Source: Flavobacterium praedii (lineage in GTDB: Bacteria > Bacteroidota > Bacteroidia > Flavobacteriales > Flavobacteriaceae). Taken from it: DNA of 64,000 nt. A program made the translations under genes and the position numbers. The notes below the pieces were generated by a model that did not search any database, was not told the DNA's origin, and saw nothing but the letters and a program-made list of their open reading frames with translations. The stretch covers positions 262,001 to 326,000 of the forward strand of contig NZ_CP113948.1 in the NCBI RefSeq assembly GCF_026810365.1. Reading direction: 5' to 3'. Shown piece by piece: positions 1 to 64,000 of this stretch (within the stretch, counting starts at the first letter, position 1; each line of letters begins with the position of its first letter).

Positions 1-1
1 T

Positions 2-475
2 ATAGAAGTTGTTTTGGGAAAAATTTTGTCTAAGCAAAATGTAACATTATCAACTGCAGAGAGTTGTACTGGAGGGAAAATTGCGGAAATGATTGCATCA
101 GTTCCAGGAGCTTCCAGTTATTTTAGAGGAAGTGTCGTGGCTTATGCAACAGAAGTGAAGATTCATGTACTTGGTGTTTCGGAAAGTTTGATACAGGAAC
201 ACACAGTTGTTAGTGCCGAAGTCGCAAAAGCTATGGCTTTGAATGTAAAAGCATTACTCAAAACTGATTATGCAATTGCAACTACAGGTAATGCAGGACC
301 GTCAAAAGGAGAGGCAAGTGCCAATGTTGGAACAGTATATATTGCATTAGCAACACCAAATGAAGTTGTTGTTGAAATGTTTGATTTTGGTCAACCCCGT
401 GAAAAAGTGATAGATAGGGCGGCTGTTAAAGGACTTGAAATGTTACTGAAAGAAATTTCAAAAAAAGAGCTATAA
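2..475 (+). CDS. cinA: CinA C-terminal domain (nicotinamide-nucleotide amidase), 5' end outside window
   Basis: The reading frame is already open at base 2 (I-E-V-V-L-G-K), so the gene enters from the left and only its C-terminal part is present. The motif STAESCTGG near the start of the visible part, and the later [13 protein letters not shown] segment, are hallmarks of the CinA C-terminal domain. This domain deamidates nicotinamide mononucleotide to nicotinate mononucleotide in pyridine nucleotide salvage. Whether the N-terminal MoaB-like (COG1058) domain is attached cannot be seen. The visible TTG at 14 is probably internal, not a start. About 70 bp separate the stop from the ribosomal protein genes, which have their own promoter. 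The family call is secure; the full-length architecture is not visible. Confidence 0.9.
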
Positions 476-480
476 TTTTT

Positions 481-511
481 TTGGTTTATAGGTTTATTTT
501 TCTTTTCTTTG
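481..511 (+). promoter_or_regulatory. promoter of rpmB-rpmG operon
   Basis: TTG at 481-483, a 20-nt spacer and TTTCTTTG at 504-511 match the Bacteroidota -33/-7 pattern (TTG, about 20 nt, TAnnTTTG) with one mismatch in the -7 box. Transcription would start near 518, about 30 nt before the rpmB ATG. Confidence 0.55.
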
Positions 512-547
512 CACCCTGATTTTAGATAACGATAAAAGATAAGTATA

Positions 548-784
548 ATGTCAAGAGTTTGTGACCTTACAGGTAAAAGAGCGATGGTAGGAAATAACGT
601 TTCTCACGCTATGAACAAAACTAAGAGAAAATTTTCTGTAAACTTAGTTAAAAAGCGTTTTTATCTTCCAGAAGAAGATAGATGGATTACTCTTAGAGTA
701 GCAGCATCTACGATAAAAACAATTAATAAAAATGGAATCGCTGCAGTTTTGAAAAAAGCGCAGTCAGAAGGATTTATTAAATAA
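548..784 (+). CDS. rpmB: 50S ribosomal protein L28
   Basis: This 78-residue protein begins [21 protein letters not shown], the typical L28 N-terminus. The C-terminus ([17 protein letters not shown]) also fits, and the length is normal for the family. It is a structural protein of the large ribosomal subunit. It is the first gene of a short cluster, rpmB-rpmG-DUF4295, followed by ftsY, an order I know from Flavobacteriia. The gap to rpmG is 27 bp, so the genes are probably co-transcribed from the promoter at 481-511. The CxxC zinc-ribbon residues found in some L28 proteins are mostly absent here, with a single Cys at position 5. Confidence 0.97.
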
Positions 785-811
785 TCTTTTCCAAAATAAA
801 CAAATAGCAAG

Positions 812-994
812 ATGGCAAAGAAAGGGAATAGAATCCAGGTAATTTTAGAATGTACTGAACACAAAACTTCAGGTGTTGCAGGAACTTCTAGATACATAAC
901 AACAAAGAACAAAAAAAATACTCCAGACAGATTAGAGATTAAAAAATTTAATCCAATCTTGAAAAGAGTAACTGTTCACAAAGAAATTAAATAA
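812..994 (+). CDS. rpmG: 50S ribosomal protein L33
   Basis: This 60-residue basic protein starts [18 protein letters not shown] and ends [10 protein letters not shown], which is typical of bacterial L33. It is a large-subunit protein close to the E site. One Cys (position 14) is present but the paired CxxC zinc-binding motifs are not, so it looks like the zinc-independent form. It lies 27 bp after rpmB and before a 50-residue DUF4295 gene, as part of one operon. Length and composition are normal. Confidence 0.96.
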
Positions 995-1110
995 TTATAA
1001 ATTTTTACTTTTTGTGAAAATTTAAAATAATCCATTAATTAGAGATTTTAATAAAGATCCCAAATGAACCCATTTGAAGATTTTATTGAATTTCAAATAA
1101 CATTTGAATC

Positions 1111-1263
1111 ATGGCAAAGAAAACCGTAGCATCGTTACAAACATCTTCTAAGAGATTATCAAAAGCCATCAAAATGGTGAAATCTCCAGTAACTGGAGCA
1201 TATACATTCGTTGAATCTATTATGGCTCCTGAAGAAGTTGATGAATTCTTGAAAAAGAAATAA
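1111..1263 (+). CDS. DUF4295 small basic protein
   Basis: This short 50-codon gene starts MAKKTVASLQTSSKRLSKA and ends EEVDEFLKKK. It is Lys-rich and resembles the DUF4295 family, which in Bacteroidota is regularly encoded right after L28 and L33. That context suggests a ribosome-associated role, but no activity is known to me. It starts at the first ATG after a 116-bp gap from rpmG and ends just before a clear terminator, so it is the last gene of the ribosomal protein operon. Family assignment is from the sequence start and the gene order. Confidence 0.85.
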   Translation: MAKKTVASLQTSSKRLSKAIKMVKSPVTGAYTFVESIMAPEEVDEFLKKK

Positions 1264-1283
1264 TTAACTATTACATTTTATAG

Positions 1284-1315
1284 AAAAGCTACTTTCATTC
1301 GGAAGTAGCTTTTTT
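1284..1315 (+). terminator. intrinsic terminator of rpmB operon
   Basis: An 11-bp stem (AAAAGCTACTT with AAGTAGCTTTT), an 8-nt loop and a T-run lie 20 bp after the DUF4295 stop codon. Confidence 0.85.
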
Positions 1316-1440
1316 ATTTTCTATATTTACACCTTGAAAATAAAATGCTTTTCGGGTATTTTATTAAAAGCAGATTAAAACATTTTAATTGATTTTTCTT
1401 GCTTAAGTTGACAAATGTAAATTACAAATAATTAAACTCC

Positions 1441-2394
1441 ATGAGCTTTTTTAAAAAAATATTCTCGTCAGAGAAAAAACAATCATTAGATAAAGGTCTA
1501 GAAAAAACAAAAACAACTTTTTTTTCCAAGTTATCCAAAGCGGTTGCAGGAAAATCAAAAGTGGATGATGATGTATTAGATAATTTAGAGGAAATTCTTG
1601 TTTCTTCGGATGTTGGGGTGAATACAACGCTTAAAATAATTACTCGAATAGAAAAAAGAGTAGAAGCGGATAAATATCTAGGAACTGATGAACTCAATCA
1701 AATATTGAGAGACGAAATTGCAGGGTTATTATCAGAAACCAATTCTGGTGAAGCCACTGAGTTTGTTATTCCTGTAAATACCAAACCTTATGTTTTGATG
1801 GTAGTGGGTGTGAATGGTGTGGGTAAAACAACAACCATTGGTAAACTAGCCTATCAATTCAAAAAAGCTGGCTTTAATGTAGTTCTTGGAGCTGCAGATA
1901 CTTTTCGAGCTGCTGCGATTGATCAATTGCAAATTTGGGCAGATAGAGTAGGCGTGCCTATTGTTAGACAAGAAATGGGAAGCGATCCAGCTTCGGTAGC
2001 TTTTGATACATTGCAATCGGCGGTGGCTCAAAATGCCGATATTGTTATTATTGATACTGCAGGTCGTTTGCATAATAAAATTAACCTGATGAACGAACTT
2101 TCTAAAGTAAAACGGGTGATGCAAAAAGTGGTTGGCGATGCGCCTCACGATGTAATGCTTGTTTTGGATGGTTCTACAGGACAAAACGCATTTGAACAAG
2201 CCAAACAATTTACGGCAGCAACAGAAGTTTCTTGTTTAGCGGTTACCAAGTTAGACGGTACTGCCAAAGGTGGCGTTGTTATTGGTATTTCAGATCAATT
2301 TCAGATTCCAGTTAAGTATATTGGAGTGGGAGAAGGAATTGAAGATTTGCAGGTTTTTAATAAATACGAGTTTGTAGATAGTTTTTTTAAATAA
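1441..2394 (+). CDS. ftsY: signal recognition particle receptor FtsY
   Basis: This 317-residue SRP receptor GTPase docks ribosome-SRP complexes at the inner membrane for co-translational insertion. The N domain (about residues 1-100, helical and charged) is followed by the G domain. Visible GTPase motifs are GVNGVGKTTTIGKLA (P loop, near residue 125), DTFRAAA, IIDTAGR and TKLDGTAKGG. The long acidic N-terminal A domain of E. coli FtsY is missing, as is usual for Bacteroidota. An in-frame ATG opens the protein (MSFFKKIFSSEKK), giving a short amphipathic start that could contact membrane. A small two-helix membrane protein follows after 3 bp, so the two are likely co-transcribed. Confidence 0.97.
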   Translation: MSFFKKIFSSEKKQSLDKGLEKTKTTFFSKLSKAVAGKSKVDDDVLDNLEEILVSSDVGVNTTLKIITRIEKRVEADKYLGTDELNQILRDEIAGLLSETNSGEATEFVIPVNTKPYVLMVVGVNGVGKTTTIGKLAYQFKKAGFNVVLGAADTFRAAAIDQLQIWADRVGVPIVRQEMGSDPASVAFDTLQSAVAQNADIVIIDTAGRLHNKINLMNELSKVKRVMQKVVGDAPHDVMLVLDGSTGQNAFEQAKQFTAATEVSCLAVTKLDGTAKGGVVIGISDQFQIPVKYIGVGEGIEDLQVFNKYEFVDSFFK

Positions 2395-2397
2395 TAG

Positions 2398-2577
2398 ATG
2401 TTCATGAATTTTTCTTCACTAAAAAACACGAATCCAATATACTTTTATTTTGTAAGTATTGTGGCTTTTGTATTGGCTAACGTTATTAGAACAACCAGTG
2501 TCAGTTTTTATTATGTATTGTTGATTGTTGGTTTGGTCTTTTTCTTTCTAGGTTTGATGAGAAGGATTAAGAAATAG
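2398..2577 (+). CDS. small two-helix membrane protein
   Basis: A 59-codon ORF starts 3 bp after the ftsY stop (MFMNFSSLKNTNPIYF). It has two hydrophobic stretches, about residues 14-28 and 36-54, ending in a positively charged tail (RRIKK). This predicts a small inner-membrane protein with two transmembrane helices. I do not recognise a named family. The tight coupling to ftsY and the clean ORF argue that it is real. It is followed by the strong hairpin at 2615-2654. Confidence 0.6.
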   Translation: MFMNFSSLKNTNPIYFYFVSIVAFVLANVIRTTSVSFYYVLLIVGLVFFFLGLMRRIKK

Positions 2578-2614
2578 GTAACTACATTTCGATAGTTATC
2601 AAGAATAAAAAGTG

Positions 2615-2654
2615 TAGAGGTGTTTCGTAATTAGGAAATTACGAAACACCTCTA
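2615..2654. terminator. strong inverted repeat, probable bidirectional terminator
   Basis: A perfect 18-bp stem around a 4-nt AGGA loop (arms TAGAGGTGTTTCGTAATT and its complement). Read on the minus strand it is followed by a short T-rich tract (ACTTTTTATT), so it fits best as the end of the minus-strand toxin-antitoxin transcript. It may also stop ftsY read-through. Confidence 0.6.
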
Positions 2655-2753
2655 ATTATTTAAGGGCTTTTTTCTAATGGCTGAGTTGTAAGTGAAAATG
2701 ATTTTTCGCTATCCTAATAGTATTACGAAAAGCTTTTGAGGTTGCGGAATAAA

Positions 2754-3084
2754 TTAATGGCCTAGATTTTTCTTTAGAATGGAAAGACTTATCGTATCAT
2801 AGTCCCCTTTATTGTATATAGCGACAAATGTTATAATTGTTTCTGAAATGTTTACAATAGCTTCATAAGTAATAACTCGTCCACCACCGCTGGTTCCTTT
2901 TCCTTTGGATTTTATGTCTATTCTTAATTTTTTGAAACCAGAACCTAAATCAATGCCTAGTTTTGGATTTTCTAAAATAGTATTTGATAAATTTTTTAAA
3001 TCTGTTTTTAAGGAGGGGTGTTTTTTTGCTTAAAGTTTTAAAATCTTTATTAAAATCATCTGTTGTTTCAAAACTATAATTCAT
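2754..3084 (-). pseudogene. RelE/ParE-family toxin gene with frameshift
   Basis: Starting at the ATG at 3084, the frame reads MNYSFETTDDFNKDFKTLSKK and then goes out of frame at a run of seven A (minus strand; T7 at 3021-3027). If one A is removed, a 109-residue protein continues (HPSLKTDLKNLSNTILEN, later KLRIDIKSKGKGTSGGGRV, then TFVAIYNKGDYDTI) to a stop at 2754. The reconstructed protein looks like a RelE/ParE mRNA-interferase-like toxin: a helical N-terminus, then beta strands with basic K/R residues, ending in an IYxKxD motif. The start overlaps the antitoxin stop by 11 bp, the usual coupled arrangement. As written, the ORF is broken early. It could be a real null mutation, a homopolymer sequencing error or slippage-dependent expression. 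Confidence 0.75.
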
Positions 3085-3325
3085 CAAACAACTCTTGTAA
3101 TGGTTTTCCTTTTCGAGTTCCTGCTCCAATTTCTTTAGCGTGTTTTGCCGAACGTCTTAAGGTTTTTAAAAAAGCTTCCTCTTTTTGGCTAAGTTCTGGA
3201 GATTCTAAACTATTTGTTGGATTGTTTATTTCAATTCCTTTACTTCCAGCATCAGTGAGTATCTTTACCAATTCAAGGACTACTTTTCCTGCCTTGGTTT
3301 TCTCATTTATAGTTAGCGTTGTCAT
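3074..3325 (-). CDS. putative antitoxin of a RelE/ParE-type pair
   Basis: The 83-residue protein is read from the ATG at 3325 (MTTLTINEKTKAGKVVLELV). A longer TTG start at 3355 is possible but would overlap the -7 box at 3345-3352. It is charged and helical, with a C-terminal RKGKPLQELFDEL. I recognise it only as the usual upstream partner of RelE/ParE-like toxins in Bacteroidota. It would bind and neutralise the toxin and probably repress the operon. Its last codons overlap the toxin start by 11 bp. The toxin frame is broken, so this antitoxin may now be an orphan. Confidence 0.65.
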   Translation of the reverse strand: MTTLTINEKTKAGKVVLELVKILTDAGSKGIEINNPTNSLESPELSQKEEAFLKTLRRSAKHAKEIGAGTRKGKPLQELFDEL

Positions 3326-3344
3326 AATCTTAGTTTTATAATAA

Positions 3345-3352
3345 CAAATATA
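3345..3352 (-). promoter_or_regulatory. -7 element of antitoxin promoter
   Basis: The minus strand reads TATATTTG, an exact TAnnTTTG match, 19 nt before the chosen ATG at 3325. No clear TTG lies at the usual -33 distance. Confidence 0.45.
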
Positions 3353-3426
3353 CAAAATACTAGCAGTGATTTACTTTTGAGATTCCAAAAAATATAAAAG
3401 CTCTTGTAACCTGATGCCTTAGATTA

Positions 3427-4497
3427 TTACTGATACAAAGCACTTATTTTTGTCCAAAGCATATCATCAAAATCAGATAAGGCTAGATTTACATTGTCTG
3501 CTGCGTCTCCCATCCGGATAACGACCATTTTTTTACTTGGAACTACGTAGATTTTTTGGTCGTTTTTGCCCAAAGCCATGAACATATCATTTGGAGCTGA
3601 TGGGATAATACTTCCTTGAAAAGTTATTTGTGATTGTGGTAAGTGATAACTTGATTTCCCGTTTATCCACCACAAATAACCGTAGCCTAAATTGATGTTT
3701 TGTGAAGTGTTCGTAGCTTCGTTAAAATAGGATTCGTTTAGAATTACATCATTTTCCCATTTCCCTTTATTGTACATCAATAATCCAAAACGAGCCATGC
3801 TTCTGGTGGTACTGCTGTAAACAATATTGTTGCCGGATGTAAACCAAGTGCCATTCATGCCGATTTTGTCTCTCAATTTGGTATTGAAATAGGTACTCCA
3901 AGATTGCCCGCTGGCTTGTGCGATTACATCTTGCAGTTTTACATATACGTTGTGGTATGCCCAACGTGTGCCTGCATCGGCTGTGTAGGTGAGGGCTGCA
4001 GGTGTTACATCATCGGTGGTGTCATCTAATCCAGAAGTCATAGTGAGTAAATGTTTGCAGGTGATTAGGTTTTCTTTGGCAAGCGGTATGCTTGTCCAAC
4101 CTGTTCCTATGTATTGTGATACTTTGTTGTTGATGTTGATGAGGTTTTCTTGTTGTGCAATTCCTGTCATTGTTGCTGTTAATGTTTTACCTGCACTTGC
4201 CCAATACCAATTGGTGGCTGCGTCGTGTCCATTGAAATAATTTTCCATAACGATTCGGCCGTTAACAAGGATAATAAACCCTTTGGAATGTTTGAGTTCT
4301 AAATAATCTAAGAGAGGTTGAATAGCTGTTTGTTTCCAACCAAGGCTTTCTATGGTTTTAGTTTCCCAAGTAGTGCCGGTAAGTGGTGGAAAATATAATG
4401 TTTCAGTTGGTGTAGGAACAGGTGTTGGGTCGGTATTATCAGAAGAGCAATTGATGCAACAAAAAGCTAAAACGAGTAATAGTATTGATTTTGACAT
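3427..4497 (-). CDS. class C beta-lactamase-fold serine hydrolase, lipoprotein
   Basis: This 356-residue exported protein has a signal peptide ending in a lipobox (CCINC, lipidated Cys near residue 17), then CSSDNTD, which could be a surface-export signal. The beta-lactamase/DD-peptidase fold is indicated by the SxxK motif SAGK (S101, K104) and by YHN (Y181-N183) as the second catalytic element. A clear third KTG/HTG motif is not obvious, so substrate is uncertain. Family members hydrolyse D-amino peptides, esters or similar small substrates. The gene stands alone, ending about 70 bp from the toxin-antitoxin pair. The upstream region, shared with a divergent lipoprotein gene, carries a repeat element. 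Confidence 0.85.
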   Translation of the reverse strand: MSKSILLLVLAFCCINCSSDNTDPTPVPTPTETLYFPPLTGTTWETKTIESLGWKQTAIQPLLDYLELKHSKGFIILVNGRIVMENYFNGHDAATNWYWASAGKTLTATMTGIAQQENLININNKVSQYIGTGWTSIPLAKENLITCKHLLTMTSGLDDTTDDVTPAALTYTADAGTRWAYHNVYVKLQDVIAQASGQSWSTYFNTKLRDKIGMNGTWFTSGNNIVYSSTTRSMARFGLLMYNKGKWENDVILNESYFNEATNTSQNINLGYGYLWWINGKSSYHLPQSQITFQGSIIPSAPNDMFMALGKNDQKIYVVPSKKMVVIRMGDAADNVNLALSDFDDMLWTKISALYQ

Positions 4498-4625
4498 AGT
4501 TGGTTGGTTTGGTTTTGGGTTAGACCAAAAATATATAAAATAGTTTAAAGAGAAATTGTTTTTTTATTTTCTTTGATTTTTTAAAGTTTAACTTTGTGGT
4601 CTTAACTAATGATGTTGAGGAACGG

Positions 4626-4711
4626 GATGCACTAGCCCTGATAGTAGTGGAAATCCTTATAAGCCGGGGTTCGGCTTATAAGATTGAAACGGATAGCAGG
4701 AAATAGCTCCT
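4626..4711. repeat. dispersed hairpin element with conserved ends, copy 1
   Basis: The ends CACTAGCCCTGATAGTAGTGG and CGGATAGCAGGAAATAGCTC enclose a palindromic core (CCTTATAAGCCG ... CGGCTTATAAG). The same ends recur in reverse at 38243-38394 with a different core, and nearly the same core recurs at 19055-19130. It sits between divergent genes, so it is not simply a terminator. A common repeat (CCCTTCGACTTCGCTCAGGA) follows directly at 4712-4731. Confidence 0.75.
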
Positions 4712-4770
4712 CCCTTCGACTTCGCTCAGGATGACGACTTCATTCTTCGTAATGACAAAATAATTATTCT

Positions 4771-5214
4771 ATGAAAAAAGTATTTGGTATTTTATTGGTA
4801 GCCCTTTTATTGGTTGGGTGTAAGCAAAAAATAACTTCGGCTGATGTAGCCAAAATTAACGGCTATTGGGAGATTGAAAAAGTGATTTTGGAGGATGGGA
4901 GTGAGAAGAAATATGGGATAAATGAGTCGTTTGATTATTTTCGAATTGATAAAAAAAATATTGGAATTCGTAAGAAAGTGATGCCACAATTGGATGGTAC
5001 TTTTTTGGTAAACGAAACTTTTGAGGATGTTAAAATTCGTTTTGCCGATGACCAAACTTTTTTGGATTACAGTACGCCGTATATGAAATGGAGTGAGGAA
5101 ATCATGGCTTTGACGGACAAGGAGTTGGTGGTTTTGAATGCGGAAAAAAAAGAATATCATTATAAAAAAGCAGGGCCTATAAACCTTGAAAGCTATGGCA
5201 AAGAGACTAAATAA
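4771..5214 (+). CDS. small lipocalin-like lipoprotein
   Basis: The 147-residue protein has a short signal peptide and lipobox (LLLVGC, Cys17) followed by KQKI. The lack of acidic residues after Cys suggests it stays in the periplasm-facing leaflet. The rest (NGYWEIEKVILEDGS, then alternating strands) resembles lipocalin-like domains of Bacteroidota lipoproteins. No ligand can be inferred. The 3' end overlaps the next gene by 20 bp when the latter starts at its ATG (5195), so the two are probably translationally coupled. Confidence 0.7.
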   Translation: MKKVFGILLVALLLVGCKQKITSADVAKINGYWEIEKVILEDGSEKKYGINESFDYFRIDKKNIGIRKKVMPQLDGTFLVNETFEDVKIRFADDQTFLDYSTPYMKWSEEIMALTDKELVVLNAEKKEYHYKKAGPINLESYGKETK

Positions 5215-5491
5215 TCAAAGTTCGGTTGGGGATATTTTGAAACAAATTATTGAAGTGAACAAATTGCAACCTGGAATGGATCAAATTGACGTGAAGGATG
5301 CTTGGCGTAATTTGATGGGAAATGGGGTGAACAGTTATACCAAAAATGTGGTTTTGAAAGGTGCTACTCTCTATGTGGAGTTGACATCGGCAGTACTTCG
5401 CGAGGAATTAAGCCACGGAAAATCAAAGATTATAAAAATGATTAATGAGGAATTGAGACGAGATGTGGTGCGGGATGTGGTTCTAAGATAG
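5195..5491 (+). CDS. DUF721 / DciA-like protein
   Basis: The 98-residue protein starts at the ATG at 5195 (MAKRLNNQSSVGDILKQ). A TTG at 5186 would add three residues. The pattern GDILKQIIEVNKL, then AWRNLMGNGVNSYTKNVVLKG, then LYVELTSAVLREELSHGKSKI, is the DUF721 signature. DUF721 includes DciA, the ancestral loader of the replicative helicase DnaB in bacteria without DnaC. In Bacteroidota this small domain stands alone, as here. It overlaps the upstream lipoprotein gene by 20 bp. The replication role is inferred from the family only. Confidence 0.8.
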   Translation: MAKRLNNQSSVGDILKQIIEVNKLQPGMDQIDVKDAWRNLMGNGVNSYTKNVVLKGATLYVELTSAVLREELSHGKSKIIKMINEELRRDVVRDVVLR

Positions 5492-5547
5492 TGAGCAGTA
5501 TTCAGGAAGTTAGTGGTCAGACTTTTAAAAAGAGATCATTTTTTTAT

Positions 5548-5588
5548 AAAAAAATCCCATTCGGTGTGTAGACTGAATGGGATTTTTT
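5548..5588. terminator. bidirectional terminator between DciA-like gene and ndk
   Basis: AAAAATCCCATTCGGT pairs with ACTGAATGGGATTTTTT, with A-runs and T-runs on both sides. It lies between the convergent DUF721 and ndk genes and can serve both strands. Confidence 0.85.
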
Positions 5589-5656
5589 ATGAAGTTGTAA
5601 ACTGTGTTTAGTGTTGTATTTTACTGAGCACTAAAAAACGGATCACTGAATACTAA

Positions 5657-6076
5657 TTAGAACTGCTCTCTTCCTGCAAAATGGAATGCACTTTCGATAG
5701 CAGCATTTTCGTCGCTATCAGAACCGTGAACTGCATTTTCTCCGATAGAAGTTGCGTATGCTTTACGGATAGTTCCTTCAGCAGCTTCGGCTGGGTTTGT
5801 AGCACCAATTAGAGTTCTGAAATCTTCAACTGCATTTTCTTTTTCTAAAATAGCAGTAACTATTGGTCCTCTTGACATGAATTCTACCAATTCTCCGTAG
5901 AAAGGTCTTGCAGCGTGTACAGCGTAAAATGCTTGAGCATCTGCAACTGTTAATTGTGTTAATTTCAAAGAAATGATTTTGAAACCATTGTTTGTAATCA
6001 TTGCCAAGATGTTACCAATGTGTCCGTTTTGAACCGCATCAGGTTTAATCATTGTAAAAGTTCTATTAGTCGCCAT
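5657..6076 (-). CDS. ndk: nucleoside-diphosphate kinase
   Basis: This 139-residue enzyme transfers the gamma-phosphate from ATP to other NDPs, balancing nucleotide pools in the cytosol. It starts [14 protein letters not shown], the classic NDK opening, and carries the active-site motif [12 protein letters not shown] with the phosphorylated His117. Length is normal for bacterial NDK. It is a single gene with its own promoter (-7 element at 6102-6109), and it converges on the DUF721 gene with a shared terminator between them. Confidence 0.98.
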
Positions 6077-6101
6077 TTTTATATGTTTTTAAAAGTGTGT
6101 G

Positions 6102-6109
6102 CAAAAATA
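6102..6109 (-). promoter_or_regulatory. -7 element of ndk promoter
   Basis: The minus strand reads TATTTTTG, matching TAnnTTTG, about 26 nt before the ndk ATG. A TTTG lies 25 nt further upstream, slightly longer than the usual spacing. Confidence 0.45.
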
Positions 6110-6250
6110 TACTTTTTTTATGGAATGATTTTAGCAAATTGTCAATTTAATGATGAAAAATTGTTGTTTAAGTGATTTTTATGCTGTTTTTTTAGCTTTA
6201 AAGTGTTTTTTTTAGAAAATATAGGAAGCACATAGATTGTTGATGTTCGT

Positions 6251-7858
6251 CTAATCTAAAGTGATAATATTAAAATTTTGCTCCAATGGTTTGAGTTGAC
6301 TCAATATTTGCGGAATTAAATGTTGACCGTTTTCTAGATAAAATTCTGAAAAATTGGCTGACCGTTCCTGCAAACTTTGGTTGGGGAACAATTCGTTTTG
6401 TAAGTCAACGACGCGTTGCAATTCATCGTTAAATTTTCTTTTTTGAGCAATTAGCAACCTTTTTTCAAGCGTTTCTAGCCCTTTGATTTGTTTGACTTCT
6501 TGTGCTTTCACTGCTCCCAAAAAGGATTTGTCCGTTTGATTAGCGAGTTCTAGAAGTGCTTCAAATTGTTTTTTTAATGCATCTTTTTGAACGCTGAAAT
6601 CAATCGGGAAATCGGATAGCTTTTGGGTTATTCGATTGACTAAAGCGGCTTGTTTTGAAAATAAGTCGGACCAAGTCAGGTTTAATTTGTCAGCTTTTTT
6701 GTTTTGTTTTGCAGTTGCCAAAAGCACGGAGTTTCTCAATAACAATATTGGGAATGTTACTTTTGCGGAAGTGAAAAATGATTTTAATTCCAACCAATAC
6801 GCTATTTCCCCGCCTCCGCCAATGTAGCATAAATTGGGTAGAATAACCTCTTGGTACAACGGACGCATGATGACATTGGGACTGAATTTTTCAGGATTAC
6901 TTTCTAATAATGCGAGAATTTCGGTTTCGGTGAATTCGATTTTGGTATGATTGACTTTATAAACATTGTTTTCGAGAATAATTCGTTCGCGTAAATTGTC
7001 TTCAATGTAAAATAAATTGATTTCGCGCGGATTCACCTGAACGAAATAATCGTTCATTTTTGTTATAGTTTCGCTAACTGCTTTGAAAGAAGATTGGTGA
7101 AGCAATTCGTCTTTTATATAAGGAATAAAAGAGCGTTTCAAATCTTGATTATCGGCATCCAGAATGACTAATCCCGATGAACCAAAAAGTGCGTTGGCCA
7201 AATATCTTGTGGCATCGGCTAAATGATTATGTTTGATGTAGGAGTCTTCAAACAGTTTCTTGATAGTATTGGCATTAGTGCTGGAACCTATTTCTAGTTC
7301 ATATATTTCTAAAAATTCAGCTAAACCTTCGGTAGATAATCTCCCAACTGGTCCTTTGCTTTCTTTGTTCCATCTGAATTTTTTTCCTTTGAAACTAAAA
7401 TAATTTATTTCCTCAAAATCATGATCTTCTGTTGCCATCCAATACACAGGAACAAAATTATAGTCAGAATATTTCGCTTTTAATTCTTTGGTTAAATTAA
7501 TAGTCGAAATGATTTTGTACAAAAAATACAAAGGCCCACTGAATAAGTTGAGCTGATGTCCAGTGGTAACGGTGAATGTATTTGGATGGTTTAAAAGTTC
7601 AATATGGTTTAATGTTTCAGCAGAAACGGTTAATTCAGCATATTGATTTTTTAAAACACGAACTAATGTTTGTCTTTTTAAATTGCCATTGTCATTGCTA
7701 TTGAAATTGATTTTTTTCTCTTCGATTTGTTTTTTAAAATTTTCAAGAGTGGGAAAGTGATGGTATAAAGAAGCTATTTCGTTTTTTTGATTTAAATAAT
7801 CATTCATCAAAGGAGAAAAATACCCGGAATTTTGATAGCTAATACAGTCGGTTGGCAT
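6251..7858 (-). CDS. bshC: bacillithiol biosynthesis cysteine-adding enzyme BshC
   Basis: This 535-residue protein starts MPTDCISYQNSGYFSPLMNDYL, like BshC proteins of Bacteroidota. Further matching segments are FTVTTGHQLNLFSGPLYFLYK, VPVYWMATEDHDFEEINYF and the glycine-rich NLCYIGGGGEIAYW. A C-terminal helical, coiled-coil-like region spans about residues 390-500. BshC is thought to join cysteine to glucosaminyl-malate in the last step of bacillithiol synthesis, the low-molecular-weight thiol of Firmicutes and Bacteroidota. BshA and BshB genes are not in this window. The gene stands alone between ndk and the DUF4302 locus. Confidence 0.93.
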   Translation of the reverse strand: MPTDCISYQNSGYFSPLMNDYLNQKNEIASLYHHFPTLENFKKQIEEKKINFNSNDNGNLKRQTLVRVLKNQYAELTVSAETLNHIELLNHPNTFTVTTGHQLNLFSGPLYFLYKIISTINLTKELKAKYSDYNFVPVYWMATEDHDFEEINYFSFKGKKFRWNKESKGPVGRLSTEGLAEFLEIYELEIGSSTNANTIKKLFEDSYIKHNHLADATRYLANALFGSSGLVILDADNQDLKRSFIPYIKDELLHQSSFKAVSETITKMNDYFVQVNPREINLFYIEDNLRERIILENNVYKVNHTKIEFTETEILALLESNPEKFSPNVIMRPLYQEVILPNLCYIGGGGEIAYWLELKSFFTSAKVTFPILLLRNSVLLATAKQNKKADKLNLTWSDLFSKQAALVNRITQKLSDFPIDFSVQKDALKKQFEALLELANQTDKSFLGAVKAQEVKQIKGLETLEKRLLIAQKRKFNDELQRVVDLQNELFPNQSLQERSANFSEFYLENGQHLIPQILSQLKPLEQNFNIITLD

Positions 7859-8045
7859 ATTGTTTTTATTTGATGCTAAATTACCAAAAAATAATGGAAG
7901 AGATTGTTTAAATGTTTTCTTTTGAGGTAGAACTTTAACTTGTATTCATGAATATTTATTAGAAATAGTAAGATGTAAATTAGTCTCTTTTTTTAGCTAA
8001 TCTTTAAACAAAGTAAAACTAATTCATCAAACAGGATTAAAATGA

Positions 8046-8072
8046 AAAAGCAACTCAAATTGAGTTGCTTTT
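8046..8072. terminator. terminator of the susC2-type operon (8.1-15.9 kb)
   Basis: AAAAGCAACTCA pairs with TGAGTTGCTTTT, symmetric on both strands, just after the stop of the 91-residue membrane protein gene. Confidence 0.8.
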
Positions 8073-8099
8073 CTTTAAATATAAGTAAAGCTAAAAGCC

Positions 8100-8375
8100 T
8101 TACATGTAACTTTGCTCAGTAATGAAAAAGAAAACTATTAGTATTACTGCCATAATCAGCATCCTATAAATTGATGATTTAAATATTGTTGTACCATTGA
8201 TTTGATCATCTCTTCTCTGTTTAATAAGGTTAGAAATCATAAATGGAATCATTATTGTTATGGATCCGTATAAACAATATCTATAATACTCACTATATTC
8301 GTTTGAAATGAATACAAGAAGTAGTCCCCATAGGGGGATAATAACATTTATCGGTGTAATATATTTCTTTATCAT
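8100..8375 (-). CDS. small membrane protein, three predicted helices
   Basis: The 91-residue protein has hydrophobic stretches at about residues 8-25, 32-50 and 69-87, with a basic loop (IKQRRDDQ) between the second and third. I do not recognise the family. It starts 23 bp after the DUF4302 gene and is followed by the operon terminator, so it is the last gene of the SusC/SusD operon. Its role there is unknown. Confidence 0.6.
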   Translation of the reverse strand: MIKKYITPINVIIPLWGLLLVFISNEYSEYYRYCLYGSITIMIPFMISNLIKQRRDDQINGTTIFKSSIYRMLIMAVILIVFFFITEQSYM

Positions 8376-8398
8376 ATTATAAAACTAGCTTTTTGTTA

Positions 8399-9742
8399 TT
8401 ACAAACCATAAGTTGTTATTCTAAATGGACTTGAGGCGCTTGTAAAAGTGTAAATAGTATTAGAAAATTGTATTTTAAAATTTTCTTTTTTGACGTATAA
8501 ACCTGCTGGATCCATCAATTTTGCGTCAATGCCTTTTAAGTAGGCTGGTTCTGGTATTAGTGCAGTACCATTGTCCCAAGAGTCATGAATAAGAACAATT
8601 GTTTTTGCTGTTGTATTTTCGGCTGTGGTTACATTGTGGTAAATTGTCTTTTTCCCGCCTGCAAATCGATATTCAATATAATTTCCAAAAGGAGTATTGA
8701 AATTCAGTTGTATTCTACTCAATTTTTGATTTGCAGGTAATGTAGCATTAACGGCATTCAACAAAGATATACACAGTGGTGAATTTGTTTGAGCACTTGA
8801 TAAATATGCAGCAATATATCCATATACTGTCTGAGGTTTACCATCCAAAAGATTTTTGTAATCATCGGTTAATACTAAAGGTTTGTCACTATATTTTATG
8901 GTTGCAGTGACATTGTTTGTCCCTGTGGCAGTAAAGGCTCCGGTTACATTATCATATGTAAAGTTGGTTAGTTTTTGCTTTCCGACTTCTACTGCGGGAT
9001 CAACAACAATACCCGTAGGTGTATAAGCAATTCCCATGTTATAACTCATACTTGATCCCGATTCTACAGAGTTTGCAACTGCAAAACGCGTAATATCTGT
9101 AAAACTAAAATCAAATTGATGTTGTGTTGTACCATCGTTTGTTTCCAATAATCTAAAAAGTGGTCGAGTAGGAGCTCCAATTACATTGGCTATCATATCA
9201 ATATTTTTGTGAAGATCTGCCCAATCTTGCGCCGTTGCTTTTACAAAATGAAGTTCAATAAAAGCTCTATTGGTTTTAAAAATGATTTCTCCATTTTCTT
9301 GACCATAGTACAAAAATTGAAAATCACCTTTGTATCCTTTTGCTCTTAGTGCTGCTGTTGGATAATTATCTGAATCGGATAGCAAGTGAATTCTATTTTT
9401 TGTTGTGAACACAAGACTTACAGAACTTCCTAATTGAATTTGGTACTCACTGTTGTAGATGGCAGTATCACTATCAAAATCGGATGCCATGTCGACTAAT
9501 CCGCCATTTTTAAATTTAAACAGATGGGTATAGCCTCCTAATTGCGTGTTGTCAGTAAAATAAACTGCTTTCCAACCAAATTCGGAGGATAACAGTAAAT
9601 CATTTAATTCTTTTTGTTTTGCTTGCAAACGTTCCGTTGGTGATTGTTCGAATTTTTGATCTGCATCTGTATTAGTACAAGCAGCAAACAGTAAGGCTAT
9701 AATACCTATAATTAGGTATTTATAAATATATTGTGTTTTCAT
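8399..9742 (-). CDS. DUF4302 lipoprotein
   Basis: The 447-residue protein has a signal peptide with lipobox LLFAAC (Cys22) followed by TNTDADQ. The opening of the mature part (SPTERLQAKQKELNDLLLSS, then FGWKAVYFTDNTQLGGYTHLF) fits DUF4302, a family of Bacteroidota outer-membrane lipoproteins. DUF4302 genes are usually encoded next to a SusC/SusD pair and a putative zinc metallopeptidase, exactly as here (17 bp after the metallopeptidase gene). It probably helps bind or present the locus substrate at the cell surface. No catalytic motif is visible. Confidence 0.8.
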   Translation of the reverse strand: MKTQYIYKYLIIGIIALLFAACTNTDADQKFEQSPTERLQAKQKELNDLLLSSEFGWKAVYFTDNTQLGGYTHLFKFKNGGLVDMASDFDSDTAIYNSEYQIQLGSSVSLVFTTKNRIHLLSDSDNYPTAALRAKGYKGDFQFLYYGQENGEIIFKTNRAFIELHFVKATAQDWADLHKNIDMIANVIGAPTRPLFRLLETNDGTTQHQFDFSFTDITRFAVANSVESGSSMSYNMGIAYTPTGIVVDPAVEVGKQKLTNFTYDNVTGAFTATGTNNVTATIKYSDKPLVLTDDYKNLLDGKPQTVYGYIAAYLSSAQTNSPLCISLLNAVNATLPANQKLSRIQLNFNTPFGNYIEYRFAGGKKTIYHNVTTAENTTAKTIVLIHDSWDNGTALIPEPAYLKGIDAKLMDPAGLYVKKENFKIQFSNTIYTFTSASSPFRITTYGL

Positions 9743-9759
9743 AATTATTTGATATTTAA

Positions 9760-10617
9760 TTAATTTATAACGGCATTTGTATTTTTTTCGGCTTCATCAC
9801 GTAAAGCATAGAAATCCATATCAAAAGCATCTTTAAAATATTTTACGACTAAAGCTTCTTTTGCTATTAATGCAAAATATGCCGAGTCACTTGTAATATT
9901 ATTCAAAAAATCTGCATACTCCGCTTTTGAACTAATTAATATTATAGATGCTGTTTCTGCAAAATCTTCATTAATATTAGATCTTGCATAACTAGTAATA
10001 AAACCTAATTCATTTGAGAGGGCATTTTCATAATTGTACCAATCTGCAGTATACCCAACTGGAGTAATTGCAGCCCAAGCTTTCTCATCAAAAGGTTTAT
10101 TCTGATTTAAAATATGAATATATTCGTGTTGAATGGTGTGTATAAATTCTTGTATATTTGCCCGATTTGTTTTGTCGATATAATCAGTTTCAAAAAGTGT
10201 TACGCGTTGCCCTCCTTCGGCTAGTCCTAAGGTTCTGGTACCTACACTATTTAAATTAACTCCACCTACCAAAACAATTTCTCGGGGAGCAATTTTTTTT
10301 ACAAAATCTGCCCCTCCAATTGTTTTATAACTGTCAAGCCAAATTTTTTGAACAATCTCAAGTGCAGGCTGAACGCTGCTTACTAATGGCGGAAATAAAT
10401 AGCGGCTATTATCAACCGTATTTTGATTCCACTTATATTGGACATTTATGTTGTAAGGGTTTAGATAATTTATACCTATCCAATTATCTAGTGCAGTTTT
10501 TGTTGGCTGATTAAAATCAAGCTGGCTTTCGCCTACTTGATCATCATTCGAACAAGCAGTAAGAACTGTCAATGCCAAAAACAAAACTGCTATTTTATTA
10601 TATTTTACTATTTTCAT
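9760..10617 (-). CDS. putative zinc-binding metallopeptidase, lipoprotein
   Basis: The 285-residue lipoprotein (lipobox VLTAC, Cys22, then SNDDQ, a likely surface signal) carries the zincin motif HEYIH (His164, Glu165, His168). A candidate third ligand region lies around GFITSYARSNINEDFAE, where the downstream Glu of NEDFAE would complete a gluzincin-like site. This matches the putative zinc-binding metallopeptidase family encoded beside SusD and DUF4302 genes. It suggests that the locus handles a protein or glycoprotein substrate and not a plain polysaccharide. It lies 19 bp after susD and 17 bp before the DUF4302 gene, in one operon. Confidence 0.85.
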   Translation of the reverse strand: MKIVKYNKIAVLFLALTVLTACSNDDQVGESQLDFNQPTKTALDNWIGINYLNPYNINVQYKWNQNTVDNSRYLFPPLVSSVQPALEIVQKIWLDSYKTIGGADFVKKIAPREIVLVGGVNLNSVGTRTLGLAEGGQRVTLFETDYIDKTNRANIQEFIHTIQHEYIHILNQNKPFDEKAWAAITPVGYTADWYNYENALSNELGFITSYARSNINEDFAETASIILISSKAEYADFLNNITSDSAYFALIAKEALVVKYFKDAFDMDFYALRDEAEKNTNAVIN

Positions 10618-10636
10618 GATATTTTGCTTTTAAAAA

Positions 10637-12115
10637 TTATCTAGGATTTAATTCGATGCCATTACCTGAAGCATGAAGAGGTATTTGTAAAGCTCTACGA
10701 TTATCATCTTTGACTAAAATTTTGGTTGATTTGTTGTTAATTTCGTGATTAACAACAATATTAAAACGCTTTACATCGAACCATCTCATGCCTTCGTGTA
10801 TAAAATCTCTGCGTTTTGTTTCGGCAATTGCTTTTATATAAGAGGTTTGTACGGGGGTCATAGTATAAAACGGAGTGTACTCATCAGCAACTACAGGGTA
10901 TTTTGCAACAACTTTAGCTTCCGTTAGTTTATCTGTTGCGGCGTTGTATCCTGCTGTTCTAGTTGATAAAAAGTATTCCAATTCATCATTTGCCAAACTA
11001 ATCTGTCCAGCCATAACATGAGCTTCTATTCGATTTAAGAAAAACTCATCATTACTTAATAAAACTTCAGCAACATACGGTTCTCCGATTCCGGCTGTAA
11101 CATTTGTATACTTGAAATACTCATAGAACTTAGGAAGAAATACAGTTATGCTACTATTGGAAGAATAAAAATTGTACAGCCAGTTTTTTCCAAAAAGACT
11201 TGTGCCAGACCCTAAAATTTCTTGATATTTATCACCCGAAAGATAAAACCTGCTTTGAGAAGCTGATCTTCCGACAATTGAATTTGCAGACACAATTAAT
11301 AAGTTTGTTTGAGCAGCACTGCTTGCAAAATTTACACGTTGGTCATTTACACTCATTAAATCATAAGAGGCAAAATCTCTTAGTTTCCCAACTGGCTTTG
11401 CACCTAAGTCGTTTGATAATGCTATTACTCTATTCCAATCTCCTTTTATCAAATAAAACCTGCTCGCAAATGCTTTAGCTGCCTCTTTATTAAAATGGAA
11501 TTTTGGCTCTTTGTAACCATTAGTTATATAGGGAAGCCCTTCTTCAATATCTTTTTGAATAAAATCAAAAACTTCCTGAACTGTATTTCGCTTGTATTTC
11601 GCAAGTAGCTCATTTTCAGGTTTTGTAACATAGGGGATTCCTAGAGTTGTGCTTGCAGTAGCTGGATTGTAGCGTTTTGACCAGAAAGACACTAACATGA
11701 AATGCGAATAGGCTCTTGCTATTAATGCTTCTCCTTTTTGAGGATTTAAACTGCTTGGATTTCCTAATTGATCAATTGCTTGCAGTGCTGTATTTGCATG
11801 TGCAATAGCTCTGTAACAAGCATCCCAATAGAAGGCTTGAGTATCAATATTATTAGTTTCTGTTTGAATATCCCAATTGTAGTTTTGTTCATTTTTTGGC
11901 AGTGTTTCGGCTAGACCGCTATCAAATACATTATCCGACATTGTTTCGGCAATATCAAAATAACTCATTTGAGGATAAGCATTGACTAAAATTTCAGTAA
12001 TTTTATCGGGAGTATTTATTTCGGTTCTATTATCGGGTTTCTCAGAAAGAAAATCATCACAACTGCTAACAACTGCAAGCGTTAGAAGTAATAGTGTTAT
12101 TTTTAAGTTTTTCAT
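10637..12115 (-). CDS. SusD/RagB family nutrient-binding lipoprotein
   Basis: The 492-residue lipoprotein (lipobox VVSSC, Cys19, then DDFLSEKPDN) is the surface lid that sits on the SusC transporter and captures ligand. The N-terminal DDFLSEKPDNRTEI segment and the helical TPR-like part (ALIARAYSHFMLVSFW near residues 130-150) are characteristic of the family. The C-terminal ETKRRDFIHEGMRWFDVKRF motif is also typical. It lies 12 bp after susC. The substrate cannot be read from sequence, but the metallopeptidase neighbour points to a peptide or glycoprotein. Confidence 0.92.
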   Translation of the reverse strand: MKNLKITLLLLTLAVVSSCDDFLSEKPDNRTEINTPDKITEILVNAYPQMSYFDIAETMSDNVFDSGLAETLPKNEQNYNWDIQTETNNIDTQAFYWDACYRAIAHANTALQAIDQLGNPSSLNPQKGEALIARAYSHFMLVSFWSKRYNPATASTTLGIPYVTKPENELLAKYKRNTVQEVFDFIQKDIEEGLPYITNGYKEPKFHFNKEAAKAFASRFYLIKGDWNRVIALSNDLGAKPVGKLRDFASYDLMSVNDQRVNFASSAAQTNLLIVSANSIVGRSASQSRFYLSGDKYQEILGSGTSLFGKNWLYNFYSSNSSITVFLPKFYEYFKYTNVTAGIGEPYVAEVLLSNDEFFLNRIEAHVMAGQISLANDELEYFLSTRTAGYNAATDKLTEAKVVAKYPVVADEYTPFYTMTPVQTSYIKAIAETKRRDFIHEGMRWFDVKRFNIVVNHEINNKSTKILVKDDNRRALQIPLHASGNGIELNPR

Positions 12116-12127
12116 AAATTTATAATA

Positions 12128-15100
12128 TTAAAATGAAAGGTTGATAGCAAAAGTATATTGAGTGGTAACTGGCATGGCAACACCTCCAGTATTACGAAAT
12201 TCAGGATCTTGGCCATTTAAATTTTTGTCTGAATAAATTAACCAAGGATTAACAGAAGAGCCTTTTAAAGTAAAGACACTAAGTCCTAATTTTTTCTTCA
12301 AATCTTTTGGAAATTCCCAACTCAATGATATGTTTTTTAATCGTACAAAATCACCATCTGCAATTCTAACATCTGAATAGTTATAAGTGTTATATGCTCT
12401 TGCCAGAGTTCTTGATCCTCCATAATTCGAATTCAATTGTTGGTCTGCAATAACAGGGACGTTTGTATAATTTTCGTCACCAGGGTTAATCCAGCGGTTC
12501 GTAAATTCTTTAGTAAAAACAGTTAAATCATCATAAGTACTGTCATAAACAGGATTTAGGCGTACTTTGTTTCCACCAGATCCAACGAAAAAGACGTATA
12601 AAGACCAATCTTTATAGGTAAATGTATTTGCTAGACCAATTGATTTATTTGGTTCAATAGAACCTTCATATTTTAAATATTTAGTAACATCTTGATTGTC
12701 TTGAAAATCAGCTCCTGTTATATTATCTGTTTCCCCTTCAGGCATAATAAAAGTAGGTAAACCTTGATTATTTAAGCCTGTAAATTGGTACGAATAAATT
12801 GAATTTCTTGGGTGTCCAACTGTATTGCCTCCATTGCCATCGATCAAATCGAAAACTGTAGGTTTATTTTCTAATTTTGTAATCTCTTGATTGAAAATTG
12901 AAAAGTTTAAGGTTGTTGACCATTTAAAATCTTTAGTATTAATGTTTTTTGTAGAGAAACCAATTTCAAGACCTTTGGTTTCCATATTAGCATTGTTACC
13001 TTGTTTTATTCTTTGTCCTCCAATTCCAGAGGTAATAACATAATCTACCAAATCAAATGCTTTTCTGCTGTAAACATCTGTTGTAAATTGTATTCTGTTA
13101 TTGAACATAGCTAAATCAAAACCTATATTAGTTTCAAATTGTTTCTCCCAAGTCAATGCTCCATTTTGTAATTCCTCAATTTGGATTCCTGATTCTCTAT
13201 CATCAATATTAAAACGATCAGTAATATAACTTTTGTAAATCGCCAGTGAGTTAGTTGCAGGTCCAGCTGTTGCAGTTAGTCCATAAGAACCTCTTAGGCT
13301 TAAATTGTTTACAGATTCAACATTCTTCATGAAATTTTCTTCAGAAAGATTCCATTTCCCGCTAAAAGTATAAGTAGGTAGCCATCTCGAAGAACCACTG
13401 TCTCCTTGTCTGTTTGACCCATCATAGCGACCTGTTAAAGAAGCGGTATAGCGGCGATCGTAAGTGTATCCAACTTTACCAAAGAAACCTACCGTTCTTT
13501 CTTTTTCTACATTAAATCCATAATAAGAATCTCCACCATTAATTATTTTTTCGATAATTCTTGGGTCAGTAAAAGCGGTAAGACCACGGTCATACTGAAG
13601 TCCAGCTGCTGTAAAATTATCACTGTTTCGATCTACAACACGCATCTCAGTCCCGAAGAAACCTTCTAATTCATGTTTATCTTTAAAATTATTTCTGTAG
13701 GTAATACTGTTTCTAAGATTATAAGAAGTCAGATCATTTGTAAATTTTCTCAAGAAACCACCATTAGGTAAAACCGAAACTTTTGGAGCTGTTAAGTCAT
13801 TAGGGTCTTGATATAAAAAGATATTCTCATCCCTAACCAATGTGTTAACACCATCTTCACCTTCAGGAGTTCCTGCTTTGTAAGCGCCAACAACATTTGA
13901 ATTTTCTAGTATTTTATGTTCACGGCTTGTATTTGCATAACGTCCGGATCCAGTTAGATTATAGGTAAGATGTGAATTAATTTTATAATCTAAATCGAGT
14001 TGAAAACGAATGTCCTTAACTTCAATTTCCATATAATTATTTTTCAATTCATTTAAAATATTCATCGAAGCCCAATTGTTTCTATAATATTCTAAATTCC
14101 CATTCTCATCATAAGGTCTTAAAGTTCTGCTGGTATTCAAAACATAATTAAAAGGATTGATATCAAAATCTCTGGTAACTTTTCCAAAAACTTCATCTTT
14201 TTCACTTTCATAACTTCCTGGAGCTTCTTGATTACGAACCGAAGCTAGTGTAGAAAGTGTTATGTTTAATTTATCATTTATAAAGAACGTTCCTTTTATG
14301 TTTGATGATAATTGGTTTACTTGATCAGCAATAGTCCATCCTGGATCATTGTAAAAACCTAGTGAAGCATAAAAGGTGTTGTTTTTACCACCTCCAGCAA
14401 AACTCAAAGAATGATTTTGAGTAATTGAAGGTCTAAAGAGTATATTGAACCAATCAGTATTGGCTAATTCATATTTTTTTAGGAAATTATTACGGCTTAC
14501 GGGGTCATTATTTACTAAATAACCACCAGTTTCAGGAACATACGTATTAATTGCTCTTCCTAAAATATTATACGCACCTCCATATCTGCCATTTACCGTT
14601 GATGGTAAATCCAAATATCCTTTGGCTTCCATTTCTTTAAAAATGCTCATCGACTCTTGAGAATTTAAAATATCATATTGTCCATAATTAGGCACTGTTC
14701 TAAGGGATTGCTCTAATGAGTATGTAATTTTTAATGGTGAGTCTCTTCTGCCTTGTTTGGTAGTAACGACAACAACACCGTTTAATGATCTTGAACCGTA
14801 TATAGAAGTTGCCGATGCATCTTTAAGGATTTCTATGCTTTGAATATCGTTAGCGTTTAAACCCGCAATTGATGAACTTAATAAAGTTTCTGAGTTTCCT
14901 GAAGCTAAATCAGCAAATGAAAGATTAATAATATCTTCTTGTACAACACCATCAATAACCCATAGCGGTTTTGTGTCTCCAAAAATTGATGATGATCCAC
15001 GTACTGTAATTTTTGGTGCAGTACCAAAAGTACCGGTGACATTTTGTACAGTTACCCCAGCGGCTTTACCTTCAATCATTCGGCTGACATCAACTACACC

Positions 15101-15853
15101 ATCTACTTTGAGTTCTTTATCTGTAATTTTGCTTACAGCCCCGGTAAAAGTTCTTTTTGATGTTTTCTCATATCCAGTTGTAATGATAACTTCGTTAAGA
15201 CTTTGTCCTATTTCAGACAAAACTACAGTGATAAAATTGTTAGTAACATCAACCTCTTTCGTTTTCATACCAATATAGCTAACTACTATTTTTGTATTTC
15301 CAGAGGGTACTTCTATAGAGAAAGTTCCGTCGAAATCAGTTAGTGTTGCAACATTAGTACCTTTAACCAGTACTGATGCTCCTGGTAGAGGATTTCCACC
15401 ATTGTCGATTACTTTACCTTTAACAATGATAGACGCAATTAAATTAGAATTTAATGATTCTAAAAGGTTAAAATTTGTTGATTCTTTAGGAGGTATGGTT
15501 TGAAGCACAATCTGATTACTTATTTCAGAGTAACTGATGTTTAAAGGTAAAAGTATTTCGTTTAAAATACTAGACAAAGCTTCTTCGTTTGCATCGATGC
15601 TTACTTTTTGATTGAGTTGCGTAATTCTCGAATTATATGAAAATTTTACATGCGCAGATTTTTGAAGTTTAGATAAAGCATCATCCAAAGATAAATTGGA
15701 AACTACAATAGTTACCTTCGTATCTAATTTTTTTTGACCATTCACACTGTTTGCCATTGTAACAGTTGAAAAGACAAATGCTAAGACCAGCTGGAATAAT
15801 GTTATTTTCATGATTCGAAAGAGTAATCGTTGTTTTACAACAGGTTTTTTCAT
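12128..15853 (-). CDS. SusC/RagA TonB-dependent transporter with STN signalling domain
   Basis: The 1241-residue outer-membrane transporter has an N-terminal signal region (to about residue 40), then an STN domain (about 50-115, LSLDDALSKLQKSAHVKFSY). STN domains talk to FecR anti-sigma factors. A carboxypeptidase-like beta domain (about 145-225, GKVIDNGGNPLPGASVLVKG) follows. Next come the plug (from about 230, with GSSSIFGDTKPLWVIDGV and KDASATSIYGSRSLNGVVVV) and the beta barrel ending in Phe (FAINLSF). The STN domain fits the sigma/anti-sigma genes directly upstream. The start at 15853 gives MKKPVVKQRLLFRIMKIT; the internal Met of RIMKIT could be an alternative start with a shorter signal peptide. 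A predicted antisense RNA faces its leader. Confidence 0.95.
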   Translation of the reverse strand: MKKPVVKQRLLFRIMKITLFQLVLAFVFSTVTMANSVNGQKKLDTKVTIVVSNLSLDDALSKLQKSAHVKFSYNSRITQLNQKVSIDANEEALSSILNEILLPLNISYSEISNQIVLQTIPPKESTNFNLLESLNSNLIASIIVKGKVIDNGGNPLPGASVLVKGTNVATLTDFDGTFSIEVPSGNTKIVVSYIGMKTKEVDVTNNFITVVLSEIGQSLNEVIITTGYEKTSKRTFTGAVSKITDKELKVDGVVDVSRMIEGKAAGVTVQNVTGTFGTAPKITVRGSSSIFGDTKPLWVIDGVVQEDIINLSFADLASGNSETLLSSSIAGLNANDIQSIEILKDASATSIYGSRSLNGVVVVTTKQGRRDSPLKITYSLEQSLRTVPNYGQYDILNSQESMSIFKEMEAKGYLDLPSTVNGRYGGAYNILGRAINTYVPETGGYLVNNDPVSRNNFLKKYELANTDWFNILFRPSITQNHSLSFAGGGKNNTFYASLGFYNDPGWTIADQVNQLSSNIKGTFFINDKLNITLSTLASVRNQEAPGSYESEKDEVFGKVTRDFDINPFNYVLNTSRTLRPYDENGNLEYYRNNWASMNILNELKNNYMEIEVKDIRFQLDLDYKINSHLTYNLTGSGRYANTSREHKILENSNVVGAYKAGTPEGEDGVNTLVRDENIFLYQDPNDLTAPKVSVLPNGGFLRKFTNDLTSYNLRNSITYRNNFKDKHELEGFFGTEMRVVDRNSDNFTAAGLQYDRGLTAFTDPRIIEKIINGGDSYYGFNVEKERTVGFFGKVGYTYDRRYTASLTGRYDGSNRQGDSGSSRWLPTYTFSGKWNLSEENFMKNVESVNNLSLRGSYGLTATAGPATNSLAIYKSYITDRFNIDDRESGIQIEELQNGALTWEKQFETNIGFDLAMFNNRIQFTTDVYSRKAFDLVDYVITSGIGGQRIKQGNNANMETKGLEIGFSTKNINTKDFKWSTTLNFSIFNQEITKLENKPTVFDLIDGNGGNTVGHPRNSIYSYQFTGLNNQGLPTFIMPEGETDNITGADFQDNQDVTKYLKYEGSIEPNKSIGLANTFTYKDWSLYVFFVGSGGNKVRLNPVYDSTYDDLTVFTKEFTNRWINPGDENYTNVPVIADQQLNSNYGGSRTLARAYNTYNYSDVRIADGDFVRLKNISLSWEFPKDLKKKLGLSVFTLKGSSVNPWLIYSDKNLNGQDPEFRNTGGVAMPVTTQYTFAINLSF

Positions 15854-15860
15854 AATTTTG
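15830..15860 (+). promoter_or_regulatory. predicted plus-strand promoter of antisense RNA
   Basis: TTG at 15830-15832, a 20-nt spacer and TAATTTTG at 15853-15860 match the Bacteroidota promoter exactly, pointing away from susC coding sequence toward the terminator at 15947-15984. No plus-strand gene follows. Confidence 0.5.
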
Positions 15861-15866
15861 GTTTTG

Positions 15867-15985
15867 TTTTAATGAATATTTAATTAAAGGGTATTTTAAG
15901 AAACACTACAAATTTCACTTTACAGAGTGCAATTTGATTTTATTAGAGCGTCGAGTATGTTACAGCATATTCGGCGCTTTTTTTA
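15867..15985 (+). ncRNA. candidate cis-antisense RNA to susC leader
   Basis: A plus-strand transcript of about 120 nt is predicted from the promoter at 15830-15860 to the terminator at 15947-15984. It would be fully complementary to the 5' leader of the minus-strand susC gene. Antisense RNAs at this position, between anti-sigma and susC genes, are known in Bacteroides (DonS-type), where they repress the transporter. The call is an inference from promoter, terminator and position; no ORF is present. Confidence 0.5.
15947..15984 (+). terminator. strand-specific intrinsic terminator on plus strand
   Basis: A 13-bp stem (15947-15959 with 15966-15978), a 6-nt loop TTACAG, then seven T. Two pairs are G-U in the plus-strand RNA and would be A-C mismatches in the minus-strand RNA, so the hairpin is built for plus-strand transcription. 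Confidence 0.75.
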
Positions 15986-16014
15986 TTTTTATTTTTTATA
16001 AAGAGAAATTAGAA

Positions 16015-17136
16015 TTAATTACAGCCATTTGAAGATATGATAATTTGATTTCCGTTCATTTCGTAATTGGTATTGTTGCTAATACTTTTACAAATGATTT
16101 TTAGTTTTTCGGGTAAAGGCTGATCACTTAATGAGGTTGTTAGATGACAATTTTTTAATTTATCTATAGGGAAATCAATATTTACCAAATAAGCTTGTTC
16201 AATAGTCTTGAATATCTGTGCGACCGGTATGTCTGTGAATTCAAAACTTAATTGTTCAATATTTCCTTGGGTATGATCAAAAGATTCATCTTGAGTAATA
16301 TCAGTAATTTTATTGAAGGTTTGATTTTGTCTTGTAAACCGAAGTGCCTGATTGGGCAGTAATATGATTTCTTTTTCTTTTTCTTTTGAATTTGTTACTG
16401 ATGGATTCGATCTAACTCTAACCTTACCAGTTCGAACAATTACTTCAACGTTTGGTAAATCGGCATAAGCTTTTATTCTAAAACTCGTACCAACAACTTT
16501 GGTTACAATTTCATTAGCATATACAAAAAAAGGTTTTTTGGGATTTTTGCTAATTTCAAAAAAGGCTTCTCCAGAAAGATATACTTTTCTTGTGTTTCCA
16601 GTAAATATTTTTGGGTAACTCAGCTTGCTATTTGGTTTTAGCAGCACAGAACTTCCATCAGACAATGTTATTATTTGTGGTTTGTATGAATGATTTGTTT
16701 GCTCCACAAGATCAGTGTAATCGTCCTTTATAATCTCATTATAAGTAGATTCTGAATTATTGGAAACAAAATGATTATTGTAAAACCAATTGGATAAAAA
16801 GCCAAATAAGAATACCGCGGCAACCGCTTTCAGCCAATTTTTTTGCCATAATTGTACAGTTGATCTTTTTGCTTCGGCAGCTGATTTTTCTTTTTCATTG
16901 ATTTTTTTCCAAGTAGATTCTAATCCGCCTTGAATAACTTCAGATGGGATCTCTTCATGGTGCACGGACATCGCCAATAACCATAATCTGGAATCCTCGA
17001 CCAATTTGGCACGATCTGGATTTTCCAAAGTCCATTCTTCCCAACCTTGACTATCTACTTTTGATCGTACCCATAACTGGAATGAGGCATCGGCCAAAAA
17101 ATCTTCTATTTCTGTATAATTATTACGTTCTTGCAT
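16015..17136 (-). CDS. FecR-family anti-sigma factor
   Basis: The 373-residue inner-membrane regulator has a cytoplasmic N-terminal part (residues 1-105, with WEEWTLENPDRAKLVEDSR) and one transmembrane helix (about 108-128, WLKAVAAVFLFGF). The periplasmic FecR domain spans about 145-245 (ITLSDGSSVLLKPNSKLSY, then VYLSGEAFFEI, then VVGTSFRIKAY). A C-terminal DUF4974-like domain (about 295-370) resembles the STN fold. It should hold the ECF sigma factor encoded 89 bp upstream and release it when the STN domain of the loaded SusC contacts it. The sequence is complete, with no truncation. Confidence 0.92.
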   Translation of the reverse strand: MQERNNYTEIEDFLADASFQLWVRSKVDSQGWEEWTLENPDRAKLVEDSRLWLLAMSVHHEEIPSEVIQGGLESTWKKINEKEKSAAEAKRSTVQLWQKNWLKAVAAVFLFGFLSNWFYNNHFVSNNSESTYNEIIKDDYTDLVEQTNHSYKPQIITLSDGSSVLLKPNSKLSYPKIFTGNTRKVYLSGEAFFEISKNPKKPFFVYANEIVTKVVGTSFRIKAYADLPNVEVIVRTGKVRVRSNPSVTNSKEKEKEIILLPNQALRFTRQNQTFNKITDITQDESFDHTQGNIEQLSFEFTDIPVAQIFKTIEQAYLVNIDFPIDKLKNCHLTTSLSDQPLPEKLKIICKSISNNTNYEMNGNQIIISSNGCN

Positions 17137-17225
17137 AAAAAAATTAGCTTACAAGAACATAGAGGACAGTTTCTTTATTAGATACTCATTAAATTAATAT
17201 TATTTTTAAATTAAATAAAAAATAA

Positions 17226-17882
17226 TTAAAAAGTGGTTGCAGATAATAACAATAATAGGGAGAGATTGCCTTTCCATTCTCTTCGAAGTTGAAGTAATGC
17301 CCGATGTAATAAGTTATTCGCTGATTGATAATTGATCTGTAGTAATTCGGCAATTTGTTCCACGGTAAGTCCTTGATGGTATCGAAGATAGAGTGCTTCT
17401 TTTTGCCTGGCGGGTAAGTTGTTCAAAAATGAATTTAGATGTGCCACTTTTAGTGCTGACTCTTCATCTGAGATAAGTTGATGTTCTATTGAAAAATCAA
17501 ATAAAAATTCAATAGAATCCGTAGTCGATGTCTTCATAAAAATATAATCACGTTTCTGTAAGCGTGCAATTCTCTTGCGAACACTAGATAACAAATAAGC
17601 TTTTACCACAACCGAATTGCTTAATGATTGTCTGTAGATCCAAACATCTGCAAATACATCTTGTACGCAATCTTGTACTTTTTCTTTAAAAGGTGAAAAT
17701 GAATTTCCGTAGCGAATTAAAACCGAATAATATTTTTCAAAAAGTATTGAGAATGATTTTTCATCACCCGCTTTCAAACTGGACCAAAGTGTAGAATCTT
17801 CAGTATTTTTTATGTTTTGGATTTGACTTTTCAAAAGTAAGGGTATTTGTTGGTTTATTTGAATTGGATTAATGTTTTGCAA
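17226..17882 (-). CDS. ECF sigma-70 factor
   Basis: The 218-residue protein has sigma region 2 (about residues 40-110, FEKYYSVLIRYGNSFSP then DCVQDVFADVWIYRQSL) and region 4 (about 150-205, LPARQKEALYLRYHQGLTVE then helix-turn-helix). It is the ECF type paired with FecR anti-sigma factors in Bacteroidota and should direct transcription of the downstream susC operon. The order sigma, anti-sigma, susC, susD on one strand supports this. The N-terminal ~35 residues before region 2 are polar, and an internal start is possible. The C-terminus ends in a hydrophobic run (LSLLLLLSATTF), slightly unusual. Confidence 0.93.
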   Translation of the reverse strand: MQNINPIQINQQIPLLLKSQIQNIKNTEDSTLWSSLKAGDEKSFSILFEKYYSVLIRYGNSFSPFKEKVQDCVQDVFADVWIYRQSLSNSVVVKAYLLSSVRKRIARLQKRDYIFMKTSTTDSIEFLFDFSIEHQLISDEESALKVAHLNSFLNNLPARQKEALYLRYHQGLTVEQIAELLQINYQSANNLLHRALLQLRREWKGNLSLLLLLSATTF

Positions 17883-18027
17883 TAACGTATTTTTTTTTAA
17901 ATAAATGTGTTTAAATTGTTATTTTTTATCAATTTAATTGCTTGTTTGTGTTAAAAACATGACGAAACGTAGTGTTCTAAAAGAAAAGAGAAATTTTCTT
18001 ATAGAAAGAAAAATAATATAAATATTA

Positions 18028-18066
18028 TTTGGTAAATCAAAAAAACATTTAGACATTTGTCTAAAT
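18028..18066 (+). promoter_or_regulatory. promoter with ArsR-type palindromic operator
   Basis: TTTG at 18028-18031, a 20-nt spacer and GACATTTG at 18052-18059 form a plausible promoter. A perfect palindrome ATTTAGACA-TT-TGTCTAAAT (18047-18066) lies across the -7 box, as expected for an autorepressor operator. Confidence 0.6.
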
Positions 18067-18084
18067 ATATAAATACTTTAAATT

Positions 18085-18339
18085 ATGAACGACATATTTA
18101 AAGCATTGAATGATGCCACACGAAGAGAAATATTAGAGCTTTTGAAAACAAAAGATATGTCTGCTGGTGAAATAGCCGATCAGTTCAATATGTCAAAGCC
18201 AAGTATTTCCCATCATTTGGATATTTTGAAACGTGCTGATTTGATTACTGCCGAAAAATCGGGACAATTTATTTTCTATTCCATCAACACCACCATAATG
18301 GAAGATGTGTTGCAATGGATTTTAACTTTTAAAAAATAA
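18085..18339 (+). CDS. ArsR-family autorepressor (SdpR type)
   Basis: The 84-residue winged-helix protein begins MNDIFKALNDATRREILELLK, typical of SdpR-like ArsR regulators. Its recognition helix region is MSKPSISHHLDILKRADLI. No metal-binding Cys motif (such as CxC) is present, which fits the SdpR subgroup over metal sensors. It is followed after 4 bp by an SdpI-like membrane protein gene. In Bacillus subtilis SdpI binds toxin and sequesters SdpR at the membrane, relieving repression. The palindrome over the promoter just upstream is the likely operator for autoregulation. Confidence 0.9.
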   Translation: MNDIFKALNDATRREILELLKTKDMSAGEIADQFNMSKPSISHHLDILKRADLITAEKSGQFIFYSINTTIMEDVLQWILTFKK

Positions 18340-18343
18340 TACT

Positions 18344-18997
18344 ATGAATGTAACTTTAAGGAAAGAACTTCCTATCATCGCAATTGTGTTAATGCCTTTT
18401 GTTTATTTGGCTTTTATCTGGAATACCTTACCCGCAAAAGTACCAACACATTGGAATTACAAAGGCGAAGTTGATCATTGGGGAGACAAATTTTCACTTG
18501 TAGGATTACTGTTTATGTTGCCTGTTTTAATGTATGTCTTGTTACTTGTTGTCCCAAAAATTGATCCCAAAAAGAGAATCGCTCTTATGGGGGGAAAGTA
18601 TTACCAATTGAAGTTTATACTTGTTTTATTCATGTCCTTGTTGGCATTGTTCATACTGTATATCTCCAAACATCAGTCTTTTTCTAGCCCCAATATGATT
18701 TATGCAATTATCGGTATTCTGTTTACCGTTTTGGGAAATTATTTCAAGGTGATTCAGCCCAATTATTTCATCGGGATCCGCACCCCTTGGACATTAGAGA
18801 ATAAAGAAGTTTGGAAAATTACTCATGTTTTTGCGAGTAAACTTTGGGTTATTGGCGGGTTAACAATTGTATTAGGCGCTTTGTTGTTTCCAAGTGCAAC
18901 TTTTTCAATCGTTTTTATTGCACTGGTTTTTGTTTTGGCAATCGTCCCAATGGTGTATTCCTATATTAAGTTTAAGGAAATAGAGAAAAAAGGGTAA
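18344..18997 (+). CDS. SdpI-family membrane protein
   Basis: The 217-residue protein opens with a DUF1648 segment (LPAKVPTHWNYKGEVDHWG, residues about 28-46) after a first transmembrane helix. It continues with about five more helices and the SdpI signature NYFIGIRTPWTLENKEVWK (about 143-161). SdpI proteins confer immunity to the SdpC killing peptide in Bacillus. In other phyla they are found with SdpR-like repressors and without SdpC, and the function is unknown. It is 4 bp after the repressor gene, certainly co-transcribed. A repeat element follows. Confidence 0.9.
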   Translation: MNVTLRKELPIIAIVLMPFVYLAFIWNTLPAKVPTHWNYKGEVDHWGDKFSLVGLLFMLPVLMYVLLLVVPKIDPKKRIALMGGKYYQLKFILVLFMSLLALFILYISKHQSFSSPNMIYAIIGILFTVLGNYFKVIQPNYFIGIRTPWTLENKEVWKITHVFASKLWVIGGLTIVLGALLFPSATFSIVFIALVFVLAIVPMVYSYIKFKEIEKKG

Positions 18998-19054
18998 TAA
19001 ATAAAGTTCGATTATTAATTTGAAGCAGAAAGATTAGGTTTTTTTGCTAGCATC

Positions 19055-19130
19055 GTCCCGCTTTCCATTTCAATCTTATAAGCCGAACACCGGCTTATAA
19101 GGATTTCCATTTCAATCGGGGCTAAAGGGA
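19055..19130. repeat. dispersed hairpin element with conserved ends, copy 2
   Basis: This is a degenerate copy in reverse orientation relative to 4626-4711. The core TTCAATCTTATAAGCCGAA, then CGGCTTATAAGGATTTCCA, matches copy 1 with one mismatch in the loop, while the outer ends have diverged (TTCCATTTC repeated on both sides). Confidence 0.7.
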
Positions 19131-19233
19131 AAAATTTTACCTTTTTGCCATTATTCAAAAAAAGAAAAAGCAAAAACAATTGGGTTCCATTTTTTAACTA
19201 TTTAATATCAATTTTAAAATAAAGTCAACAAAA

Positions 19234-20610
19234 ATGAAGAAAACCGTATTTTTTATAATAACAATTCTAGCTTCTTTTACTATGTTCGGACAAGAAATTA
19301 CCGGACAATGGAATGGAGTTTTAAAAGTTCCCGGGGCACAGTTAAGAGTGGTTTTTAACATCACTAAAACCGAAAGCGGATATTCTTCAACAATGGATAG
19401 TCCCGATCAAGGTGCAAAAGGCATTCCAGTAACGACAACCAGTTTTGAAAATGCTATTTTGAAACTACAAATACCAACTGCTACAATTGGTTACGAAGGA
19501 ATATTGAATAGCGACAATATAATTGAGGGTAATTTTTCGCAAGGCGGCCAATCTTTTGCAATGAATATGTCAAGAGCTATTATAGAAAAAAAAGCAATAA
19601 TAAGACCTCAAGAACCACAAAAACCTTATCCATATTATACAGAGGAAGTGCTATTTGAAAACAAAATTGATAAAAATGTTTTGGCTGGGACTTTAAGTTT
19701 ACCTCAAAAGGAAGGTCATTTCCCTGCTGTAATTTTGATTACGGGAAGCGGTCCTCAAAACAGAGACGAAGAGTTGTTGGGACATAAACCCTTTCTAGTT
19801 TTGGCTGATTATCTAACCAAAAATGGAATTGCAGTATTGCGATTTGATGATAGAGGGGTTGCCCAATCAACAGGTGATTATAAAACAGCAACCACTCCCG
19901 ATTTTGCCAAAGATGTTCAAGCAGGAGTCGATTATTTACGAACCCGAAAAGAAATCGATAAAAACAGGATCGGATTAATGGGGCATAGCGAAGGGGGAGT
20001 AATTGCCCCCATAGTTGCAGGGAATTCAAAGGATATAAATTTTATTGTATTGTTGGCGGGAACCGGAATCCGCGGAGATCAATTGATGCTTTTGCAAAAA
20101 GAAAAGATAGAACGCCAAATGGGAGTTCCTGAGAATGAAATTCAAAATGGACAAGAAATTTTTAAGGGAGCTTATGAAATGATTTTGACTTCCCCAGAAA
20201 ATGATTCTAATCTTAAATCTAAAATAAATAGTTATTTCAAAGTGCAATTTGGAGACAAAATGAACGAGCAACAAATAAGTGGAGTAACGTCACAAATCAC
20301 AAGCCCTTGGATGGTCTCTTTTCTGAAATTGGATCCTTCATCGGCTTTAGAAAAAGTGAAATGTCCAGTTCTAGCACTCAACGGGGATAAAGATTTACAA
20401 GTTCCCGCTGATGTAAATATTCCTGCGATTAAAAACGCATTGGCCAAAGGCGGAAATAAAAAAGTAACTACCACAATAATTCCAAATTTGAATCATCTGT
20501 TTCAAGAATGCAAAACAGGGTTAATGGACGAATATGAAACTATCGAACAAACATTCTCTCCAATTGCATTAGAAGAAATTTCCAAATGGATTTTGGTTCA
20601 AGTAAAGTAA
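19234..20610 (+). CDS. secreted alpha/beta hydrolase (peptidase S9/esterase-like)
   Basis: The 458-residue protein has a signal peptide (to about MFGQ, residue 20) and an N-terminal beta domain of about 110 residues (ITGQWNGVLKVPGAQLRVVF). The alpha/beta hydrolase domain follows (from about 140). The nucleophile elbow is GHSEGG with Ser252, and the catalytic acid is probably the Asp in LALNGDKDLQVPAD. The His is in NLNHLFQ. The motif VLRFDDRGVAQS is typical of this group. Such proteins are annotated as alpha/beta hydrolases or acyl-CoA thioester hydrolase-like; the substrate is unknown. It is a single gene ended by the terminator at 20630-20655. Confidence 0.85.
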   Translation: MKKTVFFIITILASFTMFGQEITGQWNGVLKVPGAQLRVVFNITKTESGYSSTMDSPDQGAKGIPVTTTSFENAILKLQIPTATIGYEGILNSDNIIEGNFSQGGQSFAMNMSRAIIEKKAIIRPQEPQKPYPYYTEEVLFENKIDKNVLAGTLSLPQKEGHFPAVILITGSGPQNRDEELLGHKPFLVLADYLTKNGIAVLRFDDRGVAQSTGDYKTATTPDFAKDVQAGVDYLRTRKEIDKNRIGLMGHSEGGVIAPIVAGNSKDINFIVLLAGTGIRGDQLMLLQKEKIERQMGVPENEIQNGQEIFKGAYEMILTSPENDSNLKSKINSYFKVQFGDKMNEQQISGVTSQITSPWMVSFLKLDPSSALEKVKCPVLALNGDKDLQVPADVNIPAIKNALAKGGNKKVTTTIIPNLNHLFQECKTGLMDEYETIEQTFSPIALEEISKWILVQVK

Positions 20611-20629
20611 TAGAATTTATAGAATAAGC

Positions 20630-20655
20630 AAAAAGCCCATTTTATTGGGCTTTTT
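20630..20655. terminator. terminator after alpha/beta hydrolase gene
   Basis: AAAAAGCCCA pairs with TGGGCTTTTT around a 6-nt loop; A-run and T-run make it usable on both strands, including by the convergent RhuM gene. Confidence 0.8.
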
Positions 20656-20694
20656 TCATGTAGTTTTTTCACATCTTCAAACTAAAATGGCACT

Positions 20695-21690
20695 TTATTT
20701 GTTTTTTAATCGTTTTATATCGTCTTCTATTTCTTTAAGATTTTGTTCTTTTTCTATTGCTTTTTGAGTAGTTTTATATTTTTCATATTCAGTAGATGAT
20801 TTTTCTAATGCTTTATCATGGCTTATTTTTCCAGCATGAGTTAGAAGTTCTCTGCCGTTGAGTTGCAGGATGCTATCGAGTCGATCGATCCAGTCTTTCA
20901 TGTACATTGGCATTTGTTGCTGCGCCATAGTTTCGGCAAAAGCCAAATACTGCTCCACCAATAAACCCAAAAGTTTCATTTCGTCTTCGATGAGATAATT
21001 TTTGGCCACACTTACATCATTTTTACTAACTGATTTAGAGCCTTTTTTGTCAAAAGACTGCATTCCTACCAAAGGCAAAGTAGCATCTACCCGGCGGTAA
21101 ATCAGTTCGGCAGCTGTATTTTGAGAAATAGCCCAAAGCAATTTGTTTTGGATAATTTTGAAAAACTCAATAGTTTTTTCGTCTTTAGGATTGTAATCGA
21201 TACTTGTAGTGTATATGTCTTTAATTTTCTGATAAAAGAAACGTTCTGATAATCGTATTTCCCTGATTCGTTCCTGAAGCTCCGAGAAGTAGTTCATGGA
21301 GTTCCCTGATTTGAAACGATCGTCATTTAAAGTAAATCCTTTTACTATGTATTCTTTTAATCGTTGTGTTGCCCAAATTCGGAATTGAGTTCCTTGTATT
21401 GATTTTACTCTATAACCAACAGAAATTATTATATCTAGACTATAGAAATTGGTGTCATAATTTTTGCCGTCTGCGGCAGTTGTTCGGAATTTCCGAACAA
21501 CTGCATTTTCTATAAGTTCGCCTTCTTCAAAAACATTTTTAATATGTTCACTTATAGTTGCTTTTGATTTTTGAAATAAGTCGCAAAGCTGTGCCTGCGT
21601 TAACCAAACTGTTTCTTCCTCTAAGCGCACATCAATTTTGATGTTGCCTTCCTGGTTTTGATAAATTAATATTTCGCCTGTATTGTCCAT
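20695..21690 (-). CDS. RhuM family protein
   Basis: The 331-residue protein shows the RhuM pattern: EEETVWLTQAQLCDLFQKSKATISEHIKN (N-terminal helix-turn-helix-like), then VVRKFRTTAADGKNYDTNFY. YSLDIIISVGYRVKSIQGTQFRIWAT follows, and then a helical C-terminus. RhuM was named from a Salmonella pathogenicity island; relatives are very often found as accessory genes in restriction-modification and other defence loci. The molecular function is not established. Directly upstream (minus strand) lies a remnant of a gene tail (21714-21839) that closely resembles the remnant upstream of the DUF2971 gene. Confidence 0.88.
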   Translation of the reverse strand: MDNTGEILIYQNQEGNIKIDVRLEEETVWLTQAQLCDLFQKSKATISEHIKNVFEEGELIENAVVRKFRTTAADGKNYDTNFYSLDIIISVGYRVKSIQGTQFRIWATQRLKEYIVKGFTLNDDRFKSGNSMNYFSELQERIREIRLSERFFYQKIKDIYTTSIDYNPKDEKTIEFFKIIQNKLLWAISQNTAAELIYRRVDATLPLVGMQSFDKKGSKSVSKNDVSVAKNYLIEDEMKLLGLLVEQYLAFAETMAQQQMPMYMKDWIDRLDSILQLNGRELLTHAGKISHDKALEKSSTEYEKYKTTQKAIEKEQNLKEIEDDIKRLKNK

Positions 21691-21713
21691 TTAATAATCG
21701 TGTTTTTTAGTCA

Positions 21714-21839
21714 TTAAATCTCAATTTCATTAATTTCCTTCATAATTCTTTCCTTTTCTCTCAAAAACTCAATGATTTTTTGATAATACAAAATATCTTC
21801 GTAACTCAACTCGCGGTCTTTGAGTTGGAAGGTAGCTGT
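21714..21839 (-). pseudogene. C-terminal gene remnant A, upstream of RhuM gene
   Basis: An open stretch ending TFQLKDRELSYEDILYYQK, then IIEFLREKERIMKEINEIEI and stop. It has no credible start and is preceded in frame by a stop codon a little upstream. It resembles remnant B (22923-23010) over about 28 residues. The pattern, a helical tail with YQKII, is reminiscent of the C-termini of DNA methyltransferase subunits of restriction systems, but that is only a suggestion. Confidence 0.5.
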
Positions 21840-21875
21840 CAATATAAAAATTATAGAGAGCTTCTTTAACTATTA

Positions 21876-22916
21876 TTAACACATTTTAATAATTTCTTTT
21901 TCATTATTTATTTGAAAAATTTCAAATTCGTAATTATGAGTAGTTTTAATTTGATTCAATAAAGATGTTATGGCAACTTTATTTTTTACAGAGATATTAA
22001 AACCTAATATAATGTTTTTTATTTCAATTTGCGGGAACTCATCAAAAACTGCATCTTCTTCATTAGAAAGTGAATCTTCGAAATCCAAAAATGGACGCCT
22101 TTCTTTTAAAAATAATTTATAGAAATATTTAACTTCCTGATTAGAATTTATGTCTTGATAAATGGATCCAAGTTTATGTACTTTATGAGCTTGTTTTTCT
22201 ACTTTTAAAAACAACCTTACTTCTTGTTCGACTTTGTATCGTTCCGCTTTATGGAATGATTGAATCTCCATAAAGAACTCGCTAAAATTATTAGGCAAAA
22301 TATTTTGTTCGTCTTTTGCAAATTTTTCGACTCCTTTTTCTAAGTCTTTTAATGGTTTTAAAGATTCGTTCCCATATTGAACTTTCCCCAAAAGAAATTT
22401 ATTAGGGTCTTTTTTTGTGAATTCAAATTCAATAAAAACTCCTTTACCCTTATCTCCATAAACTTCCCACATAAAAGCATCTCGCTTAGTTTCTTCATTT
22501 GATTGGCAGGCCGAAAGACAGAATATGTTTTCTTTCAATTGTTCTAATTCTTCTTTTTTAATTTGAAAAATAGGATTGTTGATGAAATTTTCTGACGCAT
22601 ACATTAACTCATTTTTGTCAATTAAGTTGCCAAATTCTGACATTCTCAAAAAACCAGTTTCAAGAACAGCTTTTAAACTGAATAAAGAGGTGTAATGAAG
22701 AAATTTACTATCTCCTTTATATTCATATTTAGTGTCTTTAAAAAGGTTTACAGACGATAATTTACCTTTGAAACTTGTTGCTGGCTCTCCAAGAGCAGTT
22801 ACCATCATGCTAGATTCAAATTTAACATTTGGAAAGATGGGTTTAATAACTTCATTTTTGAATTTTTCAATTCTGTCAAAGTCCTGAAACATTACGGTAT
22901 TATCATTTTCTTCCAT
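21876..22916 (-). CDS. DUF2971 domain protein
   Basis: The 346-residue protein carries the DUF2971 pattern: FLHYTSLFSLKAVLETGFLRMS (about residues 72-93), NELMYASE, then IFCLSACQSNEETKRDAFMWEVYGDKGKGVFIEF (about 130-163). DUF2971 proteins are widespread, of unknown activity, and frequently located in mobile or defence-related regions. This one has an extended N-terminal segment and a long C-terminal part. It starts 6 bp after gene remnant B. Its isolated position between two similar gene tails suggests it is a cassette that replaced other genes. Confidence 0.8.
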   Translation of the reverse strand: MEENDNTVMFQDFDRIEKFKNEVIKPIFPNVKFESSMMVTALGEPATSFKGKLSSVNLFKDTKYEYKGDSKFLHYTSLFSLKAVLETGFLRMSEFGNLIDKNELMYASENFINNPIFQIKKEELEQLKENIFCLSACQSNEETKRDAFMWEVYGDKGKGVFIEFEFTKKDPNKFLLGKVQYGNESLKPLKDLEKGVEKFAKDEQNILPNNFSEFFMEIQSFHKAERYKVEQEVRLFLKVEKQAHKVHKLGSIYQDINSNQEVKYFYKLFLKERRPFLDFEDSLSNEEDAVFDEFPQIEIKNIILGFNISVKNKVAITSLLNQIKTTHNYEFEIFQINNEKEIIKMC

Positions 22917-22922
22917 ATTTGC

Positions 22923-23010
22923 TTAAATTTCAATTTTATCAATCTCCTTCATAATCCTACTCATCTCACTCAAAGCCACAATGATTTTTTGATAATGCAA
23001 AATGTCATTT
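22923..23010 (-). pseudogene. C-terminal gene remnant B, upstream of DUF2971 gene
   Basis: The frame ends RNDILHYQKIIVALSEMSR, then IMKEIDKIEI and stop, closely matching remnant A (EDILYYQKII, then RIMKEINEIEI). No upstream coding sequence remains. The stop codon is 6 bp from the start of the DUF2971 gene, the spacing of an operon whose first gene was lost. Confidence 0.5.
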
Positions 23011-23142
23011 CGGTCTGTTTTTTTAAAATATTATTGAAGGGTAATTCTCTTTTTTTAAGTTTTTAAAAGTAATAATAATATTTCAGAATAAAGAAAATAC
23101 AGGTATCTCTGATGCATTTCTTTTTCAAAAAATAAAATAGGT

Positions 23143-23150
23143 TACTTTTG
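23143..23150 (+). promoter_or_regulatory. -7 element for radical SAM gene
   Basis: TACTTTTG matches TAnnTTTG and would start transcription near 23157, about 13 nt before the TTG start codon. No clear -33 TTG was found. Confidence 0.4.
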
Positions 23151-23169
23151 CACAAAAACAATCTCACTC

Positions 23170-25416
23170 TTGAAACCAAAACTTTTCCTTATCACGCCCC
23201 CGTTTACCCAACTGAATACGCCTTATCCAGCAACGGCTTATATCAAAGGGTTTTTGAATACCAAAAATATTGAATCAGTTCAGGCGGATTTGGGGATTGA
23301 AGTGATTTTGAAATTGTTTTCGAAAGAAGGGTTACGCCCCCTAGCCCCCAAAGGAGGAATAGAACAATGCTCAGATAATGCAAAACGAATTTTTGCACTT
23401 TGGGATGAATATATCAAAACCATCGATTCGGTTATTGCATTTTTGCAGGGAAAAAATCCAACGTTGGCGCTTCAAATTTGTCAGGAAGATTTTCTGCCCG
23501 AAGCTTCACGGTTTGCTCAATTGGAAGAACTCGATTGGGCTTTTGGAACGATGGGAACGCAGGACAAAGCCAAGCATTTGGCTACTTTGTACCTTGAGGA
23601 TATCTCCGATTTTATCGTAGAATGTGTCGATGAAAACTTTGGTTTCAGTCGTTATGCGGAAAGGTTAGGAAGAAGCGCGAATTCTTTTGATGAATTGTAC
23701 GGAGCTTTGCAACAGGAACCTACATATATTGACCAAATTTTACTTTCGATTTTAAAAGACAGAATCGAAACGATTCAGCCGACACTATTTTTGATTTCGG
23801 TTCCGTTTCCTGGGAATTTATATTCGGCTTTTCGATCCGCCCAATGGGTGAAAAAGCATTATCCGAATATCAAGATTGCTATGGGTGGCGGTTTCCCTAA
23901 TACCGAATTGCGTTCACTTTCGGATGCACGGGTTTTTGAGTTTTTCGATTATATAACATTAGACGACGGGGAACTTCCAATAGAATTATTATGTAGTCAT
24001 GTTGCAAGTTCCCCTCCTTCGGAGGGGTTAGGGGAGGCTAAGCGAACTTTTCTTCTTGAAGACGGAAAAGTAGTTTACAAAAATAATTCCACTAAACCGG
24101 ATTACAAACAATCCCAAGTAGGAACGCCCGATTATTCAGATTTGCTTTTGGATAAATACATTTCGGTTATCGAAATCGTCAATCCGATGCACCGATTGTG
24201 GAGCGACGGACGTTGGAACAAACTCACGATGGCGCACGGCTGTTATTGGGGAAAATGTACGTTTTGCGATATTTCTTTAGATTATATAAAAGTGTATGAA
24301 CCTGTCGCCGCGAGTTTGTTGTGCGACCGAATGGAAGAAATGATTGCCCAAACAGGCGAAACCGGTTTTCATTATGTAGATGAAGCCGCGCCACCCGCTT
24401 TAATGCGCGCTTTGGCACTTGAAATCCTTCGTCGAAAATTGGCGGTAACGTGGTGGACAAACATCCGATTCGAAAAAAGTTTTACCCAAGATTTGTGTCT
24501 GTTGCTCAAAGCTTCGGGTTGTATTGCAGTTTCGGGTGGACTCGAAGTGGCTTCGGACAGATTGTTGAAACTGATTGACAAAGGCGTAACGGTAGAGCAA
24601 GTGGCCAAAGTTACTCGGAATTTTACCGAAGCAGGAGTAATGGTTCACGCTTATTTGATGTACGGTTACCCAACGCAAACGGTTCAGGAAACGGTGGACA
24701 GCCTAGAAATGGTGCGTCAGTTGTTTGAAGCGGGCGTTTTGCAATCAGGGTTTTGGCATCAGTTTGCCATGACGGCGCACAGTCCGGTGGGAATGTTTCC
24801 AGAGCAATTTGGAGCCGTAAAAGAAACAGAAGCTATTGGAACTTTTGCCAATAATGATATTAATTTTATCGATTCAACTGGAATCGATCACGATAAATTT
24901 AGTTTTGGACTCAAGAAATCGTTGTTCAATTTTATGCATGGAATCTGTTTTGATTACGAACTGCAAGATTGGTTTGATTTTAAAATCCCGAAGACGAAAA
25001 TTGGCGCCGATTTTATTTTTGATGCCTTGCAGGAAAGCCCCCTAACCCCCGAAGGGGGAACAAAAACGATGAGTGGCTTTAATATCAAACCGACTGCCAA
25101 AATTGTTTGGTTGGGAGGAAAACCTACAATTGAAACTTTTTCTAAATCCAAAAAAGGAAATTCTTGGGCTATGATGAGCTTGACTTTTCATGATAAAAAA
25201 GAAAGTTTCACTATTCAAACCAATAAATCGGAAGGGGAATGGCTAATAGAAATGCTTCAAAAGATTTCGGTTTCAAATATTCCCCCTTCGGGGGCTAGGG
25301 GGCTTTCTTTTCAGGATATAAAAGCCGATTTTGAACTGCAATTGGAAGATTTTGAGTTGTTTTGGTATTCAAAACCGGTGAATACTTTGCGAGAATTTGG
25401 GTTATTGGTGTTATAG
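23170..25416 (+). CDS. B12-binding-type radical SAM protein with four in-frame repeat insertions
   Basis: The 748-residue protein starts at a TTG (23170); the N-terminus KPKLFLITPPFTQLNTPYP is typical and no better ATG exists. The N-terminal half resembles a cobalamin-binding Rossmann domain (LISVPFPGNLYSAFRSAQW, then MGGGFPNTEL). The radical SAM core begins at HGCYWGKCTFCD with Cys358, Cys363 and Cys366 as likely [4Fe-4S] ligands, spaced Cx4Cx2C instead of the canonical Cx3Cx2C. Four palindromic GC-rich repeats are inserted in frame (protein about 56-63, 280-290, 622-631 and 704-713; for example RPLAPKGG and SPLTPEGG). The reaction and substrate are unknown. Confidence 0.85.
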   Translation: MKPKLFLITPPFTQLNTPYPATAYIKGFLNTKNIESVQADLGIEVILKLFSKEGLRPLAPKGGIEQCSDNAKRIFALWDEYIKTIDSVIAFLQGKNPTLALQICQEDFLPEASRFAQLEELDWAFGTMGTQDKAKHLATLYLEDISDFIVECVDENFGFSRYAERLGRSANSFDELYGALQQEPTYIDQILLSILKDRIETIQPTLFLISVPFPGNLYSAFRSAQWVKKHYPNIKIAMGGGFPNTELRSLSDARVFEFFDYITLDDGELPIELLCSHVASSPPSEGLGEAKRTFLLEDGKVVYKNNSTKPDYKQSQVGTPDYSDLLLDKYISVIEIVNPMHRLWSDGRWNKLTMAHGCYWGKCTFCDISLDYIKVYEPVAASLLCDRMEEMIAQTGETGFHYVDEAAPPALMRALALEILRRKLAVTWWTNIRFEKSFTQDLCLLLKASGCIAVSGGLEVASDRLLKLIDKGVTVEQVAKVTRNFTEAGVMVHAYLMYGYPTQTVQETVDSLEMVRQLFEAGVLQSGFWHQFAMTAHSPVGMFPEQFGAVKETEAIGTFANNDINFIDSTGIDHDKFSFGLKKSLFNFMHGICFDYELQDWFDFKIPKTKIGADFIFDALQESPLTPEGGTKTMSGFNIKPTAKIVWLGGKPTIETFSKSKKGNSWAMMSLTFHDKKESFTIQTNKSEGEWLIEMLQKISVSNIPPSGARGLSFQDIKADFELQLEDFELFWYSKPVNTLREFGLLVL
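23336..23358 (+). repeat. in-frame palindromic repeat, copy 1
   Basis: GCCCCCTAGCCCCC then AAAGGAGGA, inside the radical SAM gene, encoding RPLAPKGG. Related to copies at 24007, 25034 and 25280. Confidence 0.8.
24007..24039 (-). repeat. in-frame palindromic repeat, copy 2 (reverse orientation)
   Basis: Plus strand reads AGTTCCCCTCCTTCGG then AGGGGTTAGGGGAGGCT; the encoded segment is SSPPSEGLGEA. It is the reverse complement of the copy 1/3 type. Confidence 0.85.
25034..25061 (+). repeat. in-frame palindromic repeat, copy 3
   Basis: AAAGCCCCCTAACCCCC then GAAGGGGGAAC, encoding ESPLTPEGGT in the same frame as copy 1. Confidence 0.85.
25280..25308 (-). repeat. in-frame palindromic repeat, copy 4 (reverse orientation)
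   Basis: Plus strand TTCCCCCTTCGGGGGCT then AGGGGGCTTTCT, encoding IPPSGARGLS. Same orientation as copy 2. Confidence 0.85.
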
Positions 25417-25440
25417 CATAATGCTTTTTTTAAATTTTAG

Positions 25441-25527
25441 CCGCAGATTGCACGGATTAAACTGATAAGCACGGATTTTATTTTTTTATCTGTGTAAAAT
25501 CCGTTTAATCCGTATCATCTATGGCCT
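25441..25527. repeat. long imperfect hairpin after radical SAM gene
   Basis: CACGGATTAAAC and CACGGATTTTA face AAAATCCGTTTAATCCGT, with outer ends GCAGAT and ATCTATGGC. The CCGCAGATT...GGATTAAAC type is a repeat I associate with flavobacterial intergenic regions. It may double as a terminator (T-run after 25526). Confidence 0.6.
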
Positions 25528-25546
25528 TTTTTTTATAGGTTGAATT

Positions 25547-25707
25547 ATACCATTAGCACATATAAAATAGTCCAATTTACTCGTTCTTTTTCTCCAATAC
25601 GTCCTCAAAAAATAATTCCATAGCTAAGGCTATGCAATGATTTTTATCGTTGTCTTGAAAAAAAATAACTTCGCATCTTTGGACTATTTTACATTCACTA
25701 ATGGTAT
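25547..25707. repeat. 161-bp element with ~29-bp imperfect terminal inverted repeats
   Basis: Left end ATACCATTAG and, further in, AAAATAGTCCAA; right end TTGGACTATTTT and, at the edge, CTAATGGTAT. The interior has no ORF and contains a smaller palindrome (CATAGCTAAGGCTATG). Looks like a miniature mobile element or a structured repeat. No clear flanking duplication is visible. Confidence 0.65.
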
Positions 25708-25743
25708 TACTTTTTATTACTAAATTTTCGGGTTGAACGGGTT

Positions 25744-25858
25744 TGCGTGAGGGATAGACGGAAGCTACCGAAGTAGCCCATATAGCCCGACTCCAGTAGA
25801 GAATGGGCCGTATAAGCGCCTAGTAAAGTAGGCCCATTTTCTAGTGGAGGCACGCCCT
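25744..25858. repeat. dispersed hairpin element, GCGT...ACGCCC type, copy 1
   Basis: Starts GCGTGAGGGATAGACGGAAG, contains ATAGCCCGACTCC and ends GGAGGCACGCCC. A strong stem pairs CTCCAGTAGAGAATGGGCC with GGCCCATTTTCTAGTGGAG. The outer motifs are shared with 32870-32960. Confidence 0.7.
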
Positions 25859-25907
25859 AATTGTAACTCTTCGGTTGATTTTTTCAAGAATTTAAATTTT
25901 TGTTTAC

Positions 25908-25919
25908 GAAAACGTTTTC
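25908..25919. promoter_or_regulatory. 12-bp palindrome in putative carboxylase promoter
   Basis: GAAAACGTTTTC, a perfect palindrome with central CG as in LacI-type operators. It lies between a TTTG (ending 25902) and a weak -7 box TACTTTTA (25926-25933), in front of the acyl-CoA carboxylase genes. Regulatory role is a guess. Confidence 0.35.
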
Positions 25920-25954
25920 TTTTTATACTTTTACTCCTCTAAAAAGAGAAAAGA

Positions 25955-26440
25955 ATGAGTGATAATTACAAAGTAACGGTAAATGATACTTTTCAATTTG
26001 ATTTTGAAAAGGATAGTATTTCTCAACTGGATGCCGTACCTACGGGAGTCAATGAATTTCATGTACTACATCAAAATACACCTTTTAAAGCGAAAATTAT
26101 CGCTTCGAATTTCAATCAAAAAAAATATACGGTTAAGGTAAATAACAACACTTATGTGATTGCTATTTCAAATCCATTGGATCTTTTAATTAAAGATATG
26201 GGATTTGAAGTGGGCAAGGTGAAACAAGTGAATGCTATAAAAGCTCCTATGCCTGGATTAATTTTGGAAATTGGAGTTGAAGTGGGGCAAATTGTTAAAG
26301 AAAATGACTGTTTATTGATTCTAACAGCAATGAAAATGGAAAATAGTTTTCTTTCTCCTAGAGATGGCGTAATCAAATCGATTTCTGTTTCAGTAGGGGA
26401 TTCGGTAGTAAAAGGGGATTTGTTAATTGAGTTTGAATAG
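25955..26440 (+). CDS. biotin carboxyl carrier subunit of acyl-CoA carboxylase
   Basis: The 161-residue protein has a C-terminal biotinyl domain (about residues 92-161) with the biotin attachment motif TAMKMEN, Lys127. It includes PMPGLILEIGVEVGQ before it and a mirror-image strand (LSPRDGVIKSISVSVGDSV) after. The N-terminal ~85 residues form a separate beta domain. It carries carboxybiotin between the biotin carboxylase encoded next and the carboxyltransferase further on. The three-gene set fits propionyl-CoA carboxylase (or a related acyl-CoA carboxylase), feeding propionyl-CoA into methylmalonyl-CoA. Confidence 0.9.
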   Translation: MSDNYKVTVNDTFQFDFEKDSISQLDAVPTGVNEFHVLHQNTPFKAKIIASNFNQKKYTVKVNNNTYVIAISNPLDLLIKDMGFEVGKVKQVNAIKAPMPGLILEIGVEVGQIVKENDCLLILTAMKMENSFLSPRDGVIKSISVSVGDSVVKGDLLIEFE

Positions 26441-26560
26441 ATAGAAAAAAGATAATAGAGTATAGATAATAGAAAAGAGAGAATTAAGATACATGTTTCT
26501 TTACTCTTACGGTATAATCTTTATTCTATTTTCTTTATTCTTTTAATCGTATTGAAAATT

Positions 26561-28000
26561 ATGAAAAAAATATTAGTTGCCAATAGAGGAGAAATTGCCA
26601 TTAGAGTAATGAAAACAGCTCAAAAAATGGGCATAAAAACAGTTGCGGTGTATTCGACAATCGATAGAAATGCACCCCATGTAAAATTCGCCGATGAAGC
26701 AGTTTGGATAGGAGAATCTCCATCAAATCAATCATATTTGTTAGGAAGCAAAATTATTGAGGTTGCCAAAGCATTGAATGTAGATGCTATTCATCCAGGA
26801 TATGGTTTTTTGAGTGAAAATGCTGATTTTGCTCAAGAAGCAGAGCGAAATGGAATTATTTTTATTGGTCCAAAGGCAAAGGCTATTGAAATTATGGGAA
26901 GTAAACTTGCTGCTAAAGATGCAGTAATGAAATACAATATTCCGATGGTTCCTGGTGTTGATCACGCTATTATTGATATTGATGAAGCCAAAAAAACGGC
27001 AACAACAATTGGCTTTCCTATTTTGATAAAAGCATCTGCAGGTGGTGGCGGAAAAGGAATGCGTGTGGTAGAAAAAGAAAGCGACTTTGAATCCCAAATG
27101 AATCGTGCAATAAGCGAAGCAGTTGCGGCTTTTGGTGATGGATCTGTTTTTATCGAAAAATACGTAGCCTCTTCCAGACATATCGAAATCCAAATTATGG
27201 CAGACAGCCACGGAAATGTATTGTACTTGTTTGAAAGAGAATGCAGTATTCAACGACGTCATCAAAAAGTAATTGAAGAAGCTCCTTCTTGTGTGTTAAG
27301 TCCTGAAACCCGCAAAAAAATGGGAGAAGCTGCTGTTTTGGTTGCCAAATCCTGTGATTATTTAGGGGCTGGAACAGTGGAGTTTTTATATGATGAAAAT
27401 GACAATTTTTATTTCCTAGAGATGAATACCCGTTTGCAAGTAGAGCACCCAGTTACCGAATTGATTTCAGGCGTTGACTTGGTCGAAATGCAAATTCGTG
27501 TAGCTCGAGGAGAAGCATTAGCAATCAAACAAGAAGATCTCGAAATAAAAGGACATGCTATGGAATTGCGTGTATATGCAGAGGATCCGATGAACGACTT
27601 TTTGCCAAGCGTTGGGCATTTGGATGTGTACCAGTTACCAGTTGGCGAAGGAATTCGAGTAGATAATGGGTTTGAACAAGGAATGGATATTCCTATTTAT
27701 TACGACCCGATGTTGGCTAAACTAATAACATATGGAGAAACCCGTGAAGAAGCTATTCAGTTGATGGTAAAAGCCATTGATGGATATAAAATTGAAGGAG
27801 TGCAGACCACTTTGCCTTTTGGGAAATTCGTATTTGAACATGAAGCATTCTTGTCCGGTCATTTTGATACCAATTTTGTAAAGAAATTTTACAATGCAGA
27901 TATGTTGAAAAATTTAATGGAACAAGAAGCTGAAATTGCTGCTTTGATAGCTTTGAAGCAGTATTTTGAAGATCAAAAAATCATACGCTTACCGAATTAA
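26561..28000 (+). CDS. accC: biotin carboxylase subunit (AccC-like)
   Basis: The 479-residue ATP-grasp enzyme is read from the ATG at 26561 (MKKILVANRGEIAIRVMKTA); a TTG at 26552 would add three residues. It shows the ATP-grasp glycine loop KASAGGGGKGMRVVE (near residue 157), RHIEIQIMADSHG, ECSIQRRHQKVIEEAP and EMNTRLQVEHPVTE, all standard biotin carboxylase motifs. It carboxylates biotin on the carrier protein encoded 120 bp upstream, using ATP and bicarbonate. The length is slightly longer than E. coli AccC. It is separated from the carboxyltransferase gene by 386 bp filled with three hairpin repeats. Confidence 0.95.
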   Translation: MKKILVANRGEIAIRVMKTAQKMGIKTVAVYSTIDRNAPHVKFADEAVWIGESPSNQSYLLGSKIIEVAKALNVDAIHPGYGFLSENADFAQEAERNGIIFIGPKAKAIEIMGSKLAAKDAVMKYNIPMVPGVDHAIIDIDEAKKTATTIGFPILIKASAGGGGKGMRVVEKESDFESQMNRAISEAVAAFGDGSVFIEKYVASSRHIEIQIMADSHGNVLYLFERECSIQRRHQKVIEEAPSCVLSPETRKKMGEAAVLVAKSCDYLGAGTVEFLYDENDNFYFLEMNTRLQVEHPVTELISGVDLVEMQIRVARGEALAIKQEDLEIKGHAMELRVYAEDPMNDFLPSVGHLDVYQLPVGEGIRVDNGFEQGMDIPIYYDPMLAKLITYGETREEAIQLMVKAIDGYKIEGVQTTLPFGKFVFEHEAFLSGHFDTNFVKKFYNADMLKNLMEQEAEIAALIALKQYFEDQKIIRLPN

Positions 28001-28010
28001 AAATATTTCA

Positions 28011-28077
28011 ATCATTAAGTATTAAGTTTCAGTAAGAAAAAAGCAAAACTTAATTTTCCTTACTCTCTTAATGGTTT
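28011..28077. repeat. hairpin repeat, copy 1 of 3
   Basis: CATTAAGTATTAAGTTTC ... AAAACTTAATTTTCC ... CTTAATGGTTT: AAGTTT pairs with AAACTT and the outer CATTAAG with CTTAATG. Part of three similar units between accC and the carboxyltransferase gene. Confidence 0.8.
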
Positions 28078-28130
28078 AATAAAGAGAAGTATGTTGAGTC
28101 GGTTTTGACCAAAAAGAATATAATATTTTG

Positions 28131-28195
28131 AACCATTAAGGAATTAAGTTTCATAAAGAAAAGTAAAACTTAGTCATCTTATTTTTTAATGGTTT
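28131..28195. repeat. hairpin repeat, copy 2 of 3
   Basis: AACCATTAAGGAATTAAGTT ... AAAACTTAG ... TTAATGGTTT. The outer 8 bp (AACCATTA / TAATGGTT) pair perfectly. Confidence 0.8.
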
Positions 28196-28255
28196 ACAAA
28201 TGGAAAGGCAAATAAAATGTTTTGTTTACTCTTATTGGATTGAAAAGAATAGTTG

Positions 28256-28322
28256 AACTATTAAGGAATTAAGTTTCATATAGAAAAAGTAAAACTTAAT
28301 TTTCTTAATCACTTAATGGTTC
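28256..28322. repeat. hairpin repeat, copy 3 of 3
   Basis: AACTATTAAGGAATTAAGTT ... AAAACTTAATTTTC ... CTTAATGGTT. Nearly the same as copy 2. The rest of the 28001-28386 gap holds no ORF. Confidence 0.8.
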
Positions 28323-28386
28323 AAATTAAGTTGGCTTTAGCCGGAAAGAAAGGATTAATAAAAACTCAGCTGTTAAAAAAGAAAGT

Positions 28387-29928
28387 ATGCAAGACAAAAT
28401 AGAAATCTTAAACGAAAAAATAGCACAAGCCCTTTTGGGTGGAGGAAAAGAACGTATTGCTAAGCAACACGAAAAGAAAAAATTAACCGCAAGAGAACGT
28501 ATTGATTATTTGATGGATGAAGGTTCTTTTGAGGAAATCGGAATGTTGGTAACACACCGTACTACCGATTTTGGAATGGAAAAAGAATTGTATTATGGCG
28601 ATGGAGTAGTTACGGGTTATGGTACCATCAACGGCAGATTGGTTTATATTTTCGCTCAAGACTTTACTGTTTTTGGAGGTGCTTTGTCCGAAACACACGC
28701 CGAAAAAATATGCAAAGTAATGGACATGGCTGTCAAAATGGGAGCTCCGATGATTGGTCTTAACGACTCAGGTGGCGCTCGTATTCAAGAAGGTGTTCGT
28801 TCCCTTGGCGGATATGCTGATATTTTTTATCGTAATGTTCAGGCTAGTGGAGTAATTCCGCAAATCTCAGCAATTATGGGGCCATGCGCGGGTGGAGCGG
28901 TATATTCTCCTGCGATGACCGATTTTACTATGATGGTCGAAGGCACCAGTTATATGTTCGTTACCGGTCCTAATGTGGTAAAAACAGTAACCAACGAAAG
29001 TGTAACTTCTGAGGAATTGGGTGGTGCATTGGCGCATTCAACCAAGTCAGGTGTGGCACATATCACTTCGGGAAATGATGTTGAATGTTTGGAAGATTTA
29101 AAACGATTGTTGGGTTATTTACCGCAAAGCAATAAGGAAACACCAAAAAGTTTGCCGTATGAATTGGGAGATGAAATCCGAATGCAATTGGCAAATGTTA
29201 TTCCCGATAGTACCAATAAGCCTTATGACATGCACGATGTTATTAAAGGAATAATTGACGAAGATTCTTTTTATGAGATTCATAAAAATTATGCCGAAAA
29301 TATCATCGTGGGATTTGCGCGTTTAGCAGGAAGAAGTGTTGGAATTATTGCCAATCAGCCCAACTTTTTAGCGGGAGTATTGGGTGTAAAAAGCTCCAAA
29401 AAAGCAGCGCGTTTTACTCGTTTTTGCGATTGTTTTAATATACCATTATTAGTATTGGTCGATGTACCCGGTTTTTTACCCGGAACAGACCAAGAGTGGG
29501 AGGGAATTATTGTGCATGGTGCCAAATTACTCTACGCATTGAGTGAAGCAACCGTGCCAAGAGTTACCGTGATTACGCGCAAAGCTTATGGTGGGGCCTA
29601 TGATGTAATGAACTCCAAACACATTGGTGCCGATTTGAATTTTGCTTGGCCAACTGCCGAAATAGCCGTAATGGGAGCAAAAGGAGCTTCGGAAATTATT
29701 TTTAAAAACGAAATTAATCAAGCCGAAGATCACGAAGCCAAACTTTTAGAAAAAGAAGCCGAATATGCCAATTTGTTTGCCAATCCATACACAGCAGCGC
29801 AACGTGGTTTCGTAGATGAGGTAATTCTACCGCAAGACACTAGACGTAAACTGATCAAAGCGTTTAGCATGCTGGAGAATAAAGTAATTGTTGCTCCCAA
29901 AAGAAAACACGGAAATATTCCTTTGTAG
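28387..29928 (+). CDS. acyl-CoA carboxylase carboxyltransferase subunit (propionyl-CoA carboxylase beta-like)
   Basis: The 513-residue protein has two crotonase-like halves. Motifs include [56 protein letters not shown] in the N half and [37 protein letters not shown] and [18 protein letters not shown] in the C half. It moves the carboxyl group from carboxybiotin to acyl-CoA. The family includes PccB and methylmalonyl-CoA decarboxylase alpha; a soluble propionyl-CoA carboxylase is most likely because no membrane decarboxylase genes are near. A terminator follows at 29937-29968. Confidence 0.93.
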
Positions 29929-29936
29929 TTGAAATC

Positions 29937-29968
29937 AAAAAACCACCTGAATTAATAGGTGGTTTTTT
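29937..29968. terminator. terminator of acyl-CoA carboxylase operon
   Basis: AAAAAACCACCT pairs with AGGTGGTTTTTT around an 8-nt loop, 9 bp after the stop codon. Confidence 0.9.
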
Positions 29969-30062
29969 GGTTTTATGAAGAAATTTTAAGGAGCAATTAG
30001 TACAAGTAATTTTTTCATTATAGTTTGAAAAAATAGTATCTAATCCAGAATAGTAATCGTTT

Positions 30063-30070
30063 TATATTTG
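30063..30070 (+). promoter_or_regulatory. -7 element before CE2 esterase gene
   Basis: TATATTTG is an exact TAnnTTTG match 34 nt before the ATG at 30105; no TTG at the usual -33 spacing was found. Confidence 0.4.
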
Positions 30071-30104
30071 TTGTTTATATTGCTAAAATAAGCTCCAAAA
30101 TATT

Positions 30105-31208
30105 ATGAATTACCCCAAAAAATACCTTTTATTTTTATTGATTGCCATTTCATTCGTTTCTGTTGCCCAAAAAAAGGTCGAGACCCAATCGCTATTTGAG
30201 TATCACGGACGAATTGAAAAAATGCAAGATGATAAAGTGATGCTGATCGGCTCTGCTTCTTCAGTTTCGTTTGATTTTAATGGAAATTCCTGTTCTATTT
30301 CCTTACAAAGTGTCGATTCCTTTGAACATCAAAACTATGTTTCTCTTGAACTCGATGGGAAATACATCGGAAGAATCCGAATAGAAAAAGGAGCTGTACA
30401 ATCTTTTCCAATTACGGTTCCAAAAAGCAAAAAAGCACATCATCTTTCAATTTATAAAGCGACAGAAGCAGCCAATGGAGGTGTTTTATTCGCAGGCACA
30501 ACAGTCAAGTTAATAGCAGGAGCAGCTCCTAAAAAGAAGAAAAAAATTGAACTCATCGGAGATTCTATAACCTGTGGTTTTGGGAATGATGCTTCGGCAA
30601 TTCCGTGTGGGGCGGGAGATTGGTTTGACCAACACAATGCGTATTATGCTTATGGGCCAGTACTTGCAAGAGATTTAGATGCTGATTTTGTACTGAGTTC
30701 CGTTTCGGGATACGGGATGTACCGCAACTGGAACGATGAGCATCTGGACGAGCCTATTATTCCCGATGTATATGAAAATTTATACCTGAATAAAGACAAC
30801 TCAAAACCGTACAATTTTGCTTTTCAACCTGACTTGGTAAGTATTTGTTTGGGAACCAACGACCTTTCGGATGGTGATGGCAAAAAAGGGAGATTGCCGT
30901 TTAATGAAGAAAAATACGTTTCGAATTATATTGATTTCATCAAAACAGTTTACAAACACGCACCCAATACCAGAATTGTTTTGTTGAACAGTCCGATGGT
31001 TTCGGGAGAGCGAAATGTAACTTTGGTGAAATGCTTGAAAAAAGTGATTCAAGCTTTTGAAAACGACACCATTCATAAATCCATTGCCTTGTTCGAATTC
31101 CAACCAATGAGTCCAAAAGGCTGTGGCTATCATCCCGATATTGCTGATGATAAAGTGATGGCCGACCAATTAAATCCTTTCTTTAAAAAATTACTCGATG
31201 CAAAATAA
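30105..31208 (+). CDS. CE2-like acetyl esterase (SGNH hydrolase)
   Basis: The 367-residue secreted protein has a signal peptide (to about VAQ, residue 22). An N-terminal jelly-roll-like domain (about 30-140) is followed by an SGNH esterase domain. The nucleophile is Ser154 in IGDSITCGFG, the oxyanion Asn is in LGTNDLSD, and the catalytic His343 is in CGYHPDIADD. The two-domain layout and the YHPD motif fit carbohydrate esterase family 2, which removes acetyl groups from mannan or xylan. It overlaps the following esterase gene by 11 bp. In this region it most likely deacetylates glucomannan oligosaccharides. Confidence 0.85.
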   Translation: MNYPKKYLLFLLIAISFVSVAQKKVETQSLFEYHGRIEKMQDDKVMLIGSASSVSFDFNGNSCSISLQSVDSFEHQNYVSLELDGKYIGRIRIEKGAVQSFPITVPKSKKAHHLSIYKATEAANGGVLFAGTTVKLIAGAAPKKKKKIELIGDSITCGFGNDASAIPCGAGDWFDQHNAYYAYGPVLARDLDADFVLSSVSGYGMYRNWNDEHLDEPIIPDVYENLYLNKDNSKPYNFAFQPDLVSICLGTNDLSDGDGKKGRLPFNEEKYVSNYIDFIKTVYKHAPNTRIVLLNSPMVSGERNVTLVKCLKKVIQAFENDTIHKSIALFEFQPMSPKGCGYHPDIADDKVMADQLNPFFKKLLDAK

Positions 31209-32574
31209 CATCTTTAGATTCGTTTTCTTACTGATACTTTCAAATACCGCTTTCGCAAATGTTACGCTTCCGAATATCTTTTCGGATAATATGGTTTTGC
31301 AACGAAATGCTGAAGTTACCATTTGGGGCTGGGCAAATCCGCAGGAAGAAGTGGTGATTACACCAAGTTGGAATAGTGAAACCTACAAAATCAAAGCCAG
31401 CAATCAAGCCAAATGGGAGATTGTCATTCCAACTCCAAAAGAAGGTGGGCCTTATACCATTGCTATAAAAGGCTACAATGAAATTGTGTTGAAAAACATT
31501 TTGATTGGTGAAGTTTGGATCTGTTCCGGACAATCCAATATGGAAATGAACGCCAGTTGGGGAATTGAGAATGGCGATGAAGAAGTAAAAAATGCAATGA
31601 ACCCAAACATTCGATTATTTTTGGTGCCAAAATTAACGGCAACGACGCCCCAAAATAATATTTCTGGGACTTGGACAGCATGCACACCCGAAACAATGAA
31701 ATATTTTAGTGCAGTGGGTTATTTTTTTGGAAAGCGTTTGCAAGAAGAGTTGAAAAACGTACCTATCGGTTTGATTTCGTCAAATTGGGGCGGAACACCT
31801 GCCGAGATTTGGATGCCAGAAGAAGTGATTCAAAACGACCCCGTTTTATTGGAAACAGCCAAAACCCGAAAAGAAGAAAGCTATGGTCCGAATCAGCCGG
31901 GACGTGCTTTTAACGCTATGATTTATCCGCTGACTCAATTTAAAATAGCTGGGGCGTTGTGGTACCAAGGCGAAAGTAACGTGGGGTCAGCGGTTTATGA
32001 CAAAACGCTGACGGCTTTAATTACTTCGTGGAGAAAATTATGGAAATATGATTTTCCGTTTTATTATGTTCAGATTGCGCCTTATAAATATGGTGAAGAT
32101 CATTTTGGAGGTTCAATCATTCGCGATGCTCAGCGAAAAGTGCTACAGGAAGTGAATACCGGAATGGTATTGACAAGCGATATTTCTACCCCTGAAGATA
32201 TTCATCCAAAGGATAAAAAATCAGTTGGAACTCGTTTGGCGAATTTGGCTTTGGTGAATACGTATAAAGCCAATAGCGCATTGGTGAATGGCCCGATTTT
32301 TAAAGGAATTGCTATTAATAAAAATAAAGTGACGGTCACTTTTGATTATTCAGAAGGTTTGTATTTTAAAGACACCAAAGACGATTTGTTTGAAGTTGCA
32401 GGTGCAGATAATGTGTTTTATAAAGCGACCGCTGTCATCAAAAATAATGCAGTAGTAGTACAATCAGATAAAGTAAAAACACCTGTTAAAGTGCGTTACG
32501 CATGGAAGAATACGGATCAAGCGACTCTTTTTAATAAAGCGAATTTACCGACTTCCTCTTTTATAAGTGAATAG
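31198..32574 (+). CDS. sialate O-acetylesterase-like (SASA) esterase
   Basis: The 458-residue protein has a signal peptide (LILSNTAFANVTLP) and a family-typical start (PNIFSDNMVLQRNAEVTIWG). The nucleophile motif is VWICSGQSNMEM (Ser near residue 106). Further motifs are PIGLISSNWGGTPAEIWMP, GALWYQGESNV and HPKDKKSVGTRLA with the catalytic His. Members of this family (including 9-O-acetylesterases of Bacteroidota glycan loci) remove acetyl esters from sugars, not only from sialic acid. The start codon lies inside the end of the CE2 gene (11-bp overlap), so the two esterases are coupled. Acetylated mannan is the likely substrate. Confidence 0.88.
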   Translation: MQNNIFRFVFLLILSNTAFANVTLPNIFSDNMVLQRNAEVTIWGWANPQEEVVITPSWNSETYKIKASNQAKWEIVIPTPKEGGPYTIAIKGYNEIVLKNILIGEVWICSGQSNMEMNASWGIENGDEEVKNAMNPNIRLFLVPKLTATTPQNNISGTWTACTPETMKYFSAVGYFFGKRLQEELKNVPIGLISSNWGGTPAEIWMPEEVIQNDPVLLETAKTRKEESYGPNQPGRAFNAMIYPLTQFKIAGALWYQGESNVGSAVYDKTLTALITSWRKLWKYDFPFYYVQIAPYKYGEDHFGGSIIRDAQRKVLQEVNTGMVLTSDISTPEDIHPKDKKSVGTRLANLALVNTYKANSALVNGPIFKGIAINKNKVTVTFDYSEGLYFKDTKDDLFEVAGADNVFYKATAVIKNNAVVVQSDKVKTPVKVRYAWKNTDQATLFNKANLPTSSFISE

Positions 32575-32635
32575 TTAAGGTTGCAGTTTTCAGTTATCGC
32601 CCGATTAAGAGTTTCCCGCTATTTTTTTAAATCTA

Positions 32636-32702
32636 GCTCTCGCAAAGGCGCGAAGGCACAAAGTAAGCAACTCAGAATTTTGCGCCTTTGCGTCTTTGCG
32701 AG
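32636..32702. repeat. CTCTCGCAAAG-type hairpin repeat
   Basis: CTCTCGCAAAGGCGCGAAGG faces GCGCCTTTGCGTCTTTGCGAG. A second version of this hairpin lies inside the element at 32736-32869. Repeats of this type are common between genes in this phylum. Confidence 0.7.
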
Positions 32703-32735
32703 ATAAATTGAAGTTGTTGTGAGTCCGCGTAAGGG

Positions 32736-32869
32736 CAATGTCATTAAGTTAAGGGTTTCTCACTACGCTTTTTCAAAATATAACTCTCGCAAAGACGCGA
32801 AGACGCAAAGAAATGGCTCTTAACTTGGCGTCTTAGCGAGAAAAAACAAAGCTTAACTTAATGACATTC
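32736..32869. mobile_element. MITE-like element, copy 1, with 10-bp flanking duplication
   Basis: Terminal inverted repeats CAATGTCATTAAGTTAAG and CTTAACTTAATGACATT(C) enclose a TCGCAAAGACGCG-type hairpin. The bases CGCGTAAGGG occur exactly on both sides (32726-32735 and 32870-32879), as expected for a target-site duplication. There is no ORF. A second element with the same end motif is at 38459-38602. Confidence 0.7.
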
Positions 32870-32960
32870 CGCGTAAGGGATAGCAGTGAAAATCCTCCCG
32901 ATTTTTCTCGGGAGATTGCAACGGATAGCCCGACCCGACTTTTTCTGGAGGGATACGCCC
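32870..32960. repeat. dispersed hairpin element, GCGT...ACGCCC type, copy 2
   Basis: GCGTAAGGGATAGCAGTGAA ... hairpin CTCCCGA-TTTTTC-TCGGGAG ... ATTGCAACGGATAGCCCGAC ... GGATACGCCC. It shares GATAGCAGTGRAAATCC and GATTGNAACGGATAGC with copy 1 of the other type (4626-4711). Its left edge was apparently split by the MITE-like element. Confidence 0.75.
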
Positions 32961-32979
32961 AAAAAATAAATTACGAATT

Positions 32980-35274
32980 ATGAAGAACAATACATTAATT
33001 ATTGCAGGGATTTTTACCCTGATTACCACAGGAACTATGATTGCACAGAAAATACCACATTTAGATAAGACAAAACCCATTGAAGAACGTATCGATTTGT
33101 TGATGAAACAAATGACGCTGGAGGAAAAAGTGGGACAAATGAACCAATACAACGGTTTTTGGGAAGTAACCGGTCCAGCGCCAAAAGGCGGAAATGCCGA
33201 GTTGAAATACAAACATTTGCGTGATGGTTGGGTAGGTTCTATGCTTTCGGTTCGTGGAGTGAAAGAGGTAAAAGCCGTTCAGAAAATTGCAGTTGAGGAA
33301 ACTCGATTGAGGATTCCGTTAATCATTGGTTTTGACGTGATTCACGGGTACAAAACCTTGAGTCCGATTCCGTTGGCCGAAGCAGCGAGCTGGGATATGG
33401 AAGCGATTAAAAAATCGGCTCAAGTGGCGGCAGACGAAGCTTCGGCATCTGGAATCAACTGGACTTTTGGGCCAAATGTAGATATCTCGAATGATGCCCG
33501 TTGGGGTCGCGTGATGGAAGGTGCGGGGGAAGATCCGTATTTGGGGAGCAAAATTGCCATTGCACGAATCACTGGTTTTCAAGGAGATACCAAATCAGAT
33601 TTGCTTAAGGTGAATACGATTGCGGCTTGTGCCAAACATTTTGCGGCTTATGGTTTTGCCGAATCGGGAAGGGACTATAATACAGTGGATATAAGCAATT
33701 CTAAATTGTACAATACGGTTTTGCCACCATTTAAAGCGGCGACAGATGCGGGTGTTCGTACGATGATGAATTCGTTTAATATTTTGAATGGAGTTCCTGC
33801 AACCGGAAACAGTTTTTTGCAAAGAGATATTCTAAAAGGCAAATGGAAATTTGACGGTTTTGTGGTTTCGGATTGGGCTTCGGTTCGGGAAATGATTGCT
33901 CACGGATTTGCCAAAGATGGTGCAGATGCAACAGCCAAAGCGGTGATTGCTGGTTCGGATATGGATATGGAATCGCATTTGTATGTTGAGGAATTAGTGA
34001 AATTGGTAAAAGATGGTAAAGTAAAAGAAGCTTTGGTTGACGATGCCGTTCGTAGAATTTTGCGTGTGAAATTTGAATTGGGATTGTTTGATGATCCGTA
34101 CAAATATTGTGACGAGAAAAGAGAAAAAGCAACGATAGGAAACAAAGCCAATAATGATGCGGTTTTGGATATGGCCAAAAAATCGATTGTGTTGTTGAAG
34201 AACGAAAAAGGATTACTTCCGTTAAAAAAATCAGGGCAGAAAATTGCTTTGATTGGTGCTTTGGCTAATGACAAAAACAGCCCATTGGGAAGTTGGAGAA
34301 TCGCATCTGATGACAATACTGCCGTTTCGGTTCTGGAAGGGATGCAACAGTATAAAGACAATCAATTGACGTTTGAAAAAGGAGCCGATTTGATTGTTGG
34401 GAAAGCGGCTTTTGTAGATGAGTTGGTTTTCAACACCACGGACAAAACCGGATTTGATGCCGCCAAAAAAGTAGCTGCAAACGCTGATGTTGTGGTGATG
34501 GTTTTGGGTGAACACGGTTTTCAATCAGGAGAAGGGCGTAGCAGAACAAATCTGGATTTGCCTGGAGTTCAACAAGAATTATTGGAGGAAATCTACAAAG
34601 TAAACCCCAATATTGTCTTGGTTTTAAACAACGGAAGACCTCTAGCTTTACCTTGGGCAGCAGAACATATTCCTGCGATTGTCGAGGCTTGGCATCTGGG
34701 TACGCAAACCGGAAATGCGGTGGCTCAGGTGTTGTACGGCGATTACAACCCAAGTGGAAAATTGCCAATGTCTTTCCCAAGAAATGTGGGTCAAGTACCG
34801 ATTTATTATAACAATTACAACACTGGAAGACCTGTAAACAGCGATAAAAATGTTTTTTGGTCCCATTATACCGATGTAGAGAAAACACCTTTGTATCCTT
34901 TCGGATTTGGGTTGAGTTATACTACTTTCGATTATAAAAATTTAAAAATCAACAAAACTGCTTTCGCAAAAGGGGAGCCGGTTATGGTTTCGGTAGATAT
35001 TACCAACTCAGGTAATTATGATGGTAAAGAGGTTGCACAATTGTATATTCAAGACGTTGCTGCAAGTTTGGCCAGACCTGTAAAAGAACTAAAAGGCTTC
35101 GAGTTGATTGCTTTGAAAAAAGGAGAAACCAAAACCGTAACCTTTACTTTGACGGATAAAGAACTTGGATTCTTTGATAATGATGGTAATTATTTGGTAG
35201 AAGCAGGAACTTTCAAAATAATGGTGGGAGGAAGTTCGGATAAAGGTTTGGACAGTAGTTTTGAGTTGCAATAA
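32980..35274 (+). CDS. GH3 beta-glucosidase (BglX-like)
   Basis: The 764-residue exported enzyme (signal peptide to about MIAQ, residue 23) has the GH3 TIM-barrel domain. Motifs include VIHGYKTLSPIPLAEAASWD and NDARWGRVMEGAGEDPYLGS, with the nucleophile Asp298 in VVSDWASVREM. A second alpha/beta domain (about 400-620, MVLGEHGFQSGEGRSRTNLDLPG) and a fibronectin-III-like C-terminus (about 665-755, GKEVAQLYIQDVAASLARPVKELKG) follow. It is close to periplasmic BglX, which releases terminal glucose from beta-glucosides. In this region it would remove glucose from glucomannan oligosaccharides. It ends exactly where the convergent DUF5615 gene ends (0 bp gap). Confidence 0.95.
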   Translation: MKNNTLIIAGIFTLITTGTMIAQKIPHLDKTKPIEERIDLLMKQMTLEEKVGQMNQYNGFWEVTGPAPKGGNAELKYKHLRDGWVGSMLSVRGVKEVKAVQKIAVEETRLRIPLIIGFDVIHGYKTLSPIPLAEAASWDMEAIKKSAQVAADEASASGINWTFGPNVDISNDARWGRVMEGAGEDPYLGSKIAIARITGFQGDTKSDLLKVNTIAACAKHFAAYGFAESGRDYNTVDISNSKLYNTVLPPFKAATDAGVRTMMNSFNILNGVPATGNSFLQRDILKGKWKFDGFVVSDWASVREMIAHGFAKDGADATAKAVIAGSDMDMESHLYVEELVKLVKDGKVKEALVDDAVRRILRVKFELGLFDDPYKYCDEKREKATIGNKANNDAVLDMAKKSIVLLKNEKGLLPLKKSGQKIALIGALANDKNSPLGSWRIASDDNTAVSVLEGMQQYKDNQLTFEKGADLIVGKAAFVDELVFNTTDKTGFDAAKKVAANADVVVMVLGEHGFQSGEGRSRTNLDLPGVQQELLEEIYKVNPNIVLVLNNGRPLALPWAAEHIPAIVEAWHLGTQTGNAVAQVLYGDYNPSGKLPMSFPRNVGQVPIYYNNYNTGRPVNSDKNVFWSHYTDVEKTPLYPFGFGLSYTTFDYKNLKINKTAFAKGEPVMVSVDITNSGNYDGKEVAQLYIQDVAASLARPVKELKGFELIALKKGETKTVTFTLTDKELGFFDNDGNYLVEAGTFKIMVGGSSDKGLDSSFELQ

Positions 35275-35610
35275 TTAATAAATTTCCAAAATCATTAGTT
35301 CATTATTCAGAATAAAAGATTCAATAATTGCCTTTTTGTCTATTAATGTTTGGGCAAGCTGTTTCGTGTTTTGATTGAAAGTTTTTAAAATTATTACTTT
35401 TGGAGGAACACCATTCAAAAGTAATAGTTTTTCAAAATCTTCATCGTGTGTGAGGATGGTGAAATTGTTGTTTTTGGCAAATTTCCAAATCTCGTTATCC
35501 TTTGCAGGTTGTGCACTATCGATATCTTTGGAATGTAAACAATTAGGAAATGTATTTTCAATGATTTTGATAATTCTCCAAGAAATATTGGCATCAAGAA
35601 GCAGTTTCAT
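35275..35610 (-). CDS. DUF5615 PIN-like protein (toxin-like partner)
   Basis: The 111-residue protein starts MKLLLDANISWRIIKIIEN and has the DUF5615 acidic residues (D6 in LLDANIS; HSKDIDSAQPAKDNEIWKFA; ILTHDEDF). DUF5615 is a PIN-like nuclease fold family, commonly encoded directly after a DUF433 gene, forming a toxin-antitoxin-like module. Its ATG overlaps the DUF433 stop by one base (TAATG), showing translational coupling. Whether it is an active RNase is unknown. It ends back-to-back with the GH3 gene with no gap. Confidence 0.85.
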   Translation of the reverse strand: MKLLLDANISWRIIKIIENTFPNCLHSKDIDSAQPAKDNEIWKFAKNNNFTILTHDEDFEKLLLLNGVPPKVIILKTFNQNTKQLAQTLIDKKAIIESFILNNELMILEIY

Positions 35611-35840
35611 TAAGCTGCAATTATTTTGGTGATATTTTCTCTATTAGCCGCAAAAGCTAAAGCAGCAAGAATGTCTTCTTTTTTTAGTTCTGGAAAGTCC
35701 AAAAGAATTTCTTCCATAGACATACCTTGAGAAAGCCAAGATAAAATGTCAGACACACAAATTCTAGTCCCAGTTATTGTGGGTTTGCCAAATCGAATAT
35801 TGGAGTCTATTGAAATTGATTTTTGCCAATTATTATTCAT
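35610..35840 (-). CDS. DUF433 protein (antitoxin-like partner)
   Basis: The 76-residue protein shows the DUF433 pattern FGKPTITGTRICVSDILSWLSQGMSMEEILLDFPELKKEDILAALAFA: a helix-turn-helix-like small domain. DUF433 proteins are the usual upstream partner of DUF5615 PIN-like proteins and are thought to be antitoxins or DNA-binding regulators. A good -7 element (TAAATTTG, 35858-35865) sits 18 nt before the ATG. Confidence 0.85.
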   Translation of the reverse strand: MNNNWQKSISIDSNIRFGKPTITGTRICVSDILSWLSQGMSMEEILLDFPELKKEDILAALAFAANRENITKIIAA

Positions 35841-35857
35841 ATTTTTATCGTTTGATA

Positions 35858-35865
35858 CAAATTTA
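35858..35865 (-). promoter_or_regulatory. -7 element of DUF433-DUF5615 promoter
   Basis: The minus strand reads TAAATTTG (TAnnTTTG); the start codon at 35840 is 17 nt downstream. No clear -33 TTG. Confidence 0.45.
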
Positions 35866-35939
35866 CAAAAAAAGTACGTAGGTATTTTTAAAATAAATTA
35901 AGAGTTAAATTGTACTAATAGTATAAAAAAAATAAAAAG

Positions 35940-36896
35940 ATGAAATACAACAGATGTGGAAAAAGCGGTTTGTTATTGCCGCAAATTTCTTTGGGATTAT
36001 GGCATAATTTTGGTTCGGTCGATTCTTTTGAAAATGCCGAAAGTATTGCCAAAGCTGCTTTTGATAAAGGAATCACCCATTTTGATTTGGCTAATAATTA
36101 CGGACCAGTTCCAGGTTCTGCAGAGACTAATTTTGGTGCTATTCTAAAAAATAATTTTCAGGGAAACCTTCGTGATCAAATTGTAATTTCGACCAAAGCA
36201 GGTTATACGATGTGGGATGGCCCTTATGGGGATTGGGGTTCCCGAAAGTATTTATTGTCGAGTTTGGATCAAAGTTTGAAACGAATGAAAGTTGATTATG
36301 TAGATATTTTCTATTCGCATCGTTTTGATCCCGAAACTCCTTTGGAAGAAACCATGATGGCATTGGATTATGCTGTTCGAAGCGGAAAAGCTTTGTATGC
36401 GGGCATCTCTAATTATAACCCAGAACAAACCAAAGAAGCTACCGAAATCTTGAAACGATTGGGAACACCTTGTTTGATTCATCAGGTAAAATATTCCATG
36501 TTTGTGCGAACTCCCGAAGAAGGATTGCTCGATGTACTCGAAGAAAAAGGGGTGGGTTGTATTGCTTTTTCACCTTTGGCACAAGGGCTATTGACAGATA
36601 AATATTTGAAAGGTATTCCAGAAAATTCCCGTGCTCACAATCCAAACGGACATTTGCAAGAAGCCGAAGTCTCGGAGGATAGAATCCAGAAAATTATTCA
36701 ATTGAATGACATTGCTACAGAACGAAATCAGTCTTTGGCGCAAATGGCTTTGGCTTGGTTGCTCAAAGACAACAGAATTACTTCAGTATTGATTGGTGCC
36801 AGTTCGGTAGGGCAATTGAATAATAATATTGACAGTTTACAGAATCTGGATTTCTCTAAAGAAGAATTGGTTGCAATAGAAACTATTTTAGGTTAA
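35940..36896 (+). CDS. aldo/keto reductase (YghZ-like)
   Basis: The 318-residue NADPH-dependent reductase has the AKR motifs: HFDLANNYGPVPGSAE with the catalytic Tyr, and VISTKAGYTMWDGPYGDWGSRKYL with the catalytic Lys. The RMKVDYVDIFYSHRFDPETPLEE segment and the cofactor end VLIGASSVGQLNNN are also present. The GPYGDWGSRK segment marks the YghZ/voltage-gated K+ channel beta-like subgroup, which in E. coli reduces L-glyceraldehyde 3-phosphate and methylglyoxal. A role in sugar metabolism or aldehyde detoxification is plausible given the neighbouring mannan genes. A terminator follows. Confidence 0.92.
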   Translation: MKYNRCGKSGLLLPQISLGLWHNFGSVDSFENAESIAKAAFDKGITHFDLANNYGPVPGSAETNFGAILKNNFQGNLRDQIVISTKAGYTMWDGPYGDWGSRKYLLSSLDQSLKRMKVDYVDIFYSHRFDPETPLEETMMALDYAVRSGKALYAGISNYNPEQTKEATEILKRLGTPCLIHQVKYSMFVRTPEEGLLDVLEEKGVGCIAFSPLAQGLLTDKYLKGIPENSRAHNPNGHLQEAEVSEDRIQKIIQLNDIATERNQSLAQMALAWLLKDNRITSVLIGASSVGQLNNNIDSLQNLDFSKEELVAIETILG

Positions 36897-36904
36897 TATG
36901 AAAA

Positions 36905-36933
36905 GGAGCAAACTGATATTTGCTCCCTTTTTT
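36905..36933. terminator. terminator between AKR and GH5_7 genes
   Basis: GGAGCAAA pairs with TTTGCTCC around a 6-nt loop, followed by CTTTTTTT. It separates the convergent aldo/keto reductase and GH5_7 genes. Confidence 0.8.
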
Positions 36934-38225
36934 TATTTCAATATTAAATTAAACTTTTTTACAATCTCCAAAGTCGATTTATCCGCAGAAAAAACGGAGT
37001 TCAAACCCTGTGGTTCCTGTGGTGGGTCTGTAGTCAAAGGATCGCCTGGATTCCATTTTCCGTCTTTGGTGACGGCTTTTCCTTCACCACCAAAACCCCA
37101 AAAATTGGCCGCTTGTAAGGCACCATTTTTTTTATGACTTTCCGCAACTCTTTGAAAAATATAATTATAAAAAACATCTCTGTTGGTTACAGGTGCTGTT
37201 GTTGTTAGACCTTCATTTTCTCTTGGCAAACCAAATTCTTCAATGATAATTGGTCTTTTCAAACGATTGGCGACTTCAACGTGTAAGTCAATATATTTCC
37301 CAGCATTTTCTAGCGTTGTTGGCAACGTTTTTTCGGCATCTTCGGCTTTGTACCATCCCCAATTTTTTGGCCAAATGTGCATGGTTAAATAATTAATATT
37401 CGGATTTGTATGTGTTCTTTCAAACGTTTCCATACTGTCGTTCGAACTGTTCCTTCCCTCAGAACCGGTTGAAATCAAATGATTTTTGTCTAAACTATCC
37501 ATTAAGTTGACAATATTGTTGAGCCAAACGGTAAATTTAGCCTCGTTTTCGGGAGTAAACGTTCGTGGTTCATTCCCAACTTGCCAAGCCATAATGGTGT
37601 TATCCTCGGTATATTTTCTTTTGGTATACTTATTTGTTCGTCCCAAAATAAATTTCACATGATTGTTCAACGCTTCCATGCAAGGCTCACAACTGTGGAA
37701 TTTCTCGGTATAACTCATAAACTGTGGCCAAGTGTTGGGCGGAATTGCAGGAATCGGAATTGCACCTTTTCCATTCCATTCCAAATATTGTGACATGCCA
37801 CCCGACCATTCCCAGTTGTTGGTCAAGTACAACACTGCGTACATCTTGCGTTTGCCCATTTCGGCAATCAGGAAATCTAAACCATCGAGCAGGTCCTGAT
37901 CGTATTTTCCTTGTTCATACTGCAAAGCGGGACGAACGGTAAAATCGTATTTTCCGCCATCCCCTCCAACTAAAATTCGCAAGTTATCGATACCATTTTT
38001 CTGCATTAAATCCAGTTCCCGAATCAATCTTTTTCGGTCACCCACTTTCTTCGAAGCCAACAAACTTCCATACCAATAATTGGTTCCAATATAAGAATAC
38101 GGTTTGTTCCCTTTGTAAAATTGGGTACCTTTCACAGTGATTCTGGCTTGTTGTTTTTGGGCTTCACAAGTAATGCTTGCCAAACAAAAAAGAGCCAAAA
38201 CTATTTTTAATACTGATTTTTTCAT
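36933..38225 (-). CDS. GH5 subfamily 7 endo-beta-mannanase
   Basis: The 430-residue secreted enzyme (signal peptide to about CEAQ, residue 22) begins its catalytic domain at VKGTQFYKGNKPYSYIGTNYW. The acid/base Glu219 is in AWQVGNEPR and the nucleophile Glu329/330 in PIIIEEFG. MHIWPKNWGWY is typical of subfamily 7 mannanases. It cleaves internal beta-1,4-mannosidic bonds. The absence of a lipobox beyond the signal peptide suggests a periplasmic or secreted location. It lies on the same strand as the GH26-MFS-GH130 operon but is separated from it by a 411-bp repeat-rich gap. Confidence 0.93.
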   Translation of the reverse strand: MKKSVLKIVLALFCLASITCEAQKQQARITVKGTQFYKGNKPYSYIGTNYWYGSLLASKKVGDRKRLIRELDLMQKNGIDNLRILVGGDGGKYDFTVRPALQYEQGKYDQDLLDGLDFLIAEMGKRKMYAVLYLTNNWEWSGGMSQYLEWNGKGAIPIPAIPPNTWPQFMSYTEKFHSCEPCMEALNNHVKFILGRTNKYTKRKYTEDNTIMAWQVGNEPRTFTPENEAKFTVWLNNIVNLMDSLDKNHLISTGSEGRNSSNDSMETFERTHTNPNINYLTMHIWPKNWGWYKAEDAEKTLPTTLENAGKYIDLHVEVANRLKRPIIIEEFGLPRENEGLTTTAPVTNRDVFYNYIFQRVAESHKKNGALQAANFWGFGGEGKAVTKDGKWNPGDPLTTDPPQEPQGLNSVFSADKSTLEIVKKFNLILK

Positions 38226-38242
38226 CGTTAATTAATTTCTTT

Positions 38243-38394
38243 AGGAGCTATTTCCTGCTATTCGTTGCAAGTCCTCGCAGGAAAAGTAAAGTTTCCAATG
38301 TTGCAAAAAGAGCTTCCTTTGGTCGCTTTTTTGCACCAGGAAATTTTTACTTTTCCTGCTCCGGGCTTTCCACTGCTATCAGGGCTAGTGCTTT
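38243..38394. repeat. dispersed hairpin element with conserved ends, copy 3
   Basis: Reverse orientation relative to 4626-4711: AGGAGCTATTTCCTGCTATTCG ends on the left and CCACTGCTATCAGGGCTAGTGC on the right. The core differs: GCAGGAAAAGTAAA pairs with TTTACTTTTCCTGC around a long loop. It lies just upstream of the GH5_7 start codon. Confidence 0.75.
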
Positions 38395-38458
38395 CCGTTT
38401 ACAATTATATTTCTGTAAATTTTGGAATTCTTAGCTTAACTTATATGTACTTATATGC

Positions 38459-38602
38459 CAATGTCGTTTCCTTAAGAATTTCACATTTCCAAATCCGCCC
38501 AGTTTGTCATTCCGACGAAGGAGGAATCACATTACGTAAGTCCCAAGTGTGATTCCTCCTTCGTCGGAATGACAAAGTCTACTTAATAAGGAAACGACAT
38601 TG
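38459..38602. mobile_element. MITE-like element, copy 2
   Basis: Terminal inverted repeats CAATGTCGTTTCCTTA and TAAGGAAACGACATTG flank an inner palindrome (GTCATTCCGACGAAGG...CCTTCGTCGGAATGAC). ACTTATATG precedes it directly (with one extra base) and follows it directly, consistent with a 9-10-bp target duplication. No ORF. Confidence 0.7.
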
Positions 38603-38636
38603 ACTTATATGTCCTTATATGGTTAAAAAAAAGCAG

Positions 38637-39869
38637 TTAATTCGGTAAAACATACATACTAGGTAACGTGTTCACCAAAGCCGATTTGGATTTTGTTGCA
38701 AAAGTCTTAAAATCAGCTGCATTTGAAGCAGTTGGTGTTGGAACGTAATAACCATCTTGACTGTTGTTCCAAAACATAACATAACTGATCTGTATACTAT
38801 TTGCTGTCAGTGCGCTGTACAAATAAGTTGAAAACCAATTGGTAACTGGAGAAATAGTTGACGTAACGCGATAACCAGTTTCGGTCATAGCGGCAATTTT
38901 GACTTTGCTTATTGCTAAGTCTGATAGCATTTTAAGTTTGGTATTGGCTTTGTCCGCTCCTGTTTGACCAAGATTATTCAAATCACCATAATTGTCCATT
39001 CCCAAAACATCTACATAAGTATCTCCAGGATAACGACTTAAGTAGTTGGCAGATGTACTATATGAATTATCAGGAGAAAAGGCATACAAAATGTTATGAA
39101 CTCCTTTGGTATCTCTTAAATAGTCTACGGTAAATTGATATGCAGCTTTGTACTCTTCTGGCGTACAAAAATCAGCACCCCACCAAAACCAGCTCCCATC
39201 AAATTCATGAAAAGGTCTGAAGATAATGGGAATTAATTCTCCCTTAGATCCTTTTAAACTCAAAATGACGCTGGCTACTTTATCCAGTTTTGTTTTGTAC
39301 CATGCATTATTCACGCCGCCAGGCAAAATGCTTTTGAAGGCAGTTCCTTTTTGTTCCGTGGTCATATCAGCGGCATAAAAACTATCTTCTTTATTCGGTT
39401 CTCTGATGTGCCATGAAAAAGTGTTAATCATACCTTTGGCATAGGCTTCTTTAGCATCATCAGTAATAATGACTTCTTGTTGGTGAAACCAATTGTCGGC
39501 TTGGCCATTATTGTTTTTGTCGGTAATAAACATAAAATCGGAACCCAAAAGCGCAGGTTCATTCCCTGTCGTTTTCTTGATATCCGATTGTGCTGAAGAC
39601 CCATTATTATAAAATCCATTAAAAGCATCTTGCTGACCAATTGCAAATTTAGTTTTAGCCAATTTTTTCAAATTGTAAAATAAAGCCACGGTTTCTGTAG
39701 TAGCATTTTTGTCGACCATATAAGTTTTTACATTTTGTGTCGTTAACACATCAGTAACTACTACTGGCGGAATGACCACAACTGGATCAGGAGTTGAATC
39801 GTCTTTTGAACAACTGCTTAACACAAGTACAAAACAGGTAACAATGGTTTTTAGAAATAGGTTTTTCAT
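38637..39869 (-). CDS. GH26 beta-mannanase, surface lipoprotein
   Basis: The 410-residue lipoprotein has lipobox VLSSC (Cys20) followed by SKDD, a strong surface-export signal in Flavobacteriia, then a Pro/Val-rich linker (TPDPVVVIPPVVV). The GH26 domain has the acid/base Glu222 in RPFHEFDGSWFWWG and the nucleophile Glu330 in AAMTETGYR. It is expected to cut mannan at the cell surface before uptake. It is the last gene of the operon GH26 - MFS - GH130 - epimerase - GH26, 9 bp after the epimerase gene. Confidence 0.94.
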   Translation of the reverse strand: MKNLFLKTIVTCFVLVLSSCSKDDSTPDPVVVIPPVVVTDVLTTQNVKTYMVDKNATTETVALFYNLKKLAKTKFAIGQQDAFNGFYNNGSSAQSDIKKTTGNEPALLGSDFMFITDKNNNGQADNWFHQQEVIITDDAKEAYAKGMINTFSWHIREPNKEDSFYAADMTTEQKGTAFKSILPGGVNNAWYKTKLDKVASVILSLKGSKGELIPIIFRPFHEFDGSWFWWGADFCTPEEYKAAYQFTVDYLRDTKGVHNILYAFSPDNSYSTSANYLSRYPGDTYVDVLGMDNYGDLNNLGQTGADKANTKLKMLSDLAISKVKIAAMTETGYRVTSTISPVTNWFSTYLYSALTANSIQISYVMFWNNSQDGYYVPTPTASNAADFKTFATKSKSALVNTLPSMYVLPN

Positions 39870-39878
39870 GTTGTCTTT

Positions 39879-41063
39879 TTAAATTCGATGAATCAATTCG
39901 ATGCAAGCTCTGCTATTGTGATACGGGCATTTCCAGAATCCGGCTTTGTCTTTTTTTATTTTAGAATAATCACTGTTGATACCCCAAAACCATTCTCCCT
40001 TTTCTTTGTCAATAATATATTTTTGAGTAAAATCCCAGTTTTTAAAAACGATATCTAAGTATTCTTGTTTCCCGGAAAGTTGCCAAGCTGTAAAATAACC
40101 AATCATCAATTCAGCTTGAGGCCACCAATGCTTTTCGGCCATTAATTCTTGGGTTTCAGGATCGTATTCATACCATAATCCGCCGTCGGTATCGATTCCT
40201 TCTTTGGTTGCATCTGCAATTTGAATAGCATGTTTTTTAAAACGACTAATCAATGTCGAATCTTCTGATATTTTAGCACATTGTAATAAAAGCCAAGCCG
40301 CTTCAATGTCATGCCCATAGGAAACAACATCTTTTTTTTCGACCCAATTTTCATCAAAAAATAATCGTAAATGACCTGTTTCTGTATTGATGAAATATTT
40401 TTCAATGGTTTCCAATAATTCAATAATGACTTTTCGCAAAGACTCGTTTTTCCATACTTTATACAAATTGGCATAGCCTTCAATGATATGCAAATGGGTA
40501 TTCATGGTCTTCTTTTCGTTGGCATCTTTTTCGCTCAAACGCAAATCCTCTATCGGTTGCCAGTCACGGGTAAAGGCTTCTAGGTAACCACCATTTATAG
40601 GATCGTAACTGTATTTTTGTATTTTTTTATACAAATCAATAGCCATTTCTAATGCTTTTTTATCTTGAGTAACCGAAAAATATTCGCTCAATCCATAAAT
40701 AACAAAAGCTAAGGCATAAATTTGGTTTTTAGTGTCTTTTGGTGTCCCGTCTGGATTGATACTCCAAAAAATTCCACCAAATTCTACATCATGAAAATAG
40801 ATCGAAATATATTCAAATGCACGTTTTGCAGTATCTAAATGTTCTCTGTTGTGCGAAATTTTGTAAGCTGCAGAAAAGGTCCATAGCAATCTTGCATTTA
40901 ATACAGACCCTTTTTCAGCTTCTTCATTGGTATTATTATTGTAATCTATCTGGCCAATAAATCCTCCCCTTTTTTGATCAACAGTGTTTTCCATCCAATA
41001 CGAAAGGATACTTTGTAGTTCTAGCTTTAGTTCTATTTTTAGATTTTTTAATTCCTTTTGCAC
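39879..41063 (-). CDS. mannobiose/cellobiose 2-epimerase (AGE family)
   Basis: The 394-residue (alpha/alpha)6-barrel protein of the N-acylglucosamine 2-epimerase family has the catalytic His residues seen in cellobiose 2-epimerases: NTHLHIIEGYANLY, YGHDIEAAWLL and the C-terminal WKCPYHNSRACIE. Trp-rich loops (LMAEKHWWPQAE, EWFWGINSDY) shape the sugar site. It likely converts beta-1,4-mannobiose to mannosyl-glucose in the cytosol. The GH130 gene directly upstream (2-bp gap) would then split the product, as in Bacteroides fragilis. No signal peptide. Confidence 0.92.
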   Translation of the reverse strand: MQKELKNLKIELKLELQSILSYWMENTVDQKRGGFIGQIDYNNNTNEEAEKGSVLNARLLWTFSAAYKISHNREHLDTAKRAFEYISIYFHDVEFGGIFWSINPDGTPKDTKNQIYALAFVIYGLSEYFSVTQDKKALEMAIDLYKKIQKYSYDPINGGYLEAFTRDWQPIEDLRLSEKDANEKKTMNTHLHIIEGYANLYKVWKNESLRKVIIELLETIEKYFINTETGHLRLFFDENWVEKKDVVSYGHDIEAAWLLLQCAKISEDSTLISRFKKHAIQIADATKEGIDTDGGLWYEYDPETQELMAEKHWWPQAELMIGYFTAWQLSGKQEYLDIVFKNWDFTQKYIIDKEKGEWFWGINSDYSKIKKDKAGFWKCPYHNSRACIELIHRI

Positions 41064-41065
41064 AA

Positions 41066-42259
41066 TTATGAAATTTCTTTATTTTTATTCACTTGTTTGA
41101 TTATGGTGTTTACAGAACCAGCAGAAGTAAAAGTATCTTCAGGAGAATTGATAACGTAATCTACCAATTTATCGACGCTTGAAACCGCTACGTGCATTCT
41201 AGTATCGGAAGAGGCATAATAGATATAAACAGTTCCGTCTTTGTCTTCGATCCAACCATTAGAAAATAAAACATTAGAAACATCTCCAACTCTTTCTATG
41301 CCTTCTGGTGCCATAAAATGTCCTGCAGGAACATGAGTAACTTTTGAAATATCATTCAAATCGGTCATGAACATATAAAGCGTGTAACGCAAACCGGCGG
41401 CGGTGTTACGAACACCATGTGCCAAATGCAACCAACCTTTTTCTGTTTTTATGGGTGCTGGTCCAAGACCATTTTTCAATTCGTAAACAGTATGATATTG
41501 TTTTCCGTAAATGATTTTTTCGTCTTTTACAATCGGATTGGTCATATCTTCTACAAAACCAAGACCAATTCCACCACCATTTCCTACATCAATAAAACCA
41601 TCTTGTGGGCGAGTGTATAAAGCATATTTTCCGTCCACAAATTCAGGATGTAAAACTACGTTGCGTTGTTGTCCAGTGTTCGAAATCAAATCGGGCATTC
41701 TTTCCCAGTTGATTAAATCTTTGGTTCTTACAATTCCTGCATTTGCAATAGCGGTACTAGTATCACCTTTTGGGGCAGAAGGATCTTTTCTTTCGGTACA
41801 AAATATACCATAAATCCAACCATCTTCATGCTTGATTAATCGCATATCGTATACATTGGTATCTGGTTCTTCGGTTTGTGGAATCACACAAGGTTTTTCC
41901 CAAAATTTAAAATTGTCTATACCATTTGGGCTTTCGGCAACGGCAAAGAATGATTTTCTGTCGGCTCCTTCTACACGGGCAACAAGGATGTATTTGTCAT
42001 TCCATTTTATGGCTCCAGCATTGAATGTTGCGTTAATGGCAATTCTTTCCAGAAGCAATGGATTTGTACTTGGATCAAAATCAAATCTCCATTCTAGTGG
42101 GGTGTGTGCTGCTGTTAAAATTGGGTTTTTATAACGAGTGTATATTCCGTTTCCAATTCCGTCTTGTGGTTCATTTTTTCTTTGAATTAAAGAGTTAAAA
42201 TGATTGAAAAGTTCGGATTTTATTTGTTTTAAATCGGTGTTCAGTTCTGTTGTGTTCAT
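41066..42259 (-). CDS. GH130 4-O-beta-D-mannosyl-D-glucose phosphorylase
   Basis: The 397-residue cytosolic phosphorylase has the GH130 beta-propeller motifs: GIYTRYKNPILTAAHTP, ATFNAGAIKWNDKYILVARVEGADRKS and EEPDTNVYDMRLIKHEDGW with the catalytic Asp. It also has VLHPEFVDGKYALYTRPQDGF and GHFMAPEG. The R-V-E-G-A-D-R-K segment fits subfamily 1, which phosphorolyses mannosyl-glucose into mannose 1-phosphate and glucose. It lies 23 bp from the transporter gene and 2 bp from the epimerase gene, the same three-step arrangement as the B. fragilis pathway. Confidence 0.93.
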   Translation of the reverse strand: MNTTELNTDLKQIKSELFNHFNSLIQRKNEPQDGIGNGIYTRYKNPILTAAHTPLEWRFDFDPSTNPLLLERIAINATFNAGAIKWNDKYILVARVEGADRKSFFAVAESPNGIDNFKFWEKPCVIPQTEEPDTNVYDMRLIKHEDGWIYGIFCTERKDPSAPKGDTSTAIANAGIVRTKDLINWERMPDLISNTGQQRNVVLHPEFVDGKYALYTRPQDGFIDVGNGGGIGLGFVEDMTNPIVKDEKIIYGKQYHTVYELKNGLGPAPIKTEKGWLHLAHGVRNTAAGLRYTLYMFMTDLNDISKVTHVPAGHFMAPEGIERVGDVSNVLFSNGWIEDKDGTVYIYYASSDTRMHVAVSSVDKLVDYVINSPEDTFTSAGSVNTIIKQVNKNKEIS

Positions 42260-42282
42260 AATTGAAAGTTCTAAATCAAGTA

Positions 42283-43698
42283 TTATTTGTTTAATTTTCG
42301 TTTTTCATTAAGTTCATCTTCAATTGTTTGTAATTTTTCTTCCGATAATGGATAGAATAAGATGAAAAGTAATGATATGGTAGCTGCTATAGCTGGGAGA
42401 ATACTTAGCATTAATAGTATTCCGTTTTGGGTTGTAATGGATTGTACGACATTAGCTTGGAATCCAAAATAACCTAATAGCCATCCTGTTGCGGCACCAC
42501 CAATTGTCCAGCCAAATTTTTGTGACATCGAAGAAGCCGAAAAAATTAGTCCAGTGGCTCTTCTTCCTTGTTTCCACTCCGAATAATCAGCGCTGTCGGC
42601 ATACATAGACCAGATTAATGGGAAAATACAACCTGCACAAATACTAATCATTACTTGGAAAAGCATTATAAGTACCACATTTTCTTTTCCGATGTAATAG
42701 AAAAATACACTTAAAATTGCGGCTAGTACCATAGCACCAAAAAAGGTTTTCTTTTTACCAATTTTATTAGCAATTGGAGTAGCGGCAATCACTCCAATGA
42801 TGTTGGCAGCTTGTCCCAATACTAAATAAAGTGTGGTTGGAGTCATGGCAAAATTTTCGCCCAAAATATTGAAACTATAACTTATCGTACTGCTAACATA
42901 ATATTTGAAATAATAAACTGCAGCACCGTCACGGATTGAATTGAATACCAAAGCACCAATTCCTGCTCCTAATAATATCCACCAAGGTCTGTTTTTGAGA
43001 AGATCATTTAGATCTTCTTTTAAATTTGGTTTTTCGTCATTTATAGGTTGAACTCTTTCTTTGGTAAGAAAAAAACAAGACCAAAAGAATATTGTAGTGA
43101 TGATTCCAAATACGATTATGGTATACAACCAACCTGTTTTGGAGTTTAGATTTCCACCAAAATGATTTACCAGCGGTTCAATCAACCAAAGTGCCAGTAA
43201 GCTTCCTGCAAAAGCAAAAACCATACGATAGGAAGAAAGAGTGGTGCGTTCTTTTCGGTCACCAGACATTACACCAAGTAAAGAAGCATAAGGAACATTG
43301 ATTACAGAATACACCATCATCATTAAGGAATAGGTAACATACGCATATATTATTTTCCCTTTTTCATCAAAGTCGGGTGTGTAAAAAGTCATGATTCCTA
43401 TTATGGCAAACGGAATGGCTGTCCATAATAAATACGGTCTAAATTTTCCCCAACGGCTTTTGGTACGGTCTGCAAGGATTCCTACCAAAGGATCGAAACA
43501 AGAATCCCATATACGAGTGATTAAAAACATAGTTCCAACCACAGCTGGGGCTATTCCAAATACATCAGTGTAAAAAAACATAAGATACATACTGAAAATT
43601 TTCCAAAACATGGAGGAAGCTGCATCGCCAAGTCCGTAACCAACTTTTTCTTTTATGCTAATTTTATGTTCCATTATTTTTTTAGGGTTTGTAGTCAT
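42283..43698 (-). CDS. MFS sugar:cation symporter (GPH family)
   Basis: The 471-residue inner-membrane transporter has about 12 predicted helices. The N-terminal KEKVGYGLGDAASSMFWKIF and the loop GILADRTKSRWGKFRPYLLW are typical of the glycoside-pentoside-hexuronide group. It has a duplicated start: MEHKISIKEKV (internal Met 9) is the common family start, while the ORF opens at MTTNPKKI. Its position between the periplasmic GH26 and the mannobiose enzymes makes mannobiose the likely cargo. It lies 5 bp after the GH26 gene. Confidence 0.9.
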   Translation of the reverse strand: MTTNPKKIMEHKISIKEKVGYGLGDAASSMFWKIFSMYLMFFYTDVFGIAPAVVGTMFLITRIWDSCFDPLVGILADRTKSRWGKFRPYLLWTAIPFAIIGIMTFYTPDFDEKGKIIYAYVTYSLMMMVYSVINVPYASLLGVMSGDRKERTTLSSYRMVFAFAGSLLALWLIEPLVNHFGGNLNSKTGWLYTIIVFGIITTIFFWSCFFLTKERVQPINDEKPNLKEDLNDLLKNRPWWILLGAGIGALVFNSIRDGAAVYYFKYYVSSTISYSFNILGENFAMTPTTLYLVLGQAANIIGVIAATPIANKIGKKKTFFGAMVLAAILSVFFYYIGKENVVLIMLFQVMISICAGCIFPLIWSMYADSADYSEWKQGRRATGLIFSASSMSQKFGWTIGGAATGWLLGYFGFQANVVQSITTQNGILLMLSILPAIAATISLLFILFYPLSEEKLQTIEDELNEKRKLNK

Positions 43699-43703
43699 GG
43701 GGT

Positions 43704-44849
43704 TTATTTTTTATATAGATTTATTTTTGCAGCCTCTTTTTCAAAAAGAATATTGTCAAGATTGTAAAATTGAATAAAATCTTTTTCACTCACTTGTCCT
43801 TTGAAGGGGGCGTAATAATGCATTTTTTGTTCTTTTTCCTGCCAGCCGTGGTTTCTCCAAACTAAGGCATAGGAGATTTTGTAGGATTCCATAGCTTTCA
43901 TCAAAGTATCTGTCCACCATTTGTCATACGGAATAGCTTCGTATCCTGTTTCGGCAAAGGCGATGATTTTATGTTGTTCTTTTGCAATTTTGTCTATTAT
44001 TCCAAATTGTCGTTGGCAATTGTCCACAAAGGAATTGTCTTTCAAAGGGTCGTTATATTGGTATTTGTCAAAGCTTAAAACATCAGCATAATCAGAACCT
44101 GGATAATATTCTAGAAAGTCTTCTTTTGAAGCGAAATCGGCGGTATTGTATACATAAATTAAATTATGAACGCCTTTCTTTTGTAGATAATCAATAGTAA
44201 ATTTCCAAAGGGTTTTAAACTCTTCAGGGCTTCCATTGTTTTTGCACCACCAAAACCAGGTTCCGGTAAGTTCATGAAACGGACGATATAGCAAAGGGAT
44301 TGGATTTCCTTTTTTGTCTTTCAACGTTAAAATGTATTTTGCGGCTTCATCCAACCAGGCTTTGTATTTTTCATGACTTACGCCTCCAGGTAATGCAGAA
44401 GCTAATGATTTTGGGGTAGTATCCCAAGCATCTTTGCCAGTTAAAGGATTGTTATAATGCCAACTGATAGTAATAACACCACCTCTATTGTATCCATCAA
44501 TGATGTATTGTCTCATTTTGTCAAAAGGAATGCCGTCAATATTCTTGTCGGATTTAGTTTCTAAGCCACCCAAATCCCAACCATACACAGCTGGAAAGTC
44601 TCCAACAACGTCTTTTACATCACTTCTTCCTGCTTCGTATTTCCAGTTAACTCCGTAAGCCAAATCGTCTTGATGACCAAATAATACACCTCTGTTTGCT
44701 GTTTTATACAAATTTTGGTATAATTGAATGGTTTTTTTTGTCGCTTTTTTGTCAGATAATGATAATTTAGTACTAGCTGTTTGTGAGAAAACAGAATATA
44801 ACGTGCTAAAAGCAAATAAAATACTTAATATAGTTTTTGGTTTTGGCAT
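43704..44849 (-). CDS. GH26 beta-mannanase, signal-peptide type
   Basis: The 381-residue enzyme has a plain signal peptide (to about VFSQ, residue 23) and no lipobox, so it is likely periplasmic or secreted, unlike the lipoprotein GH26 at the other end of the operon. The acid/base is Glu193 in RPFHELTGTWFWW and the nucleophile Glu300 in IIAFAETGYE. Short-chain activity, producing mannobiose for the MFS carrier encoded 5 bp downstream, would fit this position. It is the first gene of the minus-strand mannan operon, divergent from the AraC regulator gene (277-bp gap). Confidence 0.93.
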   Translation of the reverse strand: MPKPKTILSILFAFSTLYSVFSQTASTKLSLSDKKATKKTIQLYQNLYKTANRGVLFGHQDDLAYGVNWKYEAGRSDVKDVVGDFPAVYGWDLGGLETKSDKNIDGIPFDKMRQYIIDGYNRGGVITISWHYNNPLTGKDAWDTTPKSLASALPGGVSHEKYKAWLDEAAKYILTLKDKKGNPIPLLYRPFHELTGTWFWWCKNNGSPEEFKTLWKFTIDYLQKKGVHNLIYVYNTADFASKEDFLEYYPGSDYADVLSFDKYQYNDPLKDNSFVDNCQRQFGIIDKIAKEQHKIIAFAETGYEAIPYDKWWTDTLMKAMESYKISYALVWRNHGWQEKEQKMHYYAPFKGQVSEKDFIQFYNLDNILFEKEAAKINLYKK

Positions 44850-45126
44850 TTTTTTAGAAATAAATTTTGGTTGGTTTGAATTTGTATTTTTAATTAATTG
44901 GTATTCAATTCAATTGTTTAAAAATCATAAAAAATAATTTGCGATTTTACTAATTATTTGTCAAAATGTTAAAAAAAATAATGCTTTAAAATGATCTTTG
45001 TTTTTTAAGAGTATTATTTTTTACAATAATAGAATTTCACTTTTCAAAGATAAAGTAATAACATGTGTTGAATTAATATTATTTTATCAATTTTATATCT
45101 TATTATTGCAAATAAAAAAATGAATT

Positions 45127-46005
45127 ATGAGCGCTTTTAAAAATTTTCATAGAGAGATAGTTCCACTTGCTGCACAGGATAGTTTTTTGGTTTTTGATAG
45201 AGTGAAAGATGAATTTGATTATCCAGTGCATTATCATCCAGAATTTGAAATTAATTTTATACTGAACGGAAAAGGAGTGAAACGTGTCGTAGGTGACAAT
45301 ATAGAAGAGATTGATGACATCGAGTTGGTGTTGGTCGGACCTAATTTATACCACGGTTGGGAGTTGAATAAATGTAAAAACAAAGAAATTCACGAGATAA
45401 CAATTCAATTTCATAATGATCTTTTTCATGACTCATTGTTGTCTCGACGAATTATGACACCTATAAAGGAGATGTTCAATCGTTCTGTACATGGTATTTT
45501 ATTTTCAAATCAAGTAGCCGAAATGCTTACTCCGCGATTAATAAAGATATCCAAGTTGGATGGGATGGATTATTTTCTTGAAATCATCTCTATACTGTAT
45601 GATCTTGCGAACTCCCGTAATCAAAGGCTTTTGTCTACTTTTACTGTTGAAAATGATACTTTTGAAGAGTACGATAAGATGAAATTAATCTATGATTATA
45701 TTCAAAAGAATTTTGCCGAAAAATTATCATTGGAAGAAGTAGCGGGAATTGCTAATATGACCACTATATCTTTTAATAGATTTATTAAAAAAAGAACAGG
45801 AAAAACTTTTGTCAATTATATTAATGACATTCGAATTGGGTATGCAGCAAGGTGGCTAGTAGAGAAGGATCTTAGTGTTTCTGAGGTTGCATTCAAATCT
45901 GGGTTTAATAATATAGCGAATTTTAATCGAAGTTTTAAGGCTTTTAAAAAATGCACACCTAGTCAATATCGTGATGATTTTTCTGGGTTAAAGAGAATTC
46001 TGTAA
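45127..46005 (+). CDS. AraC-family transcriptional regulator
   Basis: The 292-residue protein has an N-terminal cupin-like sugar-binding domain (about residues 15-140, with HYHPEFEINFILNGKG). Two C-terminal helix-turn-helix motifs (about 185-285: SLEEVAGIANMTTISFNRFIKK, then VSEVAFKSGFNNIANFNRSFK, and PSQYRDDF) complete it. It is encoded between the divergent mannan operon and the SusCD operon, so it is the likely activator of both. A sugar released from mannan would be the ligand. Its own gene is followed by a terminator at 46026-46064. Confidence 0.93.
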   Translation: MSAFKNFHREIVPLAAQDSFLVFDRVKDEFDYPVHYHPEFEINFILNGKGVKRVVGDNIEEIDDIELVLVGPNLYHGWELNKCKNKEIHEITIQFHNDLFHDSLLSRRIMTPIKEMFNRSVHGILFSNQVAEMLTPRLIKISKLDGMDYFLEIISILYDLANSRNQRLLSTFTVENDTFEEYDKMKLIYDYIQKNFAEKLSLEEVAGIANMTTISFNRFIKKRTGKTFVNYINDIRIGYAARWLVEKDLSVSEVAFKSGFNNIANFNRSFKAFKKCTPSQYRDDFSGLKRIL

Positions 46006-46320
46006 CAATCATTTGATTTTCTGTTAAAAATGCTCCTAGAGAAACTTCTTTAAGGAGCATTTTTGTTTTTATAATTAAGTATATGATATATATTGTGGCT
46101 TTTAAGTATTAATAATATAAAAAATTACATCTATAATTTTGTTATGTGTAATTAAATTTTTCATTTTGAAAAAATATTATCATTAAATGATATAATACTA
46201 TTAATTTAATGTTAGCTACTGTTATAAATTTGTTAATTATAAATCATATTTATTAATGCCAATAATAATAGACGAATTACCCTTTCGGAAATTATTAAAC
46301 TTAACTAACAAATTTTTATT
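46006..46320 (+). other. 315-bp region before susC: terminator, weak promoter, no gene
   Basis: Apart from the terminator (46026-46064) and a candidate -7 box TAAATTTG at 46225-46232, about 90 nt before the susC ATG, nothing else is evident. It is very AT-rich and has no ORF. Confidence 0.5.
46026..46064 (+). terminator. terminator after AraC gene
   Basis: AAAAATGCTCCT pairs with AGGAGCATTTTT, followed by GTTTTT. Confidence 0.85.
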
Positions 46321-49300
46321 ATGAAAAAATTATTGTCCAACTTAATTCATTGGAAAGTTAACCACAGAAAGGTTCCATTGATGTTTTTATTACTAACCTG
46401 TGGAATAATGAATGCACAACTTAAGGTGCAAGGTGTTGTTACTGATTCTAATAATCTTCCATTGTCTGGAGTTAATATCAAACAAGACGGTTCTTCTCAA
46501 GGGGTTTCTTCTGGTTTTGATGGTGCTTACGCAATCGATGTACCTGCAACTGCAACTTTGACTTTTACATTCATCGGTTTTGATACTAAAAAAGTAGCTG
46601 TAAAAGGAAATGCTAAGCAGAATGTAACCTTAACTTCTTCTTCAGAAAACTTGAAAGAAATCGTTGTAATTGGATATGGTACTCAAAAAAGAGGAAATCT
46701 TAATGGGTCTATATCTTCCGTAAGAGCAAAAGACATTGAAAACCTAAAAGTAGTAAGTGTAGATCAAATGCTGCAGGGTAAAGCTTCTGGGGTATCGGTC
46801 TCTAATAATAGTGGTGCTCCTGGGGGGGCTGCATCGGTTAGGATTCGAGGAACTACTTCTATTTCTGGAACTAATGAACCTCTATATGTAATTGATGGAA
46901 TTCCTGTTTCTGGTGATGCCACGGGTAAATCATCTAGTGGCCAAGCATTGGTAGGGAAAGAAGGATTTTCCTCAACAGGTGGTGGAGGTAATAATGCAGT
47001 TAGCCCATTATCTATGTTAAATCCAAGTGATATTGAGTCTATTGATATCTTAAAAGATGCATCTGCAACAGCAATTTACGGTTCTAGAGGTGCTAATGGG
47101 GTTATTATAATCACAACCAAAACTGGTAAAAAAGGAGGTGGTAAGATTGCTTATGAAGGATATACTTCAATAAGCTCAAACTACAAAACTTTGGACGTTA
47201 TGAACTTGCAACAATTTGCAACAAACAAAACCAATTTGGCTAATTTGTATGGTTACGAAACACGTCCTGAATTTTCACACCCAGAATTGTTAGGCAAGGG
47301 AACAGATTGGCAGGATGAAGTCTATAGAACTGCGGTTTCTAGAAGTCATCAATTGTCCTTTTCTGGAGCCAAAGAAGGTTCTAGTTATTATTTGTCTGGA
47401 GGATATTTAGATCAAGAAGGTACAATTATCGAATCTGGTTTGAAAAGATATACAATTCGTTTGAATGTGGATTCAAAAATCAGAAGTTGGTTGCGAATAG
47501 GATCAAATCTATCCTCTGGTATTACGGATGAAAAGGTTACTGTAAATCAAAGTTTTCAAGGGCTTATAAGTAACACTTTAATGCAATCTCCTGATATACC
47601 AGTGCGTAATCCTGATGGGACTTTTGCAGGACCACCATCTGCAGACCAAAGTGTAACATATTATAATCCTGTTGGTGAAGCTTTGACTAGGGATAATAAA
47701 TTGAATAGGAAAAACTTTTTAGGAAATATATATGCTGAATTTTCAATAATTGAAGGTTTAAAATTTAGAACTGAGTTTGCTGCAAACACAGAATATTCTA
47801 AAAATGAAGATTTTAGACCATCTTACAAATGGGGATCACAAGTGAATCTATTAGCGGATTTGGATACTAGAAATCAAAATTGGTATTCTACCAATTTTAA
47901 AAACTTTTTGACTTACGATAAAACTTTGGGTAAACATCATTTTACTGTTTTATTAGGACAAGAAGCGAACGACAGTCACTGGGAAGGTGTAGTTACTTCT
48001 TCTCAAGGATTCAAAAGTAATGACGTTCACACTATCAATTTGGCCGATCCAAAAAACAATACGGTTACAGGTTATAAAGGGAGTGCGTCTTTGGCATCAA
48101 TTTTTGGACGTATTATCTATGATTTTGATAATAAATATAGCATTATGGGATCTATCAGGCAAGATACGTCATCTAAATTTGATCCAACTACAGAGAATCA
48201 AACTGGTACATTTAAATCAATTTCTGGTTCTTGGAAACTTTCTAATGAATCATTTATGGAGAATACCCGTAAATATGTGGATAATATCAAATTCAGATTA
48301 GGGTATGGGGAAACAGGTAATCAACAAATTGAGAATAATAGATATACAGCTATGTTAGCTACTCAAAATTCTGGTTTAGGTAGCGGTTTCTTAGTGTCCA
48401 ATTCTCCAAATCCTGATTTAACTTGGGAGTCATTAAACCAAACAAACTTAGGTATTGATTTTACTTTGTTTGATTCAAGTTTTAATGCAAGTATTGACTT
48501 TTATGATAAAAAATCGGAAGGATTTTTATTCCAAGTTCCATTGCCAATTTACCTTACAGGTGGAGGAGGTCAATATGGTGGAATTTCTGCACCTTACTCT
48601 AATTTAGGAGTAATGGACAACAAAGGATATGATATTACTGTTGGCTATACTTTGAAGGGGAATGGTATTTTTAATTGGGATTCATCATTCAACTTTTCGC
48701 ATTATTCAAATAAATTAGTTGAAATGCAAAATGGTGTTGTGTTAACTCAACAGGTAAACACTAATGGTTACCAACCTGTTGTTGTTACTAATACAGTTGT
48801 AGGGCAACCAATTGGTATGTTTTATGGATATGTTACTGATGGTATTTTTAATGATTTGAATACTTTAAATGCAGCGCCATTACAATTTGGCCAAGCTGTG
48901 GGTACTGGTGCTGGCGAAACATATCTTGGGGATATTAAATACAAAGATGTGAATGCAGATGGGGTTATAGATGCCAAAGATAAAACGTTAATAGGATCAC
49001 CACACCCTAAATTTACTTATGGATTCACAAATAATTTTAAATATAAAAACTTTGATTTATCATTATTCATACAAGGTTCTTATGGGAATGATATTATGAA
49101 TCTAACTAGAAGAGCAGGAACAACAAATGCTTCATTATATGAGAATCAATTAGTGGAAGCATCTAACTATTGGACTCCTACTAATACCAATACAAACATT
49201 CCAAGACCAATTGACAATACGGCTAATAATAACCTTCTTATCTCAGATCGTTATATTGAAGATGGCTCTTATTTGAGAATTCAAAACTTAACTTTTGGTT

Positions 49301-49509
49301 ATTCATTGCCTCAAGATTTAATTACAAAATTAAAAATGTATAGATTAAGACTGTATGGTTCAGCTCAAAACCTATATACTTTTACGAACTATTCTGGTTA
49401 TGATCCTGAAATTGGTTCTTTCAATCAAAATCCACTTTTAGCGGGTATTGATAATGGAAGATACCCTTCGCCTAGAATGTATTCATTAGGACTTAACGTA
49501 GAATTTTAA
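46321..49509 (+). CDS. SusC/RagA TonB-dependent transporter of mannan locus
   Basis: The 1062-residue outer-membrane transporter has a signal peptide (to about NAQ, residue 32) and a carboxypeptidase-like domain (about 35-110, VQGVVTDSNNLPLSGVNIK). The plug follows (about 120-270, with EIVVIGYGTQKRGNLNGSI, then ILKDASATAIYGSRGANGVIII), then a long barrel ending in Phe (YSLGLNVEF). There is no STN domain, so it is not wired to a FecR/ECF pair, in keeping with control by the AraC regulator upstream. It imports mannan-derived oligosaccharides together with the SusD lipoprotein encoded 10 bp downstream. Confidence 0.96.
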   Translation: MKKLLSNLIHWKVNHRKVPLMFLLLTCGIMNAQLKVQGVVTDSNNLPLSGVNIKQDGSSQGVSSGFDGAYAIDVPATATLTFTFIGFDTKKVAVKGNAKQNVTLTSSSENLKEIVVIGYGTQKRGNLNGSISSVRAKDIENLKVVSVDQMLQGKASGVSVSNNSGAPGGAASVRIRGTTSISGTNEPLYVIDGIPVSGDATGKSSSGQALVGKEGFSSTGGGGNNAVSPLSMLNPSDIESIDILKDASATAIYGSRGANGVIIITTKTGKKGGGKIAYEGYTSISSNYKTLDVMNLQQFATNKTNLANLYGYETRPEFSHPELLGKGTDWQDEVYRTAVSRSHQLSFSGAKEGSSYYLSGGYLDQEGTIIESGLKRYTIRLNVDSKIRSWLRIGSNLSSGITDEKVTVNQSFQGLISNTLMQSPDIPVRNPDGTFAGPPSADQSVTYYNPVGEALTRDNKLNRKNFLGNIYAEFSIIEGLKFRTEFAANTEYSKNEDFRPSYKWGSQVNLLADLDTRNQNWYSTNFKNFLTYDKTLGKHHFTVLLGQEANDSHWEGVVTSSQGFKSNDVHTINLADPKNNTVTGYKGSASLASIFGRIIYDFDNKYSIMGSIRQDTSSKFDPTTENQTGTFKSISGSWKLSNESFMENTRKYVDNIKFRLGYGETGNQQIENNRYTAMLATQNSGLGSGFLVSNSPNPDLTWESLNQTNLGIDFTLFDSSFNASIDFYDKKSEGFLFQVPLPIYLTGGGGQYGGISAPYSNLGVMDNKGYDITVGYTLKGNGIFNWDSSFNFSHYSNKLVEMQNGVVLTQQVNTNGYQPVVVTNTVVGQPIGMFYGYVTDGIFNDLNTLNAAPLQFGQAVGTGAGETYLGDIKYKDVNADGVIDAKDKTLIGSPHPKFTYGFTNNFKYKNFDLSLFIQGSYGNDIMNLTRRAGTTNASLYENQLVEASNYWTPTNTNTNIPRPIDNTANNNLLISDRYIEDGSYLRIQNLTFGYSLPQDLITKLKMYRLRLYGSAQNLYTFTNYSGYDPEIGSFNQNPLLAGIDNGRYPSPRMYSLGLNVEF

Positions 49510-49519
49510 AAATAAAAAA

Positions 49520-51112
49520 ATGAAATATAAAACTTTTTTTAGTACCTATAAATTGCTGAGTGCAGCAATTGTGTTTTTGGTTTTTGGGTCTTGTAGTGAT
49601 GATTTTACCAATAGACCTTCAGAAGATTCTATAAGTTTAGATTCATACTACTCTACTAACGAACAAGTAGTGGCAGCAACCAATGGTATGTATAGCAGAA
49701 CTTGGTTTCAATTGTTCAATAAATTTTATTGGGCACTAGAAGTGGGGTCTGGAAATATGTATTCTGGTTCACCAGATGTAAGTGGGCTTAGAACTTTTTC
49801 TTTGAATGGGAGTGATCCAGAATTAGAAAATGGTTGGTCATCTTTATGGGCCAATGTGGCTCAAGCTAATGCAATTATCAATTTCCTTGAGTCTAGAGTA
49901 GGTTCCGGAGTTGATCCAAAAGTGTTGCAAAATACTGTTGGAGAAGCCTATTTTATGAGAGCAACTGCTTATTTTTATTTAGTTCGCATTTGGGGCCCAG
50001 TACCTATTATTGAAAACAATTTGGATTATTCTAAGGAACCAGCAATTAATACAAACCCTGAAGTCGATGTTTATAGATTAATTGTAAAAGATTATTTAGC
50101 GGCTATTGATAGACTGGCAGATAAAAAAAGAGGTGCAAACTACAGTGACAATGGACACGTTTCCAAAGGATCTGCCAAAGCATTTTTGGCGAAAGTATAC
50201 TTGTATCAAAAGGATTATGCCAACGCAAAATTAATGGCCGAAAGTGTAATCAATAGCGGAGAGTTTAAATTATTGGGTGGGGATGCATTACCTGGTTCTT
50301 CATTTGCAGATTTATTCAAGTACAAAAATAATAATAATGAAGAATCTATTTTCTCTCTGCAATGGAAAGGCGATGGAAACTATGGCTCCGCGAATAATTG
50401 TAATACACAATTCGGAATTAGTTCTTCAACAGTATCTACTTCAAACGCTTCTTATGGTGGAGTTTTTGGACCTTCACAAGAGGTATTGTCTTTGTATGAA
50501 GCAGGTGATGTAAGAAAACAAGAAACAGTTATGACTCCAGGTGCTATCTATCCAGATATTAAAACTACAACAGGTACAGGTTTTACAGTTCCTGTTGATG
50601 AATCAAACGCACAAAACTCTGGTGGAGGGATCAAGAAATATTGTCTTGGTGTTGTTTCAGCAAACACAGGACCAGCTGATGCTTGGGCTATGATGGATAA
50701 CAATACTTATATTATGAGATATGCTGAGTTATTGCTGATTCACGCTGAAGCCGTTTTGGCCGGTGGCGGAAGCACTTCTGATGCAGGAGCTTTAAATTCT
50801 TTTAATGCAGTAAGAAAAAGAGCAGGTTTATCTACTAAAGCGAGTATCACTGCGGATGATATTTTTAAAGAAAGAAGATTGGAACTTTGCTTTGAAGGAG
50901 ATTATTGGTTTGACTTAGGTCGTATTGACAAAACTAAAGCCATCGCAATTATGTCTGCTCAAAATAGAGGAGATAGAGGTGGAGCAAGATATTATACGCC
51001 TGTTTATTCTGCAGATCATAGCACAAATGACTTTTTTATGGATTATCCAGATAATGATGTAGCCAAAAACCCTAAGTTATTGGAGCCACCTGTTCCTTAT
51101 ACTTTTAAATAA
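49520..51112 (+). CDS. SusD/RagB family lipoprotein of mannan locus
   Basis: The 530-residue lipoprotein (lipobox VFGSC, Cys25, then SDDF, a surface signal) is the oligosaccharide-capturing partner of SusC. TPR-like helices contain GEAYFMRATAYFYLVRIWGPVP (about residues 147-168); the C-terminal RKRAGLSTKASITADDIFKERRLELCFEGDYWFDLGR is the SusD family signature. It lies 10 bp after susC and 9 bp before the glycan-binding lipoprotein gene, in one operon. Specificity is inferred from the surrounding mannanases. Confidence 0.95.
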   Translation: MKYKTFFSTYKLLSAAIVFLVFGSCSDDFTNRPSEDSISLDSYYSTNEQVVAATNGMYSRTWFQLFNKFYWALEVGSGNMYSGSPDVSGLRTFSLNGSDPELENGWSSLWANVAQANAIINFLESRVGSGVDPKVLQNTVGEAYFMRATAYFYLVRIWGPVPIIENNLDYSKEPAINTNPEVDVYRLIVKDYLAAIDRLADKKRGANYSDNGHVSKGSAKAFLAKVYLYQKDYANAKLMAESVINSGEFKLLGGDALPGSSFADLFKYKNNNNEESIFSLQWKGDGNYGSANNCNTQFGISSSTVSTSNASYGGVFGPSQEVLSLYEAGDVRKQETVMTPGAIYPDIKTTTGTGFTVPVDESNAQNSGGGIKKYCLGVVSANTGPADAWAMMDNNTYIMRYAELLLIHAEAVLAGGGSTSDAGALNSFNAVRKRAGLSTKASITADDIFKERRLELCFEGDYWFDLGRIDKTKAIAIMSAQNRGDRGGARYYTPVYSADHSTNDFFMDYPDNDVAKNPKLLEPPVPYTFK

Positions 51113-51121
51113 AAAAACACT

Positions 51122-52171
51122 ATGAAAAATTTAAAAATAAAGCACATATTAAGCATCTTTATGATAGCTTCAATATTTATAAGCCTGTTTTCTTCCTGTT
51201 CAAACGATGATAATAGTAATTCAGTCGGTTCATTGACAGTAACCAGTGTAAGTAAAGCCGAAGCTGGGGATTTAGTCCCTACAACTCTTGGATATCCTGC
51301 TAATATGTATGTGATTCAAGGAAGCGGTTTTTTGGGGGTCAAAAAAATCTATTTTAATGGTGTTGATACGTATTTCAATCCTACATTGGTTACAGATTCA
51401 GCTATTTTTGTAACTATAGATTTAAATACACCATATGCCAATGCATCCAGTGAATTAAAAATAGAGACAACTAATGGCTCAGTTGTTTATCCATTTGTAA
51501 TTGCGCCACCGGCACCCATTTTGAAAAGCTACAACCCAATTAATGCAGCAGATGGAGATGTGGTAACAATTTATGGTTCTTTCTTTTTGAATCCAACTGT
51601 AAAATTTGGAACAACACCCGCAACCGTTATTTCAAGTACTTTGGAACAAATTAAAGTAACTGTCCCTGCAGGGTCTAATGGAAAATACCCTACAGTGACC
51701 ACTATTTCTGGTTCTTCTACTTCTACAGATGCAATAGGTTCAGCTATATATGATGATGCTTTTCACGGTATTGATGGTGTTGGTGGTTGGGGTGTTTCAA
51801 ATACCAATACTGAAAACGCTACACCAGAAGAAGTAGCTCAAGGCGAAAAAGCGATCAAAGTTGATATTACATCTTGGTCTGGTTTTCAAATTGATATGTG
51901 GGCTAATGGTGGACATCCAGTTCCAGCAAATGCTGTAGGGATTAAATTTCAAATGAAATTGAAAACTGCTGCAAGAATGAGAGTTATTGTTGGCGGAGAT
52001 TGGGGACATGAAGTATGGTTTAACATTGCCGCGGATTATGCTACTTATGTTGTAAAATGGTCTGATTTAGGGATGACAGTTGCACCAGCTACTATTGGAC
52101 AATTAGTGTTTGGTAGTGATGGTACTGCAACTACTTTTTATATAGATAATTTAGGATTTGCGTTAAAATAA
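51122..52171 (+). CDS. IPT/TIG-domain surface glycan-binding lipoprotein
   Basis: The 349-residue lipoprotein (lipobox LFSSC, Cys26, then SNDDNS) has two predicted IPT/TIG immunoglobulin-like domains (about 38-128 and 130-200, the second starting PILKSYNPINAADGDVVTIYG). A C-terminal beta domain (about 205-349, GVGGWGVSNTNTENATPE ... GVKFQMKL) is aromatic-rich and may bind glycan. This matches the surface glycan-binding proteins (SGBP-B-like) encoded after SusD in polysaccharide utilisation loci. It would hold mannan at the cell surface. It is followed by a terminator at 52202-52235. Confidence 0.82.
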   Translation: MKNLKIKHILSIFMIASIFISLFSSCSNDDNSNSVGSLTVTSVSKAEAGDLVPTTLGYPANMYVIQGSGFLGVKKIYFNGVDTYFNPTLVTDSAIFVTIDLNTPYANASSELKIETTNGSVVYPFVIAPPAPILKSYNPINAADGDVVTIYGSFFLNPTVKFGTTPATVISSTLEQIKVTVPAGSNGKYPTVTTISGSSTSTDAIGSAIYDDAFHGIDGVGGWGVSNTNTENATPEEVAQGEKAIKVDITSWSGFQIDMWANGGHPVPANAVGIKFQMKLKTAARMRVIVGGDWGHEVWFNIAADYATYVVKWSDLGMTVAPATIGQLVFGSDGTATTFYIDNLGFALK

Positions 52172-52675
52172 AAATTTGGTTATTGTTTATTGAGTTAGTT
52201 TAAGAATTCCCTAATCAAAAGATTGGGGAATTCTTTGTTTTAGGATTAGTTACTTTTTTCTTTTTGCCGTTTTTTAAGTATATTTTGAAAAAAAAGTATC
52301 ACTATCTTTAGTATCAATTAACTAAACTTGTAAGTTAAATTCTTTGTTATTTTGTAAATAATATAAAATAAAAATCCCAATCGAATACCAGTAATACTAT
52401 TTGTGTTTTTATCTTTTGTCTTTGTTTTTTTTACAATCCAATTTAAATAGAAAGAATATATAGTCCATTTAAAATGAGCTAAAAGGGTGGTTTTATTTTT
52501 GAAATCAAACGGTAATTCAATATTAAATAGAGCGATACTGCCATAAATCAAATCATCTAGGTTGAAACAAAATGCCTAAGTGGAAATTATATAAATCAGT
52601 TTAAAACTGCTTGCCGAATAAATTGAAATATGCCGGACAATAGTGTTACATTAAAAAATAATAACATACAAAAAA
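52172..52675. other. 504-bp gap, mostly AT-rich DNA without a credible gene
   Basis: After the terminator (52202-52235) the region has only AT-rich sequence. A 77-codon minus-strand reading frame (52318-52551) lacks an ATG near its start and has an AT-driven composition, so I do not call it. No promoter for the GH27 gene could be recognised. Confidence 0.5.
52202..52235 (+). terminator. terminator after SusC-SusD-SGBP operon
   Basis: AAGAATTCCCTAATC pairs with GATTGGGGAATTCTT (one G-U pair), followed by TGTTTT. Confidence 0.75.
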
Positions 52676-53914
52676 ATGAAAAAAATACTTCTCAGCTTTC
52701 TTTTAGGAAGCATCGCAATTCAGGGATTCTCTCAAGGAAATGTCTACAAACAAGGAGCCGGAAAATTCGAAGGCCTTGCCATGACACCACCAATGGGTTG
52801 GAATTCTTGGAACACCTTCGAAACCAACATCGATGAAAAACTAGTAAAAGAAACAGCCGATATTATGGTTTCAACCGGAATGGCGGCTGCAGGCTATAAT
52901 TACATCGTACTCGACGATGGTTGGATGACAAAAGAGCGTGATGTCAATGGAAATCTAGTCCCAGACCCAATCAAATTCCCAAGCGGGATGAAATCCTTAA
53001 TCGATTATGTACATTCCAAAGGATTGAAATTTGGTTTGTACAATTGTGCCGGAACCCATACTTGTGCAGGTTACCCAGGCACGCGCGGATATGAGTATCA
53101 AGACGCTCGTTTTTATGCAAACTTAGGGATTGATTTCCTGAAATACGATTGGTGTAATACTGCCGGAATCAACGCTCCCGAAGCCTATGCCACGATGAGC
53201 AATGCCTTGAAAACTGCGGGAAGACCTATCGTTTTCAGCCTTTGCGAATGGGGTGATACCAAACCATGGGAATGGGGAAAACCTATTGGAAATCTTTGGA
53301 GAATTTCAGGTGATATTTATCCATGTTTCGATTGTGAGTTCCACCACGAAGAAGGAAATTGGTCGTCTTGGGGATTCATGAAAATTGCCGAAATGCGCAA
53401 AGACATCCGTAAATTTTCAGGCCCAGATCATTGGAACGATTTTGATATGATGGAAGTGGGTGACGGAATGACTAATACTGAGGACAAAACCCATTTTGCG
53501 ATGTGGTGCATGATGGCTTCCCCATTAATCGCAGGAAATGATTTCCGAAAAATGTCCAAAGAAACCTTGGCTATTTTGACCAATAAAGAATTGATTGCCG
53601 TAAATCAGGATAAATTAGGAATACAAGGATTCAAACTTTCTGCCGAAGATGGACTGGAAGTTTGGGTAAAACCTTTATCCGATGGCGCTTGGGCTGTAAC
53701 TTTCTTAAACAGAACCGATGCTCCAAAAAAAATAAATTACGATTGGAAAAAGAACTCTATTAAAGATGCTGATTTTGGTTATGATGCCGATTTTAATAAA
53801 TCAATCTTCAAAATCAAAGATCTTTGGAAAAACAAAGAAGCAGGAACAACCAAAAAGAATTTCACTGGTGATATTGCTTCTCATGATGTAATTACATTAA
53901 AACTAATTCCTTAA
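52676..53914 (+). CDS. GH27 alpha-galactosidase
   Basis: The 412-residue exported enzyme (signal peptide to about GFSQ, residue 21) starts its barrel at MTPPMGWNSWNTFETNIDE, the GH27 signature. The nucleophile is Asp158 in FLKYDWCN and the acid/base Asp213 in RISGDIYPCFDC. MEVGDGMTNTEDKTHFAMW and the C-terminal beta domain follow. It removes alpha-1,6-galactose side chains from galactomannan, which clears the backbone for mannanases. It lies between the SusCD operon and the GH5_2 gene. Confidence 0.95.
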   Translation: MKKILLSFLLGSIAIQGFSQGNVYKQGAGKFEGLAMTPPMGWNSWNTFETNIDEKLVKETADIMVSTGMAAAGYNYIVLDDGWMTKERDVNGNLVPDPIKFPSGMKSLIDYVHSKGLKFGLYNCAGTHTCAGYPGTRGYEYQDARFYANLGIDFLKYDWCNTAGINAPEAYATMSNALKTAGRPIVFSLCEWGDTKPWEWGKPIGNLWRISGDIYPCFDCEFHHEEGNWSSWGFMKIAEMRKDIRKFSGPDHWNDFDMMEVGDGMTNTEDKTHFAMWCMMASPLIAGNDFRKMSKETLAILTNKELIAVNQDKLGIQGFKLSAEDGLEVWVKPLSDGAWAVTFLNRTDAPKKINYDWKKNSIKDADFGYDADFNKSIFKIKDLWKNKEAGTTKKNFTGDIASHDVITLKLIP

Positions 53915-53940
53915 ATGTATAAGTCTGAAATATTATTTAT

Positions 53941-53968
53941 CCTAACAGGTTTCTTTTAACCTGTTAGG
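53941..53968. terminator. hairpin after GH27 gene
   Basis: CCTAACAGGTT pairs with AACCTGTTAGG around a 6-nt loop; the following ATTATTTT is only weakly T-rich. Confidence 0.6.
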
Positions 53969-54020
53969 TATTATTTTAATCTAAATTATCATCCATCGTC
54001 AAAATAATATATAATAAAAT

Positions 54021-54986
54021 ATGAACTTCAAATCAAAAATAATCCTGCTTTTACTTGCATTGAGTTGCAGTATGGCAAATGCACAATTTGTTAAAAAACA
54101 CGGGCAACTTAGCGTAAAAGGAACACAGCTAGTAGATAAAGATCAAAACCCAATTGTTTTAAGAGGGGTGAGTTTGGGCTGGCATAGTATTTGGCCCAGA
54201 TTTTATACAGAAAAAACGGTAGCGTGGCTAAAAAAAGATTTTGATTGCACAATTATTCGTGCCGCAATGGGTATCGAAATAGGAGAGCATCCTTATATGA
54301 AGGAGCCCGATTTTGCCAAAGATAAAATTGAATCTGTTATAAAAGGAGCCATCAAATCCGATATTTATGTAATCATCGATTGGCACAGTCACAATGTTAA
54401 TCTGAAAGAAGCCAAGGAATATTTTGATGAAATCTCTAAGAAATACGGAAAATATCCAAATGTGATCTACGAGGTTTTTAACGAACCGGACTATGAAACG
54501 TGGCCAGAAGTAAAAGCATACTCCGAAGAAGTAATCAAAGTGATTCGAGCCAATGATCCGGATAATATTATTTTGGTGGGTTGTCCAAAATGGGATCAGG
54601 ATGTCAATTTACCTGCGGCAGATCCCATCAAAGGTTATAGTAATTTAATGTACACCATGCATTTTTATGCGGCAACTCACGAAAAATGGTTGCGTGACAG
54701 AACTGACGAAGCTATAAAAAGTGGTTTACCTATTTTTGTGTCAGAATCGGCTGGGATGGAAGCATCAGGAGATGGACCAATGAATTATAAAGCTTGGCAA
54801 GAATACATTGATTGGATGGAAGAAAGAAAATTAAGTTGGATCGTTTGGTCTGTTTCAGATAAAGATGAAACTTGTTCGATGTTAAAAACGACAGCAGGAT
54901 CTGAGGGGAACTGGAAGGCTGATGATCTTAAAGAATCAGGTTTTAAAACAAGGGAATTTCTTAAAAAATACAATATTAAGAAATAG
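54021..54986 (+). CDS. GH5 subfamily 2-like endo-glucanase
   Basis: The 321-residue secreted enzyme (signal peptide to about ANAQ, residue 22) has the cellulase-type GH5 motifs: GQLSVKGTQLVDKDQNPIVLRGVS, VIIDWHSHN, the acid/base Glu155 in YEVFNEPD and the nucleophile Glu242 in PIFVSESAG. It is single-domain, without a carbohydrate-binding module. Subfamily 2 members are endo-beta-1,4-glucanases; a role on glucomannan is likely here because every neighbour acts on mannans. It follows the GH27 gene by 106 bp and is ended by a terminator. Confidence 0.88.
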   Translation: MNFKSKIILLLLALSCSMANAQFVKKHGQLSVKGTQLVDKDQNPIVLRGVSLGWHSIWPRFYTEKTVAWLKKDFDCTIIRAAMGIEIGEHPYMKEPDFAKDKIESVIKGAIKSDIYVIIDWHSHNVNLKEAKEYFDEISKKYGKYPNVIYEVFNEPDYETWPEVKAYSEEVIKVIRANDPDNIILVGCPKWDQDVNLPAADPIKGYSNLMYTMHFYAATHEKWLRDRTDEAIKSGLPIFVSESAGMEASGDGPMNYKAWQEYIDWMEERKLSWIVWSVSDKDETCSMLKTTAGSEGNWKADDLKESGFKTREFLKKYNIKK

Positions 54987-54999
54987 ATTAACAAATATA

Positions 55000-55032
55000 A
55001 AACACGACTTATCAATGAGTTGTGTTTTTTTT
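55000..55032 (+). terminator. terminator after GH5_2 gene
   Basis: AACACGACT pairs with AGTTGTGTT (one G-U), then a T-run. Confidence 0.8.
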
Positions 55033-55092
55033 GTTTTCTGAAAAAAAATGTATATTGCAATTTATTTCGGATGATAACCCTATATCTATTGT

Positions 55093-57207
55093 ATGAAATT
55101 AACACTTAGGTTAACGACTTATTCCAAACTGGTTATACTTATCATTGGCATTTGCTCGCTTTTTTTATTGTTATTTCTTTCTCTTTATCTTTATACAGTT
55201 CAGCAAGAAAGAGGTGTTTACAGAGACAATTCAAGTCAGTACAAAACCGAAGTGAATCGATTATTTGATTTTAATTCAAAGACACAAATTGTTACTATAA
55301 ATGACTTAACTTATTGGGATGCATTAGTAAAATTCACAAAAAGTAAAGACACAATTTGGTATAAAAATTATATTGCCAATGAGTTTCCAACTTATGAAGT
55401 TGACTATGTTGCAGTATATGATTTAAATAAAAAACTGATTGTAAAAACTGCCAAACCGAATTTTAAAACTAAAGATTTTATCTCTATACAAGCAATGAAA
55501 CATTTGTATAGAAATAGATATTCTAGATTTTACATGCATATTCCAGAAGGTGTTATTGAGGTTTTTGGTGGAACCATACATACATCCAATGATCCAAAAA
55601 AAACAAAGACCAAACCTTCAGGGTATTTCTTTATGGCTCGTCTTTTAGATGACAAATTTTTTAGGAATCTAGAAGAAATTACTTCTTCCAAAATTCAACT
55701 TTTTAATAAAGTCGAAATGGATTCTAATAGTAATAAAAAAGTAACTTCAATTATTAACCTCAGAGATACTGATGCTAACATAGTAGCGAAGTTGTTTTTT
55801 GAAAGGCCTTCAAATCTTAATTTTGAAAGAACCAAAGAGTTGTTGCTAATTGTAGTAATTACAACTTTTATTAGTCTTATTAGTGTTTTTTATTACTCTA
55901 GAAAATGGGTATACAGACCACTTCGGTTAATAACAACTATCCTTGAAACCGATCAAGAAATAGCAATAAGTCATCTCAAAAGAGAACCTGGTGAATTTGG
56001 TTATATTGGTAATTTATTTGACGACCATAGAAAGAATCGGTTTCAATTGAAAAAGGCTAAAGAGAAAGCAGAAGAAAGCGATAAGCTAAAATCAACTTTT
56101 TTGGCCAACTTGTCGCATGAAATCCGAACACCTATGAATGCCATTTTGGGTTTTTCGGATTTACTTATGGATGAAAAACTAACAGATGAATCAAAAAGGA
56201 AATACCTTCAAATAATTAATAGTAGCGGCAAAAGCTTGGTTTCAATTATTGAAGATTTAATTGAAATGTCTAAAATTGATGCCAAACAAATTGCACCAAA
56301 GGTTATAGGATTGAATATTGATAAATGTTTGAAAGAATTATTTAATACATTGAGAGTTACTATTCCTGAGGAAAAAGAAATTCAGTTTTATTTATTAAAA
56401 AGCAATTGCAAATTATACAATACTATTTTAACAGATGAAATAAAATTAAAACAGGTTATTGTTAATTTGTTGACCAACGCTATAAAATTTACAGATAAAG
56501 GGCATATCGCTTTTGGATATACTATCAGTCCTGATTATAAATTTTTAGAATTTAGAGTTGAGGATACAGGAATTGGAATTAGTGAAAAAGATTTAGAAGT
56601 TATTTTTAATCGTTTTAGAAAAGTAGATAATGATTATTCTATTTCTATGAGTGGATTGGGATTGGGTTTGTCTATTTCCAAGGCTTATGTTGAAATGCTT
56701 GGAGGAGAAATTTCAGTAGAATCAATTTACGGTAAGGGTTCCGTTTTTAAGTTTACTATACCATTACTATATGACGAAAGTAAATCCAATGAATATAATG
56801 ATGATTTTCAGATTGTTCCAAATGACTCTGAAGGAAAAAATATATTGGTTGCCGAGGATGATAATATTAACTACCTATTGCTTAAAACTATTTTAGAGAA
56901 AAAAAATCATCGTATCATAAGAGCAAAAAATGGACAAGAAGCAATTGATCTGTACCAATCAAATACGGATATTGATTTGATATTTATGGATATAAAAATG
57001 CCAGTTTTAGATGGTTATGAAGCATTTGAAATAATAAAGGCTAAAGATCCAGAATGTATTGTAATTGCTCAAACGGCACATTCCTCATCTGAAGTAAAAG
57101 AAAGTATAATGAATGCAGGTTTTTCGGGGTATATTACAAAGCCCTTGGATAAAGACAAAATTTATGAAATTATAAATAATGTTTTTCAAAATGATACAAT
57201 TTGTTAA
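55093..57207 (+). CDS. hybrid sensor histidine kinase with CHASE4-like sensor
   Basis: The 704-residue inner-membrane protein has two transmembrane helices (about 12-35 and 249-269) around a periplasmic sensor of about 210 residues, probably CHASE4-like (LTYWDALVKF near residue 72 is typical). Then come HisKA with the phospho-acceptor His342 (LSHEIRTPMNAILGFSDLL), HATPase (NLLTNAIKF, VEDTGIGIS, GLGLGLSISK) and a C-terminal receiver domain with Asp633 (IFMDIKMPVLDG). No output domain is attached, so a separate phosphotransfer or regulator partner is needed. It is not the usual SusR or HTCS regulator. Link to the mannan locus is by position only. Confidence 0.92.
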   Translation: MKLTLRLTTYSKLVILIIGICSLFLLLFLSLYLYTVQQERGVYRDNSSQYKTEVNRLFDFNSKTQIVTINDLTYWDALVKFTKSKDTIWYKNYIANEFPTYEVDYVAVYDLNKKLIVKTAKPNFKTKDFISIQAMKHLYRNRYSRFYMHIPEGVIEVFGGTIHTSNDPKKTKTKPSGYFFMARLLDDKFFRNLEEITSSKIQLFNKVEMDSNSNKKVTSIINLRDTDANIVAKLFFERPSNLNFERTKELLLIVVITTFISLISVFYYSRKWVYRPLRLITTILETDQEIAISHLKREPGEFGYIGNLFDDHRKNRFQLKKAKEKAEESDKLKSTFLANLSHEIRTPMNAILGFSDLLMDEKLTDESKRKYLQIINSSGKSLVSIIEDLIEMSKIDAKQIAPKVIGLNIDKCLKELFNTLRVTIPEEKEIQFYLLKSNCKLYNTILTDEIKLKQVIVNLLTNAIKFTDKGHIAFGYTISPDYKFLEFRVEDTGIGISEKDLEVIFNRFRKVDNDYSISMSGLGLGLSISKAYVEMLGGEISVESIYGKGSVFKFTIPLLYDESKSNEYNDDFQIVPNDSEGKNILVAEDDNINYLLLKTILEKKNHRIIRAKNGQEAIDLYQSNTDIDLIFMDIKMPVLDGYEAFEIIKAKDPECIVIAQTAHSSSEVKESIMNAGFSGYITKPLDKDKIYEIINNVFQNDTIC

Positions 57208-57221
57208 TATTATAATTTTAT

Positions 57222-57257
57222 AAAAAAAGAGGATTTCTTATGAAATCCTCTTTTTTT
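57222..57257. terminator. bidirectional terminator between kinase and aminotransferase
   Basis: AAAAAAAGAGGATTT pairs with AAATCCTCTTTTTTT around a 6-nt loop; symmetric and shared by convergent genes. Confidence 0.9.
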
Positions 57258-57261
57258 ATAC

Positions 57262-58596
57262 TTATACAAGATGCTCATCGGCTATAGACAACGCTTGTGA
57301 AATAATAGACAAGCCTTCGTCTATTTCAGCTTCGGTGATGCATAATGGTGGAGCTATGAAAATATATCCCCAACGTACAAAAGTGTATAATCCCAATGCT
57401 CTCACTTTGGCAGCAATAAGATTAGTAACTTTTAAATCATCACCACTGGCGTTGTAAGGAGCAATCAATTCGCCTGTAGTTTTGTTTTTTAGAATATCCA
57501 AACATCCTAAAAGACCTGTGTTTCTAAAAGCGCCCATACTTGGATGCTTGGCTCTCATTTCTTCAATTTTGGATTCTAGATAAGCACCCATTTTTCTGGT
57601 ATTGGCAATCAAATTATCACTTTCGTAAATATTAATTACAGCCAATGCAGCTGCCAAAGCAACAGGATGAGCATTGTAAGTAAGTCCAATCATCATTGGA
57701 GTATTATCGAATTTTGCAGCTATTTTATCAGAAACCATTAAGCAACCTAAAGGAAGATAAGAGGAAGTTAATCCTTTGGCCATACAAACCATATCGGGAA
57801 TGATATCGTGATTTTCAAAACCAAACCATTTTCCGGTTCTTCCAAATCCACTCATTACTTCATCGGCAATAAAAAGAATTTCGTATTTTTCGCAAAGCGC
57901 TTTAACGCCTTTCAAATAGCCTTTTGGATAATGCAAACAGCCCGAAGAACCACTTTCTCCTTCAAAAATAAAAGCAGCAATATTCGTTTTACCTTCAAAC
58001 TGGATTACTCGCTCTACATATTCTAAACTTAAACTTAATTTTGTGGTATCATCTAAATCTTTCATGCCAAAGAAATAGTAGGGATCATCTAGTAAAACTG
58101 CATTGGGCATTTGTTGCGAATCATTAGCCAGTTTTCTAGGATCACCACCCACAGACATTCCACCAATGGATCCACCATGAAAAGCTCTATATCGACCAAT
58201 AATTTTATGTCTTCCAGTATACAATCTGGCTAATTTGATAGCATTGTCTACAGAAGAAGTTCCACATAAGGTAAAGAAAGCTTTATTCAAATCACCAGGA
58301 CATATTTCAGAAAGTTTTTTTGATAATTTGGCTCTAATTTCGGTGGTGCAAGTCGGGGTTACAAAACTTACTTTTTGCATTTGTTCCACCACTGCTGCCG
58401 TAACTCTTTGATCACCATGACCAATATTTACGGACATTAAACCAGAGGAAAAATCAATTATTTTGTTACCGTCATAGTCATATAAATAAACACCTTCAGC
58501 TCTTTCTATAGCTATTGGGTTTACATTGGCTTGTGCTGACCATGAAAATAAACTGAATTCTTTACTGTCACTTATGATTTGTTCTTTACTTAACAT
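57262..58596 (-). CDS. class III pyridoxal-phosphate aminotransferase
   Basis: The 444-residue enzyme has the class III pattern: GNKIIDFSSGLMSVNIGHGD, CGTSSVDNAIKLAR, ADEVMSGFGRTGKWFGFE with the cofactor-binding Asp, and the Schiff-base Lys274 in CMAKGLTSSYLPLG. The group includes taurine-, beta-alanine- and omega-amino-acid:pyruvate transaminases. The methylmalonate-semialdehyde dehydrogenase gene close by (59.3 kb) suggests that the product semialdehyde is oxidised there, as in beta-alanine or beta-aminoisobutyrate breakdown. It lies 25 bp after the GNAT gene on the same strand. Confidence 0.92.
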   Translation of the reverse strand: MLSKEQIISDSKEFSLFSWSAQANVNPIAIERAEGVYLYDYDGNKIIDFSSGLMSVNIGHGDQRVTAAVVEQMQKVSFVTPTCTTEIRAKLSKKLSEICPGDLNKAFFTLCGTSSVDNAIKLARLYTGRHKIIGRYRAFHGGSIGGMSVGGDPRKLANDSQQMPNAVLLDDPYYFFGMKDLDDTTKLSLSLEYVERVIQFEGKTNIAAFIFEGESGSSGCLHYPKGYLKGVKALCEKYEILFIADEVMSGFGRTGKWFGFENHDIIPDMVCMAKGLTSSYLPLGCLMVSDKIAAKFDNTPMMIGLTYNAHPVALAAALAVINIYESDNLIANTRKMGAYLESKIEEMRAKHPSMGAFRNTGLLGCLDILKNKTTGELIAPYNASGDDLKVTNLIAAKVRALGLYTFVRWGYIFIAPPLCITEAEIDEGLSIISQALSIADEHLV

Positions 58597-58621
58597 TATG
58601 TGTTTAATTTATTTATTAATA

Positions 58622-59071
58622 TTAGTTGACTGTAAGGTCATAACTATAGAGATAGTCCTCCCTTACAAAACCCATTTTATGATACAATCCTTGGGCTGCT
58701 GTGTTGTTTTTTGCGGTTCTGAGTCGGATAATGTTGGACCCAATTTCTTTTGCTAATGCTACAGTTTTTAAAATTAATTTTTCTCCAATTCCATTTTTTC
58801 GAATAGAAGAATCTACAAAAAGATCGTTTAGAATTAAAATTTTGTTCAATGCTAATGAAGAAAATGTAACGTAAATAAGAGCAAAACCATTAATTACTTC
58901 TTGATTTGTCTCATCAGTTGATACAAATATTGTGGCTTCATTATTTTCTAATCGTTCCTTTAAATAGGAATAATGTTTCTCCTTATTTGAAGGCTTTTTA
59001 TAAAAAACTACATATTGATCAAAAAGATTTGTCAATTGATCTAAATCCTGAATTGTGGCTTTTCGTATCAT
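58622..59071 (-). CDS. GNAT acetyltransferase
   Basis: The 149-residue protein has the acetyl-CoA-binding motif RKNGIGEKLILKTVALAKEIGSN (about residues 92-114; R/Q-x-x-G-x-G/A). The conserved C-terminal GLYHKMGFVRED follows. It is a single-domain GNAT; the substrate is unknown. It precedes the aminotransferase gene by 25 bp on the same strand, so the two may be one operon, though the acetyl acceptor cannot be inferred. Confidence 0.88.
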   Translation of the reverse strand: MIRKATIQDLDQLTNLFDQYVVFYKKPSNKEKHYSYLKERLENNEATIFVSTDETNQEVINGFALIYVTFSSLALNKILILNDLFVDSSIRKNGIGEKLILKTVALAKEIGSNIIRLRTAKNNTAAQGLYHKMGFVREDYLYSYDLTVN

Positions 59072-59267
59072 AATGAATTGGTTTTAAGTGGTTAGAAGAC
59101 TAAATTTACAAAAAAAACTTTAATTTTTGAATATTATACTTTTTGTTTCCAATCTTCATTTGCAAATACCCCTTTTTGTTTTTAATTTTTTTCTAAAAAG
59201 CTAAAATCAAATTCAAAACTCTATTTCTATATTCTAAAATCAGGAATCTAGAATCTGCCATATATTC

Positions 59268-60725
59268 TTAGCTCATCCAGTTGGTTCCTGCTTCAGGATT
59301 CCATTTGGTTGTTGTTTTCTTTTCTTTGGTAAAAAAGCCAATTGAACTTTTTCCTGTAATGTCTCCTGAACCAAATCGGGATTCATTCCATCCTCCAAAA
59401 CCAAATGGCTCTCTAGGAACTGGTACTCCAATATTTACGCCACACATTCCAGCGGAAGCATTTTCCGTCACATAATTGGCCAAACCGCCGCTTTGTGTAA
59501 ATACAGAACACGCATTGCCATACGGATTCGCGTTTTCTATTGCCAAAGCTTCGTCAATAGTATTTACACGAACTATTGCTAATACTGGACCAAAAACTTC
59601 TTCTCTTGCAATCTTCATATCTGCAGTTGCATAGTCAATAATAGTAGGTCCTACATAAAAACCATTTTCTTTTCCTGGTACTACTGTATTTCTACCATCC
59701 AAAATAATTTTGGCTCCTTGTTGTTCGGCTTCTGTAATGTATCCTTCAATTCGGTCTTTGGCGGCTTTCGAAATTACAGCTCCTAAAGTTGTACCACATT
59801 GAATTTTTTGAGCATCACCAATTAATTTGTCAAGGATGGCATCGCAATTTCCAACAGCAATTAAGGTAGCTGCCGCCATGCAACGTTGGCCAGCACAACC
59901 GCTCATTGAAGCAACAATATTTGATGATGCCATTTCAGGATGTGCGTCTGGTAATAATAGGATGTGGTTTTTTGCACCACCAAGAGCCAATACTTGTTTT
60001 AGGTTATTGCTAGCTCTTTGGTACACAATTTTGGCCACTTTGGTAGATCCTACAAAAGTAACGGCTTGAATTGCTGGATGATCACAAATGTTTTCTACCG
60101 TGCTTTGTGTTCCATTTATAATATTGAACAATCCATCAGGAAGACCTGCTTCTTTAAGGAGTTTGGCAGTATATTGACTACTGATAGGAACAGCTTCAGA
60201 AGGTTTTAAGATAAATGCATTCCCAAGGGCAATAGCGTTTACAATTGTCCAATGGGGAACCATAGTTGGAAAGTTAAAAGGAACAATTGAAGCTACAATT
60301 CCTAATGGCACTCTGGTCGATGAACAAAAAACCCCTTTGCTTACTTCCATATTCTCTCCATTTACAAATTGTGGTAAAGAACAAGCAAATTCAGTAAGTT
60401 CAATCGCTTTGTCAATTTCGGCTTTGGCTTCGCTATGAATTTTTCCGTTTTCTCTATAAATGATCTCGGTTAATTCTTCGCTGTTTTTTTCTAATAATTG
60501 TTTGTACTTATAAAAAACTTGAGCTCTTTCTTTTAAGGTGACTTTTTGCCATGCTTTTTGGGCTATTTGTGCTGAGCTGATAATTTCATTCAAATCCTCC
60601 ATGGTTGATTCGTTGAAAGTAGTCAATTCCTTACCGTCTAAAGGCGAGATAACGGAATGTTTTTTTGTAGAACTACCGGGGGTAAACTCCCCGTTTATAA
60701 AGTTTTTTACTTCGTTAAATGACAT
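59268..60725 (-). CDS. mmsA: CoA-acylating methylmalonate-semialdehyde dehydrogenase
   Basis: The 485-residue aldehyde dehydrogenase has the catalytic Cys282 in GCAGQRCMAAATL, the NAD-binding segment PLGIVASIVPFNFPTMVPHW, and FVGSTKVAKIVYQRA. The C-terminal EPFGFGGWNESRFGSGDITGKSSIGFFT is also typical. The CoA-dependent subgroup (MmsA/IolA) has this QRCMA signature. It oxidises methylmalonate or malonate semialdehyde to propionyl- or acetyl-CoA, in valine, beta-alanine, thymine or inositol breakdown. Propionyl-CoA made here could be used by the carboxylase at 26-30 kb. It has a good promoter (60748-60776). Confidence 0.93.
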   Translation of the reverse strand: MSFNEVKNFINGEFTPGSSTKKHSVISPLDGKELTTFNESTMEDLNEIISSAQIAQKAWQKVTLKERAQVFYKYKQLLEKNSEELTEIIYRENGKIHSEAKAEIDKAIELTEFACSLPQFVNGENMEVSKGVFCSSTRVPLGIVASIVPFNFPTMVPHWTIVNAIALGNAFILKPSEAVPISSQYTAKLLKEAGLPDGLFNIINGTQSTVENICDHPAIQAVTFVGSTKVAKIVYQRASNNLKQVLALGGAKNHILLLPDAHPEMASSNIVASMSGCAGQRCMAAATLIAVGNCDAILDKLIGDAQKIQCGTTLGAVISKAAKDRIEGYITEAEQQGAKIILDGRNTVVPGKENGFYVGPTIIDYATADMKIAREEVFGPVLAIVRVNTIDEALAIENANPYGNACSVFTQSGGLANYVTENASAGMCGVNIGVPVPREPFGFGGWNESRFGSGDITGKSSIGFFTKEKKTTTKWNPEAGTNWMS

Positions 60726-60747
60726 AATTTTTACTTTTAAATTTTTT

Positions 60748-60776
60748 CAAATATACAATATTTTACAAAAAAACAA
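60748..60776 (-). promoter_or_regulatory. promoter of methylmalonate-semialdehyde dehydrogenase gene
   Basis: On the minus strand TTG (60774-60776), an 18-nt spacer and TATATTTG (60748-60755) match the Bacteroidota consensus. The ATG at 60725 follows 22 nt after the -7 box. Confidence 0.65.
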
Positions 60777-60923
60777 TAAATATTTTTGCGTGTATTAAAA
60801 ATATTGTTAGATTTACAAAATAATCATATACATGTTGATTTATTTACAAACAAGAATAAGTTGGGAATAAGGCGTTATGTATAGATTATTAATTTAAAGA
60901 ATAACCCATTTAAATTATTTAAA

Positions 60924-60962
60924 AAAACCAAAAACCAAAAACCAAAAACCAAAAACCAAACC
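60924..60962 (+). repeat. tandem heptamer repeat (AAAAACC x5)
   Basis: The 7-bp unit AAAAACC occurs five times in a row, 20 bp before the start codon of the antiporter gene. Simple tandem repeats of this kind can change copy number by slippage. Confidence 0.85.
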
Positions 60963-60982
60963 AAACTAAAACTATTAAATTT

Positions 60983-62509
60983 ATGAAATCAGTCTCTACT
61001 ATTATTGGTGTAGCCTTATTGTTCTTAGCTACTCTTTGTTATTTTATCCATTGGCACGCTTTAGTTCCTGCATTTACTGTTTTGGGAATTGCAATGATTA
61101 CTAGAAAAGCATTGGAACCTTTAATTATAGGTTGTGCGATCGGATTTGCATTATTGGCACAACATGGAGGGTCTACAGAATATTTTCCTGAAGGAAAAGG
61201 AATGATTTTTCCGCTGAATATGTTTGACGGTATGTTTACTTCTATCGCTAGAGACGCACACGATCAAGGACTGATTTGGGTAATTTTAGTTTGTATATTA
61301 TATGGAGCATTTGTTCAATTGTTAAATGTCTCTGGAGGTATCAAAGCAGTAGCCCGATATTCTGAAAATCATGTAAAAAACAAAAAACAGTCCTTAATAA
61401 TGACTTATTTCTTGAGTTTTTTCTTTTTTCTAGATGATTATTTAAGCGCTTTGTCTGTTGGGAATACTATGAGACCTATTACTGATAAGTTTGGAGTTTC
61501 TAGAGAAAAATTAGCATTGGTATTGACAATGGTTTGTGTGCCTTTTACTATTATTTTTCCTATTTCGACTTGGACAATTTTTTACGGTACACAAATTGTC
61601 GCTATAGATGGTGGTGTTTTGGATGCGGCAGGAGTTGCAATAACAAATCCTATTCAAGCATTTTTGGGAACAATACCTTATAATTTTTCGGCATGGATTT
61701 CATTGATTATGGGAGGTTTAATTGTTTTTCAATTGATTCCAGATTCTAAAGCAATTAAATTAGCTGAAGCCAATGTAAAACCAATAGAACCAGCCGCAGT
61801 TAAAATAGCAAAACCAAATGCTAAACAAGGAAAATTACTTTATTTTATACTTCCAATTCTAGTTTTAATTTGGTGTACTGTTTTTCCTTACCCTTTTGAT
61901 ATGGATTATTGGGGAAGTTTTACTTTCTCTTCTGAATATATTTTTGGTAGTATTGATGCGTTGCGCGGTATTGTTACGGCTGTTGTGTTTACTTACCTTT
62001 ATTTTTTACTTTTCAAAGTGATTAAATTTAATAAAATTTCGAAACATTTTGTATTGGGATTGGAGACAATCACATTTGTTTTAACTGTTTTGGGTTTTAC
62101 ATATTTATTGAAAGATGTTCAAAATGCTTTAGGATTCAACGAGTTTGTTGTAGAGAACTTACAAGGAATTAGTTGGTTGAATAGTGCTACTTTGCCTTTT
62201 ATCGTTTTTGCTTTAGTAGCATGGATTTGTTGGGCAACTGGTTCAAACTGGGGGATCTATGCTATTTTGGTTCCTACAACTGCATTGTTGTCTCATACGT
62301 TGGGAGCCAATTTTTGGTTGGTTCAAGGAGCATTAGCTTCAGGTACCGTTTGGGGAGCAGCTGCCTGTTTCTTTTCAGATAATAGGGTACTAACGGCTCA
62401 ATCTTGTAAAGTGAATATGATGCAACATGGAATTTCACAATTTCCGTATCAATTGGTAATATTTGCTGTTTCTTCAATTTTGTATTTGTTAGCAGGTTTT
62501 GTTTTGTAA
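60983..62509 (+). CDS. NhaC-type Na+/H+ antiporter family protein
   Basis: The 508-residue membrane protein has about 12 predicted helices and the NhaC family signatures LSFFFFLDDYLSALSVGNTMRPITDKFGVSREKLA (about residues 147-181) and WICWATGSNWGIYAILVP. It exchanges cations or organic solutes across the inner membrane. NhaC relatives in catabolic clusters can also move amino-acid-like substrates, so substrate import is possible here beside the transaminase and dehydrogenase genes. A tandem AAAAACC repeat lies directly in its leader. Confidence 0.88.
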   Translation: MKSVSTIIGVALLFLATLCYFIHWHALVPAFTVLGIAMITRKALEPLIIGCAIGFALLAQHGGSTEYFPEGKGMIFPLNMFDGMFTSIARDAHDQGLIWVILVCILYGAFVQLLNVSGGIKAVARYSENHVKNKKQSLIMTYFLSFFFFLDDYLSALSVGNTMRPITDKFGVSREKLALVLTMVCVPFTIIFPISTWTIFYGTQIVAIDGGVLDAAGVAITNPIQAFLGTIPYNFSAWISLIMGGLIVFQLIPDSKAIKLAEANVKPIEPAAVKIAKPNAKQGKLLYFILPILVLIWCTVFPYPFDMDYWGSFTFSSEYIFGSIDALRGIVTAVVFTYLYFLLFKVIKFNKISKHFVLGLETITFVLTVLGFTYLLKDVQNALGFNEFVVENLQGISWLNSATLPFIVFALVAWICWATGSNWGIYAILVPTTALLSHTLGANFWLVQGALASGTVWGAAACFFSDNRVLTAQSCKVNMMQHGISQFPYQLVIFAVSSILYLLAGFVL

Positions 62510-62520
62510 ATAAATGGCTT

Positions 62521-63174
62521 ATGATTCCAAAGGATGTTTTATTTAATGAATTTGTGATTCGAAATGCAACTCCAGAAGATGCAGTTCAGATGGAATATGT
62601 TCAAAAGCAATGTTATCCTTCTTTGGATCCGACAGAGTTGTTAAATAGGAATCATTTTATCAATCATATCAAAGTATTTCCTGAAGGTCAAATTGTATTG
62701 GAAAGAGATGGCGTAATTGTAGGTTCGGCGAGTACATTTCGATCTCATTTTCCAACACACGAAGCTACTTTTTTAGAGTCTTCGGATAATTTATGGATTA
62801 CCAATGCCCATATTCCAGATGGAGAATGGATGTACGGAATAGATATGGGGATTTTACCTGAATATCGCGGCTTGGGACTTTCGACAGAAATGTATTTGGT
62901 TCGACAAGAAATATGTAAAAAACTTGGGTTGATAGGACAACTTATTGCAGGAATGACTATAGGTTACGGAAAAGTAAAACATAAAATGACAATTGAAGAG
63001 TATTGTTACGCATTAGAAATTAAAAAATTTACGGATCCTACAGTAACTCCACAAAAAAAAGCAGGTTTTCGATGGATAAAACCATTATACAATCATATCA
63101 ATGATCCCGAAGCTGGTTTTGCTTGTATTTTAATGTATTATCCAGTAGATGAGAATTTTAAATTAAAAGTATAA
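62521..63174 (+). CDS. GNAT-family protein, first of a tandem pair
   Basis: The 217-residue protein starts about 11 bp after the antiporter gene. Its acetyl-CoA-binding motif is ILPEYRGLGLSTEMYLVRQ (about residues 117-135), and it has a long C-terminal region (EAGFACILMYYPVDENF). It is clearly paralogous to the next gene (matching DAVQMEYVQ, VFPEGQIV, GYGKVK, TIEEYC). Relatives are found fused to or near nitrilase-like hydrolases in Bacteroidota. The acetyl acceptor is unknown. It is encoded in the same strand and run as the antiporter gene. Confidence 0.85.
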   Translation: MIPKDVLFNEFVIRNATPEDAVQMEYVQKQCYPSLDPTELLNRNHFINHIKVFPEGQIVLERDGVIVGSASTFRSHFPTHEATFLESSDNLWITNAHIPDGEWMYGIDMGILPEYRGLGLSTEMYLVRQEICKKLGLIGQLIAGMTIGYGKVKHKMTIEEYCYALEIKKFTDPTVTPQKKAGFRWIKPLYNHINDPEAGFACILMYYPVDENFKLKV

Positions 63175-63175
63175 T

Positions 63176-63277
63176 AGATTCTAAGTCACTAAGTGGCTAA
63201 GATTTATAGAAACAATTTAAAAGAGAAATTTTTTTTAAAAACTCAGAGTCTTAGATGCTTAGAATCTTAGTCTCTTA
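63176..63277. repeat. imperfect hairpin between the GNAT paralogs
   Basis: CTAAGTCACTAAGTGGCTAAGAT faces GAGTCTTAGATGCTTAGAATCTTAG. Similar in style to the hairpins at 28011-28322 but with a different unit. No ORF in the gap. Confidence 0.55.
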
Positions 63278-63290
63278 ATAAAATCAAAAT

Positions 63291-63938
63291 ATGATTGCTA
63301 AAAAGATTTTGAATGATGCATTTATAATTAGAATCGCAAAAGAAGAAGATGCCGTTCAGATGGAATATGTACAATCAAGATGTTATCCAACATTGCACGT
63401 GTCTGAAATATTAGATAGGAATCATTTTGCAAATCATGTAAAAGTTTTTCCAGAAGGTCAAATTGTAGTTGAAAAGGATGGAACTATTGTAGCTTCGGCA
63501 AGTTCTTTTAGGTGTGATTTTCCAGAACATGATAGTACTTTTTTGGAAGAGACTGATAATTTATGGATTACTAATGTACAAATTCCAAATGGCGATTGGA
63601 TGTACGGAATAGATATGGGGGTTTTACCAGAATACAGAGGATTGGGACTCTCAAAAGAGATGTACAAAGCCCGTAATGAAGTCTGTGAAGAATTAGGATT
63701 GAAAGGACAAATAATTGCAGGAATGACAATTGGTTATGGAAAAGTGAAAGACCAAATGACAATCGAAGAATATTGCAAAAGGGTGATGAATAACGAAATA
63801 ATAGATCCTACAATTACGCCACAACGCAGTGCAGGTTTTCGATGGATTCGGCCTTTATACAATTACATAAATGATCCTGAATCGGGATTTGGCAGTATAT
63901 TAATGTATAAACCAGTTGACGAAAATTATTATTTATAG
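63291..63938 (+). CDS. GNAT-family protein, second of a tandem pair
   Basis: The 215-residue paralog of the preceding gene shares the motifs DAVQMEYVQSRCYPTLH, VFPEGQIVVEKDG, GVLPEYRGLGLSKEMYKARNE (acetyl-CoA site) and the GAGFRW-type C-terminus (SAGFRWIRPLYNYIND). Sequence similarity to the first copy runs over the full length with many substitutions, so the duplication is old. Whether the two have diverged in substrate is unknown. Another gene starts right after it at the window edge. Confidence 0.85.
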   Translation: MIAKKILNDAFIIRIAKEEDAVQMEYVQSRCYPTLHVSEILDRNHFANHVKVFPEGQIVVEKDGTIVASASSFRCDFPEHDSTFLEETDNLWITNVQIPNGDWMYGIDMGVLPEYRGLGLSKEMYKARNEVCEELGLKGQIIAGMTIGYGKVKDQMTIEEYCKRVMNNEIIDPTITPQRSAGFRWIRPLYNYINDPESGFGSILMYKPVDENYYL

Positions 63939-63982
63939 TAATTAAAAGAATAAAGAGTAAAAAGCAAAAAAAAAAAAATAAA

Positions 63983-64000
63983 ATGGGAACTCAAATTAAA
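63983..64000 (+). CDS. start of an unidentified gene, cut by window end
   Basis: An ATG at 63983 begins MGTQIK and runs off the window. It lies 45 bp after the second GNAT gene on the same strand, with an A-rich leader. Nothing can be said of its function. Confidence 0.3.

Follow-up and report, generated by a model that had tools for sequence, protein, structure and literature searches.

Positions 15853-15985 of the window (the whole stretch of DNA analysed, 64,000 nucleotides long) probably hold the gene of a DonS-type cis-antisense RNA, which would keep susC down until the ECF sigma factor of the locus fires. The start and stop signals of this RNA are kept in the relatives compared and the layout recurs at similar loci; thus, the RNA is probably a built-in brake on susC. 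The initial annotation of this DNA had read the interval as an antisense RNA gene, and the genome comparisons reported here support that interpretation. SusCD systems under sigma/anti-sigma pairs are a main route of glycan and peptide uptake in Bacteroidota, and if an antisense RNA with the same fixed geometry is present at most such loci in Flavobacterium, control of this kind would reach well beyond gut Bacteroides.

Gene setting and signals of the predicted antisense RNA

The host genome is a single contig of 4.17 Mb, and the protein genes of the locus all lie on the minus strand. The features are the following.

17226-17882, minus strand: ECF sigma factor (Pfam Sigma70_r4_2, Sigma70_r2)
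16015-17136, minus strand: FecR-type anti-sigma factor (Pfam FecR, FecR_C)
15947-15984, plus strand: intrinsic terminator of the predicted antisense RNA, loop TTACAG, T7 tail (fold, terminator scan, orthologs)
15910-15935, plus strand: hairpin 1, with the invariant 8-nt loop TTTACAGA at 15919-15926 (covariation in orthologs)
15865-15985, plus strand: predicted antisense RNA of ~121 nt (from promoter and terminator positions; predicted 5' end)
15853-15860, plus strand: TAATTTTG, putative -7 box for antisense transcription; it fits TAnnTTTG and overlaps the susC start codon
15830-15832, plus strand: TTG, candidate -33 element of the antisense promoter, 20-nt spacer to the -7 box
12128-15853, minus strand: SusC-like TonB-dependent receptor with N-terminal STN domain, the presumed target (Pfam STN, CarbopepD_reg_2, Plug)
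10637-12115, minus strand: SusD-like lipoprotein (Pfam SusD-like_3, SusD_RagB)
9760-10617, minus strand: putative zinc metallopeptidase Peptidase_Mx1 (Pfam PF15890)
8399-9742, minus strand: DUF4302 protein (Pfam PF14135)

No glycosidase family was found among the nine proteins scanned with Pfam, and SusCD is accompanied by Peptidase_Mx1 and DUF4302; the position of these two genes behind susCD only suggests a protein or glycoprotein as the uptake target. In the list of frames the sigma gene starts with TTG, and a search for ATG-started frames of at least 120 aa missed it.

The gap between the anti-sigma gene and susC measures 161 nt. The initial annotation had described here a plus-strand promoter, a 13-bp terminator stem with a T7 tail, two G-U pairs favouring the plus strand and no ORF, and these observations were borne out. 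The coordinates of the TTG, the 20-nt spacer and the -7 box were confirmed, and the box also overlaps the susC ATG (15851-15853, minus strand). The motif TAnnTTTG is the reported sigmaA -7 consensus of F. psychrophilum, where the box lies at -12 to -5 (PMC9723704), which would put the start of the antisense RNA near 15865 and its end near 15985. Since the RNA would begin ~12 nt before the susC ATG, it should be complementary to the leader from about -12 upward and leave the start codon uncovered.

The terminator stem pairs 15948-15959 with 15966-15977 (12 pairs), to which A15947-T15978 adds one, and the seven T residues occupy 15978-15984. Both T15951-G15974 and G15955-T15970 are G-U pairs in plus-strand RNA and A-C on the minus strand. 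The plus strand of 15939-15984 folds at -22.2 kcal/mol (z -8.0, 0/200 shuffles as good), the minus strand at -10.7 kcal/mol, and a simple terminator scan lists the hairpin as a plus-strand terminator. Over 15867-15985 the MFE is -32.4 kcal/mol, with a z of -6.4. No plus-strand ORF of at least 80 aa lies at the antisense site and no short ORF is conserved, the longest closed frame (ATG, GTG or TTG start) ranging from 0 to 28 codons over the 49 aligned rows described below.

Conservation among susC orthologs

The SusC protein search gave 79 loci, and 48 of the first 53 were aligned with the window, for a total of 49 rows; five loci (L045, L046, L047, L050, and L052) were left out because their SusC match begins behind the STN domain. 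All 48 aligned orthologs are titled Flavobacterium or Flavobacteriaceae. A susC-bearing relative without the promoter or terminator, named in the initial annotation as the outcome contrary to its reading, was not among them (both kept in 48/48). The comparison proposed there, for the promoter and for compensatory changes, found TAATTTTG on the susC start codon in 49/49 rows and changes on both sides in 6/11 terminator pairs. The terminator test of our survey was passed with a TTACAG loop in 49/49 rows, and the TTG is likewise invariant in 49/49 rows, but it also lies within susC codons. At the DNA level, among the matches listed, nearly full-length ones to 15821-15990, with E no higher than 4e-15, number about 120 and are spread over about 117 of the 398 genus genomes; any match at E 0.001 occurs in 185/398, the further listed ones being short and located around the start-codon box.

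Considering the two hairpins together, 95.6% of the cells pair and 11/19 pairs changed on both sides, values of which 0/500 shuffles reach either, with the reservation that the structure was drawn from the same alignment on which it was scored, which favours it. Sliding the hairpin partners abolishes the covariation signal. In hairpin 1, 5/8 pairs have both partners replaced in one ortholog or more. The strand polarity resides in the terminator, where 50 cells are G-U if the RNA is antisense vs 3 if it is sense; hairpin 1 shows little strand preference (19 vs 11). The antisense fold is more stable than the sense one in 48/48 distinct rows.

The loops TTTACAGA and TGTTACAGCA are invariant, and those at 15919-15926 and 15958-15967 share TTACAG. 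By eye, a third hairpin with a TTACAG loop is present near the fecR stop in many orthologs. Since an RNA can pair with a leader of any sequence, the invariance of the loops counts against the preferred reading to some degree and calls for a further constraint.

These loops could be taken to mean that conservation here reflects a sense-strand control region (a leader structure, or the ECF promoter and its operators) and that the antisense signals are incidental. Coherent with this are the shared TTACAG, which reads CTGTAA in sense, the third such hairpin upstream, and a sense GCCTATG found at -141 to -156 from susC, just outside the antisense terminator, in 45/48 orthologs (range L002-L054). 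Nevertheless, both the T tail of the terminator and its G-U polarity (50 vs 3) are those of the antisense strand, a sense terminator occurs in 0/79 of the Flavobacterium gaps presented below, and the start-codon box fits the antisense promoter consensus in unrelated leaders and in two registers. We thus consider a sense-strand control region unlikely, and the antisense RNA remains the preferred reading. The window, L024, L026, and L037 lack the GCCTATG motif, so its reading as a sense promoter is a lead only; its core CCTATG was found in 16 of the 113 pooled groups described below vs 1/85 control gaps. Should this motif be the mark of the sense promoter, almost all of the leader would be covered by the antisense RNA.

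The region upstream of the sigma gene was aligned for 44 orthologs, without the window and L053 (no sigma frame by the ATG criterion) and without L009, L014, and L030 (no room). By eye, no autoregulatory TTACAG/CTGTAA element was found in this alignment, and a TATATTTAT-like block was seen.

Recurrence at FecR loci of Flavobacterium

FecR_C was sought in 61 automatically drawn genomes of the genus, taking the first in-frame ATG as start codon. We examined 91 loci from the top of the match list, mostly with longer FecR proteins: 79 gaps were tested and 12 were skipped (gap below 60 nt). In some loci the receptor follows a short FecR at once, which leaves no room for the layout. The 79 tested gaps include a further locus of the host genome (L081), one ortholog of the locus studied here (L141), and one locus with a misassigned start (L191).

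An antisense terminator was found in 70/79 anti-sigma/susC gaps and a sense terminator in 0/79, vs 4/85 and 13/85, respectively, among control gaps, which derive from orthologous neighbourhoods and are mutually redundant (32 after de-duplication). The difference holds for the de-duplicated sets, with an antisense terminator in 29/37 groups vs 3/32 controls (Fisher p 6e-9) and a box that lies on the ATG and ends in G or A in 26/37 vs 1/32 (p 3e-9). Shuffled gaps carried an antisense terminator in 6/185 cases. Counting distinct leaders, the box with last base G or A lies on the ATG in 43/56 vs 1/51 controls (47 vs 3 with the last base free). The exact TAnnTTTG stands at -7 in 38/79 gaps, while 34/79 are without it near the start and 9/79 are without an antisense terminator. 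Predicted RNA lengths are 72-143 nt (median 92, n=45), vs 78-128 nt for DonS-type RNAs.

A shared -33 element was sought across 54 groups and discarded: the excess of TTG at spacings 18-20 is weak, with 13 matches over three positions. The terminator loop GTTnnnGC recurs in 11/49 distinct Flavobacterium hairpins and in 16/73 groups, among otherwise unrelated terminators; these counts were made without a control set.

The clearest control comes from the host genome, where we tested 30 of the 53 CarbopepD_reg_2 matches, mostly TonB receptor-like (not all were checked); the receptor of the third FecR locus, the short L083, lies outside these 30. The antisense box lies on the ATG in 2/30, and these are the genome's two STN-type FecR loci, namely the one studied here and G000:C1:480576, both of which also have an antisense terminator. 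The other 28 genes have the box at -7 in 0/28 and an antisense terminator in one, where it is part of a two-way hairpin. The second locus (L081, L228), located outside the window, has an antisense terminator of its own, unrelated in sequence, and TACTTTTG on its susC start codon. Neither box nor terminator was found at the SusC homologs lacking the STN part (L045, L046, L047, and L050), which belong to Mesonia, Salegentibacter, a Weeksellaceae strain, and a Flavobacterium MAG.

The greater regularity of the terminators compared with the exact box at -7 (70/79 vs 38/79) fits a different account, in which an antisense RNA is transcribed yet regulates nothing itself, and the terminator only shields the anti-sigma and sigma genes from stray antisense transcription arising at the AT-rich susC start. 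Part of the antisense transcription in a low-GC genome may be noise that arises at random promoters, as discussed in the available text of PMC7366714. Against this account stands the box, present in 49/49 orthologous rows and 26/37 Flavobacterium groups, and at -7 in none of the other 28 tested CarbopepD_reg_2 genes of the same genome. We hold shielding alone to be quite unlikely, and a regulatory antisense RNA to be the better explanation of the box.

Distribution beyond the genus

FecR_C was also sought in twelve named genomes, eleven of which gave testable gaps (70 loci, 59 tested, 11 skipped). An antisense terminator was found in 33/59, a sense one in 1/59, and the box (G/A) at -7 in 21/59. 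Loci with both box and terminator occur in Pedobacter, Olivibacter, Dyadobacter, Spirosoma, Algoriphagus, Siphonobacter, Paraflavitalea, and Bacteroides graminisolvens, less regularly than in Flavobacterium; Bacteroides is the genus where such antisense RNAs are already described (available text of PMC7366714, PMC10994844, PMC11697453). A class-level sample (47 loci, 31 tested, 16 skipped; 20 loci from four genomes chosen as FecR-rich) gave 16/31 gaps with an antisense terminator, that of L234 lying inside susC, one with a sense terminator, and 8 boxes at -7. In a phylum-wide sample (27 loci, 20 tested, 7 with short gaps), the antisense terminator lies inside the gap in 3/20, one being the ortholog of the locus studied here, which speaks against universality of the layout across the phylum. 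The antisense layout is common in the class and far from universal.

Pooling gave 113 groups, 73 with an antisense terminator, 54 with the box at -7 and 11 with a box at -3, figures that are biased upward because rows without an STN-SusC-like downstream start were dropped by eye (L191, 9/31 class rows, and 3/59 named rows). The box at -3 is a second register, in which TAnnTTTG covers the whole ATG, mainly in Pedobacter and Olivibacter. Among the groups whose second codon starts with TA, 11/14 have preceding bases that complete the box, vs 1/99 other groups; ten of these 11 belong to Pedobacter or Olivibacter and one to another class genome, their SusC N-termini (MY...) being in part related. 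At ten Pedobacter/Olivibacter susC starts (L334-L336, L340, L342, L345-L348, and L353), the bases before the ATG, the ATG and the tyrosine codon together spell an antisense TAnnTTT(G/A). The second residue of SusC may thus be fixed by the antisense promoter in Pedobacter and Olivibacter. If most Flavobacterium loci of this type carry such an RNA, the opening codons of SusC would also be under constraint from antisense promoters.

We put forward a broader generalization as a tentative one, which we do not expect to hold in full: across much of the class Bacteroidia, ECF sigma/anti-sigma/STN-SusC modules would have an antisense RNA gene as their regular fourth part, built by one rule. The susC start codon would be overlain by the -7 box, which stands at -7 or, where residue 2 is tyrosine, at -3, and a terminator would close the leader. 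Sense and antisense transcription would then be mutually exclusive by geometry and form a toggle, each passage of a polymerase over the start codon choosing which RNA is made.

Proposed mechanism

Transcription of the RNA, repression of susC and the steps that follow are what we infer from the signals described. A promoter of the housekeeping-sigma kind would drive the ~121-nt RNA away from susC, and the RNA's own terminator would end it before the anti-sigma gene; given the kind of promoter, the RNA is probably made by default. It would then pair with the A-rich leader of the basal susC mRNA, while the antisense polymerase would meet the sense one, in whose path the antisense promoter lies. 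Pairing and polymerase encounter together could keep the susCD and peptidase genes low. A substrate signal relayed by the STN domain and FecR would release the ECF sigma factor, whereupon strong transcription of the sense strand would outnumber the antisense RNA and run through the antisense promoter. If most Flavobacterium loci of this type carry such an RNA, the geometry narrows the possible mechanism, as the leader would be covered and the start codon would not, and the promoter stands in the path of the sense polymerase.

Relation to known antisense and trans-acting RNAs

In Bacteroides, DonS-type RNAs are placed between the anti-sigma gene and susC, at loci with an ECF sigma/anti-sigma pair that serve mucosa-derived glycans. 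The original work on DonS and the PUL-associated cis-antisense RNAs of Bacteroides is reportedly that of Cao et al. (2016, J Bacteriol). In the available text of later papers, the name DonS covers a family of antisense RNAs, 78-128 nt long, that lie opposite Bacteroides susC genes (PMC7366714), of which ten, later 32, were annotated in B. thetaiotaomicron (PMC7366714, PMC10994844, PMC11697453); DonS represses its operon, by a mechanism stated there to be unknown (PMC11697453). The likeness to DonS pointed out in the initial annotation fits in location and in predicted length (~121 nt): as far as those texts describe DonS, both lie opposite the susC 5' region at a polysaccharide-type locus, divergent from susC. 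The sigma/FecR pair (17226-17882 and 16015-17136) and the STN domain in SusC (Pfam) are present as well. The present locus differs in its genus and in bearing a peptidase, and its RNA is a predicted one; furthermore, its -7 box lies on the start codon, an arrangement not described for DonS in the available text of PMC7366714, PMC10994844, and PMC11697453.

For F. psychrophilum, a map of 287 antisense regions shares the genus and the promoter consensus with our locus; its available text names no susC/anti-sigma antisense class, and its supplementary list may contain some (PMC9723704). Among the titles and abstract starts listed from the open-licence literature, none reported DonS-type RNAs for Flavobacterium, and the start-codon -7 box with its genus-wide recurrence was not found in the available text of PMC7366714, PMC11697453, PMC10994844, PMC10861873, PMC5635687, and PMC9723704. 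On the basis of these sources, the kind of RNA is already known from Bacteroides, and what appears to be new is the genus-wide recurrence and the start-codon geometry.

A second comparison is with the FopS RNAs of B. thetaiotaomicron, which, in the available text of PMC11697453, share a housekeeping-type promoter and a terminator hairpin with our locus and target the susC translation start. Like them, the RNA studied here might act in trans on other susC mRNAs. Its invariant loops would suit such a role, and the host genome encodes one RRM-domain protein, the type to which RbpB belongs, which counteracts FopS in B. thetaiotaomicron (PMC11697453, available text). However, FopS and GibS are described there as a trans-acting paralogous family with a shared seed, whereas the RNA sequences of our different loci are largely unrelated, and at each locus found the RNA lies opposite its own susC. 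The covariance model R1, built including the window row, scored 149.5 bits at the locus and 26.5 bits at the next match in the window, which was rejected as a paralog, being the opposite strand of the same hairpin; the rest is at chance level. Neither the window nor L081 and L083 (the other two FecR loci of the host genome) yielded a second copy with R1, and the own-genome DNA search with 15700-16100 matched one place only, so paralogous copies with a shared 5' seed of the FopS type were not found in these searches. Action in trans therefore seems very improbable to us, and we retain a cis-acting RNA.

The RRM_1 match mentioned above is the only one in the genome and lies at G000:C1:3539611-3539820, in an open frame of 123 aa; it is a candidate RNA-binding protein like RbpB of Bacteroides. 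The Rfam search gave no family at gathering score at the antisense site, and its only matches in the window are three Flavo-1 motifs (RF01705) located elsewhere, at 4630-4707 (plus strand), 19050-19127 (minus strand), and 32866-32939 (plus strand).
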